A program made the translations under genes and the position numbers. From Burkholderiales bacterium (GTDB lineage: Bacteria; Pseudomonadota; Gammaproteobacteria; Burkholderiales; UBA11063), in contig JAIEPY010000075.1 in NCBI GenBank assembly GCA_019748155.1, positions 1 to 53,908 of the forward strand: a stretch of DNA of 53,908 nt. Direction: 5' to 3'. The number at the start of each line of letters is the position of its first letter. Positions within the stretch are counted from its first letter, which is position 1. Positions 1-53,908 of the stretch are shown one piece after another. A model generated the notes under the pieces. It was not told the origin of the DNA and did not search any database. It saw only the letters and a program-made list of their open reading frames with translations.

Positions 1-64
1 TTTGGATTGCGAGTTAATTTATTAGCAGGAATTTACAATTTTGAGATATGCAAATAGGTTATGA

Positions 65-361
65 AAGAGGTCTATTGCAGTCAGTGCCGCAAGAGTAGCC
101 GACGGTTTGGATATCCTAGTTTCATTAGTCAATATTGGCGCGCTATCAGCATTCTTTATGCTCCATTTAGCGGTGATTAAGGTTTATTTTATTCAGCATA
201 AGTCTTCGCGGATCATACGACATCTGTTCGTGCCGGTTCTAGGCTGTCTGAGTATTGCCACCATAATTATTTTATCATCCGGCTTTTCACAGTTAATCGC
301 GCTAGCATGGCTGGCATTTGGGATTACGTGGAGTTTTTATCAACGTGTTTTAAGGAATTAA
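65..361 (+). pseudogene. C-terminal remnant of an APC-family amino acid permease
   Basis: The open frame after a stop at 62-64 encodes about 98 residues with three hydrophobic segments, including NIGALSAFFMLHLAVIK and a conserved-looking loop SSRIIRHLFVPVLGC. This resembles the last membrane helices of APC-superfamily transporters, where a short basic loop precedes the final two helices. All three plus frames upstream are interrupted within the first 64 bases, so no full permease can be read into this segment. A TTG at 107 could serve as a start but has no convincing ribosome binding site. It ends 1 bp before the OsmC gene. The family call is from pattern only; the fragment is most likely non-functional. 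Confidence 0.55.
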
Positions 362-362
362 A

Positions 363-773
363 ATGGAAGCAAATATAAAGTGGATTAAGGAATATGGCTT
401 TTTGGCTAAAAGTACTTCAGGTCATGCGCTGCTGATGGACGCACCAGTTGCATCAGGCGGCAATAATCTCGGGCCATCTCCGATGGAAGTGGTTTTAATG
501 GGCGCTGCAGGTTGTATGAGCTATGATATTGTCAATATCTTACGTAAATCACGCCATGACATTAGGGAATGTAATGCCCAATTAATCGCCGAACAAGCTC
601 CTGAAGCACCAAGGGTTTTTACCAAAATTGAGTTTAAATTTACGCTTGAAGGTAAGTTAACCCGCGAGCAGGTACAAAAAGCAATTGATCTTTCCGCAAA
701 AAAATATTGCTCAGTTTCAATAATGCTCGGTAAAACCGCGGATATTAGCTTTAGCTTTGAAATTATAGATTAA
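363..773 (+). CDS. OsmC family protein (YhfA-like)
   Basis: A 136-residue protein of typical OsmC/Ohr length. The two cysteines expected of the peroxide-reducing site are present: C51 in GAAGCMSYD and C116 in AKKYCSVS, plus the GPSPMEVVLMGAAGC stretch typical of the YhfA branch. OsmC proteins reduce organic hydroperoxides in the cytoplasm; the physiological substrate of the YhfA branch is not well defined. It starts immediately after the stop of the upstream permease remnant, with GGAATTAAA upstream, so it may be expressed with whatever transcribes that fragment. Confidence 0.85.
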   Translation: MEANIKWIKEYGFLAKSTSGHALLMDAPVASGGNNLGPSPMEVVLMGAAGCMSYDIVNILRKSRHDIRECNAQLIAEQAPEAPRVFTKIEFKFTLEGKLTREQVQKAIDLSAKKYCSVSIMLGKTADISFSFEIID

Positions 774-1279
774 ACTGCGCAAACTAGCGCTAAATTCATC
801 TAGCGCTAGAAAACTAAATTTAATTTACCCAAACCTAGACCCATCTCATCGCTTAAACCCTCACTGTTGTACAGAATAAGAGCTACTTAGCTTAATAAAA
901 TGCAATGAATTAGATGAATAAAATCAGCACAGAAATATGATTTTCTATTTGTGTAAAATTAGACAGAAATTACTTTTTTCAAGACGACAAGATTTGTTAC
1001 CTTGATTTAAGATACTTACCTTTAGATAAAGCAAGCCAGATGGCAAGAAAGGAGTAATTGTGCTTAGTATCATGGTTTTTTCCTCTAAAGAATTGTTTAT
1101 CAAGTACGGAAATTATACCTTTATACCATACATTAATCAAATTAACAATATTAATAGATTCAATAGATTTTGACTATTACAATTCAGACAAGACATGAGA
1201 TATTAAGAAAATCAATTACGAAGAAAATATACAGATTAATGCAGATATAAAAAAGGACAGGTGTACAGGAAATAACACC
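774..1279. other. Gene-free stretch of about 500 bp
   Basis: No convincing gene was found. Two copies of the self-complementary TAGCGCTA lie close together near 786-810, just after the OsmC stop, and could form a small hairpin without a T-run. A 37-codon GTG-initiated frame at 1060-1173 follows an AAGGAG sequence at good spacing, but the peptide is rich in I, N, F and Y and matches nothing I know; it is not called as a gene. Confidence 0.5.
1246..1276 (-). terminator. Weak candidate intrinsic terminator of the lipA operon
   Basis: Read on the minus strand just past the oxidoreductase stop, AGGTGT and ACACCT can pair around a 10-base loop and are followed after four bases by TTTTTT. The stem is short and the T-run is displaced, so this is tentative. 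Confidence 0.35.
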
Positions 1280-2686
1280 TCATTCAAAATAATCTTTCAT
1301 GCGAAAATAGTATGATCCCATCTTCACAAAAGCTTGTTGAATTACACCGATATTGGTGATTTCGAGTGGTTTAATTGCAGCAAAAATATCGAATTTCTCA
1401 GACTGCCCAATAATTGCATCCGCAATAATCTGTCCAGCTAAATTACTCAAAGCCAAGCCTTGTCCAGAGTACCCTTGCGCATAATAAACTGTATCATACA
1501 ACCGTCCAAAGTTAGGCGCTAAATTTAAAGTCATACTATCAGCACCATACCAGAAATTCTTAACTTTAACTCCAGCCAATTGCGGGAAAGTATTAATTAA
1601 ATCATTATAGAGCGATTTTTGTACCTGTGGCACATCCGGCTTGCCAAAAGTATCTCCACCACCAAAAATCAAATTATTCTGCTCTGTCAAACGATAATAA
1701 TTCATAATATTGCGACTATCAAAAACCGCCATTCGATTTGGCAAAATCTCATGAGCAAGACTCGGCGACAGTGATTCAGTTGCCATAACATAAGTATCAA
1801 ATTTAACCACCTTATAAGCTAATTCAGGCGCAAACAAACTATTTTGATAATTACAGGCTAATACTACAAATTTGGCTTTTACCTGATGTTTGCCATTGAT
1901 GGTTAAATGATGCACGCCAGCTTGATTAAATTTAATCTCGGTAACTCGACTCTTAGTAAACATTTGCGCTTTTTGCTTACAGATTTGACTTAAACCTAAA
2001 GCATAATTTAAAGGGTGAATGTGACCGGAAAAACGATCATAAAGTAGCCCATAATATTGATCTGAACCAATCAATGTCCGCGTTTGCGGCTTATCGTATA
2101 GTTCCACTTGCGTATAACCATACTTTTCAGTCATAATCGCATATTCTTCTTGTAGCGCTGCGAAATGTTTTTCTTTATAGGCTGCGATTCCAGTTCCGGA
2201 TTGCCAGCTACAGTTGATATTATAATTTTTGATATTACTTTTGACAATATCTATTGCTTGCAAAGAAAGACTCCACAGCTGTTTGGCTATTTTATCTCCA
2301 AATTTATCTTCAAAATATTCCATTCCACACTCATAGGCAGTCAAAACCTGACCACCATTCATACCACTAGCTTGTCCGGCAATATTTTGTGCTTCAAGTA
2401 ACACTACTTTATAGCCGCGCTCAGCTAGTTTCAATGCGGTTGAGACTCCAGTTAATCCACCACCAACCACACATACATCACAACTCAGATCTTCTGCAAG
2501 AATTGGTAATTCAATATGAGAGTTTTGACTATCAAAATAATAAGTATTACTTGAATGTCCTGTATAAAATTCAACAATTACTTTATCCAACAACGCAGAA
2601 CTATTATTTGAACTAATTAATTTGCTACCAGCAAAGCCAACCCCCATTCCAACACCCAATTTCAGAAAATCACGACGATTCATCAA
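1280..2686 (-). CDS. Tat-exported FAD-dependent oxidoreductase (DAO family)
   Basis: A 468-residue flavoprotein. The N-terminus has a twin-arginine signal (NRRDFLKLG, then a hydrophobic stretch), and residues about 71-100 form a dinucleotide-binding fold with VCVVGGGLTG and a terminal acidic LLEAQ. The C-terminal YAQGYSGQGLALS is typical of the DAO family, closest in feel to glycine/D-amino-acid or gamma-glutamylputrescine oxidases. A Tat signal implies folding with FAD in the cytoplasm before export to the periplasm or membrane, which is unusual for the PuuB-type enzymes. It is the last gene of a lipA-led minus-strand operon, 6 bp after the preceding gene. The substrate cannot be told from sequence. 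Confidence 0.8.
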   Translation of the reverse strand: MMNRRDFLKLGVGMGVGFAGSKLISSNNSSALLDKVIVEFYTGHSSNTYYFDSQNSHIELPILAEDLSCDVCVVGGGLTGVSTALKLAERGYKVVLLEAQNIAGQASGMNGGQVLTAYECGMEYFEDKFGDKIAKQLWSLSLQAIDIVKSNIKNYNINCSWQSGTGIAAYKEKHFAALQEEYAIMTEKYGYTQVELYDKPQTRTLIGSDQYYGLLYDRFSGHIHPLNYALGLSQICKQKAQMFTKSRVTEIKFNQAGVHHLTINGKHQVKAKFVVLACNYQNSLFAPELAYKVVKFDTYVMATESLSPSLAHEILPNRMAVFDSRNIMNYYRLTEQNNLIFGGGDTFGKPDVPQVQKSLYNDLINTFPQLAGVKVKNFWYGADSMTLNLAPNFGRLYDTVYYAQGYSGQGLALSNLAGQIIADAIIGQSEKFDIFAAIKPLEITNIGVIQQAFVKMGSYYFRMKDYFE

Positions 2687-2692
2687 AGTCTC

Positions 2693-3217
2693 TTAGTTAT
2701 AACTGATTTTACATGAACAAGCATTACAATAGCGCGAATTACTACTAACATCCAATCCATTAATATGCAAAAACCCGTTAAATTTAGTTTTCTCACAACC
2801 ACTTGGATGAACAAAGTGAATTCCAGTATCAGCACCACGATGATAAATTTTGCCGCAAGCCTCAACACTGCTACCTACCGCATAACGGCGGGTAAAATCA
2901 TCAATAATTCCAGCATCGCTATTCATACTGGATTGTGCAACGGTTAGATTAGTATAAAACAAATTATCCATCACAACTTTATAAATCTCGCCCTGCGCAT
3001 CCTTGATATAAAACTGAGTATGAGTCATCGGATAGCCAGTATTATTGTAACTGCGCGCTTTATTAAACTTAAATACTTGTTTTTCTGGTAGTTGAACCAA
3101 AGTTCCACTAATTAGAGTACAGCTCTGCGGTGCTTTAGCCGCAAAACTATCTGTAGCAAATAAAATACCACCGATCAATATCAGTACACGAATACTATAC
3201 ATACCTCTCATCCTCAA
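2693..3217 (-). CDS. Exported hypothetical protein, possibly DUF3465-like
   Basis: A 174-residue protein with an N-terminal signal peptide (hydrophobic VLILIGGILFATDSFAA, probable cleavage after SFAA). The mature part has eight cysteines, including a C-terminal CNACSC cluster, suggesting disulfides or metal binding in the periplasm. The segment IHFVHPSGC followed by GFLHING recalls the IHWVH...GWLKING motif of DUF3465 proteins; this is a resemblance, not a firm assignment. It lies 3 bp after lipA and 6 bp before the Tat oxidoreductase, so the three genes probably share one transcript. Function unknown. Confidence 0.65.
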   Translation of the reverse strand: MRMRGMYSIRVLILIGGILFATDSFAAKAPQSCTLISGTLVQLPEKQVFKFNKARSYNNTGYPMTHTQFYIKDAQGEIYKVVMDNLFYTNLTVAQSSMNSDAGIIDDFTRRYAVGSSVEACGKIYHRGADTGIHFVHPSGCEKTKFNGFLHINGLDVSSNSRYCNACSCKISYN

Positions 3218-3220
3218 GCT

Positions 3221-4186
3221 CTATGACTCAATACCAGCATTATGCGCTTGCTGATCAGCATGATAACTAGAGCGCACCAGCGCACCAACTGCAGCATGCT
3301 TAAATCCGATTTGATAAGCAAAATCTTCCAGCTCTTTAAATTCAGCCGGAGTAACATAACGCAATACCGGCGAATGATGTTTCGATGGTTGCAGATATTG
3401 TCCAATTGTAATCATCTCAATATCATGCTCACGCATTAAAAGCATCAGTTCTTTGATTTCTTCATTAGTTTCACCAATCCCAACCATAATACCCGATTTA
3501 GTCGGAATATCCGGACGCATTTGTTTAAAGCGTTTTAACAAATCCAGTGAATTTTGCAAATCCGCACCCGGGCGTTGTGCTTTATATAAGCGCGGAACGG
3601 TTTCTAAATTATGATTCAACACATCGGGTGGGCAAGCAGCCAAAATTTCCAAGGCTTTATCCAAACGACCACGAAAATCAGGAACTAAAATCTCAACCTT
3701 AGTTTGAGGGCGAATTGCGCGAATCTCTTGAATACAATGAATAAAATGCTCCGCACCACCATCGCGTAAATCATCGCGATCAACGCTGGTAATCACCACG
3801 TATTTAAGCTTGAGAATATCAACCGAGCGTGCAACTTCTTTTGGTTCATTGGCATCCAATGGATTAGGTTTTCCGTGCCCAACATCACAAAACGGACAGC
3901 GACGGGTACAAATATCACCCATAATCATAAAGGTTGCGGTGCCCTTATCAAAACACTCACCAATATTTGGACAGCTGGCTTCTTCACACACGGTATGTAA
4001 TTTATGTTCACGGAGTAAATTTTTTACCCGATTGAAGTTTTCACCAGTGGGTAATTTAACTTTAATCCACTCTGGTTTTTTCAACGGCTCAGCCAAAGGC
4101 ACTACTTTAATTGGAATTCTGGATAATTTATCTTCATTGCGTAACTTAACGCCTTGTTTTTTATCCTCAGTACTAATCATATCCAC
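3221..4186 (-). CDS. lipA: Lipoyl synthase
   Basis: A 321-residue radical SAM enzyme of standard LipA length. It inserts two sulfur atoms into protein-bound octanoyl groups to make lipoyl cofactors of pyruvate and 2-oxoglutarate dehydrogenases and the glycine cleavage system. Both iron-sulfur clusters are visible: the auxiliary cluster cysteines C67, C72 and C78 in [12 protein letters not shown], and the radical SAM CxxxCxxC at C93, C97 and C100 in CTRRCPFC. The C-terminal VRSSYHADQ is the conserved serine-containing end that ligates the auxiliary cluster. It leads a three-gene minus-strand operon. No lipB is visible next to it. Confidence 0.97.
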
Positions 4187-4282
4187 ATCCCTACAAAGAA
4201 AAATATTAATCGGGCATTATAACAAATATCGAGCAAATACCGCTTGATTTTCAATTAGATACACCGCACTATTAACAATGTT

Positions 4283-4717
4283 TTAATTTGAGTGATCAAC
4301 CATTATCTGCCATTTATTATCATTTTTCTTAAATAATAAAGAGGTTACTCCAGCATACTCTTTACTCTCAGCTTGTAGCTTCCAGTGTCCATATAAAAAA
4401 GCATGTTGCTCATCAAGTGCTTCAATTCCATCTATTTTGATCTGCAGTTGTCCCATACCTTTTTTATCATTACCATACTTTTGTTTATAATGATCGTATG
4501 AGCTTTGCCAACCATAAATAAATTTATCACCCGAAATAAACAAAGTTTTAGGACTGTTAATATAACCTTTCATAAAGCATTCAAGATCACCAGCATTCCA
4601 ACATTTTACCGATTGCTCCATCGCACTCCTTACACCTTGAGTAACTTCTTTGGATTCACTGCTGCTTAATGCATAACAATTTATCCCCACCAGAGCCAAT
4701 AAAATTAATTTTTTCAT
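4283..4717 (-). CDS. Exported SnoaL-like/DUF4440 family protein
   Basis: A 144-residue protein with a signal peptide (MKKLILLALVGINCYALS, probable cleavage near residue 17-19). The mature part has the layout of NTF2-fold DUF4440 proteins: an N-terminal helix with CWNAGDLECFMKGYINSP, a middle GWQSSYDHYKQKYG, and a C-terminal strand ending KWQIMVDHSN. Such proteins bind small ligands or act as accessory domains; no catalytic role can be assigned here. It is a single gene, followed downstream by the lipA promoter region. Confidence 0.75.
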   Translation of the reverse strand: MKKLILLALVGINCYALSSSESKEVTQGVRSAMEQSVKCWNAGDLECFMKGYINSPKTLFISGDKFIYGWQSSYDHYKQKYGNDKKGMGQLQIKIDGIEALDEQHAFLYGHWKLQAESKEYAGVTSLLFKKNDNKWQIMVDHSN

Positions 4718-4758
4718 GTACTTACCTTTATAAAAAACCTTATTTACAATAAAAACTG

Positions 4759-4851
4759 CTATCTTCCACCAGCAACATCAATAAACGAGCCTATGCCTCG
4801 ACTTGCTCCAGTAATTATGGCTACCTGGGGAGAATCTATGATTTGACTCAT
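4759..4851 (-). pseudogene. Short-chain dehydrogenase remnant with a large in-frame internal deletion
   Basis: A 30-codon frame from ATG (4849-4851) to TAG (4759-4761). Residues 10-21 read VAIITGASRGIG, the glycine-rich cofactor-binding motif at the N-terminus of short-chain dehydrogenases, and the next residues, SFIDVAGGR, look like the usual SDR C-terminal end. The roughly 220 residues between them, including the catalytic YxxxK, are missing. The simplest reading is a deletion that joined the two ends in frame, leaving start and stop intact. Confidence 0.7.
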
Positions 4852-4874
4852 AATAAGTTTACCTGACAAATTAA

Positions 4875-5081
4875 TTAGAAAATAATTATATCATCCAATC
4901 TTAAATGATTGCTGTAAATAAAAAAACCACCTAACTCAGTAGGTGGCTTTTTCAATTCTTTATATAATTGCCGCTTGGCAGATGCTCGTTTGGCTTTATT
5001 GCTTTTCTCATGTACTCCGGCACCGTTACGCTTCATCAAAGCTAACGCAACATAATTTCTCGGTTTATTATTTGTTTTCAT
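4875..5081 (-). CDS. Small basic conserved protein, possible ArfA-like ribosome rescue factor
   Basis: A 68-codon frame encoding a lysine- and arginine-rich peptide beginning MKTNNKPRNYVALALMKR. The segment RNYVALAL...GAGVH.KSNKA.R resembles a family of short basic conserved proteins of unknown role. An intrinsic terminator lies inside the frame, about 43 bases before the stop codon, so most transcripts should end within codon 54 or so and lack a stop. That arrangement is known for ArfA genes, whose non-stop mRNA places their synthesis under tmRNA control. The last residues (after GGFF) look like random translation of post-terminator sequence. The rescue role is an inference; the lack of the ArfA KGKGSY-type motif argues for caution. 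Confidence 0.5.
   Translation of the reverse strand: MKTNNKPRNYVALALMKRNGAGVHEKSNKAKRASAKRQLYKELKKPPTELGGFFIYSNHLRLDDIIIF
4918..4948 (-). terminator. Intrinsic terminator inside the small basic ORF
   Basis: On the minus strand GCCACCTA, loop CTGAGT, TAGGTGG is followed by TTTTTTTATTT: a 7-bp perfect stem plus a seven-base T-run. It lies wholly upstream of the stop codon of the overlapping ORF (4875-4877). Confidence 0.85.
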
Positions 5082-5254
5082 TTTATTTTCCTATTTTGAA
5101 AACAATATTGTAACAACTTTCCCGAGTATAAACCTTAGATTTTCATAAGCAGGGCAATGTAATAATAGTGAATTAGCCATATATCGCTGTTTATGAATAG
5201 TGTAAAATCTTGGTAATTAACAACATTCTACAACCATCATAAGAAAGAATTTTA

Positions 5255-6655
5255 ATGGCAGAACAAAAAGTTGCAGGACAAATTGGTTTTACCAGTGTAA
5301 TATTGATGATTTTGACTAGCTGTCTAGGGATTCGATGGATACCAGTTGCTGGTGGAATTGGCACTCCCGCACTATTATTTTGGTTACTCGGAATAATCTT
5401 ATTATTCATTCCCCTAATGATTATGATTGTAGAGTGCTCACTCAATTATGCCAAAGATGGTGGCGTTTATCTATGGGTAAAAGAAGGTCTTGGACCTAAA
5501 GCTGGTTTCCTTACCTCGTGGTTTTATTGGACAAATAATATATTTTACTATCCAGCACTACTTACCTTTATGGCAGCTAATTTAGCTTATCTAATTAATC
5601 ATAAATCGCTTGCCAGCAATCATTATTTCGTTGCAACAGTAGTTATTATATCTTTCTGGTTTATCATTAGTTTAAATTTACTCGGTGTAAAAAATCTTGC
5701 GCGCATTGCCAGTTTTGGCGGGGTATTAAACCTTGGTTTAGTCGGATTTATTATTGTTTCCGGAATTGCCTATGTTATGATAAATCACACTCCAGCAACA
5801 CCATTTGAATTAGCACACCTGATTCCATCGGGCAATGCAATGGACAATATTTCCAATCTGGCATTATTAATGTTCGCCCTCGGTGGTTTGGAACTGATTC
5901 CAACTTTAGCACAATCAGTAAAAAATCCACAGCGCACTCTACCGATCAGTCTAGTAATCAGCGGCTTTATTTTGGTTGCAATGTATATGCTTGGAACTTT
6001 ATGTATTAATTTTATTTTAACTCCCAATGAGCTCTCAAGCACCACTGGAGCTATTGATGCTTTGCTAACTGTCAGTACAAAATTACATTTAGATTTTTTA
6101 ATCAAAATCATTATAACTGCGCTGGTAATCGTAGAGTTTTTTGGGGTAAGTATTTGGTTAATTGCACCGACTATCATGTTTTTTAAATGTAGCGAACCAG
6201 GATCATTACCAGATTGGCTACAGAAGTTAAATCGCAACTACGTACCCAAAAATGCATTAATTTTGCAGGGTATCATTGTAACCGCGTTGGTGATTTTGAC
6301 TCAATTTTTACCGACTGTCAATGCAATGTACATTACATTGGCACTAATGACCACCATTGTTTATTTTCTGCCATATTTATTCTTATCTGTAGCCTATCTC
6401 AGCCTTAGAAAAAAGGGATTATTACCTAAAACTATTGTAAATAATACAGTAGCTAAATTAGTTGCAGTACTTGGTTTTTTATCAGTACTCTTTGGTATCA
6501 TAATTTCTTTTGTCCCGGGCAGTGATCTTAAAACAACTAGTGACATCATAGTCTATGAACTAGAATTATTTGGCGGCCCGATTATTTTTGTAATCATGGG
6601 CTTTATGATCTATGCTCGCCGTGATTACGTACAAAAAAAGAATGCTCAGATTTAA
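5255..6655 (+). CDS. APC-superfamily amino acid transporter (GadC-like)
   Basis: A 466-residue integral membrane protein with about 12 hydrophobic segments. The first helix with SVILMILTSCLGIRWIP and the following NYAKDGGVYLWVKEGLG are characteristic of the glutamate:GABA antiporter branch of the APC superfamily, in which the KDGGxYxW loop is conserved. The substrate is likely an amino acid or its amine; no decarboxylase gene is nearby to indicate which. It lies in the inner membrane. AAGAAAG precedes the ATG at reasonable spacing. It diverges from the small basic ORF, so the 170-bp gap upstream should hold both promoters. Confidence 0.85.
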   Translation: MAEQKVAGQIGFTSVILMILTSCLGIRWIPVAGGIGTPALLFWLLGIILLFIPLMIMIVECSLNYAKDGGVYLWVKEGLGPKAGFLTSWFYWTNNIFYYPALLTFMAANLAYLINHKSLASNHYFVATVVIISFWFIISLNLLGVKNLARIASFGGVLNLGLVGFIIVSGIAYVMINHTPATPFELAHLIPSGNAMDNISNLALLMFALGGLELIPTLAQSVKNPQRTLPISLVISGFILVAMYMLGTLCINFILTPNELSSTTGAIDALLTVSTKLHLDFLIKIIITALVIVEFFGVSIWLIAPTIMFFKCSEPGSLPDWLQKLNRNYVPKNALILQGIIVTALVILTQFLPTVNAMYITLALMTTIVYFLPYLFLSVAYLSLRKKGLLPKTIVNNTVAKLVAVLGFLSVLFGIIISFVPGSDLKTTSDIIVYELELFGGPIIFVIMGFMIYARRDYVQKKNAQI

Positions 6656-6681
6656 TTAATCATAGGAATGAAATTACATAA

Positions 6682-6939
6682 ATGACAGAAATAGTTAAAT
6701 TTAGCAAAGCTCAACAAGAGCTCTTGACTCAGAAATTACAGCATTATTTTGCGCGTGAACTAAATTATGATCTTGGTGGGTTTGATGCCCAGTTTCTCTT
6801 GGATTTTATTGCAGAGGAAATTGGTTGTCATTTTTATAATCAAGGATTATTGGATGCTCAAGCAGTATTAAGCAAGAAGGTTGACGATATTCAAGATGCA
6901 ATTGGGCAATTAGAGAAGTTTTCCAAACCAAATAGATAG
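6682..6939 (+). CDS. DUF2164 family protein
   Basis: An 85-residue protein matching the DUF2164 pattern: a LQHYFARELNYDLGGFDAQFLLDFIAEEIG core followed by FYNQGLLDAQAVL, then an acidic tail. The family is widespread in proteobacteria and firmicutes and has no established function. It is 26 bp after the permease and 9 bp before a GNAT gene, so the three probably form one transcript. Written here in pieces because the family call rests on the order of the YF.REL, LDFI.EEIG and YNQ.L.DA motifs. Confidence 0.8.
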   Translation: MTEIVKFSKAQQELLTQKLQHYFARELNYDLGGFDAQFLLDFIAEEIGCHFYNQGLLDAQAVLSKKVDDIQDAIGQLEKFSKPNR

Positions 6940-6948
6940 GATAAGCAG

Positions 6949-7455
6949 TTGGAAATCAGACAAATTTCAGAGATCACGCCAGAACAGAAGAAATATCTAT
7001 CTCAAGTCTTGGTGGAAGCAGTTAATGGCGGCGCATCAGTTGGTTTTATGCTGCCATTTTCTTGGAAAGACGCGGATAATTATTGGTCAATGATTGATTC
7101 TAGTCTAAATAGCCATCATCTTTTATGGGTTGCTATTGAAAAGAATCTAATTATCGCAACAGTACAGCTAATCCTTGCTGTAAGCCAAAATAGACAACAT
7201 CGGGCAGAAGTCGTTAAATTACTAGTATCGCCTCATTTTCGAGGACAAAAAATTGCAACAAAACTGATGAATGCGTTAGAAGCAGAAGCTCATAAACTAG
7301 GAATCACCCTTTTACTTCTGGATACGCAAACCAGCTCTACAGCAGAATCTATATATCAACACTTAGGTTGGCAGAAAATCGGTGAGATTCCAGATTATGC
7401 CAAAAATCCAAGAGGTGTACTCTGTAGCACCAGTTATTTTTATAAATTAATTTAG
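6949..7455 (+). CDS. GNAT family N-acetyltransferase
   Basis: A 168-residue protein of the GNAT fold. Motif A, which binds the acetyl-CoA pyrophosphate, is visible as VKLLVSPHFRGQKIATKLM (V/R-x-x-G-x-A pattern), followed by the helix and LLLLDTQTSSTAESIYQHLGWQKIG typical of motif B. The start is a TTG at 6949 with TAGGATAA upstream; no better ATG gives the full N-terminal strand. Substrate unknown. It is the last gene before the deaminase-led defence block and has a similar base composition to the permease and DUF2164 genes. Confidence 0.8.
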   Translation: MEIRQISEITPEQKKYLSQVLVEAVNGGASVGFMLPFSWKDADNYWSMIDSSLNSHHLLWVAIEKNLIIATVQLILAVSQNRQHRAEVVKLLVSPHFRGQKIATKLMNALEAEAHKLGITLLLLDTQTSSTAESIYQHLGWQKIGEIPDYAKNPRGVLCSTSYFYKLI

Positions 7456-7501
7456 CTTTTATATAAATAATAATTCTATTTATAATCAAGGGAGATTTAC
7501 G

Positions 7502-9799
7502 ATGGTAGATATTACTAGTTTAGATGAGTTAGAACAAAATATTCGTGAATTATGTGTATCTTACTCATCTGGAATACAACTGAAGTTGCGAGATTTTGTT
7601 GGTGATGACGAAACGGTTAAAATAGAGAACACTATCCTCAGGTTCTATAAAAATTCTGATTTTTATAATTTAGAGTTTGTAGATTTAGAAAAAACTACAG
7701 CTAGTTTCAATAAGTTACAAGATGTTTTGTCTGACAACAACGTTTCTAGTGAACAAAAATGGGAAAACTCATACCCTGCAGTTGAAATCCTTGAAACGAA
7801 ATTAGATACTCACCCCCATGGTAACCTTAAACTTCAAATCAATAAATATGAACGATTGACACTTAATTTCTATAATTACTCTCAGAATTCATTATTTAAT
7901 GATTATATTGAAAACATAACTAAAATAATAACTATCATCTTAAAGAAATATTTTGCTCAGAATATCCATAAAACCAATTTAGCGCAACATATCCTAGAGA
8001 TGATATCTAAGACCAATATTGATATTTACGAAGAAACTGATTGTAAATATGAAGATGGTTTCTGGGATATTGCATTAAGTAATAATTGTGGGTTTACCTA
8101 TTTTTATGATAAACCTAAGAAAAATTATTATTTAAACTTCCGTGGATTTTACCTTAGCAATAATAGCGATGCTTTTACGGGAACAATAAAAGATATATTT
8201 GGTGGCGATCTGGAAGTCAAAATTAAATCCTCAACTCGTTTGGGTTCAGATGTTGCTGAGGAAATTTGTGTTAATTTTAAAGGTGAAGATAATATCTTCG
8301 AGAGTCAAGATGATTTCAAGATTAATTTCAAAAGTACTGATTTCTTTGCTATTGTTTTTAAAAATGAACAAGAATTAATTAATAACTCAAAAATTAAGCA
8401 CTTTATTGAACATTTGCTTAAACTGCAGAAAATTAAATTAGGCATTCCAGAAAACCCACCTACAATACAAGGCGTTGGTTTTGCCATCGGATTGATTAAT
8501 GAATTTGCCTTTCCCAAAGATACCCTTAAAGAGCAAATCAAGTCTATATTAATTAATCTTGGGCATAAGGAAAATAACATTCAGTTGCTGGATATAGATA
8601 TAGATGATATAACCTCAATTGAATCATCAAAGATTAATATTATTTCCAACATCTCTAGCACGGAAGGTATCAAAAGCGTAAGAGAACGTACCAACAATAA
8701 GGCAATATTCATTGCATGTGGATTGGAACACGAGTTAGCATCCGTATCTAAACAGAAAATTGTTAAAGAGTTTAAAATCCGTATTCAAAAATGTACGAAT
8801 ACTCTTACAAAAGTTGATTATGAAAATATTGGGCAAAATCTAGCCATTAATAACGACCTAAAAAAATTAAGAGAAGATATCAATAAATGCTATCATCAAG
8901 CAGATTTTTTCTTAACCTATGAAAGCGATAAAAATAGTAAGTTAAGTAAATACAAGATGAAACAGCAATCAAAACGTTTTTTCAACTTACTGCATGGGTT
9001 TCCTTTTGCTACACCAACCAAAGATGAATATGCTATGTATATGGCATTCTCTTCGGCTTTACGTTCAGCAGATTTATCACGCCAGGTAGGAGCAGTTATT
9101 ACCACCCCTAATGGTGATATCCTCGCTACTGGTGCGAATGATATTCCAAAAAGTGGCGGTGGCTTGTATCGTTCTCATCTTAATGAAGAAAATGGTAGTA
9201 TATATGATGACGCTCTTGGGCGCGATTATATGCGCGGGTTTGATTCTAACGCTATAGAGAAACAACAACTAATTGATAATATTTATGAGGCATTGAAAAG
9301 TTATGTAAATGGTGATGTGAATAAAATTAAATCAGCGATTGCAGATAGCAAACTTAAAGAGATTACCGAGTATGGACGAGTGGTGCATGCTGAAATGGAA
9401 GCATTAATGGCATGTGCTCGTGGTCATGTTAGCTCAGACGGTGCAATTCTCTACTGTACAACCTTTCCTTGTCATAACTGCGCCAAACACATCATTGCTG
9501 CGGGGATTAAACGCGTAGTTTATATTGAGCCTTATGCTAAAAGCAAAGCGTTACCATTCCATTTTGATTCAGTAGTGGATGAAGAAGAAAATCCAATTGA
9601 AACATTGATTAAAGATAAGCTTCGGAAAATTAAAGGTAATTATGAATTTATAACAAATCAATCCGAGAAAATTAGGTTTGAGAGCTTTGTTGGAGTTGGA
9701 CCTAATTTATTTCGACAATTATTCAAGATGCAAGATAATAGCCGCAAGAATAAAGATGGTACTATAAAAAATTGGCGACCACAATTAATTGATTTATAA
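7502..9799 (+). CDS. Anti-phage dCTP deaminase-like protein with a long extra N-terminal region
   Basis: A 765-residue protein. The C-terminal third is a zinc-dependent CMP/dCMP deaminase domain: H629-A-E631 in VVHAEMEAL and C657-H-N-C660 in FPCHNC, with SADLSRQVGAVI and ANDIPKSGGG upstream. This combination, preceded by an inter-domain FFNLLHGFPFATPTKDEYAMY stretch, is typical of the anti-phage dCTP deaminases that destroy the dCTP pool during infection. The middle region (about 325-480) matches the place of their kinase-like domain, but its glycine loop, GVGFAIGLINEF, lacks a GKS/GKT. Residues 1 to about 320 are an additional region I do not recognise. It has a strong RBS (AAGGGAG) and leads a three-gene block. 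Confidence 0.8.
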   Translation: MVDITSLDELEQNIRELCVSYSSGIQLKLRDFVGDDETVKIENTILRFYKNSDFYNLEFVDLEKTTASFNKLQDVLSDNNVSSEQKWENSYPAVEILETKLDTHPHGNLKLQINKYERLTLNFYNYSQNSLFNDYIENITKIITIILKKYFAQNIHKTNLAQHILEMISKTNIDIYEETDCKYEDGFWDIALSNNCGFTYFYDKPKKNYYLNFRGFYLSNNSDAFTGTIKDIFGGDLEVKIKSSTRLGSDVAEEICVNFKGEDNIFESQDDFKINFKSTDFFAIVFKNEQELINNSKIKHFIEHLLKLQKIKLGIPENPPTIQGVGFAIGLINEFAFPKDTLKEQIKSILINLGHKENNIQLLDIDIDDITSIESSKINIISNISSTEGIKSVRERTNNKAIFIACGLEHELASVSKQKIVKEFKIRIQKCTNTLTKVDYENIGQNLAINNDLKKLREDINKCYHQADFFLTYESDKNSKLSKYKMKQQSKRFFNLLHGFPFATPTKDEYAMYMAFSSALRSADLSRQVGAVITTPNGDILATGANDIPKSGGGLYRSHLNEENGSIYDDALGRDYMRGFDSNAIEKQQLIDNIYEALKSYVNGDVNKIKSAIADSKLKEITEYGRVVHAEMEALMACARGHVSSDGAILYCTTFPCHNCAKHIIAAGIKRVVYIEPYAKSKALPFHFDSVVDEEENPIETLIKDKLRKIKGNYEFITNQSEKIRFESFVGVGPNLFRQLFKMQDNSRKNKDGTIKNWRPQLIDL

Positions 9800-9825
9800 A
9801 CATCGGTAATTTAGAGGGGTAAAGT

Positions 9826-11895
9826 ATGACGATTATTTTTAATTCAGTAAGAGCGCTAGAATTATTAAGAATAGCAACCAATAATTCTGAGGCTAATTTT
9901 AGAGAAAACCAAAATATTGCAATTCAAACAATTGTTGAAGGTGGTCGCCTCTTAGTGGTGCAAAAAACTGGCTGGGGAAAAAGCTTTGTTTACTTTATCG
10001 CGACTAAACTGTTAAGAGAACAAGGTTGCGGTGTCGCTTTATTAGTTTCTCCACTATTGGCACTAATGCGCAATCAACTTGAAGCAGCTAAATCCATGGG
10101 CGTAAGTGCAGTCGTCATTAATTCTGATAATCGTGATGATCGGGATACCCTTTATGGACAGATAAAAAATAATTCAGTTGACATTGTATTAATTTCTCCA
10201 GAGCAATTATCTAATGAATGGTTTGTTAGTAATGTGCTTAGTCATATTGCTGAGTCATTATCTATGTTGGTTATTGATGAGGCGCATTGTATATCTGATT
10301 GGGGGCATGATTTTAGACCTGACTATCGTAAAATTCAAAGTATACTCAAAAGATTGCCATCAAATACCAGAGTACTAGCAACAACTGCGACCGCGAATGA
10401 TCGTGTTATTTCTGACTTGAAAATAATATTTAGTGGCGATTTGGATATAATTCGTGGGGATTTGTCAAGAAATTCATTAAAATTGCAAACCATTAAATTA
10501 AATACCCCTGAGGAGCGATTAGCGTGGCTAGCTAAAAATATTCCACCGCTATCAGGCAGTGGGATTGTTTATGCACTTACGCAAAAAGACGCAGAGATGG
10601 TTGCTAGTTGGTTACAAACGCAGAATATTAGCGCAAAACCGTATCATGCAGGTCTCACCAAAGAAGATAAACTAATTTATGAAGACGAATTAAAAGATAA
10701 CCAGATAAAAGCATTAGTAGCTACAACTGCGCTAGGTATGGGTTACGATAAGCCTGATATTGGTTTTGTAATACATTATCAAATGCCTAATTCTGTCGTT
10801 TCATATTATCAACAAGTTGGACGGGCAGGGCGAGCCATTGATTTTGCGTATGGTATTTTATTAAGCGGTGCAGAAGATACCAATATTATTGATTATTTTA
10901 TTAATAATGCTTTTCCCTCCCGTGAGTTAGTAGCTCAAATTTTGGAGGAATTTGACAAAGCTTCTGATGGATTAAGTTTAACTGAGTTACAGGCGAAGGT
11001 AAATATCAAAAAAGGCAAACTTGAGCAAGTCCTGAAAATTTTATCGCTTGAAGAGCCTACACCGATAGTAAAAGATGGTTCTAAATATCGTCTGACGATT
11101 ACTACATTACCAGAATCGTTTTGGAATAAGGTAAAACGTTTAATGCAGCTAAGATACGCTGAAGTACAGGAAATGCAAGAATATGTCAAATTACAATCTG
11201 GGCATATGCAATTTTTGATCGAAGCATTAAATGGTGACGCAAGCAATTATATAGAATCGGCATTGCCAGAGGTTGAAAACACAATTAGTACAGAGATGAT
11301 TGCAAATGCGCAACAATTTTTGTTTAGTAATTGGTTAACTATTGAACCGCGTAAGAAATTTATGCAAAAATTAGAAATATATGATGTCGGTGGTAATATT
11401 AGACCTGAATTACAATTACAACAAGGTAAGGTCTTGAGTGCATGGAATGACGCAGGTTGGGGCAGATTAGTTAGTAGTGGTAAATATCAAGATAAATATT
11501 TTGCTGATAAATTGATTGTCGCTAGCGCCAAGTTAATTTCAGAATGGAATATTGAGTTTGATTGCGTTGTACCAATTCCGTCTTTACGCCATCCTAATTT
11601 AGTGTCTGATTTTGCAGAAAGATTAGCCAAAGAGCTTGGTAAGCAATTTAAACCAATTATTCAGATTACTGAATTAAGACCAGAGCAAAAAACCATGCAA
11701 AATAGTATAAAACAATCTTTAAATTTAGATGGAAGCTTTGAATTAACCGAGACACCACCACAAGGTTGTATTTTATTGGTAGATGATATGGTGGATTCAC
11801 GGTGGACGCTAACGATCGCGGGATGGTTATTACAAAAAAATGGGAGTGGTAAGGTATACCCTTTTGCTCTATCAAAAGTAGGAAGTGGTGATTAA
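9826..11895 (+). CDS. RecQ-family DNA helicase fused to a phosphoribosyltransferase domain
   Basis: A 689-residue protein. Residues 1 to about 340 form a RecQ helicase core: Walker A as G49-W-G51-K52-S53, DEAH box at D151-H154 in DEAHCISDWGHDFRPDY, TTATAN, and motif VI as QQVGRAGR. The zinc-binding cysteines of the RecQ RQC domain and an HRDC domain are absent. About residues 555-689 form a PRTase fold, with the PRPP-binding loop at VDDMVDS (D653, D654). The helicase-PRTase fusion next to a DprA-like gene resembles ShosTA, in which a PRTase-domain toxin pairs with a DprA-like antitoxin. It is 26 bp after the deaminase and 3 bp before the DprA-like gene. Not a housekeeping recQ. Confidence 0.85.
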   Translation: MTIIFNSVRALELLRIATNNSEANFRENQNIAIQTIVEGGRLLVVQKTGWGKSFVYFIATKLLREQGCGVALLVSPLLALMRNQLEAAKSMGVSAVVINSDNRDDRDTLYGQIKNNSVDIVLISPEQLSNEWFVSNVLSHIAESLSMLVIDEAHCISDWGHDFRPDYRKIQSILKRLPSNTRVLATTATANDRVISDLKIIFSGDLDIIRGDLSRNSLKLQTIKLNTPEERLAWLAKNIPPLSGSGIVYALTQKDAEMVASWLQTQNISAKPYHAGLTKEDKLIYEDELKDNQIKALVATTALGMGYDKPDIGFVIHYQMPNSVVSYYQQVGRAGRAIDFAYGILLSGAEDTNIIDYFINNAFPSRELVAQILEEFDKASDGLSLTELQAKVNIKKGKLEQVLKILSLEEPTPIVKDGSKYRLTITTLPESFWNKVKRLMQLRYAEVQEMQEYVKLQSGHMQFLIEALNGDASNYIESALPEVENTISTEMIANAQQFLFSNWLTIEPRKKFMQKLEIYDVGGNIRPELQLQQGKVLSAWNDAGWGRLVSSGKYQDKYFADKLIVASAKLISEWNIEFDCVVPIPSLRHPNLVSDFAERLAKELGKQFKPIIQITELRPEQKTMQNSIKQSLNLDGSFELTETPPQGCILLVDDMVDSRWTLTIAGWLLQKNGSGKVYPFALSKVGSGD

Positions 11896-11898
11896 ATT

Positions 11899-13167
11899 AT
11901 GAATATATCAGAAAATACACAAGCAATATTACTGCTTAATGCGCCATTATTATATTGCAATAAATCTCAGGGTATTAAGCCATTAAGTTTAAAAGAATAT
12001 GAATTTATTTCAGATGAATTAAAGCGTTGTGGTTATCAACCTAAAGATTTATTATCGGACGGATCTATAAAACTTCTTGAAAAGCTTAAACATATCGTTT
12101 CAGCCCAAAGGTTATCTGAGCTTTTAGGCAGAGGATTTTTACTCGCTCAATGTTTGGATTATTGGTCTTCAAGAGGGATTTGGGTTATTAGTCGTGCGGA
12201 TGATGCATATCCACAAATTTATAAACAACGCCTCAGAAATAAATCGCCGATACTGATTTATGGATGTGGAGATAAAAATATCTTAACTCAAGGAGGTGTT
12301 GCTATTGTTGGTTCTCGGGATATTGGAGAAAATGTTGTAGCTTATACCGTTAGCCAAATTAATAATTTAGTTAAATTGTCTCAAAATATTATTTCTGGCG
12401 GTGCACGTGGCGTTGATCGAGTTAGTATGTTATCGTGCTTAGACAGTGGTGGCTACAGCTGCGGTGTCTTAGCTGATAGTTTAGCTAAGTCTGTTTTGAA
12501 TGCTGAGTATCGTAAATATATTGCTACTGGTAAGCTAGTACTTATTTCAGCAGTAGATCCAGATGCTGGTTTTAATGTTGGCAATGCAATGGCGAGAAAT
12601 AAATATATCTATGCGTTAGCTCATGCTGGATTAGTCGTAAATTCAGATTTTGCCAAGGGTGGGACTTGGGCTGGAGCTATTGAAGTTTTAAAAGAGCAGC
12701 CACAATTTCCGCTTTTTGTTCGAGAAAATGATTTAACAAATAAGGCATTTATGGAATTATGTAAGTTGGGGGCGCACTTATGGGCGACACCCAAAACTAA
12801 AAATGATTTAAATTTTTTATTAAATCGACAAAAACATATTGTGGCAGGTACAAAAAAAGCTCAAGATCTTTTTAATTCAGATGAGAAAAAAATAATAAAT
12901 AGAGCGCGACATAATGAACTAAAAGATAACAGTATTGATGTTTTGGCATATCAATATTTTAATGAACTAATTTTAAATTATTTAGATGAACCAAAGAGCA
13001 AGAAAGATTTGCAACAAACATTCTCTTTCATAAGCAAAAATATTTTTAATCAGTGGGTTGACTCAATGCTAAAAGAACATATGATTGAAATGATAAAAAT
13101 CAAACGCTCGATGGTATTTTGCAAAGTAAAAAATACTCAAAATCTATTTTCTTCAGGGTTGATCTAG
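11899..13167 (+). CDS. DprA/Smf-like protein, candidate partner or antitoxin of the RecQ-PRTase protein
   Basis: A 422-residue protein. The middle part (about residues 95-275) is a DprA-type Rossmann fold: [21 protein letters not shown], then [23 protein letters not shown] and later the [14 protein letters not shown] and KGGTWAGA stretches. The N-terminal 90 residues and the C-terminal 140 are family-unlike; the C-terminus looks like a winged-helix ([20 protein letters not shown]). DprA loads RecA on single-stranded DNA in transformation, but relatives serve as ShosA-type antitoxins. Coupling to the RecQ-PRTase gene by 3 bp favours the latter role. Its stop ends 1 bp before the metH start codon. 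Confidence 0.8.
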
Positions 13168-13168
13168 T

Positions 13169-16100
13169 ATGCAGCAATCTCCATTAATCAATGAATTACA
13201 ACAAACCCTACACAAACGCATCATGTTCCTCGATGGAGCGATGGGCACAGTTATCCAGAACTATAAACTCAGCGAAGATGATTTTCGTGGTGAACGTTTT
13301 CACGATCACCCGCTGGATTTAAAAGGCAATAATGATTTATTGGTTTTAACCCGCCCGGATATTATCAAAGAAATCTATAAAAATTATTTACTAGCCGGTA
13401 GCGATATAATTGAAAGTAATACCTTTTCAGCAAATATAATCTCACAAAAAGATTATGGGCTGGAGCATCTGGTTGAAGAGTTAAATACTGCGGCTGTCAC
13501 GCTTGCCAAAGAGGTTTGCAACGAAGTAATGCAAGAATATCCTGAGCGTAAATGCTATGTTGCTGGTGCTATTGGTCCTACTAACGTAACCTTATCCATT
13601 TCACCAGATGTTAATAATCCAGCTTATCGCAGCCATAGCTTTGCCCAATTAAAAACAGTTTACTACCAGCAAGCCAAAGCCTTAATCGCAGCGGGAGCAG
13701 ATATTCTATTGCCTGAGACTTCTTTTGATACCCTCAATATGAAAGCTTGTTTGGCAGCAATTGGGCAAGTTGAAGCCGAAACCAATACTAAGTACCCACT
13801 AATTATTTCAGTAACGATTACCGATTTATCAGGACGGACGCTTTCAGGGCAAACGATTGAAGCCTTTTGGTACTCAATCGCTCATGCCAAACCTCTAGCC
13901 GTCGGGATTAATTGTGCCCTAGGCGCTAAAGATATGGCACCCTATATCGCAGCATTAGCCAAAATCAGTGATTGTTTTATTAGTTGCTACCCCAATGCGG
14001 GTTTACCTAATCCTCTGGCACCTACGGGCTATGATGAAACTCCGGAAATGACCGCAGAATACATTTATGACATTGCCAAGCACCATACTTTAAATTTAAT
14101 TGGTGGCTGTTGTGGTACTACTCCAGAGCATATTGCGGCAATTGTTGCCAAAACCAAAAATATCACGCCACACACGCCAAGTTTAGCAACTAGCGCGACC
14201 TTCTTATCCGGATTAGAGCCACTACTAATTGATAATAGCCAAACCCCGCAATTTTACATGGTTGGTGAACGAAGTAACGTTGCCGGATCGCCCAAATTTG
14301 CCCGGCTGATCCGCGAAGGAAATTTTAGCGAAGCGCTCGAAATTGCCAAACAACAAGTTGAAAATGGCGCAAATGTAATTGATATCAACTTTGACGATGG
14401 AATGCTCGATGCCGTTGAATGCATGACTAAATTCCTCAATCTGGTTGCCAGTGAACCGGAAATCAGCCGTGTACCAATCATGATCGATTCGTCCAAATTT
14501 GAAGTAATTGAAGCTGGTTTGCAATGTATCCAGGGCAAAGGAATTGTCAATTCTATTTCACTTAAAGGTGGCGAAAAAGAATTTTTACATCAGGCACAAG
14601 TTATCCAAAAGTACGGTGCAGCCGTAGTGGTAATGGCGTTTGATGAACAAGGTCAGGCAGCTAGTAAAGAAGATAAAGTAGCAATTGCTAAGCGTGCATA
14701 CAAATTACTTACCGAGAAAATTGATTTCAATCCAGCAGATATTATCTTTGATGTCAATATCCTGACCGTGGCGACTGGAATTGAAGAGCATAATAGCTAT
14801 GGAATCAATTTTATTGAAGCGGTACGTGAAATCAAACAATGCTGCCCACGCGCGCTAACCTCAGGTGGTGTCTCCAATCTATCGTTCTCATTCCGTGGCA
14901 ATAATATTGTCCGTGAAGCAATGCATGCAGTATTTCTCTACCACGCAATTAAAGCTGACTTTGATATGGCTATCGTTAATGCCGGAATGCTCTCAATTTA
15001 TGATGAAATTGACAAACCATTACGCGATGCCTGTGAACGGGTTATTCTCAATCTGGATGACAAAGCAACTGAAGATTTATTGGATCTCGCAGAACAATAC
15101 AAAGGACAAGCTAATAGCGTCGAACAAGTCGATGCCTGGCGCGGATGGGAGTTGGAAGAACGCATCAGCCACGCACTGATTAAAGGATTTGAAACCCACA
15201 TTGTTGAAGACACTACCCTTGCACTAGCAAAATATGGCACACCACTCAATGTAATTGAACAACCGCTGATGAATGGGATGAAGATTGTCGGACAACTCTT
15301 TGGCGAAGGTAAAATGTTCCTTCCTCAGGTCGTAAAATCGGCACGGGTAATGAAACGCGCGGTTGCCTATCTTGAACCTTTTATGGAAGCAATCGCAGCA
15401 GAACAACAAACCAGCCAAGCTAAACCAGTTGTCATTATGGCAACCGTCAAAGGTGATGTGCATGATATCGGTAAAAATATCGTAGCACTTGTCTTGCGTT
15501 GCAACGGTTATGATGTAGTTGATCTCGGCGTTATGGTTAGCTGCCAAAAGATAATCGACGCTGCCCGTGAACATAATGCAGCATTTATTGGCATGAGTGG
15601 ACTAATTACCCCATCTTTGGATGAAATGATTTATAACGTCCAACAGTTTGAAGAACAAGGTTTCACTATTCCAGTTTTAATCGGCGGCGCAACCACTTCC
15701 AAGCTACACACCGCAGTTAAAATTATGCAACATTACAGCTCACCAGTAGTCCATGTTAACGATGCTTCATTGGTTGCCGAAGTATGCAGTAAACTGCTCA
15801 ATCCACTAAGTTATGATAGTTATATCGCCGAAGTCCGCGCCCAATACGCCAAATTGCGGGATGATCATTACACAATGCAACGTAAGGTAGAATTACCCAG
15901 CTACAGCGAAGCACTTGCCAAAAAATTTACCAGCGATTGGACAACTCTGGAAATCGCCCAACCTCAGCAACTTGGTGTGCATAAATTAAATCTTGAGTTA
16001 GCGGAGATCGCCGAATATATTGATTGGTCACCATTATTCTGGGCATGGGGCTTTAAAGGCATGTTCCCCAAAATCATGGATAATAAAGATTATGGTCGTG

Positions 16101-16843
16101 AATGTCTTAAAATCTATAATGATGCCAAAAAAATGCTTGGTGAAATCATCCGTAAACAATTATTTACACCACAGGCAGTAGTTGGCTGGTGGCAGGCACA
16201 AAGTCATAATGATGATGTCTATCTGTATAATCCTGATGAATCGCCACTAGAAACCTTATGCTTCTTACGTCAGCAAAATGACAAAGCAATCAATTATTCA
16301 TTAGCCGATTATATTGCACCACGCGACTCAGGGCGAATGGACTATCTGGGTGCTTTTGTAGTTATAATGGAGAATGTTGAGAAATTAGCTCAGCATTACG
16401 AAGCACAAGATGATGATTACCACGCAATTATGGCAAAAGTCCTTGGTGATCGACTAGTCGAAGCTCAAGCAGAATGCGCCCATAAGAAAATGCGCGAATT
16501 TTGTGGTTATGGAATTGGTGAAAATCTATCCAACGAAGACTTGATTTATGAACGTTATCGTGGCATTCGCCCGGCACCAGGTTATCCTGCCTGCCCGGAA
16601 CATACCGAAAAAGGTAAAATCTGGCAGCTACTGGATGCGCAAAATAATACCGGAGCTATTTTAACCGAAAGCTATGCGATGTATCCGGCAAGCTCAGTTT
16701 CTGGCTTTTATTTTAACCATCCGGAATCCAAATATTTTGCAGTCGGTAAATTAACTCAGGATCAGGTTGCCGACTATGCCACACGTAAAGGTATGAGCTT
16801 AGCCGAAGCTGAAAAATGGTTAGCCCCGAATTTAGGATATTAA
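13169..16843 (+). CDS. metH: Cobalamin-dependent methionine synthase
   Basis: A full-length 1224-residue MetH, which transfers a methyl group from methyltetrahydrofolate through cobalamin to homocysteine. All four modules can be followed: the homocysteine-binding barrel with zinc ligands C249 (INCALG) and C314-C315 (GGCCGT); the pterin-binding barrel starting near [13 protein letters not shown]; the cobalamin module with the axial histidine H765 in DVHDIGKNI; and the SAM-binding reactivation domain with [15 protein letters not shown]. It lies 1 bp after the DprA-like gene, so its own promoter and RBS must be inside that gene or it depends on read-through. No cobalamin riboswitch was seen upstream. 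Confidence 0.97.
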
Positions 16844-17210
16844 CTAATGTGTTGCGCACTTTGTTCCGCCTCTAGGTAAGCACGCATTTCTCACAGAAGC
16901 GGGAGTCTATGCACTAGAAGTCATTGCTATATTAACTTATTGGATCCCGCATGCGCGAGGATAATATATTTATAGATCGATGCGTGATCTGAGTATGGCT
17001 GTAGTACACAAATTTTATGTATCAGTATATAAAATTTGTGTACTGGTATAAGTGATAATTCTTAGTTTGTATTTGCGGGATGAAAGTTTAGCTATATAAC
17101 TTAATAGTTCTGAAAATAATACCAAATGATTAGCTACAAAATTTATGCATTATTTGCATTATAATATCGTAAGCACTGTTCCGGCAAGTATGCCTTTTAG
17201 GGAAATAATT
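16844..17210. other. Intergenic region between metH and the second defence block
   Basis: About 370 bp without a gene if the downstream CDS starts at 17211. It contains a 16-bp perfect inverted repeat (17003-17044). The first 110 bp has GCGGGAGTCTATGC and TTGGATCCCGCATGCGCGAGG, which look like a decayed copy of the small palindromic repeat units with CGGGAAT/ATTCCCG ends found in many proteobacteria; too degraded to be sure. Confidence 0.45.
17003..17044. repeat. 16-bp perfect inverted repeat upstream of the DUF262/HEPN/R-M block
   Basis: Left arm AGTACACAAATTTTAT (17003-17018) and right arm ATAAAATTTGTGTACT (17029-17044) are exact reverse complements separated by ten bases. There is no T-run after either arm, so it looks more like an operator for a dimeric regulator, or an RNA hairpin in the leader, than an intrinsic terminator. 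Confidence 0.8.
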
Positions 17211-18338
17211 ATGAAATTAAATTTATTTGAGTTTGAGAAAAGAATTGTACCACCAAATTCATCAAACTTTCAACAAGATATTATTAGTCACGTAAATAGT
17301 CGTGATCGGATAATAAGTGAATTTTCAAGGATTCCACTAAATTCAATAATTAGCTTGCATGAAAAATCTTATTTTAAATTAGATCCCGAGTATCAACGGC
17401 ACTTAAAGTGGTCAGACTCTCAAAAATCTAAACTTATAGAGTCCTTAATTCTTAATATTCCGATTCCTCCAGTCTTCTTGTATGAGTACTCGCTATCAAA
17501 AACAGAGGTTATGGATGGAATACAAAGAATCTCTGCAATAATTGATTTTTTATCAAATAAGTATAAATTGAAAGATTTACTCTTTTTACATGAATTAAAT
17601 GGTAAAAAATTCTCTGAACTTGATGAAGATAGCCAGAATAGTATAACAAGGAGACATTTGTCAGCTATTATTATTTTGAATGAATCATCAAATAATTCAA
17701 TAAAAGAGAAGCAAATTAAAAGACTAATTTTTGAAAGATTAAATACCGGAGGTGTCAAGTTAACATCTCAGGAAGTCCGCCACGCTATTTATCCAGGAAA
17801 ATTTTTAGATGTATGTATTGAGTTAGCTAAAGAAGAAAGTTTTAAGAAGCTATGGGATATTGAAAATAATGCGCGTGGTTCATTAGATAGAAAATATGAG
17901 GAGTTAGTTCTTAGGTTTTTTGCGTTAAGATCTATAAGTGCATTACATACGGATAATAAAAATATCGAAGATTTATTAGATAAATATCTATACTTTGCTA
18001 ATCAATTAGCAGAGGAAGAAATTGATAAACTTGTCTACTTATTTAAAACTACAATGAATACGATATTAGAAACCTTAGGAGTGACTGCTTTTCAAAAAAA
18101 CTCAAAAGGACTCAAAGCAAAAGTCTTAAGTGATCCAATTATGTTAGTATTTTCGAATTATGTTAATGAGATGGCTGCAAAATTGATTGATAAAAAAGAA
18201 ATTCTCATAGATAAATTTCAGTTAATTAAATATGATGCACCAGAAAATAAAAAATTATTTAATGGTAAATATTGGTCAATTAAATTACTAAATGCTAGGT
18301 GTGATTTTTTTGATGAATTGCTAAAAAAATGCCTGTAA
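17211..18338 (+). CDS. DUF262 (GmrSD-like) domain protein
   Basis: A 375-residue protein if started at the ATG at 17211, which has AGGGA eight bases upstream; a longer frame from 17145 has no RBS and is less likely. The DUF262 signature is clear: YQRHLKWSDSQKSKLIESL (Y61-Q62-R63) and VMDGIQR (D102, Q105, R106), then ERLNTGGVKLTSQEVRHAIY. DUF262 is a ParB-like nuclease/NTPase domain found in the modification-dependent enzyme GmrSD and other phage-defence proteins. The C-terminal GmrSD DUF1524 HNH nuclease is absent. It overlaps the following HEPN gene by 10 bp, so the two are translationally coupled. Confidence 0.85.
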   Translation: MKLNLFEFEKRIVPPNSSNFQQDIISHVNSRDRIISEFSRIPLNSIISLHEKSYFKLDPEYQRHLKWSDSQKSKLIESLILNIPIPPVFLYEYSLSKTEVMDGIQRISAIIDFLSNKYKLKDLLFLHELNGKKFSELDEDSQNSITRRHLSAIIILNESSNNSIKEKQIKRLIFERLNTGGVKLTSQEVRHAIYPGKFLDVCIELAKEESFKKLWDIENNARGSLDRKYEELVLRFFALRSISALHTDNKNIEDLLDKYLYFANQLAEEEIDKLVYLFKTTMNTILETLGVTAFQKNSKGLKAKVLSDPIMLVFSNYVNEMAAKLIDKKEILIDKFQLIKYDAPENKKLFNGKYWSIKLLNARCDFFDELLKKCL

Positions 18339-19324
18339 GAAATTTATTATTATCACTAAATACAAAACTTGAAGAGTATATTAGGAAAAGTAATGATTAT
18401 TTAGGATTTGTAAGAAATTTTAAAGAATCTTATGAGAAATCTGAAAAGAAAACAATATTAAAACCTCATGTATATCGTTCTGTAGTGATACACTTTTATA
18501 CAATAATAGAATCATTTTCTTATGATATTGTTGATACGGTACTTACAACGACTAAAAATATACATCTTAATGCTAAGTCTGGGTATAACGATGTAGATAA
18601 AAAACTTAGGGACAACCATCTTAAATCTTCAATTAAATTATTGCAATTACTAGCAGATCAGAAAAGAACAGACTTTAAAATCAATATCGAACAGATAATT
18701 AAAAATTTATATGGCTGTGTAAATCAAAATAGCATTGATTTTACCACTCAGTCTTTTAGGACACATTCAAGTAATCTAACACATGACAATATTAAACAAC
18801 TTCTTTCTAAAGTTAGCATCAATGCTGTTGAATATAATAAAATAAAGATGTATTCAATAAAAGTTGATAACATTGTTAGTTATAGAAATTCTTTGGCCCA
18901 CTCCTTTGAACCTGACGACACAATGCAATCATTAGATATTTTGTTAGAATATATCAATGACATTGAGATGTATTTTAGAATATGGGTTGATAAAATTGTG
19001 GAACAATACGTTGAAATACAAGAAGCCACTTTAGATGGATCCTTAAGACGCTATAAAATAAAAAATATTTTTGATAAAAAATGTATTGCGGGATTTTCAA
19101 TAGAAAGTAATAGAATTTTTTTGAAGCAATGCGGGTTTGTTAGAACAAGCACAAATGATTACATTGCTGTAACTATTAATAGTATCGGAATCGAAAAAAA
19201 GAATGACTATAAGAACATAATGATAACAAATTCTACAGATGTTGCTTTACAGTTTAACGAGGATTTAGGTGGAAAATTTAGGGAAATTGAAGAATTAATC
19301 ATATTTAAAGAATCAAACATATAA
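18329..19324 (+). CDS. HEPN-domain protein (MAE_28990/MAE_18760-like)
   Basis: A 331-residue protein. The N-terminal 220 residues are helical and carry the HEPN ribonuclease motif RNSLAH (R186, N187, H191) within VSYRNSLAHSF, plus a conserved earlier histidine-rich stretch (HVYRSVVIHFYTIIESF). This resembles the MAE_28990/MAE_18760 type of HEPN proteins, which often sit beside DUF262 genes. The C-terminal 100 residues have no family I recognise. A cytotoxic RNase held in check or triggered by the DUF262 partner is a reasonable inference. Its start overlaps the DUF262 stop by 10 bp. Both genes are poorer in G and C than the core genes, consistent with acquisition. Confidence 0.7.
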   Translation: MPVRNLLLSLNTKLEEYIRKSNDYLGFVRNFKESYEKSEKKTILKPHVYRSVVIHFYTIIESFSYDIVDTVLTTTKNIHLNAKSGYNDVDKKLRDNHLKSSIKLLQLLADQKRTDFKINIEQIIKNLYGCVNQNSIDFTTQSFRTHSSNLTHDNIKQLLSKVSINAVEYNKIKMYSIKVDNIVSYRNSLAHSFEPDDTMQSLDILLEYINDIEMYFRIWVDKIVEQYVEIQEATLDGSLRRYKIKNIFDKKCIAGFSIESNRIFLKQCGFVRTSTNDYIAVTINSIGIEKKNDYKNIMITNSTDVALQFNEDLGGKFREIEELIIFKESNI

Positions 19325-19337
19325 ACAGGTATATTTT

Positions 19338-20183
19338 ATGACAAATTTATTAATAGCAATTAAAAACATAATTGAAAACCCAGTTAATGAGCTGGTCGAG
19401 TACTACAAAGGCACCAATCGCGCCAATAATATGGGTGATGCTCTCGAAAAATACGTAAAAGATGCGTTTTGCGGAATAGATAACACACTCTCAGATATTG
19501 AACGAGATAAGCAATATTCACAATACTTCTCTTATCTAGGAAACCCAAATAATCCACCAGATTTAATTTTAAAAAATGGTGATGCAGTTGAAGTTAAAAA
19601 GAATGAGAGTTTGAATTCAGCAATAGCACTAAACAGCTCTTATCCTAAAAGCAAATTATATGCCGATGATAGCCGTATCACGGTTGATTGTAAAAAATGC
19701 GAAGATACTCCGTGGCTTGAGAAAGATATAATTTATGTAATTGGCTATAATCCCAAGAATACCAAAACATTAAGGTCAATTTGTTTTATCTATGGCGATT
19801 GCTATGCTGCAAGTAAAGAGATTTATACCCAATTCACAGATAAAATTAGCCAAGGCATCCAAGAAATAGAAGGTATTGAATTGGTAGCTACTAATGAATT
19901 GGCTAAAGTAAAAAAAGTTGATCCACTAGGAATTACCGATTTAAGAGTCCGAGGGATGTGGCATATTGAAAGCCCTATGAAAGTGTATAAAGATTTCTTT
20001 ACCCTAACTGATAGCGCCAGCTTTTCATTAAATGCAATTATTTTGTTAGATCAGTATAATTCGTTTCCAGAACAAGATAGATCTTGTTTAGAACAAAAAG
20101 GTATCGTTTCAGAAATTGAAATAAAATCCCCAAATAATCCAGCAAAATTCTTAAAAGCGAAATTAATCAGCTATGAAAAATAA
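19338..20183 (+). CDS. Type II restriction endonuclease, NgoPII family (likely GGCC)
   Basis: A 281-residue protein. NPVNELVEYYKGTNRANNMGD near the N-terminus matches my memory of NgoPII, the gonococcal GGCC-cutting enzyme; the block KGTNRANNMGDALEKYVKD continues it. The likely PD-(D/E)xK centre is P74-D75 with E85-V-K87 (DAVEVKK). A CxxC (DCKKCED) follows. It would cleave unmethylated GGCC sites. It overlaps the methylase gene by 11 bp, the usual tight endonuclease-methylase pairing, and follows the HEPN gene by 13 bp with an AGGTAT upstream. Specificity is inferred from the family and the partner methylase. Confidence 0.88.
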   Translation: MTNLLIAIKNIIENPVNELVEYYKGTNRANNMGDALEKYVKDAFCGIDNTLSDIERDKQYSQYFSYLGNPNNPPDLILKNGDAVEVKKNESLNSAIALNSSYPKSKLYADDSRITVDCKKCEDTPWLEKDIIYVIGYNPKNTKTLRSICFIYGDCYAASKEIYTQFTDKISQGIQEIEGIELVATNELAKVKKVDPLGITDLRVRGMWHIESPMKVYKDFFTLTDSASFSLNAIILLDQYNSFPEQDRSCLEQKGIVSEIEIKSPNNPAKFLKAKLISYEK

Positions 20184-21180
20184 TATTGTCTCATTATTTA
20201 GTGGTGCGGGCGGTCTAGATTTAGGCTTTAATCAAGCTGGATTTAACGTGATATGGGCAAACGAATATGATAAAACAATTTGGGGAACTCATGAGTTCAA
20301 TTTTCCAAATTCGCATCTAGACAAACGAAATATCACCAAAGTTAACGCCCAAGAAGTCCCTGATTGTGTTGGGATAATTGGTGGACCACCTTGCCAAAGC
20401 TGGAGTGAGGCTGGAGCTGGCAGAGGTATAGAAGATCATAGAGGACAGTTATTCTATGATTATATTCGGATATTAAAAGAAAAACAGCCAAAATTCTTCT
20501 TAGCAGAAAACGTTCCCGGTATGCTATTACCCCGTCATCGAAATGCTCTGGTTGCCATTCTTAAAGAGTTTGAAGATATAGGCTATAACGTAACTAAGTA
20601 TTTACTCAATTCAAATGACTATAGTGTTCCACAAGAAAGAAAACGAGTCATCATAGTTGGATATCGTAAAGATCTTGGTAAAATATTTATTCCACCTAAG
20701 CCAAATTTATATAAGCCAACATTAAAAGATGCAATTTGGTCTTTGAGATTGTCCAAGCCTGCTCTAGACAAGAACTATAGCAATGGTGATGATAATTTAG
20801 CAGCACCAAATCATGAGTATATGACTGGTGGATTTTCGACCATTTATATGTCAAGAAATAGAGTAAGAAGCTGGGAAGAGCCTTCATTTACTATTCAAGC
20901 AGGCGGACGGCACGCTCCATTACACCCCAAAGCACCTAAGATGTTATTTATAGAACAAAACAAAAGGATTTTTGTTCCTGAACAAGAACATTTATACCGC
21001 AGATTAACTGTGCGCGAATGCGCCAGAATCCAAACCTTTCCCGATGATTTCATCTTTAAATATCACAATATTGCAGATGGCTATAAAATGGTAGGTAATG
21101 CAGTGGCGGTTGAATTTGCTCGCCAATTAGCGCAAGTAATCTATAATGATATTATTTTACCGCCCAACAATTCGTTATAA
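20173..21180 (+). CDS. DNA cytosine-C5 methyltransferase, M.HaeIII-like (GGCC)
   Basis: A 335-residue C5 methylase. Motif I is SLFSGAGGLDLGF; motif IV is GGPPCQSWSEAG with the catalytic C74; motif VI is AENVPG; motif VIII is QERKRV; the target-recognition part includes STIYMSRNRVRSWEEPSFT, and motifs IX-X include RRLTVRECARIQTFPDDF and GYKMVGNAV. The whole length, including the recognition region, parallels M.HaeIII, so the target is very probably GGCC with methylation of the inner cytosine. It protects the host from the neighbouring NgoPII-like endonuclease. ATG overlaps the endonuclease end. Confidence 0.93.
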   Translation: MKNNIVSLFSGAGGLDLGFNQAGFNVIWANEYDKTIWGTHEFNFPNSHLDKRNITKVNAQEVPDCVGIIGGPPCQSWSEAGAGRGIEDHRGQLFYDYIRILKEKQPKFFLAENVPGMLLPRHRNALVAILKEFEDIGYNVTKYLLNSNDYSVPQERKRVIIVGYRKDLGKIFIPPKPNLYKPTLKDAIWSLRLSKPALDKNYSNGDDNLAAPNHEYMTGGFSTIYMSRNRVRSWEEPSFTIQAGGRHAPLHPKAPKMLFIEQNKRIFVPEQEHLYRRLTVRECARIQTFPDDFIFKYHNIADGYKMVGNAVAVEFARQLAQVIYNDIILPPNNSL

Positions 21181-21265
21181 ATTGATTTAGAAATATAAGC
21201 TAAGATTAGACCTTACAATTATTAGATAAATTGTAACTCTTTCATTTTTAAAAAAGAACTCTCAC

Positions 21266-22027
21266 ATGAAACATATACCACGCAAAAGATTTGGACAAAA
21301 TTTCTTAAAAGACAACTATGTCATCAACCAGATCATTGAGTGTATCAACCCACAAGCTGATCAAACCATCGTGGAAATTGGTCCCGGTCTGGCAGCTCTA
21401 ACCAAGCCATTAATCGAAAGACTTGGACATATCAATGTTGTTGAGCTAGATCGGGATATTATTGATTTTCTTAAGAAAAACTTTAATTCGCAACAAATAA
21501 CCATCCATGAGGGTGACGCGTTAAAATTTGACTTTGCAATGAATGGGCAAAAAATCCGCGTCGTGGGTAATCTCCCCTACAATATCTCGACGCCAATCAT
21601 GTTTTACCTAAGTAATTTTAGCAATATTCAGGATATGACCTTTATGCTCCAAAAAGAAGTTGTTGAGCGAATCTGTGCTAGCCCTAATAACAAAGACTAT
21701 GGTAAATTATCAATAATGTTGCAATATAAATACAAATGCCGGCACTTATTGGATGTCGCACCAGAGAGCTTTTATCCGGCACCTAAAGTTAATTCGGCAA
21801 TTGTTTCATTAACACCGCGAAGTGATTATGACTGGCAAATAGTCAATGAACAAAAATTAAATCATGTTGTAAGTCAGGCATTTAATCAACGGCGTAAAAC
21901 TATAAATAATAGCCTCAAAAATTTACTAAGCACTGAACAAATCCAATCCTGTGGTATTGATCCAACTGTCCGTGCAGAAAATATTACCCTTGAAAATTTT
22001 ATAAAATTAAGTCAATTAATTGATTAA
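21266..22027 (+). CDS. rsmA: 16S rRNA dimethyladenosine transferase
   Basis: A 253-residue KsgA/RsmA. It dimethylates two adjacent adenines in the 3'-terminal helix of 16S rRNA late in 30S assembly. The N-terminal RKRFGQNFLKD, the SAM-binding EIGPGLAALT, and the catalytic NLPYNIST motif are all present, as is the C-terminal FNQRRKTINNSLK stretch. Length is about standard. It stands alone between the R-M pair and the CoA-transferase genes, and marks the return to core genes after the defence block. Confidence 0.96.
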   Translation: MKHIPRKRFGQNFLKDNYVINQIIECINPQADQTIVEIGPGLAALTKPLIERLGHINVVELDRDIIDFLKKNFNSQQITIHEGDALKFDFAMNGQKIRVVGNLPYNISTPIMFYLSNFSNIQDMTFMLQKEVVERICASPNNKDYGKLSIMLQYKYKCRHLLDVAPESFYPAPKVNSAIVSLTPRSDYDWQIVNEQKLNHVVSQAFNQRRKTINNSLKNLLSTEQIQSCGIDPTVRAENITLENFIKLSQLID

Positions 22028-22121
22028 TAAATTTCTTTAATTTAGCAAGATTTTACTCACTATTTAATTCATAGAAAGTGGTAGAATACGATATGCCATT
22101 AACAAAACAAAGGAGATTTGA

Positions 22122-22784
22122 ATGCCAAAGTCAAAATTAACCACCCTTGATGAATTCAAGGCGTTATTAAAAGATGGAATGACGATTATGGTCGGAGGTT
22201 TCATGACTGATGGAACTCCAGAACAACTAATTAATGCGGTTGTTGAATCAGGCGTAAAAAACTTAACTCTGATTAATAACGACGGCGGCTACCCAGAGCG
22301 CGGAATTGGTAAACTAATTGCCAATGGACAAGTAAAAAAGTTAATTGCCTCGCATGTTGGTCTTAACCCCACAGTTGCCAAATTAATGAACTCTGGTGAA
22401 ATGGAAGTAGATCTGGTACCTCAAGGTACATTAGCCGAGCGGATTCGCGCTAAGGGTGCTGGGTTAGGCGGAATACTTACCCAAACCGGATTAGGAACTC
22501 TGGTTCAAGAAGGCAAACAAGTTGTCGAGTCAGAAGGTAAAAAGTACTTATTAGAAGTTCCACTTGCTGCTGATTTGGCAATCATCGAAGCTACTTATGC
22601 TGATAAATTCGGCAATGGTGTTAATATTGGTACTACACGTAATTTCAACCCCTTGATGGCACTAGCTGCTGATAAAGTAGTTTTAGGCACTTATAAACTA
22701 CAGGAACTTGGTGAAGTAGACCCATCAAGCGTAACTATCTATGGTGTATTAGTTGACCATATTGTTCAAATCGAGGAAATGTAA
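22122..22784 (+). CDS. Acetate/butyrate-acetoacetate CoA-transferase subunit A
   Basis: A 220-residue alpha subunit of a family I CoA-transferase (AtoD/CtfA type). The N-terminal DGMTIMVGGFMTDGTP and the LVPQGTLAERIRAKGAGLGG segment are hallmarks. The sequence feels closer to CtfA of solventogenic clostridia than to E. coli AtoD in the IGKLIANGQVKKLIASHVG stretch. The enzyme moves CoA between acetate or butyrate and acetoacetate. A strong AAAGGAG sits upstream. Subunit B starts at the next base, so the two subunits are made together. Confidence 0.93.
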   Translation: MPKSKLTTLDEFKALLKDGMTIMVGGFMTDGTPEQLINAVVESGVKNLTLINNDGGYPERGIGKLIANGQVKKLIASHVGLNPTVAKLMNSGEMEVDLVPQGTLAERIRAKGAGLGGILTQTGLGTLVQEGKQVVESEGKKYLLEVPLAADLAIIEATYADKFGNGVNIGTTRNFNPLMALAADKVVLGTYKLQELGEVDPSSVTIYGVLVDHIVQIEEM

Positions 22785-23438
22785 ATGGATGCAAAACAAA
22801 TTATCGCTAAACGGGTTGCCTTAGAATTAAAAAATGGCGAATTGGTTAATTTAGGGATTGGCTTACCGACTATGGTGGCAGATTACTTGCCAGAAGGAGT
22901 TGAGGTTATTCTTCAATCTGAAAATGGCATGATTGGAATGGGGCACATTGTCTCTGGTCCGCATAATCGCAATTTTACCAATGCTGGTGGTACTTCAGTT
23001 ACTATTCTTCCACATGGAGCATGTTTTGATTCTGCGTTTTCTTTTTGCTTAATTCGTGGTGGACATGTAGATGGCACCGTATTAGGTACCCTGGAAGTGG
23101 ATCAGCACGGAAATATTGCTAATTACATGATTCCGGGTAAGATGGTTCCGGGAATGGGTGGCGCAATGGATCTAGTAACTGGTTCCCGCAAAGTAATTGT
23201 AGTAACTACCCATACTGACAAAAGCGGTAACTCTAAAATTTTAAAACAATGTAGCTTACCGCTAACAGGTGTGGCATGTTGTGATTTAATTGTAACAGAA
23301 TTAGCAGTAATCGAAGTTACTCCAAACGGTCTTAAATTGCTTGAGATTGCAGATAATACTACCGTAGAAGAAGTAATTGCTAAAACTGAGGCACCACTGA
23401 TACTAGCTGAGCCAGTTAAAACATTCTCTACTAATTAA
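22785..23438 (+). CDS. Acetate/butyrate-acetoacetate CoA-transferase subunit B
   Basis: A 217-residue beta subunit. E46 in LQSENGMIGMG is the conserved catalytic glutamate that forms the glutamyl-CoA thioester in family I CoA-transferases; ELVNLGIGLPTMVADYL and SLIRGGHVD-type (CLIRGGHVDGTVLG) stretches also match. It begins directly after the subunit A stop. A bidirectional hairpin terminator follows its stop codon. The likely role is acetoacetate or short-chain acid use, but no thiolase or other ketone-body gene lies beside it. Confidence 0.93.
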   Translation: MDAKQIIAKRVALELKNGELVNLGIGLPTMVADYLPEGVEVILQSENGMIGMGHIVSGPHNRNFTNAGGTSVTILPHGACFDSAFSFCLIRGGHVDGTVLGTLEVDQHGNIANYMIPGKMVPGMGGAMDLVTGSRKVIVVTTHTDKSGNSKILKQCSLPLTGVACCDLIVTELAVIEVTPNGLKLLEIADNTTVEEVIAKTEAPLILAEPVKTFSTN

Positions 23439-23466
23439 AAAAAGACCTTATGGTCTTTTTTTAATT
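23434..23466. terminator. Bidirectional intrinsic terminator between the CoA-transferase and aroK genes
   Basis: AAAAAAAGACC, loop TTAT, GGTCTTTTTTT forms a hairpin with a T-run on both strands. It overlaps the stop codons of subunit B and aroK, which converge here, so it should end both operons. Confidence 0.9.
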
Positions 23467-23985
23467 AGTACTTAAGTGTTTCTCAACTTGATCTATTACT
23501 TGATGTGGTTTAAGTAAAGTTGTGTTTATTGTAATATCACTAACTATTTTATAAAACTCACGCCGCTCTTCAAAAAGAGATTCTATTTTCTGTTTCAAAT
23601 TTTGATTAAATAATAAAGGACGCTTGTTCGGTGAACGTGATAAACGTTCAACAATGATATCCAAATCAGCCACAAGCTGCACCACCAGATTTTTCTGGCG
23701 AGTTATAATTTGACGATTTTCTGGGCGAATAACACAACCGCCACCCAATGACAATACATAGTCATCGGCTTCAGACATGATCTGATTCAAGGCAAAAGTT
23801 TCCCGATCTCGAAAACCATTTTCGCCTTCTAATTCAAAAATGGTTGGAATATCAACGCCACAAGTCTGCTCAATATACTTATCAAGATCAATAAACTGCT
23901 TATCCAGCCGTTCAGCCAAAAACTTGCCAATAGTGGTTTTACCAACCCCGGTAATACCTACAATAATAATATTTTTAATTGTCAT
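23461..23985 (-). CDS. aroK: Shikimate kinase
   Basis: A 174-residue kinase that phosphorylates shikimate in the aromatic amino acid pathway. The P-loop is G10-ITGVGKTT; the shikimate-binding DLDKYIE, GFRDRE and GGGCV motifs are in place, and SRSPNKRPLL is the lid. It is the last gene of the pilMNOPQ operon and overlaps pilQ by 11 bp, an arrangement common in beta- and gammaproteobacteria (where aroB usually follows). Here a terminator follows, so aroB is elsewhere. Confidence 0.96.
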   Translation of the reverse strand: MTIKNIIIVGITGVGKTTIGKFLAERLDKQFIDLDKYIEQTCGVDIPTIFELEGENGFRDRETFALNQIMSEADDYVLSLGGGCVIRPENRQIITRQKNLVVQLVADLDIIVERLSRSPNKRPLLFNQNLKQKIESLFEERREFYKIVSDITINTTLLKPHQVIDQVEKHLSTN

Positions 23986-26119
23986 TATCCAAGCTACTCG
24001 AAATAATCCGTGGAGTTATAAAAATTAATAATTCCTTTTTAGACGTTTTGGTTGATTGCGACTTAAACAACCAGCCTAAATATGGAATATCCCCTAATAA
24101 TGGTATCTGTTCTTCAATTTTTTGCTGATCATCAACATAGATACCGCCGACTAGAATAGTTGATCCATCCTTTACCCGCACCTGAGTATTAACACTATTG
24201 GTATCAATTGAAGGAGTTCCTTGTACTTGCAATTTGGTATTAGGACTATCCTTCTGGACATTAACATTAAGTAGCACATAACCATCATCAGTGATTTGTG
24301 GTGTAACCTGTAATGATAATGTCGCATTTACGAATGCCACATTGGTATTACCAGCGCTAGTTGCTTGTTGATAAGGAATTTGCACCCCTTGTTGAATATT
24401 AGCCGCCTGATAATTAGCCGTCATAACTTTAGGGCTAGAAATCGTTCGCCCTTGACTTTGTAACTCCAGAGCATCTACTTCCAAACCGATTAAAGTATTA
24501 CTATTTGGTGCAAATATAGTCGACATTGATGCGCCACCAGCAACCCCAAAATTTTGATTGACAAAACCAGCTGGATTCGCACTAACTGCATTAATCCCAG
24601 TTTGATTAATTGTAACTCCATTTTCTAAAGTATTAGAGTACGTCAAACTACCACCTATTCCAGCCAATAGCAAGCGCATGCCAAGATCTTTCTCAAAGTT
24701 GCTATTAGCTTCGACAATTCGAGCCTCAATCAAGACTTGCTTCACGGGAATGTCAATCTTATCTATCAAATCCCTAATATCTTTTAAATGAGACGGAGTG
24801 TCATTAATAATAATTGTATTGGTTCGGGTATCAACTAAAATACTTCCACGAGACGATAAGAGCGAGTTAGCATTGTTACCTTGAGCAAGTGTAGTACTAC
24901 TACCACCAAGACCACTTGAACTACCTGTTGAAACACTGCCATTACTATCCGAAGAACTACCAGCACTACCAGAACCTTTTTGTTGAATCATTGATTGAAT
25001 GGTTGCCGCTTGAGAATATTTTAAACGAATAGTAACTGTATCCAATGGCTCAGTTGCTTCTTGCGTTTTTCGCCCTTCTTGTTGCAATTTATTCATTGTA
25101 TCCAGTTCACCAACAGGCGCAATCCGAATAACATTGCCGTCGCGCCTCATCCCTAACCCTTTGGTAGTTAAGATAATTTGCAATGCTTGATCCCAGGGAA
25201 CATTATTCAGTTTGATCGACATTGACCCGGTAACACTATCGCTAACCAAAATATTATAACCACTAAAATCTGATAATAATTGTAATAACGCACGAACATC
25301 AATATTTTGAAAGTTAAAGGTTACCTTATCCGATTTACTGTCACTAAGCGTAGGAATTGAACTATCTGATGGAGTAACTTTACGAATATTAATGATCAAT
25401 TTATTCTGTAACTGATACAAGGCATAATCCCATTGATTGCGATTAACAATAGTTAAGAATAATTTGTTATTGCCAGATTTAGTATCAATATATTTAATTG
25501 GTGTATCAAAGTCAGTTGTATCAATACGCTTAATTATACTTGAATTAAAACCAACCGCATTCAAAGTTAGTTTTAAGTTTTCACCAAGACGCTCTTCTTT
25601 TACATCAATTTTGCTATCGCCAGTATATGGAATCTCAACAACCCCACCACCATTATCATCACGAGTGAATTTAATATCGTTGATTTGCGTGTTATAGTTA
25701 GCCGCTGATTTTTTAGGTAAGCCAATTAAGCCAACATTCTCACGCCCAATGGAGCTCTGCCCAACACTATTGGTAAAGCTAATATTGATTAAGGTAGCAT
25801 TTTGATTAATCTGATATTTATACTTAGCTCCACCCACAATAACCGTTCTTGTTCTGCTACCTACAGTCACCAAGTCTACTTCACGAACAAAACCACTTTT
25901 AAAAGTGTAGCTATTTTGGTTGGTTAAAGTGCTAATATTTTTAAAATCAACAATTAAATCATTTCCGGCAACAAATAGTTTAGGTATAGCACTACTTACA
26001 GCATCAAAGCTAAACGAAACAATCTGATTTTGATTTGCTACATTATTGCTAACATTTTGTAGAGTAATCGCACCTACATAAGTATTTATTAACAGAAATA
26101 TAAGTATGTATTTTTTCAT
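23975..26119 (-). CDS. pilQ: Type IV pilus secretin PilQ
   Basis: A 714-residue outer-membrane secretin through which type IV pili emerge. After a signal peptide (ILIFLLINTYVGAI) come AMIN-type beta domains (to about residue 260), the STN/N0 domain around VTFNFQNIDVRALLQLL, NolW/N1 domains, and the secretin core with VLIEARIVEANSNFEKDLG and the C-terminal VPLLGDIPYLG-type motif (IPLLGDIPYLGWLFK). A Ser/Gly-rich insertion at about residues 385-420 interrupts the N1 region. It overlaps pilP by 4 bp and aroK by 11 bp. Confidence 0.96.
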   Translation of the reverse strand: MKKYILIFLLINTYVGAITLQNVSNNVANQNQIVSFSFDAVSSAIPKLFVAGNDLIVDFKNISTLTNQNSYTFKSGFVREVDLVTVGSRTRTVIVGGAKYKYQINQNATLINISFTNSVGQSSIGRENVGLIGLPKKSAANYNTQINDIKFTRDDNGGGVVEIPYTGDSKIDVKEERLGENLKLTLNAVGFNSSIIKRIDTTDFDTPIKYIDTKSGNNKLFLTIVNRNQWDYALYQLQNKLIINIRKVTPSDSSIPTLSDSKSDKVTFNFQNIDVRALLQLLSDFSGYNILVSDSVTGSMSIKLNNVPWDQALQIILTTKGLGMRRDGNVIRIAPVGELDTMNKLQQEGRKTQEATEPLDTVTIRLKYSQAATIQSMIQQKGSGSAGSSSDSNGSVSTGSSSGLGGSSTTLAQGNNANSLLSSRGSILVDTRTNTIIINDTPSHLKDIRDLIDKIDIPVKQVLIEARIVEANSNFEKDLGMRLLLAGIGGSLTYSNTLENGVTINQTGINAVSANPAGFVNQNFGVAGGASMSTIFAPNSNTLIGLEVDALELQSQGRTISSPKVMTANYQAANIQQGVQIPYQQATSAGNTNVAFVNATLSLQVTPQITDDGYVLLNVNVQKDSPNTKLQVQGTPSIDTNSVNTQVRVKDGSTILVGGIYVDDQQKIEEQIPLLGDIPYLGWLFKSQSTKTSKKELLIFITPRIISSSLDNDN

Positions 26120-26610
26120 TTTTGTGGTAACTTTGGTTGTTTTTTGGTTTGATTGCCTTGGTCTAAGTTAAGCATAATTTTATTAATAAATGTTTTGCTA
26201 TCCTGAATCTGCGGTTCATCAATTTGCGTTGATGAAGGCGTAATCAAACTTATTTCACCATTTTTAATCTTATCGCCAAGTTTAAGCTTCAAAGTTTCAT
26301 ACGGCGTTTTAATGAAAACATAATCTCTACTTTCGTAATGTAAATAGCCTACCATTTTTAGCTGATCTAAATTATAATTTTGCAAAAGATCTGACTCTTT
26401 TTGATCTAATCGGTCTTGGCTAAAGATATTGTCATAATTTATCATTTTATAATTAGCTGGTTTAAATGTGAATTCAGGTAAAACTGGAGGTACATTTGTT
26501 GACGGTTTGGAGCGCAATTCCTGAACAAACTGTTCCAAGTCTTTAGTATCTGCCATCACCTGCATTATCACCAACATAAATATAAAAATTAATTTGAGCA
26601 CTTTAGTCAC
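26116..26610 (-). CDS. pilP: Type IV pilus assembly protein PilP
   Basis: A 164-residue PilP, which links the PilMNO inner-membrane platform to PilQ. The conserved FVQELRSKP and the C-terminal beta domain (MVGYLHYESRDYVFIKTPYE, then LKLGDKIKNGEISLITPSS) are present. Most PilP proteins are lipoproteins with a cysteine after the signal peptide; here the signal region (FIFMLVIMQVMADT) has no cysteine, so it seems to be secreted or membrane-anchored without lipid. It overlaps pilO by 8 bp and pilQ by 4 bp. Confidence 0.9.
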   Translation of the reverse strand: MTKVLKLIFIFMLVIMQVMADTKDLEQFVQELRSKPSTNVPPVLPEFTFKPANYKMINYDNIFSQDRLDQKESDLLQNYNLDQLKMVGYLHYESRDYVFIKTPYETLKLKLGDKIKNGEISLITPSSTQIDEPQIQDSKTFINKIMLNLDQGNQTKKQPKLPQK

Positions 26611-27199
26611 TATAAAAAATAGTTACGTCACAATTAATACTAATTTGAATATCATCAATTCGAGAAATTTGAAAATCAGATAATTCCATTACCCGAGGAA
26701 TCTTGGCAATCTGATAAAAAAACTTAATCGCATCATCAAAAGAACCACTCGCACTAAGCACATATACTTTCGAGTTAATTTTATCACTTTTTGGAGCTGA
26801 TGAATTCTCTTTTACTGATGCAGCAGACTTTGGAGTAAAGCTTTTTATCTTAAAGTCAGAATCTTCAGAGACCTGATTAATCTGAATCAATACATTAGGA
26901 AGCTCTTCTGAGGTTGGAAATTGCTGACGCACCTTAGCATCCAAATCACTGAGAGATGATTCTTTTTCTTTATATAACTCAATACTATTTAACAATGAAA
27001 TCTTATTCATTAACTCATCTTTTAGGCTTTGTTCGTCTTGCTGCAATTTAGATAACTTGTCTTTATTCTCATAGGTAAAGTTTTTATAGATCGTAAAAGA
27101 CAACACCGTCATTATCACTATGGTAAAGATAATTAGTGTTGTCATTTGCCACATATAAATCGGCTTTAGCTTTAATTTACCTAAATTAAGACTTGACAT
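26603..27199 (-). CDS. pilO: Type IV pilus assembly protein PilO
   Basis: A 198-residue bitopic inner-membrane protein: a short cytoplasmic N-terminus, one membrane helix (TLIIFTIVIMTVLSFTIY, about residues 21-38), a coiled coil to about residue 85, then a ferredoxin-like periplasmic domain with LPNVLIQINQVSEDSDF. It pairs with PilN and anchors PilP. It overlaps pilN by 14 bp and pilP by 8 bp, which indicates strongly coupled translation. Confidence 0.93.
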   Translation of the reverse strand: MSSLNLGKLKLKPIYMWQMTTLIIFTIVIMTVLSFTIYKNFTYENKDKLSKLQQDEQSLKDELMNKISLLNSIELYKEKESSLSDLDAKVRQQFPTSEELPNVLIQINQVSEDSDFKIKSFTPKSAASVKENSSAPKSDKINSKVYVLSASGSFDDAIKFFYQIAKIPRVMELSDFQISRIDDIQISINCDVTIFYSD

Positions 27200-27770
27200 C
27201 AGGAATCGCCACCAAGTTGGGTTTTATTTGAACAGTTATCATAAAGTCATAACGACCGTCTGCTCCTAAATTATTAGAAACAAGTTCAGGATTAGCAAAA
27301 AACCCTTTTTTATCACGTAACCGATCTAAAAGGCTTGCCAGATATAGCGGACTAGCTGCAGTCCCAGTTAATTGACACATTATCCCATTCCAAGTAATTT
27401 GTTTATAGTAAACCTGCTCAGGTGTAACAATTCCAAGCTGCTGAAAAAAAGTTACCGTATCATCACGCTTATCTTCAACCAGTTGCAACAAACGCACTTG
27501 TTTCCTGATTAACTCTACTTTACGATCAAACTCTTTAATTAGCTTTAATTTAGTATCTACAATATTAATATTTGCAGTTAGGAATGCATTTCTAGTATCT
27601 TGATGTATAATATGAATTTCATAGTAACCATAAATAATAAAATTTAAAAACAAGGAAAATATAATGCCAAGTCCAAGAAAGAAATAAACCCTTAATTTAC
27701 CAAAATTAATTTCCTTAATTCGATAATTATAAAGATTGATTCTATTCAATTTCTTGTCCCCAAGTAGCAA
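27186..27770 (-). CDS. pilN: Type IV pilus assembly protein PilN
   Basis: A 194-residue inner-membrane protein. The N-terminal RINLYNYR matches the conserved INLLPYR peptide that docks into PilM. A membrane helix (VYFFLGLGIIFSLFLNFIIY, about residues 28-47) is followed by a coiled coil and a periplasmic domain. It overlaps pilM by 29 bp and pilO by 14 bp. Confidence 0.93.
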   Translation of the reverse strand: MLLGDKKLNRINLYNYRIKEINFGKLRVYFFLGLGIIFSLFLNFIIYGYYEIHIIHQDTRNAFLTANINIVDTKLKLIKEFDRKVELIRKQVRLLQLVEDKRDDTVTFFQQLGIVTPEQVYYKQITWNGIMCQLTGTAASPLYLASLLDRLRDKKGFFANPELVSNNLGADGRYDFMITVQIKPNLVAIPDVKS

Positions 27771-28824
27771 GAGAAATAGCCGTCACTATACGTAATAGAT
27801 CTACTTCAGGAATAGAGGAGTTTCCACCTTGAAATAAACTAGCTATTGATTTAACATCTGACTTAGTATAACTAATAATTCTCTCAATTAATCCAGGAAT
27901 AAGCGTATTCCCACCCATTAAGACAATAGGAACATTAGCAGCCAAGGAAATTTTTCTCTCAACTAAGAGATTTGAACGAATTAATTGTAAGATTTTAGCG
28001 ACGTCAGATAGCATCAAAGCTATAAGTTCATCGTCCGTCATATTCTTTTCGTTTAATAGTTTTAAAGTATTGCCATAAAGATCAGTAACATCTTGCAATC
28101 TAACTCTTTGATCTAGCTTAAGAAGTAACTCTTCAAATAAATGAGAGTAATTAACAATAATTTCATTAAAGATAACTGGCTCGTAGTCATCAAATACAAA
28201 TGCCCGAACTTTCGTTGCCCCTAAATCCAGCAAAATTACTTTACCATTAATCCTATTTCTATTTAACAATAATTTTAATAAATGCTGTATCGCAAAAGGT
28301 TCAACATCAATTGCAGCAACCTGAATACCTGTCATTTGAATAATAGCTTGATATTCTTCAATTTTTTCTTTTTTAGCAACTACAACAGATAATAACTGCT
28401 CGCTGGTTTCTTTATTTATCACGGAATAATCAAAATCAATATCGTCTGTATCTAATTCTTTAATTAGTTGACTTAGAATGAATTGATCTAACTCATATTT
28501 ATCTTTAAATAAAGGAGCCTTAACTTCTTTAATTATGATCGCATTATATGGAATAGCAATAGCTACATTTTGATTTGTCGGGTTTAGCTTAACCCACTGA
28601 TCACGAATAATATCTGAAACTTTTTCAATTTCATTAATCACGCCCTCACTAACCATATTTTTAGTTAGTGGTGCAATTGTATATTTAGTTATTTTTAAAG
28701 TATTTGGAACTAACTCAACCATCTTCACTGCAGTAGAGGCAATATCTAATCCAATACATGCTGGAGTCTTATAACCAAGAACTATACTTTTAATCTTAGC
28801 AATATACTGCTTTATTTTTTTCAT
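27742..28824 (-). CDS. pilM: Type IV pilus assembly ATPase-fold protein PilM
   Basis: A 360-residue actin-like cytoplasmic protein of the pilus platform. The first phosphate loop is IGLDIASTAVKMVEL; the second is VILLDLGATKVRAFVF, and PIVLMGGNTLIPGL is the adenosine-binding loop. It is first in pilMNOPQ-aroK. An intrinsic terminator lies just upstream (28835-28866), and only about 10 bp separate it from the start codon, so a promoter must lie further upstream in the lipoprotein gene or the operon relies on read-through. Confidence 0.95.
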   Translation of the reverse strand: MKKIKQYIAKIKSIVLGYKTPACIGLDIASTAVKMVELVPNTLKITKYTIAPLTKNMVSEGVINEIEKVSDIIRDQWVKLNPTNQNVAIAIPYNAIIIKEVKAPLFKDKYELDQFILSQLIKELDTDDIDFDYSVINKETSEQLLSVVVAKKEKIEEYQAIIQMTGIQVAAIDVEPFAIQHLLKLLLNRNRINGKVILLDLGATKVRAFVFDDYEPVIFNEIIVNYSHLFEELLLKLDQRVRLQDVTDLYGNTLKLLNEKNMTDDELIALMLSDVAKILQLIRSNLLVERKISLAANVPIVLMGGNTLIPGLIERIISYTKSDVKSIASLFQGGNSSIPEVDLLRIVTAISLATWGQEIE

Positions 28825-28834
28825 AGTTTACAAC

Positions 28835-28866
28835 AAAAATTAGCCAAGCAAACGCTTGGCTAATTT
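28835..28866 (-). terminator. Intrinsic terminator after the Ala-Pro-rich lipoprotein gene
   Basis: Two 13-base perfect arms (28837-28849 and 28854-28866) pair around loop AAAC; on the minus strand the stem GCTTGGCTAATTT runs into a short T-run (TTTTTG). It separates the lipoprotein gene from pilM. Confidence 0.85.
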
Positions 28867-28880
28867 CAGTAACTGTCAAA

Positions 28881-29102
28881 TTACTGAGCAGCTGATGCTT
28901 CCGGAGCAGACGCTTCAGCAGCAACAGGAGCTGATGCTTCTTCAACAGCTGGAGCAGAAGCTTCAACAGGAGCTGGAGCAGCTTCAACAGCAGCAGGAGC
29001 TGATGCTTCAGTAGCAGACGCTTCAGTAGTAGAAGATTGTTCATTATGTGAACATGCAACTAGAGCAAGACCAGCAACTAATACAGCTAATAATTTTTTC
29101 AT
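28881..29102 (-). CDS. Small Ala/Pro/Glu-rich lipoprotein
   Basis: A 73-residue protein with a lipoprotein signal: MKKLLAVLVAGLALVAC with C17 as lipidation site. The rest consists of imperfect repeats of EASAP and related units (about seven copies), low in complexity and probably unfolded, ending ASAAQ. It resembles small repeat lipoproteins of unknown role in proteobacteria. The high alanine content and short repeats make the DNA itself repetitive. It has its own terminator and is followed by the pil operon. AGGTAAA upstream is the likely RBS. Confidence 0.75.
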   Translation of the reverse strand: MKKLLAVLVAGLALVACSHNEQSSTTEASATEASAPAAVEAAPAPVEASAPAVEEASAPVAAEASAPEASAAQ

Positions 29103-29233
29103 ATTTAATTTACCTTTCAGAATTATATTTATTTTATTGTACTAAAACAATCACCATGAGGCGTATTTTATCATATAAAGAAGTATTAAGAATAAATTAA
29201 TCCATTAAGAATCAATTTACCTAACAAAAAATA

Positions 29234-29668
29234 CTAATTTCTTCGTGATTGTTTATTTAAATAATCGACAGCTTTTAACTGAGCAATTATTAATTCCAAT
29301 GCAGCATAAGCTTTAACATCATCAACATCCATACTAACATCAGAACGTTTAAGCCGTTCTTCTGCAATACGTTTTTCCTCTAATAATTTAGCTTCATCTA
29401 AATCATCAGTACGTTCAACAACATCAGCCAATACTGTAACCTTATTGCCTTGGATTTCCATATAACCACCAGAAATCACATAAACTAAATGCATTTCCTT
29501 TTGTGGTAATTTGACACGGATAACACCAGGGCTTAACTTACTAATTAATGGAATATGGCGCGGATAGATACCAATTTCACCCTCAGAACCAGGAGCTATA
29601 AGAAACTCTGCTTCACCAGAAAAAATTTGTTCTTCCGAACTAACCAAATCAACCTGCATGGTAGTCAT
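29234..29668 (-). CDS. atpC: ATP synthase epsilon subunit
   Basis: A 144-residue F1 epsilon subunit. The N-terminal beta sandwich with QVDLVSSEEQIFSGEAE and the IGIYPRHIPLISKLSPG block are typical, followed by the two-helix C-terminus that can inhibit ATP hydrolysis. Last gene of the atpIBEFHAGDC operon, 10 bp after atpD. Confidence 0.96.
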   Translation of the reverse strand: MTTMQVDLVSSEEQIFSGEAEFLIAPGSEGEIGIYPRHIPLISKLSPGVIRVKLPQKEMHLVYVISGGYMEIQGNKVTVLADVVERTDDLDEAKLLEEKRIAEERLKRSDVSMDVDDVKAYAALELIIAQLKAVDYLNKQSRRN

Positions 29669-29678
29669 AACATCCCCA

Positions 29679-31073
<1,395 letters not shown>

Positions 31074-31085
31074 CTACAAAAGTTA

Positions 31086-31958
31086 CTAAACTGCTGCAGC
31101 ACCAGAAACAATTTCTGATAGCTCTTTGGTAATTGCAGCTTGACGAGATTTATTATATGCGAGACTCAGTTGATGTATCGCTTCACCAGCATTATCAGTA
31201 GCAGAACGCATTGCAATCATTCGTGCGGCTTGCTCTGATGCCATATTATCCGCTAAACACTGATAGATTACTGATTCAATATAACGACGCACTAATTCAT
31301 CTAACACTTCTTCTGGAGAAGGTTCATAGATGTAATCCCACGGCATTTTTGCATCTAGCTTCAAATCTCTATCGCTAAGCGGCAAAATTTGTTCAAAAAC
31401 AGCTTGCTGTTTCATGGTATTCACGAATCCAGAGTAAATAACATAAATTGCATCTAATTTCTGATCATAAAAATCTCTAAAAATTCCAGTCAATGGTCCA
31501 ATAATTTTTTCCATTTTAGGAACATCGCCCAGATTTACCGCAGAACTAACTACTTCAGATTTTAGGCGCTTTGCAGCAACTAAACCTTTTTGCCCTAAAG
31601 TACTAACTTCAACAGCAATACCCGCGTTTTTATACTCACGTAACTTTTCACTAAACATCTTTATAGCATTAGTGTTCAAGCCACCACACAGACCTTTGTC
31701 AGCAGTAATCAGAATAATTCCGACTTTTTTAATTTCTGCTGGCTCGCGCAAAAAAGGCGAAGAGCGTCTGGCACTAGAATTGACTTGTGCCAAATGAGCC
31801 ATTACTTCGCGAACTTTTTCTGCATATGGTCGTGCTTGACGCATTCGCTCCTGAGTTTTACGCATTTTGGATGTTGCTACCATTTGCATAGCCCGGGTAA
31901 TTTTCTGAGTATTTTGAACACTCTTTATTTTAGTCCGGATTTCTTTTCCAGCAGCCAT
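31086..31958 (-). CDS. atpG: ATP synthase gamma subunit
   Basis: A 290-residue central stalk subunit. The N-terminal helix EIRTKIKSVQNTQKITRAM and the C-terminal signature around SATDNAGEAIHQLSLAYN are conserved, as is the middle ITADKGLCGGLN. Position between atpA and atpD is the standard one. Confidence 0.97.
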   Translation of the reverse strand: MAAGKEIRTKIKSVQNTQKITRAMQMVATSKMRKTQERMRQARPYAEKVREVMAHLAQVNSSARRSSPFLREPAEIKKVGIILITADKGLCGGLNTNAIKMFSEKLREYKNAGIAVEVSTLGQKGLVAAKRLKSEVVSSAVNLGDVPKMEKIIGPLTGIFRDFYDQKLDAIYVIYSGFVNTMKQQAVFEQILPLSDRDLKLDAKMPWDYIYEPSPEEVLDELVRRYIESVIYQCLADNMASEQAARMIAMRSATDNAGEAIHQLSLAYNKSRQAAITKELSEIVSGAAAV

Positions 31959-31985
31959 TTTATATCCTTATGAAATAACAGCTAA

Positions 31986-33527
31986 TTAAACCGCAAAAAT
32001 TGTTTTAAACTCATTTAACGCTTTAACTAGTATCTGCTCATCATCTTTAGACAAATCACCACTAGCCTCTATATTAGCTAACATATCAGCACAATTAGAT
32101 TCTGCATATGCCATAAAGCCAGATTCAAAAGCTAAAGCTTTATTAACTGGGATTGTTTCATAGAATCCATTATTAATTGCATATAATGTTAAAGCCATTT
32201 CAGAAACTTTTAGCGGAGAATATTGCTTTTGTTTCATTAACTCTGTAACCACTTGACCATGACGCAATTGTTTACGAGTTGCATCATCCAAATCAGAAGC
32301 AAACTGAGCAAATGCTGCTAACTCACGATACTGAGCTAATGCTAAACGAATACTACCACCTTGCTTTTTAATAACTTTAGTCTGTGCAGCACCACCAACC
32401 CGTGATACAGAAATACCAGGATTCATTGCTGGACGAATACCAGAATTAAATAAATCAGTTTCCAAGAAAATCTGACCATCCGTAATCGAAATCACGTTTG
32501 TTGGTACAAATGCAGATACGTCACCAGCTTGGGTTTCAATAATTGGTAATGCAGTCAAAGAGCCAGTTTTGCCTTTAACAGCGCCTTTAGTAACTTCTTC
32601 AACGTAATGAGCATTTACTCGTGCAGCACGCTCCAACAAGCGAGAATGTAAATAAAATACATCTCCAGGATATGCTTCACGTCCTGGTGGACGACGTAAT
32701 AGTAGTGAAATTTGACGATACGCGACTGCTTGCTTAGATAAATCATCATAAACAATCAAAGCATCTTCACCGATATCACGGAAATACTCACCCATTGAAC
32801 AACCAGAATAAGGTGCAAGGTATTGTAATGCAGCAGATTCTGAAGCAGAGGCGGCAACTATAATTGTATGAGCCAATGCACCATGTTCTTCAAGTTTACT
32901 AACCACATTAGCAATTGATGAATTTTTTTGACCAATAGCAACATAAATACATGTCACACCAGTACCTTTTTGATTAATAATTGTATCAAGGGCAACAGCT
33001 GTTTTACCAGTTTGACGATCTCCAATAATTAACTCACGTTGACCGCGTCCAACTGGAACCATTGAATCAATCGCTTTTAAACCACTTTGTAATGGTTGAC
33101 TAACAGATTGACGCGCAATTACACCTGGTGCCACTTTTTCAACTGGAGAGGTTAATTTTGAATTAATTGGACCTTTGCCATCAATTGGACGACCAAGAGC
33201 ATCAACTACACGTCCAACCAATTCAGGACCTACCGGAACCTCTAAAATACGACCAGTACATGATACTTCGTCGCCTTCTTTAATATGCTCATAATCACCA
33301 AGAACTACAGCGCCGACAGAGTCGCGCTCCAAGTTCATTGCCATACCATAAACATTTCCTGGGAATAAAATCATTTCCCCTTGCATAACTTCTGATAAAC
33401 CATAGATACGAACAATACCATCAGTAACTGATACTACTGTACCTTTACTGCGATAGTCACTACTATTTTGAGTGCCGTCGATCTTTGATTTAATAATATC
33501 ACTAATTTCAGAAGGATTTAATTGCAT
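31986..33527 (-). CDS. atpA: ATP synthase alpha subunit
   Basis: A 513-residue regulatory F1 subunit with Walker A GDRQTGKT and the signature [13 protein letters not shown]. Usual proteobacterial length. It is followed by atpG after 27 bp and preceded by atpH at 15 bp. Confidence 0.98.
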
Positions 33528-33542
33528 GAATCGCTCCTATTT

Positions 33543-34079
33543 TTATTTAGTAAGTTGAGTAGATAAATCACTTAGTCTACCCTTAACGGACCCATCAATA
33601 ACTTTATCATTGATAGTAACTTTGATTCCAGCCAATAATTCGGGATTAATTACCACTGTTGCAGTAATTTTTTTACCAAACTTTTTAGATAGTAATTCTT
33701 CAAAGTCTTGTTTTTCTGTCTGACTCATTGCATAAGCTGATTCAATAATTGCATCACCACGCTTTTGATCTTCAAGAACTAAATCGCGAAAAACTTGATA
33801 AATTTCAGGTAAAGCTGAAACTCGATTATTCTCAATTAATATACTTAAAAGATTTGTAACTTCTGTTGAAGCATCACCATTTAAAAGTGTATTAACTACA
33901 GAAATTATTTGCGAATCTTTAATTTCTGGATTATTTAATAAATCAGCAAAGTCAGAATTGTCAACAATTTGTTGCAAATCAGATAACCTATCAAGCCAAA
34001 TACTTTCTTGATTGCTTTGTTTTGCTAAATTAAATAAAGCCTGTGCATACGGATGTGCAATTACACTCAATTCAGCCAT
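33543..34079 (-). CDS. atpH: ATP synthase delta subunit
   Basis: A 178-residue peripheral stalk subunit. N-terminal VIAHPYAQALFNLA and the C-terminal LLAGIKVTINDKVIDGSVKGRL are the family ends. It joins the b dimer to the F1 head. Confidence 0.96.
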   Translation of the reverse strand: MAELSVIAHPYAQALFNLAKQSNQESIWLDRLSDLQQIVDNSDFADLLNNPEIKDSQIISVVNTLLNGDASTEVTNLLSILIENNRVSALPEIYQVFRDLVLEDQKRGDAIIESAYAMSQTEKQDFEELLSKKFGKKITATVVINPELLAGIKVTINDKVIDGSVKGRLSDLSTQLTK

Positions 34080-34084
34080 GATAA

Positions 34085-34555
34085 TTACAACTCCGCTTTC
34101 AATTGAGCTAAAATTTTCTCATGACGAGATTGATCAATTTCAACCCGCAAGATTTGCTCAGTACCGCGAATCACCAAATCGGAAACACGTAGCCGTAAGT
34201 CCTCTTTCATGCGCACAAAATCTTGTTCAATCTGAGCCTTAGCATCAGCAATAATTTTGTCACCTTCGATACGAGCACGCTCTTTTGATTCTTCGATAAC
34301 TTGATTAGCCCTTTTTTCGGCATTAGCAATTATTTCACCCGCACGAGCTTGAATTTTTTTCAACTCTTCGGCAATATTTGCTTCAGCATCCAGTAATTGT
34401 TGCTTACCTTTTTCGGCAGCAGCCAAACCATCAGTAATTCTGCTTGCACGTTCTTCAAGCATACCACTAATCGGTGGCCAGACAAATTTCATTGTAAAGA
34501 GTACCAACAGAATGAAGGTAATCATTTCTCCGAGCATTGTTGCATTAATATTCAC
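34085..34555 (-). CDS. atpF: ATP synthase b subunit
   Basis: A 156-residue peripheral stalk subunit: one N-terminal membrane helix (TMLGEMITFILLVLFTMKFV with the following WPP) and a long charged coiled coil through the rest. Standard bacterial b length. Only 5 bp separate it from atpH. Confidence 0.96.
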   Translation of the reverse strand: MNINATMLGEMITFILLVLFTMKFVWPPISGMLEERASRITDGLAAAEKGKQQLLDAEANIAEELKKIQARAGEIIANAEKRANQVIEESKERARIEGDKIIADAKAQIEQDFVRMKEDLRLRVSDLVIRGTEQILRVEIDQSRHEKILAQLKAEL

Positions 34556-34584
34556 GAGGAATCTCCTTTAAATATTAATTACGA

Positions 34585-34881
<297 letters not shown>

Positions 34882-34923
34882 CTAAAAAATTAAAAACAAA
34901 AAAACACACCAAACAATAAAAAA

Positions 34924-36122
<1,199 letters not shown>

Positions 36123-36143
36123 AATTTTTTATTACGTAAAAGC

Positions 36144-37517
36144 TCATAGTTTACGCCAAATTGTGCCATTTTTACTATCTTCCAAAACAATATTGTTGGA
36201 TAATAATTCATCACGTATTTTATCTGATAAAGCGAAATCACGATCTAGACGAGCTTGATTACGTTTTACTATCATTTCTTCAATAAATTGTACTGATAAT
36301 CCCACACCTGATTGTAAAAATTGCTGTGGGTTACTACTTAGTAACCCAATCGTATTAGCTAATGTATAAAGTAATTTTGCTAATTTAGAATTTTTCTCAC
36401 GATTAATTTCAGTTACTATTTCAAATAGTACACTAATTGCTAATGATGTATTAAAATCATCATCCATAGCATTTTTGAAATTTACCGCATATTTATCTAA
36501 CCAGTCTATTTCACCAATATTACAATTATCAGCATTAAAATCGTAGTCACGCAATGTTTGATAAATCTTGCTTAAACTATTTTTAGCATCAAGTAAATTA
36601 TCATAGCTAAAATTTAATGGGCTACGATAATGACTTTTTAGCATGAAATATCTAATTACTTCAGGATTATACTGATTTAGCGCATCACGTAATGTGAAAA
36701 AATTCCCTAGCGACTTAGACATTTTTTCATCATTAACATTTAAAAAGCCATTATGCATCCAGTAATTGGCAAATTGGCAATTATTGTGTGCTTCACTTTG
36801 AGCTATTTCATTTTCATGGTGAGGAAATTGTAAATCTTGACCACCACCATGAATATCAAAATTTTTACCAAGAATTTCTTCTGACATTGCTGAACACTCA
36901 ATATGCCAGCCTGGGCGACCATTTCCAAGGGGAGAATCCCAATAAACTTCGTTTTCTTTCGATGCTTTCCATAAAACAAAATCAAGTGGATCTTCTTTAT
37001 TAAGATCAACATCTACACGTTCACCAGCTCTCAAATCATCTAAAGACTTTCCAGATAACTTGCCATAACCAACAAATTTACGTACTCGGTAATAAACATC
37101 TCCATTTTCAGCTTGATATGCATAATTCTTATCAATCAAATCTTGAATAAGATAAACCATCTGAGAAACATATTCAGTAGCTTTTGGCTCATAATCTGGT
37201 CGCATAACACCTAAGGAGGCAAAATCTTCATGCATGTATTTTATATAACGCTCAGTTAATTGGTAAATAGTTTCACTATTTTCTTTAGCACGTCGAATAA
37301 TTTTATCATCTATATCCGTAATGTTTTCGACAAATACTACTTTATAACCACTAGTAATAAACCAACGACGTACCATATCAAAAACAACAGCTTTGCGAGC
37401 ATGACCTAAATGACAATAGTCATAAACGGTCTGCCCGCAGACATACATTTTTATTTCGTTGGGTTTAATTGGTATAAAATTTTCTTTTTGCTTTGATAAA
37501 CTATTATAAATTTTCAT
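36144..37517 (-). CDS. cysS: Cysteinyl-tRNA synthetase
   Basis: A 457-residue class I synthetase of usual length. C27 in MYVCGQTVYDY is a zinc ligand, HLGH (36-39) is the HIGH motif, GWHIECSAM adds another zinc ligand, HGGGQDLQFPHHENE is the cysteine-binding stretch, and EKMSKSLGNF is KMSKS. It charges tRNA-Cys. It is 28 bp after ntrX and 21 bp before atpI, so it could be co-transcribed with both. Confidence 0.97.
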   Translation of the reverse strand: MKIYNSLSKQKENFIPIKPNEIKMYVCGQTVYDYCHLGHARKAVVFDMVRRWFITSGYKVVFVENITDIDDKIIRRAKENSETIYQLTERYIKYMHEDFASLGVMRPDYEPKATEYVSQMVYLIQDLIDKNYAYQAENGDVYYRVRKFVGYGKLSGKSLDDLRAGERVDVDLNKEDPLDFVLWKASKENEVYWDSPLGNGRPGWHIECSAMSEEILGKNFDIHGGGQDLQFPHHENEIAQSEAHNNCQFANYWMHNGFLNVNDEKMSKSLGNFFTLRDALNQYNPEVIRYFMLKSHYRSPLNFSYDNLLDAKNSLSKIYQTLRDYDFNADNCNIGEIDWLDKYAVNFKNAMDDDFNTSLAISVLFEIVTEINREKNSKLAKLLYTLANTIGLLSSNPQQFLQSGVGLSVQFIEEMIVKRNQARLDRDFALSDKIRDELLSNNIVLEDSKNGTIWRKL

Positions 37518-37545
37518 AAATTAACTATAATACACCTAATAAAAT

Positions 37546-38127
37546 TTATTTGATTTTAATTCCCAGATTTTTAAATTTGCGGTATAAATGAGCTCTATCT
37601 ACACCTGAAACTTCAGCAATCTTAGTAATATTTCCTTTTTGCTTATTCATATGATATAAGAAATATCTACGCTCTAAAGTTTCTTTAATTCCTTTAAGTT
37701 GATTATTTAAATCAAGGGTAATAATTTCAGAAATATCTTCCAAAATTCCATCGCTATTGGTACGCTCTTTTAAAATATGTTTATCAACTAAAGGTAATAA
37801 CTTACTTAATGAAAGAGGTTTTTCAAGAAAATCTCTAGCTCCAATTCTAATTGCTTCAAGCGCACTAGTTATTGAAGCATGCCCAGACATCATGATAACA
37901 GGTGCTGTAATACCATTTGATAAAAATCTTTTAAACAATGATACACCATCCATATCAGGCAACCACACATCCATTAAGATTAGATCAAAACGATTTTCTT
38001 TAACAATTTTATCAGCTTCTAATGCATTTTCAGCTAACTTTACTACATAACCCTCATCTTCTAAACATTCGCGTAGTAACTCACGAATACCTAGCTCATC
38101 ATCTACAATTAATATTAATTTATCCAT
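37546..38127 (-). CDS. NtrX-like response regulator without the AAA+ domain
   Basis: A 193-residue regulator. The receiver domain (1-120) has the acid pair D9-D10, the phosphorylated D53 (LMDVWLPDMDG), and the conserved K in FLEKPLS. After a linker of about 35 residues comes a Fis-type helix-turn-helix (GNITKIAEVSGVDRAHLYRKF). The sigma-54-activating ATPase that sits between these domains in NtrX is absent, so it cannot open sigma-54 promoters by itself and probably acts as an ordinary DNA-binding regulator. It is 11 bp downstream of the NtrY-like kinase. Confidence 0.85.
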   Translation of the reverse strand: MDKLILIVDDELGIRELLRECLEDEGYVVKLAENALEADKIVKENRFDLILMDVWLPDMDGVSLFKRFLSNGITAPVIMMSGHASITSALEAIRIGARDFLEKPLSLSKLLPLVDKHILKERTNSDGILEDISEIITLDLNNQLKGIKETLERRYFLYHMNKQKGNITKIAEVSGVDRAHLYRKFKNLGIKIK

Positions 38128-38138
38128 TTATTTTTAAC

Positions 38139-40259
38139 CTATAATACAGTATTTTGACTAATAAGTGGTAATTTTACTACTACATTGGCACCGTTGTCAT
38201 TAAATACTTCAATTTTACCATTATGTTCATCAATAATTTTCTTCACAATCGCCATACCAAGTCCGCTTCCTTTAACTCCTTTAGTAGTACGATAAGGTTC
38301 AAATAAATTCTCCATTATAATATTCTCAAAACCATTACCATTATCTTTAATTGTAATACCTAGATATTCATTTTGTATATTCAAAACAACTTTAATTAAT
38401 TTATTTTCAATGTTTTCAATACTTTCTATCGAATTTTTTAATAGATTATGAAATACTTGTCTCAAAAGACTTGAATCTCCCATTATTAAGATTTCATTTT
38501 CCGGTATATCAACTTCAAATTTAATATAGTTAATATTTTCATAAAGCGTTAGGAATTGATTAAAGAAATGAACCATTTCTATCTTAGATAAATTAGGTTT
38601 ATTTATATTTGCAAAATCTCTGAATTTATTAACTAAGTCTTTAAGATCTTCCACTTGAATGATAATTTGTTTAACTAACCTTTGTAAAAATACCTGATCA
38701 TCATTTGATAATTTAGGTACTAATTTCATTTCAATTCGTTCAGCTGATAACACAATTGGTGTAAGTGGATTTTTTATTTCGTGTGCTAAACGTTTTGCAA
38801 TATCTGCCCATGCTTGATTTTGTTTTGCTTTAATCAGATTTGTTACATCACTTATTAAGGTCATATATTGACTATTTTCATGAGTTTTAAATTTTATTGT
38901 CTTAATATATAGATTTTTAATACTATGTCTATTACGAACAATTACATTTTCTTCCCATTCATTATTTTGTTTTGAGTTTATTTCAATAATGTTTATCAAA
39001 TCTTCAAGATGTGGATATAAACTCCCCCATTGATTTAATGGAGTTCCTTTTATAGTCTCTAGATCTATATCAAGAATGCTATGACTAATAATATTTATAC
39101 TCTTAATAATATAATCTTGATCATATACAACAACACTTAAATTTAGGTTATTAATTAAATTTTCAAGGAAATTTTTTGATGCTGTTATTTGATCTTTTTG
39201 AAATTTTTCTAACTTTCTTACTCTATCTAAATTATGGCTCATTTCATTAAAAGATGTAATGAGTTGAGATAACTCATCATTACCTTGAAATGAATTATTA
39301 TTAAGATACGAGCCTTGTTTAATTAATTCAATATTTTCAATTAAATTGCTAATCCTTTTTATTAGGAATTGTGAGAAAAACATTGATAAAAGAACAGCTA
39401 TTGAAATTGACAATAACACACTGATAATTAATGTGCTAGTGTAAACATCTTTTAAATGATCTTTATTATTAAGTAATCCTAAATATAACTCTTTATTTTG
39501 GATTAACTTGCTATTATCTATTCGAATGAAATCTGGTGCAAATTGTGTTAGTGCTATTATTTTATTATCATCATAAAATTGATAATAATAAAATAAATAA
39601 TTACCGCTATTATCTTTATTAATTTCATAATAATAACCAGAAATTTTTATTTTATCAATAATATACTTAGGTAATATACTTGGAAAATATTTACTATCGT
39701 TTTGTTTATCTTGTAACTCTAATATACCATTTTGCTTATAAATGGTCAAGCTTGTAACATCTAAAATATTACGAATTTTTGCTAAATCTGCTTTATCATC
39801 ATTTTTATCAACTAATTTTAGGTATTCCGCAGCAATCACTGATTTTTTACGCAGTTCTTTAGAAAAGTATTTTATACTCTCTTCCGCTATATTAAAGCTA
39901 TTATCAAAAAGTTCTTCAATTTGTGGATTAAATAAGCGATTAACTGTATTATCAATAAAGTAATTAGCAATTTTTATATTAATTAACGAAGGTATAACTA
40001 TTACAGATGATAAAAGTATAAATAATTTCTTAGTTATCCTAGACCCAAAAACATAATTACTTCTAAAAAAAATTTTATAAACAAAAAAAGCAATAGTTAT
40101 TAACAATAATACTTCTATTATACGATTAAGCTGAATAATTTCTTTATAATCATTTAAATATAACATTACATCATATTTTGAATATATTGTAACGTAGAAA
40201 TAACTAAAAATTATTAAAATAAATAATACTACTAAAAATCCTATATTAGTTCTTTTCAT
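38139..40259 (-). CDS. NtrY-like sensor histidine kinase
   Basis: A 706-residue membrane kinase. N-terminal membrane helices (the first near residues 7-26, others to about 110), a periplasmic region, another helix near 280-300, a HAMP domain, a PAS domain (around VVYDQDYIIKSIN), then HisKA with H493 in LAHEIKNPLTPIVLSAERI and an ATPase domain with NLLKNSIESIE, DNGNGF and GSGLGMAIVKKI. The HEIKNPLTPI pattern is the NtrY type. It forms a two-component pair with the adjacent regulator; in related bacteria NtrYX responds to redox or low oxygen. Confidence 0.9.
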   Translation of the reverse strand: MKRTNIGFLVVLFILIIFSYFYVTIYSKYDVMLYLNDYKEIIQLNRIIEVLLLITIAFFVYKIFFRSNYVFGSRITKKLFILLSSVIVIPSLINIKIANYFIDNTVNRLFNPQIEELFDNSFNIAEESIKYFSKELRKKSVIAAEYLKLVDKNDDKADLAKIRNILDVTSLTIYKQNGILELQDKQNDSKYFPSILPKYIIDKIKISGYYYEINKDNSGNYLFYYYQFYDDNKIIALTQFAPDFIRIDNSKLIQNKELYLGLLNNKDHLKDVYTSTLIISVLLSISIAVLLSMFFSQFLIKRISNLIENIELIKQGSYLNNNSFQGNDELSQLITSFNEMSHNLDRVRKLEKFQKDQITASKNFLENLINNLNLSVVVYDQDYIIKSINIISHSILDIDLETIKGTPLNQWGSLYPHLEDLINIIEINSKQNNEWEENVIVRNRHSIKNLYIKTIKFKTHENSQYMTLISDVTNLIKAKQNQAWADIAKRLAHEIKNPLTPIVLSAERIEMKLVPKLSNDDQVFLQRLVKQIIIQVEDLKDLVNKFRDFANINKPNLSKIEMVHFFNQFLTLYENINYIKFEVDIPENEILIMGDSSLLRQVFHNLLKNSIESIENIENKLIKVVLNIQNEYLGITIKDNGNGFENIIMENLFEPYRTTKGVKGSGLGMAIVKKIIDEHNGKIEVFNDNGANVVVKLPLISQNTVL

Positions 40260-40288
40260 TTATTAATACCTAAATTTTGATAGTTTAA

Positions 40289-40417
40289 ATATACTCATCG
40301 TCTTTGAATCTTGGACTTTGTCGGATTTCACAAAAGACTCCTTATATAGTTCTGTCTACACTGCGTCGTCTTTTTTATCAATCCTTCGCGTGCAAGAGTC
40401 AAATACTACGAGTATAT
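40289..40417 (+). repeat. 129-bp dispersed repeat, copy 1 (MITE-like)
   Basis: Begins ATATACTCATCGTCTTTGAA and ends TACTACGAGTATAT; these ends are related as imperfect inverted repeats (ATATACTC/GAGTATAT is perfect). A very similar element of the same length and orientation lies at 44142-44270. The central AAAGAC...GTCGTCTTTT can form a hairpin followed by a T-run. No coding sequence. It sits between rsmB and ntrY. Confidence 0.85.
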
Positions 40418-40480
40418 GTAACTTTGTGCAGTTGAATTATTTCAAATAATATTAATTTTTATCTTTGTAAATTAATATTT

Positions 40481-41701
40481 TTAATTATTTTTTTGTACTA
40501 GCGCATAATAAAGTGAATCACTATATTCAGTAGGAATAATTTGTAATTCATCTATTAATTTAAATCCTTTAATATTATTTTTAAGCCATGCTATATTATC
40601 TTGATTTTCATCACGGAATATTGAACAAGTAATATAAAGAAGGTAACCATTATCTTCTAAACAATTCCATAAACTTAGCACTATTTTACGTTGGCTTTCT
40701 GTAAATTTTATAACATCATCATAAGTGCGGTTGATTTTAATATCTGGATTTCTTTTTATTGTACCACTTGCTGAGCAAGGTACATCAGCAACAATCAGGT
40801 CAAACTTATTTTTGTCCCACCAATCAAGGTTAAAAGCATCACCAACCATTGTTTTAGCTTTCAGGTCTAATCGTTGTAAATTTTGCTTTATTTTTTCTAA
40901 GCGATCAGAACTAATATCCATAGCAGTCAAAGTACAATTGTAATTTTCTAATATTTGACAAGTTTTACCACCAGGTGCTGCACACGCATCAAAAACTTTT
41001 TTTGGGATAATATTATTTTGATTTAATATATTTACTACATATTGTGCTGCTACATCCTGTATACTTGATACACCATCTGTAAACAAAGGAACATCTTTAA
41101 TATCTAATGCTTTTTCTAAACAGATTTTATTATCTTCGTTAATTATATATTTAATGTTATTTTGCTTTAATATTTCAATGTATTCACCCAAAGATCTTTT
41201 AGTATAGTTAACTCTTAAACCAAATGCTGGATGATAATTTAAGCCATCTAAAAATTTAAGATAATAATTTTTAAATTGTTTTTTTAATAAATCAATTATC
41301 CAATTTGGAAGATTATATTTTAAAGAATAATCTTTTAAAATTAAATTATTTAAACTTTCTTTTTGTCTTTGATATTCACGAAACACCCAATTAATAAATT
41401 TTTTATCTTTAGCATTATTTACAAGTTCAACCAATGTGTTTACTACTGCATAATCAGGTTTATTACTATTATTCAGTTCATATAAACCTATTTGAACTAT
41501 AATCTCATTTTTTTTCGAAATATGTTGTACAATTTTATGAATACAAAATTCAATCGAATAATAATTACGAATAACTCCATATACTATATATTTGATTCGT
41601 GAAATATTAATATTACTTTTATGTTTATTAATTTGATCTGTTAAATTTTTACCATTATAAACATTAGTTAATACTTCTATAATTAATTCATAATCACTCA
41701 T
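40481..41701 (-). CDS. rsmB: 16S rRNA m5C967 methyltransferase
   Basis: A 406-residue RsmB (Sun/Fmu). The N-terminal NusB-like domain (1-130) is followed by the SAM-binding DACAAPGGKTCQ and the two catalytic cysteines, C309 in ADVPCSASGT and C359 in LYITCSIF. The rsmB-ntrY-ntrX order is common in betaproteobacteria. The gene is very AT-rich. A 220-bp gap carrying a repeat element separates it from ntrY. Confidence 0.95.
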   Translation of the reverse strand: MSDYELIIEVLTNVYNGKNLTDQINKHKSNINISRIKYIVYGVIRNYYSIEFCIHKIVQHISKKNEIIVQIGLYELNNSNKPDYAVVNTLVELVNNAKDKKFINWVFREYQRQKESLNNLILKDYSLKYNLPNWIIDLLKKQFKNYYLKFLDGLNYHPAFGLRVNYTKRSLGEYIEILKQNNIKYIINEDNKICLEKALDIKDVPLFTDGVSSIQDVAAQYVVNILNQNNIIPKKVFDACAAPGGKTCQILENYNCTLTAMDISSDRLEKIKQNLQRLDLKAKTMVGDAFNLDWWDKNKFDLIVADVPCSASGTIKRNPDIKINRTYDDVIKFTESQRKIVLSLWNCLEDNGYLLYITCSIFRDENQDNIAWLKNNIKGFKLIDELQIIPTEYSDSLYYALVQKNN

Positions 41702-41795
41702 TAGTTATTTATACTTTTAAAATTTAACTTATTTATTATACATTCATTGACGCTAAGGATTGATAAAAAGCAATGACAGATAGAGATACTTTTTT

Positions 41796-41833
41796 AAAAA
41801 TCTGTATGTTTCACATGAAACATACAGATTTTT
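41796..41833. promoter_or_regulatory. parS-like site 1 within an 18-bp-arm perfect palindrome
   Basis: The core TGTTTCACATGAAACA (41807-41822) differs at one position from the canonical parS TGTTTCACGTGAAACA. It is extended by flanking bases into a palindrome with arms 41796-41813 and 41816-41833, perfect over 18 bases each side of a central CA. The right arm covers part of the fpr stop codon, and the A/T-rich ends would let the hairpin act as a terminator for fpr as well. Confidence 0.8.
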
Positions 41834-42608
41834 ACCAATAATTTTCTACAGCCATATTACCTGGGTTTCCACGCTTGGAAACAGTTAAACCTTTTTCTGC
41901 TAACATATGCCTAGTATCACTTACCATTTCTGGATTTCCACAAATCATAACTCTACTATCTTCAATAGTAATTGGAATATTAACAAATTTCTCAAGCTCA
42001 CCATTTTTTATTAATTCCGTAATACGTCCATAAAGATCACCACCAGAATTTTCACGGGTAACAACTTTAACATATACTAATTTATTTTTAACTAAGTCAC
42101 CATAATATTCATGCGTAAAGAAATCACTTATTGTGTCTTGGTATGCTAACTCTTCTGCAGTTCTTACACCATGAACCAATATAACTTTATCATATTGTTC
42201 CCATATTGTGAAATCATATAATATTGAAATAAAAGGTGCTAAACCAGTGCCTGTTGATAAAAACCATAAATCTTTACCATTTTCAAAGCGATCTGTAGTT
42301 AATAATCCATAGTTAGTTTTATCTATAAAAATATCATCATTAATATTAATGTTTTTTAATCGTTGTGTAAATTCACCATCTGGTACAACAATTGAATAAA
42401 ATTCCAATTCTTCATCATAATCTGCAGACACAATTGAATATGGTCGCCAAACAATAGTATCATCTTCTTTTTTTACACCAAGACGAGCAAATTGACCTGG
42501 AATAAATTTAAATGCTTCATTACGTGTAATTCTAAAGCTAAATAAATGATCTGTCCATTGCTTAAGATAAGTTATCTTTTCAATTGTGTATTTATTTTCT
42601 TTACTCAT
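41832..42608 (-). CDS. fpr: Ferredoxin-NADP reductase
   Basis: A 258-residue plant-type FNR of the bacterial subclass. FAD binding is through WRPYSIVSA (the RxYS motif); NADP binding is through LSTGTGLAPFISIL and VHGVRTAEELAY; CGNPEMV near the end and the C-terminal VENYW aromatic end fit the bacterial group. It exchanges electrons between NADPH and ferredoxin or flavodoxin. It is the rightmost gene of the long minus-strand run, and its promoter lies in the AT-rich gap next door. Confidence 0.93.
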   Translation of the reverse strand: MSKENKYTIEKITYLKQWTDHLFSFRITRNEAFKFIPGQFARLGVKKEDDTIVWRPYSIVSADYDEELEFYSIVVPDGEFTQRLKNININDDIFIDKTNYGLLTTDRFENGKDLWFLSTGTGLAPFISILYDFTIWEQYDKVILVHGVRTAEELAYQDTISDFFTHEYYGDLVKNKLVYVKVVTRENSGGDLYGRITELIKNGELEKFVNIPITIEDSRVMICGNPEMVSDTRHMLAEKGLTVSKRGNPGNMAVENYW

Positions 42609-43179
42609 AATATATCCTTGCTAGTAATAATCCGCAATTTTATCATTTATATATTATTTATTTAATATATATGTTTTATTATTGTTATTATTAGTGATAT
42701 AGTTTGTTAACTACTTAAATATAGTAAATTAAATCAGCAAATTAATATACTTTAAAAGATATTAGTAAATAATCTTTACTACGTTACTTAATTGTTAATA
42801 AAAAGATATGTAATAAAATTTTTGTTAGCTATTTATTAGTTATTAACAGTTTATCCTTTTCTAATTAACAACTTTTTTATACATTAATTAAATATTTATT
42901 AATAAAATGTTTTTATTTATTTGAATTAAACCTATTATTAATTATATAATACTTATATAATATATTATAGTTATTATTAGGCAGCAAATCTGTTAATAAG
43001 ATAGTTTTATATAATAATTATAGCTACTTATAAATAGTTAAATGCTATTAATAACGTACAATATTTTTTTTGTAATATTGTTAGTTAAATTTTATTTTTT
43101 ATTTAGTATGTTAATAAGTTAAAGTTATCAACATACTAAATATTAATTACCCACAATTATATGTTAGTAAATGAAGTAA
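42609..43179. other. AT-rich gene-free gap with DnaA-box-like motifs, candidate oriC
   Basis: About 570 bp of very AT-rich DNA between divergent fpr and waaC. TTATTAACA (one strand or the other) is seen at 42793-42801, 42840-42848, 42991-42999 and 43109-43117, TTATCAACA at 43125-43133, and TTACCCACA at 43147-43155. The last two differ from the DnaA box TTATCCACA by one base and the first type by two. Two of the motifs form a near-perfect inverted pair (43105-43137). No ORF is evident. parS-like sites lie 0.8 kb to the left and 2.6 kb to the right. Confidence 0.5.
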
Positions 43180-44160
43180 ATGGTTACAAAAATTCTAATT
43201 ATTAGGCTATCTTCTATTGGAGATATTCTTCATACAATGACGGTTTTGCCGGATATTAAAAATAAATTACCGAATTGTGAAATAGATTGGTTAGTTGATG
43301 CTAATTTTGAAGGAGTTGTTAAATTAGCATCACTGGTTGATAATGTTATTAGTATTCCTTTAAGAAAATGGAAGAAAAATAAATTAACATGGTTATATAA
43401 TATTTTAAAGTTTAAAAAAATCACTAAATTAAAACAATATGATTATATTATAGATACACAAGGGCTTATTAAATCTGCTTTTTTAGCGAAGCTATTGTTT
43501 TCTGGTCCGGTTTATGGTCTTGATAACAAAAGTGCACGTGAAAAATTTTCCAGCTTATTTTATAATTATAAATATGAGGTTAAGCAAAATAATGTTGCTG
43601 TAATCAGATTACGTGGGTTAATATCAAAAATATTTGAATTAGATACTGATTTAAAAGATTATAAGTTCTTAGTTGATACATTAGAAGCACCACTAAAGTT
43701 TAAAAATGATTATGTTTTACTATTGCACGGAACTTCAAAAGATAATAAAAAGTGGGATTTAGATAATTGGATTAAATTAATTAACTGGTTTATTGAACAT
43801 ATTGATGAAAATATAGTTGTTACATATAGTAACTCAGAAGAATTAAATTTTGTTAATAAATTAGCAAAGAAAATAACTAATGATAGGTTTGTAGTCATAG
43901 ATAAATTAAATTTTGCTGAATTAAGTGGCTTAATTAAAAAAAGTAGCTTAGTAATTGGAGTGGATACCGGGTTTACACACATGGCAAATTTACTGCGAAT
44001 ACCAACAATTGCAATCTATTTACATAGCAAGCCATCCTATGTCGGTATTGTTGAAAGTAATATAGCTTTTAATTTAGGTGGGTTTAAAGAAAATGTTAGT
44101 TTTGAAGCAGTAACTAATTGTATTACAGGTAATAAATTAATATATACTCATCGTCTTTGA
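43180..44160 (+). CDS. waaC: Lipopolysaccharide heptosyltransferase I
   Basis: A 326-residue GT9-family glycosyltransferase. ILIIRLSSIGDILHTMTVLP at the N-terminus is the WaaC opening, WLVDANFEGVV and DYIIDTQGLIKSA follow, and the sugar-nucleotide-binding end has VIGVDTGFTHMANLL. It adds the first heptose to Kdo-lipid A in the inner membrane face. The last codons and stop lie inside a 129-bp repeat element, so the C-terminus (IYTHRL) is repeat-derived. It starts with ATG at 43180; no clear RBS. Confidence 0.93.
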   Translation: MVTKILIIRLSSIGDILHTMTVLPDIKNKLPNCEIDWLVDANFEGVVKLASLVDNVISIPLRKWKKNKLTWLYNILKFKKITKLKQYDYIIDTQGLIKSAFLAKLLFSGPVYGLDNKSAREKFSSLFYNYKYEVKQNNVAVIRLRGLISKIFELDTDLKDYKFLVDTLEAPLKFKNDYVLLLHGTSKDNKKWDLDNWIKLINWFIEHIDENIVVTYSNSEELNFVNKLAKKITNDRFVVIDKLNFAELSGLIKKSSLVIGVDTGFTHMANLLRIPTIAIYLHSKPSYVGIVESNIAFNLGGFKENVSFEAVTNCITGNKLIYTHRL

Positions 44161-44270
44161 ATCTTGGTCTTTGTCGGATTTAAAAAAAGACTCTTGATGT
44201 AGTTCTAGCTACACTGCGCCGTCTTTTTTTCTCAATCTTTCTTGTCAAAAAATTAAATACTACGAGTATA
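44142..44270 (+). repeat. 129-bp dispersed repeat, copy 2 (MITE-like)
   Basis: Same orientation and length as the copy at 40289-40417, with most positions identical, including the ATATACTCATCGTCTTTGAA start and the AATACTACGAGTATA end. It overlaps the last 19 bases of waaC and supplies its stop codon. The internal AAAGAC...GCCGTCTTTTTTT hairpin with T-run probably terminates waaC transcription. Confidence 0.85.
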
Positions 44271-44312
44271 AAGTATAAGTTTTGTTTAATAATATTGTTT
44301 TAAGGAAATATA

Positions 44313-44540
44313 ATGTTGAATAATGAAATGTTTACATCGCCAGATAAATGTATTAGTGAATGTGAAAAACAAATTGAATTTGCTAATAACTTAATAACTT
44401 ATTTACAGCAATATATTGTTCAAATGGAAACAATGAAAAATATGGCGAATTCTGCTAAAGCTTTTCAGGATGTAAACCCAGTAAATATGATGCTTCAATT
44501 TATGGACTATATGCAAAAGAACCCGAAAGATGATAAATGA
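44313..44540 (+). CDS. Small hypothetical protein upstream of waaA
   Basis: A 75-residue protein, mostly helical, with a CISECEKQIEFANNLITYL helix, a methionine-rich middle and a charged tail. I do not recognise the family; the helix-rich, phasin-like look is weak evidence only. It overlaps waaA by 4 bp (ATGA), so the two are translationally coupled, which supports it as a real gene. AAGGAAA is its RBS. Confidence 0.7.
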   Translation: MLNNEMFTSPDKCISECEKQIEFANNLITYLQQYIVQMETMKNMANSAKAFQDVNPVNMMLQFMDYMQKNPKDDK

Positions 44541-45781
44541 GATTAATTTATTCGTTAATTACTTATTTATTAGCGCCTATTTTACCTTTATACTTAATGA
44601 AACGTGGGAGAAAAAATCCAGCTTACTTATGTAACTGGAATGAGCGTTTTGGAATTAATTTAGCTAACTCTTGTCAAAAACCAATAATATGGTTACATTC
44701 GGTATCAGTTGGTGAAACTAGAGCAATGCAGAAATTGGTTGAGCTAATTTCTAGTAACTTATCTAATTATCAGATTTTGATAACGACAATGACCCCTACA
44801 GGTCGTCAAACTGCTCAAACATTATATCCACAAGCAATTGTGCATTATATTCCGTATGATATAAGTTTTTGTGTAAAAAGTTTTTATAAAAATTTTAAAC
44901 CAAAAATTGGAATAATAATGGAGACTGAAATCTGGCCTAATTTAATATACTTTGCTGAGCGATCTAAGACTTCTATATATCTAGTTAATGCCAGACTATC
45001 AAATCGTTCTTTTAGAGGCTATAATCGCTTTAAATTAGCATTACTACCGATTTTAAATAAGTTTAACGGGATTTTATGTCAGGATGCAAATACTGAAAAT
45101 AATTTTTCTAAACTTGGATACAATGGAAATTTGCAAACAGTAGGTAATACAAAATTTGATTTAGTATTTGATGACTCAAACAAAGATAAGGTAATTGAAT
45201 TAAAAAAAATATTTGATAACAGGAAAATTATTACCTTTGCTTCAACCAGAGATGGTGAAGAAGAAATTTTATTAAATAATATAGATTTAAATCAAGATGT
45301 TATATATTTAATTATTCCAAGACACCCTGAAAGATTTATTGAGCTTGAATTGTTACTTATAAAACACAATATAAATTTTTGCAAGCGTTCTGATAATACA
45401 AAAATTAATCCAGAAACTAAGCTTGTAATTGGTGATAGCATGGGTGAAATGCTGGCATATTATGCACTTAGTTATTTAGTTGTAATTGGTGGTAGCTTTA
45501 AAGATTTTGGCGGACAAAATCCGATTGAAGCAATTTATATGGGAAAACCAGTAATTTTTGGTAGTTCAATGTTTAATTTTAGTGATGTTGCTATAAATTC
45601 AGTTAAATTTGGTTGTGCGATTCAAATTACTTCTGCTTCTGAGTTAGAGAATACTATTAATAAATTGATATTTAATACAAATGAATATGCTTTATTACAA
45701 AAGTGTTGTTCGCGATTTATTGATGAGTATTGTGGCGCTTCGCAAAAGATATTTAATTTAGTTTTTAAAGATTTAAAGTAA
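44537..45781 (+). CDS. waaA: 3-deoxy-D-manno-octulosonic acid transferase
   Basis: A 414-residue Kdo transferase. WLHSVSVGETRAMQKLVE at the N-terminus, METEIWPNLIYFAERS (with the catalytic glutamate) in the middle and GGSFKDFGGQNPIEAIYMGKPVIFG at the C-terminus are all diagnostic. It adds Kdo to lipid IVA in the inner membrane. The stop codon is part of the second parS-like palindrome. Confidence 0.96.
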   Translation: MRLIYSLITYLLAPILPLYLMKRGRKNPAYLCNWNERFGINLANSCQKPIIWLHSVSVGETRAMQKLVELISSNLSNYQILITTMTPTGRQTAQTLYPQAIVHYIPYDISFCVKSFYKNFKPKIGIIMETEIWPNLIYFAERSKTSIYLVNARLSNRSFRGYNRFKLALLPILNKFNGILCQDANTENNFSKLGYNGNLQTVGNTKFDLVFDDSNKDKVIELKKIFDNRKIITFASTRDGEEEILLNNIDLNQDVIYLIIPRHPERFIELELLLIKHNINFCKRSDNTKINPETKLVIGDSMGEMLAYYALSYLVVIGGSFKDFGGQNPIEAIYMGKPVIFGSSMFNFSDVAINSVKFGCAIQITSASELENTINKLIFNTNEYALLQKCCSRFIDEYCGASQKIFNLVFKDLK

Positions 45782-45806
45782 TGTTTCACATGAAACATTA
45801 CTTTAA
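45773..45806. promoter_or_regulatory. parS-like site 2 within a 16-bp-arm perfect palindrome
   Basis: The same core as site 1, TGTTTCACATGAAACA, is at 45782-45797. Flanks make it a palindrome with arms TTAAAGTAATGTTTCA (45773-45788) and TGAAACATTACTTTAA (45791-45806). The outer flanks differ from those of site 1, so only the core is shared. It overlaps the waaA stop codon and lies about 220 bp before the parA gene. Confidence 0.85.
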
Positions 45807-46014
45807 GATAAAAAAGAATCGTGATAATTTGAGTTATCGATAGTGTTAATAATATATTTTAGAAAATTATGAAATTTGTAGTAATTAAAAACATAAGTAG
45901 CTTCACTAAAGTTTATAAGATGTATGTTTGGTTTTAAGGTAAGTGACTAATAATACTAAGATGATAGTTAATATGATAAGATAATGTGAGAATTAAATTA
46001 GAAGTGTAGGAAAA

Positions 46015-46662
46015 ATGAGCGCAAAAGTTATAGTTGTAACAAATCAAAAAGGTGGTTGTGGAAAAACAACGCTAACCATGAATTTAGCTGGTGTTATTGG
46101 TTTGCAAGCAAAAGTATTATTGATTGATGGGGATCCGCAAGGAAGTGCAACTCGTTGGGCTTATAGTAGTAGCGATGATAATCCCTTTCCAGCTGCCGTT
46201 ATGAGTTTGGCAAATATTACAGATAAAGTGAATCGAGAGATAAAGAAATATCTTGAGGATTATGAGTATATTTTTGTTGATTGTCCACCTACAATTGATA
46301 ATAATTTTACTTCATCCGCACTATTAATTGCTGATTTAGCGCTGATACCAGTTATACCTAGTCCGACTGATTTATGGGCTGCAGTAGGAATACAAAAATT
46401 GATCTCTAATGTAAGTGAGATAAACGATAAACTTGTATCACGTTTGGTTGCTAATATGTGTCAGAGTAATATCAGTATTTCTAAAGAAGCTTTAGAGTTG
46501 ATCACTGAATTTGATTTTCCCAAAACTGAATCTGATATTTATCAGCGCACAGCTTATCGTCAAGCCGCTGCATTTGGTGGCACTGTGTTAGACTTGGATA
46601 ATCCAAAAGCCAAGCAAGAAATAAAAGAACTAGCTAAAGAAATTCTATCATTAATAAATTAA
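46015..46662 (+). CDS. ParA-family ATPase
   Basis: A 215-residue ParA/MinD-type ATPase. The deviant Walker A box is KGGCGKTT (signature K12 and K17), switch I is LLIDGDPQGSATRW, Walker B is IFVDCPPTIDN. It lacks the N-terminal DNA-binding domain of long ParA proteins, and its size fits orphan or plasmid-type small ParA. The next gene, 19 bp on, encodes a basic protein that may be its partner. No parB is visible in the window. It may position chromosome, plasmid, or another cargo. Confidence 0.88.
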   Translation: MSAKVIVVTNQKGGCGKTTLTMNLAGVIGLQAKVLLIDGDPQGSATRWAYSSSDDNPFPAAVMSLANITDKVNREIKKYLEDYEYIFVDCPPTIDNNFTSSALLIADLALIPVIPSPTDLWAAVGIQKLISNVSEINDKLVSRLVANMCQSNISISKEALELITEFDFPKTESDIYQRTAYRQAAAFGGTVLDLDNPKAKQEIKELAKEILSLIN

Positions 46663-46681
46663 ATTATTAGGAGTAAACAAA

Positions 46682-47257
46682 ATGGCAACTAAATTAACCT
46701 CATCATTAAGAAAATCAATTGATGCAGAAAAACAAAGTGTTGAAGATAAACAACCAGAAACAGCTAAAAAAAGAACGGTTCGCAAGGTAACAGTGAAAAC
46801 AGTGCCAGTTACAGCACCTAAAGTAGCTAAATCAGAAAATGCAAGCCCAGCAAGCAAAGTTGTTAAACCTGAACCAGTAGTGGAAATTAAACCAGTAGCT
46901 AAAGATCCTGCTGTAAATATGGCTTCAGAAATTAGAAAATATGCAGGTCCAATGCTTGAATTGGGGAGTTCTAACCCACTTTTGCAAAAGAGTTTGGATA
47001 TAATTAACGACTCAAATGCTGAAATGGCCAATTATAGCCACGAATTTGTTACTTCGTTTTTGGAAAATCTGCTAGCTATTAATGATGACTTAGCTGATTA
47101 TATAAAAAAATTAACAGATATAAATAATCTGAGTAATGTACATAACGCTAATTTGGAGTTTCTGACAGTATTACGCAGAAGACAAAAAGAACTTATTGAT
47201 AAAAATATGCAACTAACAAGTAAGTTAAATTTGTTTCAATTTCCTAAAATATTTTAA
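46682..47257 (+). CDS. Basic-tailed helical protein, probable partner of the ParA ATPase
   Basis: A 191-residue protein. Residues 1-80 are low in complexity and rich in K, A, P, V (for example KKRTVRKVTVKTVPVT), likely unfolded and DNA- or ATPase-contacting. Residues about 85-191 are predicted helical with heptad-like leucines, resembling phasin or McdB/PhaM-like cargo adaptors in layout. No family is firmly recognised. Close spacing to parA (19 bp) and a shared terminator suggest they work together; basic N-termini commonly stimulate ParA ATPase activity. RBS AGGAG. Confidence 0.7.
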   Translation: MATKLTSSLRKSIDAEKQSVEDKQPETAKKRTVRKVTVKTVPVTAPKVAKSENASPASKVVKPEPVVEIKPVAKDPAVNMASEIRKYAGPMLELGSSNPLLQKSLDIINDSNAEMANYSHEFVTSFLENLLAINDDLADYIKKLTDINNLSNVHNANLEFLTVLRRRQKELIDKNMQLTSKLNLFQFPKIF

Positions 47258-47265
47258 TAATTTCC

Positions 47266-47296
47266 AAATCCTTGGCTTTTAGCTAAGGATTTTTTT
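47266..47296 (+). terminator. Intrinsic terminator of the parA operon
   Basis: AAATCCTTGGCT, loop TTT, AGCTAAGGATTT pairs with one G-T wobble or mismatch and runs into seven T residues. It overlaps the 3' end of the converging minus-strand gene. Confidence 0.85.
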
Positions 47297-48157
47297 ATAC
47301 CTTTGTAGCATGGTTTTATTACCATTAATTCCACCACAATGCAAATAAATAATAGGTGCTGATATTTTTTCTGTATTACGAAGAAGAATATCCCAGCCGA
47401 CAGGATCGTAAACCATATCAAATTCAATTTGGCTGGTATTTTGAATATTAGTAATTGTTTTATATAGCTCAGCGTATGGAGTAGCAAAACGGTATATATT
47501 GTTAGCGAGAATATGAGGGATTCTTTGTTTAGTGGTAATTAATGCCTCAAATTGTTTTAATAAGTATTCTGGGCTACCAACACAATTAGTGGTATAAACT
47601 TCAAACTCTGGTAAATGCTTTTGCAAATATAAAGCGCTGGTACCTGTACCTGAAGCGATAAAAATTGCTAATTGCTGGAAATTTTGCTGTTGTGCCCATA
47701 AGCTGATCTCATGTGCAAGTTGTTGCATCCCATATTCGGCTTCAATTTGCGCGCCACCTTGTTGAATTAGTAGTTGATTATTTTCGATTGTATTAGCTAT
47801 ATTGGCACAGAATGAATTATAATCATTTTTAAGTTCAATAAGCTGCATTCCATTTTGTAAACTTTGCGCTAAATTTCCTGAGATTTCATTTTTTGCTTGG
47901 GTAGAAAGATTTTTTATATAGTAAATAAAATTCCATTGCTTTAGCTTTGCCAAATAGGATAATGAATACATCAAGTTAGATTGACTACCGCCATAGCTCA
48001 CTAAGGTATCAATATGTGGTAATGGGCTTTCTAAGTAATAAGCAAGCTTACGCGCTTTGTTGCCACTAAATTTGGGGTCAAGTAAATCATCGCGTTTGAC
48101 ATAAAAGGTGCGTTGTTGATAATTGAATTGGTTAATAGGAGAATTGATTAAGCGCAT
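47279..48157 (-). CDS. PLP-dependent ACC deaminase/D-cysteine desulfhydrase family enzyme
   Basis: A 292-residue fold-type II PLP enzyme. The PLP-binding lysine is K34 in FSGNKARKL, preceded by YVKRDDLLDP; SYGGSQSNLMYSL is the next active-site loop and IASGTGTSALY the phosphate-binding glycine loop. Members deaminate 1-aminocyclopropane-1-carboxylate or desulfurate D-cysteine; which one cannot be read here. Last of a five-gene operon, 2 bp after the RibD-like gene. Confidence 0.85.
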   Translation of the reverse strand: MRLINSPINQFNYQQRTFYVKRDDLLDPKFSGNKARKLAYYLESPLPHIDTLVSYGGSQSNLMYSLSYLAKLKQWNFIYYIKNLSTQAKNEISGNLAQSLQNGMQLIELKNDYNSFCANIANTIENNQLLIQQGGAQIEAEYGMQQLAHEISLWAQQQNFQQLAIFIASGTGTSALYLQKHLPEFEVYTTNCVGSPEYLLKQFEALITTKQRIPHILANNIYRFATPYAELYKTITNIQNTSQIEFDMVYDPVGWDILLRNTEKISAPIIYLHCGGINGNKTMLQRYKKILS

Positions 48158-48159
48158 TT

Positions 48160-49023
48160 TTAATAGCTAATTTTATAGCGCGGATATACGAAATTATAAC
48201 CTAAGCTGTGTAAAGTAAGAATCGTATAATGTGGGTGACTATTTACAGTAAATGAACTATTAAATTGTCCTAAGCTACTTGCATTACCACCAATATAAAC
48301 GCCTGATTGATTAATCCAGGCTTCATCTAATAATTGTAGTTGTTGCAAGTGATGATGGTAATATGGAGATTCATTTAAAATAGTTTTTATTCCATTTTGA
48401 TGGAGTTTTTGGATTAGTTTATTCAAATCTAAAGTGTTATCTAATATAATTTGTTTTTTATTAGCCAAATTTAGTTCTTTAATATTGCTTAGGGTAAAAT
48501 GCTGTGGAAGTAATTTAGGTGCTTGTTGGGTGAAGATGATTAGAGGAATATCATTGTCTTGGCAGAGTAATTCATTGGCAAAATCAATTTTATTGCAATT
48601 ACGACTGATAAGAATATGTAATAAGTTCTTTGGTTTATTTAATTCTGTGCGAACTTGTTGTAGTTCTGCGATATTTATTTGTGCGGCATAATCATTTTTT
48701 TCTGCATTAAGGCTGTTGCTGCCAATAATAACAGCATCGCTGATTGAACGCGCAAGCTGCAAAATCCACCAATCAGCATAACGTTCATGTTTAGTCGCGG
48801 CTAAATTGTGTTTGGCAATAGCAAAGCCGCTCTTAAGATCAGGATAGTTTAATTTACCATCAATAGAAAGTGCAAAACAACTAAAAATAAATGGATGGTT
48901 AGTAATTTTTGGTAAATATAGATACGAAGATAAGCATTGATTAATATATTCTGATTTTACTGAAATATAGCTTGGTGTCTCTAGTATTGGATTATTGATT
49001 AATAGCTTAAATTTAGGATGCAT
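48160..49023 (-). CDS. RibD C-terminal domain (dihydrofolate reductase-like) protein
   Basis: A 287-residue protein with the RibD_C/DHFR-like fold: FIFSCFALSIDGKLNY at the start of the domain, then SDAVIIGSNSLNAEKNDY, and the nucleotide-binding stretch near TILNESPYYHH. Such proteins reduce pyrimidine or pteridine substrates with NAD(P)H; the specific substrate is unknown. About 20 of the residues at the N-terminus precede the domain. It is 4 bp after recG and 2 bp before the ACC deaminase-like gene. Confidence 0.75.
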   Translation of the reverse strand: MHPKFKLLINNPILETPSYISVKSEYINQCLSSYLYLPKITNHPFIFSCFALSIDGKLNYPDLKSGFAIAKHNLAATKHERYADWWILQLARSISDAVIIGSNSLNAEKNDYAAQINIAELQQVRTELNKPKNLLHILISRNCNKIDFANELLCQDNDIPLIIFTQQAPKLLPQHFTLSNIKELNLANKKQIILDNTLDLNKLIQKLHQNGIKTILNESPYYHHHLQQLQLLDEAWINQSGVYIGGNASSLGQFNSSFTVNSHPHYTILTLHSLGYNFVYPRYKISY

Positions 49024-49027
49024 TGTA

Positions 49028-51064
49028 TTATATTCCAGAATAAATTTGCTTATTATGAAACCATAATTCTACTAATTGTTTTGCGTGAATAGGGTACTTA
49101 TCAACCAGTAATTTAGCAATATCTCGTGCAGCATGCAAAATATCCAGATCTTCCTCCAAATTCGCAAAACGCAATGCGGGTAATCCACTTTGGCGTTGTC
49201 CGAGTAGCTCGCCGGGTCCACGGATCAGTAAATCCTGACGTGCGATTTCAAAGCCATCAGTTGAAGTTGAGATAACTTTAAGCCGTTGTTTGGCAATTTC
49301 ACTGAGTTTATTTTCATAAAGTAAGATACATTGACTCTCTATATCACCACGACCAACTCGACCGCGTAATTGATGAAGTTGTGCTAGACCCATGCGTTCG
49401 CTGTGCTCGATAATCATAATGCTGGCATTAGGTACATCGACACCTACTTCAATGACGGTAGTTGCAACTAAAACCTGAGTCCATCCTGACACAAAATCCG
49501 CCATGATCTCTGCCTTGTCTTTAGGCTTCATCTTGCCATGTACTAAGCCAACTTTAATTGGTACTAATGCTACGCAAAGTTCGTTATAGGTGTTAATCGC
49601 ATTTTCTAACTCTAATTTTTCAGATTCTTCAATTAGCGGACAAACCCAATAAGACTGATGTCCCAGGTTAGCATGCTCTCTAACAAATTTTAAGACTTCA
49701 TTACGGCGATTGTTGTTGATTAGTAAGGTTTTAATCGGAGTCCTACCTGGAGGCAGCTCGTCGATGCTTGAAACGTCTAAATCTGCATAATAACTCATTG
49801 CCAGAGAGCGTGGAATTGGCGTTGCTGACATCATTAATTGATGCGGGAACTGATCCTTATTTCCTTTATTAACCAAGGCTAAGCGTTGCTCAACTCCAAA
49901 GCGATGCTGTTCATCAATAACAACTAAGCCTAAATTGGCAAATTCAACATTCTTTTGAAATACCGCATGGGTACCAATGATTAATTGCGCGCTACCATCG
50001 GCACAAGCTTGTGCTGCTAATTTTTTTTGTTTAGGGGTGAGACTACCTGCTAACCAAACTACTTTAATTGAGAATGGTTCAAGTAACTTACTGATTTTGC
50101 TATAGTGCTGCTCAGCTAAAATCTCAGTGGGTGCCATAATTACTGCTTGAAACTGATTTTCAATGGCGGTTAATGCGCTAATAGTAGCAACAATAGTTTT
50201 ACCGCTACCAACATCACCTTGGAGTAAACGATTCATTTGTTGTGCTTGTGCCATGTCTTGCAATATTTCGCGCAATACTTTATTCTGTGCTTTAGTTAAC
50301 TCAAATGGTAGCTTAGCCAGCAGTGGAATTAGGTATTGATTGGTGGTTTTAATTGCTGGTGCCGGATGGTGATGCTTGGTAGCATAAATTTTTTGCATTA
50401 ACAATTGCTGCGCAATTAGTTCATCAAATTTTAATCGTCTTAGCGCTTGTTGTTGATAATTATTAGCAAATTGTTGCGGCGTTAATTTGTGTAATGTTAA
50501 CAATGCTTGTTCTAAACCTAATAGCTGATGCTTGTCTAGAATGCTTTGCGGTAAAGTTTCCATTATCAAATTAGCATCAAATAATTGATCAACTAAATTA
50601 ATTATAACGCTGTTTGCTAAGCCGTTGGTGGTAGGGTAAATCGGACTAAAGGTATTACTAAGCTTGACTTCTTCGTTGACGGTTTGAATTTTGGGGTGAA
50701 CAATAGTTTTGTTACCCATATAGTCATTTTTGATTTCACCATGAGCACGAATTTGTTTACCAATAGCGTATTGGGTTGCATAGCTAGGAAAAAAATGAAA
50801 AAACAGTAAAGTGATAATAGAACTACCATCATCGATACGGACTAAAAGTTGTTTGGTCTTTCGATGAACAATTTCATGACCAATAATTTTACCTTGGACC
50901 ATAACTTGTTGCCCAGGCTTTACTTCAGCAATCGGATAGACTTTGGTTAAATCTTCATAGCGCAATGGAATGTGCAAAGCCAAATCCCAGTAGCAAAGCA
51001 GGTTTAATTTGGCTAATTTGGCAGAAATTTTTGCAACGTTGTGCAGAGGTTCAAGAATTTGCAT
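49028..51064 (-). CDS. recG: ATP-dependent DNA helicase RecG
   Basis: A 678-residue branch-migration helicase. The N-terminal wedge/OB domain includes VMVQGKIIGHEIVHRKTKQL; Walker A is LLQGDVGSGKT; the DEAD-type box is VVIDEQHRFGV; motif III is MSATPIPRSLAM and motif VI HQLRGRVGRG. Full length and intact. It repairs stalled replication forks. Sits mid-operon after lptM, 20 bp. Confidence 0.97.
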   Translation of the reverse strand: MQILEPLHNVAKISAKLAKLNLLCYWDLALHIPLRYEDLTKVYPIAEVKPGQQVMVQGKIIGHEIVHRKTKQLLVRIDDGSSIITLLFFHFFPSYATQYAIGKQIRAHGEIKNDYMGNKTIVHPKIQTVNEEVKLSNTFSPIYPTTNGLANSVIINLVDQLFDANLIMETLPQSILDKHQLLGLEQALLTLHKLTPQQFANNYQQQALRRLKFDELIAQQLLMQKIYATKHHHPAPAIKTTNQYLIPLLAKLPFELTKAQNKVLREILQDMAQAQQMNRLLQGDVGSGKTIVATISALTAIENQFQAVIMAPTEILAEQHYSKISKLLEPFSIKVVWLAGSLTPKQKKLAAQACADGSAQLIIGTHAVFQKNVEFANLGLVVIDEQHRFGVEQRLALVNKGNKDQFPHQLMMSATPIPRSLAMSYYADLDVSSIDELPPGRTPIKTLLINNNRRNEVLKFVREHANLGHQSYWVCPLIEESEKLELENAINTYNELCVALVPIKVGLVHGKMKPKDKAEIMADFVSGWTQVLVATTVIEVGVDVPNASIMIIEHSERMGLAQLHQLRGRVGRGDIESQCILLYENKLSEIAKQRLKVISTSTDGFEIARQDLLIRGPGELLGQRQSGLPALRFANLEEDLDILHAARDIAKLLVDKYPIHAKQLVELWFHNKQIYSGI

Positions 51065-51084
51065 AATGCCAGTAGTATAACTGA

Positions 51085-51336
51085 TTAGTCAGCGTTTGGT
51101 ATACTTTCAGCATTATGTGACACTGTTTTTAAGTTTGCAGACTCTTTTGATTCTGTAATGTAAGCTGGTAACAATGATTTAGGTGTGGCACTTTCGGCAT
51201 TAGTTGCTGGTGCATATTGGTTTTTACTCATATTTTGGGTTGGTGCACCTTTTTGCGGTAAATAAAGTGGACCTGAATAACCACAAGCAACAATAAATAA
51301 AGTTGGAATAGCCAGCAAGCTAATTTGTTTGAACAT
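51085..51336 (-). CDS. lptM: LptM-like LPS translocon lipoprotein
   Basis: An 83-residue lipoprotein with lipobox ending at C18 (LFIVAC), directly followed by GYSGPLYLPQKG, the CGxxGPLYLP signature of LptM (YifL), which helps mature the LptDE translocon in the outer membrane. The remainder is low complexity. It is 11 bp after the flavodoxin-type reductase gene and 20 bp before recG; the usual neighbour lysA is not present. Confidence 0.88.
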   Translation of the reverse strand: MFKQISLLAIPTLFIVACGYSGPLYLPQKGAPTQNMSKNQYAPATNAESATPKSLLPAYITESKESANLKTVSHNAESIPNAD

Positions 51337-51347
51337 GATTTTACCTA

Positions 51348-52331
51348 TTAAATAGATGGTGTGAAAACATCGGAGTAGAAATTACGTTTATCTAATTTTA
51401 ACTGTGAAGAGGCAATATTATACAAGTTTTCAATCATTGCTGGGTTGCCACAGGCATAAATTTCATGTTGGTTAAGATCATTAAAGCTTTCTTGGATATA
51501 ATCGGTTACCATTCCCGTATAATAACCTTCAGTTTTATCGTTAGTACATAAGGTAACTTTCAGGTTTAATTGGTTTTGCCAGACTGGCAGGATTTCTGTT
51601 AGATAAAAATCTTCTGCTGTGAAATTGCCCCAAATTAAATGTAATTCTCGTTGATTATTTTCAGCAATCATTTGTTCCAAGATTGCTTTAATTGGTGCAA
51701 ACCCAGTACCAGTACAAACCATTAGGGCTGGTTTAGTGGTATTTTGTAAAGTAAAATTACCCATTGGACCTTTAAAGCGCAAGATTTGGTTGATTGTTAA
51801 AGTTTGCCAAGCTGCTTCGGAAAATACACCACCTTGTCGATAGCGTATATGTAATTCAATTATTCCTTTGCTTGTTGGTGAATTTGCAATTGAATAGCTG
51901 CGGTTTTTACCTTCATAGATGATATCAATATATTGACCAGCATAAAATTCAAAAATTTGATTAGCCGGTAGTTTTAATTTAAGAATGGCGACACTGCCAA
52001 CTTTATCAATTGATTCTATTTTAGAGGGCATAGTTTTTATGGGGAATCCATTAGTAAAACCGGGTATATCAAGTATAACGTCGCTATGCGCAGATGCTTT
52101 ACATAATAGGATATAGTTATTTGCAATATCATCATCGCTTAATGCTATTTTATTATATTCTTCCAGCTCAATGTCACCATGAGTAACTTTACATTTGCAA
52201 GCCCCGCAAGAGCCACTTTTACAGCCATGCGGCAGATTAATTTTTGCTTGTAGTGCTGCATTTAGTAAGTTTTCCTGAGCATTAACTGAAAATTCTAGCG
52301 ATCCTTGCTCGATGGTAACTTTATATCCCAT
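51348..52331 (-). CDS. 2Fe-2S ferredoxin/FAD/NAD(P) oxidoreductase
   Basis: A 327-residue electron-transfer reductase. The N-terminal plant-type [2Fe-2S] ferredoxin domain has C37, C42, C45 (CKSGSCGAC) and C77. Residues about 95-200 bind FAD (RSYSIANSP) and the rest binds NAD(P)H (MVCTGTGFAPIKAIL, and CGNPAM). This domain order is that of CDP-6-deoxy-glucoseen reductase-like and phenol or benzoate oxygenase reductases. The physiological partner is unknown. First gene of the operon that runs on to lptM and recG. Confidence 0.88.
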   Translation of the reverse strand: MGYKVTIEQGSLEFSVNAQENLLNAALQAKINLPHGCKSGSCGACKCKVTHGDIELEEYNKIALSDDDIANNYILLCKASAHSDVILDIPGFTNGFPIKTMPSKIESIDKVGSVAILKLKLPANQIFEFYAGQYIDIIYEGKNRSYSIANSPTSKGIIELHIRYRQGGVFSEAAWQTLTINQILRFKGPMGNFTLQNTTKPALMVCTGTGFAPIKAILEQMIAENNQRELHLIWGNFTAEDFYLTEILPVWQNQLNLKVTLCTNDKTEGYYTGMVTDYIQESFNDLNQHEIYACGNPAMIENLYNIASSQLKLDKRNFYSDVFTPSI

Positions 52332-52529
52332 GGTTAAATATCCTATTAAGTTGATATACTATTGCATTATTGTAGCATAATTTAGACTTAAATGGCTAAG
52401 CAGCGTTGACATTGATAATGTATATAAATTACACCTAATTACATTTACCGCTAGAAATAAATACTTTGTGTATAAAAATATAGACTGCGCTATAATTCAG
52501 CTTATAATGAAATAAAAGGGATGATAACA

Positions 52530-53483
52530 TTGACTAAAAAATTTTTAATAATCGCCGATCCTCTGGAAAAATTTAATATTTATGGCGACTCAACCTATTT
52601 GCTGATGTTAACTGCACAAGATTTGAACTACCAAGTTAGCTACTGTTTGCCCGGTGATATATATGCTCTGAATGATCAGGCATTGGCAAATATCAGCGAG
52701 CTTGAATTAACTCACGGAGTGGCGCAGATATATAGCACTATGGATTGGTTTAAAGTGGTTGAGCGCTTAGAAGGAGTTAATTTAAAGCATTTTGATGCTA
52801 TTTTTGTACGAAATGATCCACCGTTTAATATGGAGTATTATTACCTTACCCAGCTTTTAGAATTAGCGGAACGTGCTGGAGTTAAAGTTATTAATCGTCC
52901 GGGTATTTTACGTAATTTTAATGAGAAATTAACGATATTAAACTTTCCAGACTTAATTACACCAACCCTAGTCAGCAAAAATAAGCAAGTGATTTTAGAG
53001 TTTATTAAACAGCATGGAGTATGTGTTGCCAAACCAATTGATATGATGGCAGGACGTGGGGTGTTTCGTATTGCGAATGACGATCCTAATCAAGGCGCAA
53101 TTTTAGAGAATCTTACCAATTATTTTAGCCAAACGATTATGGTGCAGAAATTTATTCCTGAAGTTATTTATGGTGATAAACGAATTTTTATCATTAATGG
53201 TGAAGTTGTTGATCATTGTTTGTATCGTATTCCTCAAGATGGGCAGATTAGAGGTAATTTAGCCGTTGGTGGTCGTGGTGAAGTGCACCCATTAAATGAA
53301 GATGATTATCGAATTGCTAATATAGTAGCTCAGTGGACCAAAGAACATGGGGTAGTTGTGGCTGGAATCGATGTTATTGGTAAATGTTTAACCGAAGTTA
53401 ATCTTACCAGTCCAACGGCAATGCAGCAGATATATCAGCAAGCAGGAGTTAATGTTGCTGAGTTGATTTTAAAGAATATTTAA
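52530..53483 (+). CDS. gshB: Glutathione synthetase
   Basis: About 317 residues, ATP-grasp fold, joining glycine to gamma-glutamylcysteine. FLIIADPLEKFNIYGDSTY at the N-terminus, VRNDPPFNMEYYY, VAKPIDMMAGRGVFR, and GGRGEVHPLNEDD and EVNLTSPT at the C-terminus match GshB. The frame is open from an ATG at 52521, but that ATG touches the AAAAGGG sequence. A TTG at 52530 (reading MTKKFLII) has the same sequence at about 8 bp and lines up with the E. coli start, so I prefer it. No gshA nearby. Confidence 0.95.
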   Translation: MTKKFLIIADPLEKFNIYGDSTYLLMLTAQDLNYQVSYCLPGDIYALNDQALANISELELTHGVAQIYSTMDWFKVVERLEGVNLKHFDAIFVRNDPPFNMEYYYLTQLLELAERAGVKVINRPGILRNFNEKLTILNFPDLITPTLVSKNKQVILEFIKQHGVCVAKPIDMMAGRGVFRIANDDPNQGAILENLTNYFSQTIMVQKFIPEVIYGDKRIFIINGEVVDHCLYRIPQDGQIRGNLAVGGRGEVHPLNEDDYRIANIVAQWTKEHGVVVAGIDVIGKCLTEVNLTSPTAMQQIYQQAGVNVAELILKNI

Positions 53484-53908
53484 AAGGCAATGCTTAGAGA
53501 ATTTGGAGTAATAAAACCTAAATGATAATCATATAGAATTGAACACTCAGCACCATTGGAAGCTTTACCAGTGTTGCTGCTGGTATTACAAAAATCGAAC
53601 AGGAACTGAACAGATAATTCAATGCCTGAAATTCACACTATTATTAACGCAAGGTTACAACAAATCCTCAGTTCAATGCATTGCAGTAGCTTGCTGTATG
53701 ACAAAAGTACAACAAACTTACAACAGAATTTCACAGCTAACGCATGAGGTATAAGTTATACTATTTACTTTTTGTTATCATATATGGTAATATCCCACCA
53801 TGAATAAGTACGAAATAATCTACTACAGCGATAAAATGCATCCGCTGAGGTGAGATGCACCACTTGAAAGCTTAATTTTGAGCTATAATTTGTAACTAAA
53901 AATTGGAG
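53484..53908. other. Gene-poor tail of the window
   Basis: No confident gene. A 71-codon frame at 53539-53754 is rich in C, Q and T in patterns not typical of protein. A short frame at 53800-53853 (17 codons, MNKYEIIYYSDK then a stop) resembles the N-terminus of RelE/ParE-type toxins, perhaps a decayed toxin. A CDS may begin just beyond the end. Confidence 0.4.

Follow-up and report, generated by a model that had tools for sequence, protein, structure and literature searches.

Organization of the locus

The window, a 53,908-nt stretch of DNA from a Burkholderiales bacterium, contains three adjacent open reading frames (ORFs; here genes 1 to 3) inserted between a GNAT gene and metH. The features of this region, with the evidence for each in brackets, are as follows.

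6682..7455, + strand: DUF2164 gene and GNAT gene, conserved left boundary (domain matches, synteny with relatives)
7456..7501, + strand: gap between GNAT gene and deaminase gene, 46 bp (ORF coordinates)
7502..9799, + strand: gene 1, long anti-phage dCTP-deaminase-like protein, 765 aa (PADLOC dCTPase, 8.5e-107)
7502..8452, + strand: N-terminal extension of gene 1, residues 1-317, two predicted alpha/beta units (alignment, predicted structure)
8453..8851, + strand: putative shortened, degenerate nucleotide-kinase-like (P-loop-like) domain of gene 1, residues ~318-450 (alignment)
8852..9799, + strand: deaminase domain of gene 1 with zinc motifs HAE (629-631) and PCxxC (656-660) (PF00383)
9826..11895, + strand: gene 2, PsyrT/RqlH-type toxin, 689 aa, RecQ helicase with C-terminal PRTase (PADLOC PsyrT, motifs)
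11899..13167, + strand: gene 3, PsyrA/RqlI-type DprA-like antitoxin, 422 aa (full-length PADLOC PsyrA match, PF02481)
13169..16843, + strand: metH, conserved right boundary of the insertion site (NF007024, 1840 bits; genus-wide synteny)

A check of the ORFs agreed with a previous sequence-only reading in coordinates, strand and spacing: 26 bp separate the deaminase gene from psyrT and 3 bp separate psyrT from psyrA, all on the plus strand. These are not chance reading frames, since they are long and match curated families at E values of 1e-90 to 1e-259. Left out of that reading were the 46-bp gap behind the GNAT gene, the spacing between psyrA and metH, and residues ~1-317 of gene 1, which lie outside the known deaminase family. 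The 46-bp gap holds a ribosome-binding site (AAGGGAG) in front of the deaminase gene and a sigma70-like promoter match (TTTATA-17-TATAAT, 7458-7486), with promoter matches across the region being not above those in shuffled sequence. At the other end, the psyrA stop codon and the metH start codon are 1 bp apart (window 13165-13171). With psyrA ending this close to metH, short gaps do not mark off a set of three genes. Given the close packing on one strand and the plausible ribosome-binding sites, the deaminase and PsyrTA may share one transcript, and they could be functionally coupled in the window strain.

A second defence block lies past metH (window 17145-21180), followed by ksgA. It encodes a DUF262/GmrSD-type protein (PADLOC NsnA, 1.7e-69), a HEPN protein, an NgoPII-type restriction enzyme and a C5 methyltransferase. 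The genes behind metH are different ones in the sister Neisseriaceae AWTP1-26 (G127; locus L028), which makes metH look like a defence hotspot.

A long dCTP deaminase relative with an N-terminal extension

The likeness of gene 1 to anti-phage dCTP deaminases, noted before from sequence, was borne out by the PADLOC dCTPase match, which covers residues 434-758 (8.5e-107). The zinc region of dCMP/cytidine deaminases (PF00383) was found at residues 506-675 (6.7e-20), and the HAE and PCxxC motifs are intact and invariant among relatives in the alignment. Against NCBIfam NF041025, gene 1 scored 303.6 bits, below the 400-bit cut-off, and aligned to model positions 102-435 of 437 only. Because it falls below the curated score, we regard it as a divergent long relative and did not file it as a member of that family. 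Alignment with ~500-aa dCTP deaminases from Acinetobacter, Morganella, Vibrio, Rheinheimera and others placed residues ~318-450 on their kinase-like domain, in shortened and very divergent form and with low-confidence kinase-fold matches, and left residues 1-317 as extra sequence. The longest open frame of other dCTPase-family matches outside the genus in our surveys was 625 aa, versus 765 aa here.

The extension was seen only in three genomes of the same genus, namely, the window genome, G127 and G209. A profile search found no homologues outside the genus among 369 class-level genomes, and none were found among plasmids, PDB sequences or domain libraries. None of the phage-collection matches listed extends into it, and a scan of viral contigs confirmed no relative. 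Modeling of the extension (mean pLDDT 71) yielded two successive alpha/beta units with a similar order of elements, and the predicted secondary structure looks repeated; an internal duplication was not detected by sequence (hhalign probability, 0.6%). Fold searches with this model gave no match at E < 0.001, and weak matches to aspartate-kinase, ARPC2 and TBP-like folds were set aside as not interpretable. The model of the full-length deaminase was poor (pLDDT 52).

Between the window and G127, protein identity was 39% over residues 1-150, 82% over residues 151-317, 76% over residues 318-450 and 87% over residues 451-765. The diverged 5' part of the gene corresponds to window 7502-7951 and L028:5594-6040, and the intergenic DNA upstream of it likewise differs. 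Estimates of dN/dS were 0.53/2.16 for residues 1-150, where dS is near saturation and only 9 four-fold sites enter the comparison of two sequences, versus 0.09/0.34 for residues 151-317. A two-rate model placed the break at residue 173 (2dlnL 162). This pattern suggests either allele exchange or fast local evolution of the first ~150 residues, both of which fit two sequences; under the former, the 5' part of the gene would have been exchanged between alleles. Such divergence is as expected of a phage-facing sensor, and residues 1-150 may represent one.

The RecQ-PRTase and DprA-like pair

Gene 2 matched PADLOC PsyrT over its full length (1e-259, positions 7-686 of 689), and gene 3 matched PsyrA over its full length (5.7e-113, 376 bits) and the DprA family (PF02481, 2.4e-30). 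The RecQ-PRTase fusion recognized previously in gene 2 was recovered as a RecQ-type DEAD helicase with a C-terminal PRTase signature, and the other domain calls held as well. Its helicase motifs are intact (GWGKS [Walker A], 49-53; DEAH, 151-154; QVGRAGR, 330-336), as is the PRPP-binding motif of the PRTase (LLVDDMVDSRWT, with DDMVD at 653), and these motifs align with copies in E. coli, Sinorhizobium and Nostoc that are 45 to 56% identical. Judged by these matches, genes 2 and 3 are PsyrTA/RqlHI, an already known pair of RecQ-PRTase toxin and DprA-like antitoxin. The sequence-only reading had likened them to a helicase-bearing form of ShosTA; its description of toxin and antitoxin was correct, but the pair is PsyrTA itself. 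A new helicase-bearing ShosTA was ruled out, as the PsyrA score lies far above that of the best PADLOC ShosA model (1.7e-20, 71.5 bits). In E. coli RqlHI, toxicity of RqlH requires the PRTase, and RqlI binds and neutralizes RqlH (PMC4670107); the DprA-type antitoxins of shosTA, syrTA and rqlHI have been named together (PMC9122126). For one E. coli PsyrTA, phage protection was undetectable under the conditions tested (PMC12409345), so that a defence role of PsyrTA is not universal.

Elsewhere, E. coli carries PsyrTA within a type I restriction-modification (RM) operon, flanked by hsdS and hsdR (L094:3700-13779, L097, L098; two chromosomal contexts and one plasmid context inspected), and a near-identical copy is present in 53 of 5,426 genomes; the class-level relative G565 (L076:5109-15218) likewise has PsyrTA between hsdS and hsdR. 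On an Acinetobacter plasmid, a BREX operon contains PsyrTA, followed by a DUF262 gene, between its pglX and pglZ genes (L093:3429-15124). A Sinorhizobium pSymB psyrT (L091:6995-10424) is followed by an early-ending psyrA gene and a further ORF in an overlapping frame, near IS elements and an integrase. In view of the nested copies, tight same-strand packing behind a defence gene is not special to the window, and the nesting offers a lead to how PsyrTA is triggered. PsyrTA might even be a guard or addiction module that sits in the same orientation inside other defence operons, reacts to a disturbed partner system or transcript, and here rides on the deaminase. The RM and BREX operons speak for such a role, but they amount to two independent contexts, the restriction operons of E. 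coli and G565 being related, and most other copies stand alone or adjoin non-defence or unassigned genes; we therefore consider it improbable.

Deaminase and PsyrTA occur apart from each other

The closest relative, G127, whose MetH is 96% identical to that of the window, has the order DUF2164-GNAT-deaminase-metH without PsyrTA. The DNA match between the two genomes ends precisely at the stop codon of the deaminase gene and starts again at the metH ATG. In G127, 202 bp separate the deaminase stop codon from metH; this leader is absent from the window, where psyrA and metH are only 1 bp apart, so that expression of metH may there rely on the genes in front of it. The slightly more distant G204 has DUF2164-GNAT-metH with a 69-bp gap between GNAT gene and metH and neither module, and G209 carries a 738-aa long-type deaminase at a different site, again without PsyrTA. 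Orthologous sites with a deaminase number only two, and either a gain of PsyrTA in the window lineage or its loss in G127 would fit them. PsyrT was absent from the 22 other genus genomes searched (23 with the window genome; several incomplete), in which matches to the PsyrT search were ordinary RecQ-family or other helicases. As the deaminase stands alone in G127, at the same site, and in G209, it does not need PsyrTA.

We then determined co-occurrence in two wider samples, which overlap in some genomes. Among 369 class-level genomes, PsyrT was present in 13 (threshold E 1e-110, with a few matching in the helicase part only) and the deaminase in 5, and only the window genome had both; leaving it out, 12 genomes had PsyrT, 4 had the deaminase and 0 of 368 had both. 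Among 299 phylum-level genomes, each was present in 17. Two genomes were common to both sets: that of the window and another, in which the two genes lie on different short contigs. Without the window genome, 16 carriers of each overlapped in 1 of 298 genomes, compared to an expected 0.86 (16 x 16 / 298). No deaminase was found in 27 PsyrT neighbourhoods (L071, L076-L085, L091-L095, L104-L114) and no PsyrT in 26 deaminase neighbourhoods (L006, L008-L015, L028, L060, L125-L139), many of both being bounded by contig ends. In both samples, the overlap between PsyrT carriers and deaminase carriers was no larger than chance would give, and adjacency outside the window was at or below chance.

These results bear on the single three-gene system proposed in the sequence-only reading. 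In it, PsyrA and PsyrT would be the sensors of DNA damage or of recombination intermediates that switch on the deaminase, and sensing would be coupled to nucleotide depletion. Gaps of 26 and 3 bp between genes of the same strand and the ties of both halves to nucleotide metabolism and phage defence fit this proposal. However, the deaminase lacks PsyrTA at the same site of the closest relative and occurs by itself in G209, PsyrT lacks a deaminase in every other neighbourhood examined, and co-occurrence, the proposed check on a common system, stays at chance level, which makes a three-gene system very unlikely. A housekeeping role in nucleotide salvage or repair linked to metH expression, for which the shared direction with metH and the 1-bp distance from psyrA stop to metH start would speak, is hardly credible given the intact defence-family matches, the second defence block across metH, and the patchy presence in a genus where most relatives have metH without deaminase or PsyrTA and where conservation of these genes with metH was not seen.

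Two probably independent, neighbouring defence modules

Given the separate presence in relatives and a co-occurrence no higher than chance, the outcome for which the sequence-only reading had itself named two neighbouring systems as the alternative, we conclude, with a probability of about 0.85, that two independent defence modules accumulated between the GNAT gene and metH, an apparent hotspot. Module 1 would be a single-gene anti-phage deaminase, in which the C-terminal dCTP/dCMP deaminase is probably autoinhibited by the extension together with the shortened kinase-like domain; sensing of a phage-linked cue would free the enzyme to deplete dC nucleotides. AvcD deaminates dCTP and dCMP upon infection (PMC10511110), and by analogy, depletion of dC nucleotides upon infection is most likely also the function of gene 1. 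Module 2, the PsyrTA/RqlHI pair, would act separately: the DprA-like antitoxin is expected to bind the PRTase part of the RecQ-PRTase toxin and restrain it, and release of the toxin would cause DNA-damage-type toxicity. The modules are possibly cotranscribed and their effects possibly additive, with neither requiring the other.

As to the control of gene 1, an upstream RNA antitoxin of the AvcI type, for which the minimum is ~171 nt (PMC10511110), was excluded by the 46 bp available and by an Rfam search of the window that returned no RNA match. As these 46 bp are too short for such an RNA, control probably resides within the protein, and the diverging N-terminal extension is probably the best candidate for it. 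More tentatively, gene 1 could be a self-contained defence protein whose two-unit alpha/beta N terminus takes the place of the RNA antitoxin: it would sense phage and thereby control dCTP deamination, its first module being exchangeable. We think this possible but doubtful; if true, nucleotide-depletion immunity would be regulated here through a new architecture. Sister alleles, with their strong divergence over the first ~150 residues and conservation in the rest, make phage sensing by dCTP deaminases testable via domain swaps. With the three-gene coupling rejected, a spurious system is not added to the catalogue, and the remaining find is a rare deaminase variant encoded by a single gene.

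Comparison with known systems

Both kinds of defence gene at this locus are already known, and what is new is the architecture of the deaminase. ShosTA also pairs a PRTase toxin with a DprA-like antitoxin, but its toxin is helicase-less, whereas the toxin here carries a RecQ helicase. Genes 2 and 3 resemble PsyrTA/RqlHI in the full length of both proteins, gene order, the 3-bp gap, and the helicase and PRPP-binding motifs; their structure is no different, and only their location is, directly behind a dCTP deaminase gene and 1 bp before metH. In contrast to AvcID, gene 1 has just 46 bp upstream, into which an AvcI-type RNA would not fit. With the anti-phage dCTP deaminases (PADLOC dCTPase, NF041025, AvcD), gene 1 shares the HAE/PCxxC deaminase domain, preceded by a stretch that can be aligned with their degenerate kinase-like domain; it differs from them by an added 317-residue N terminus, the shortened and very divergent form of this kinase-like part and a total length of 765 aa.
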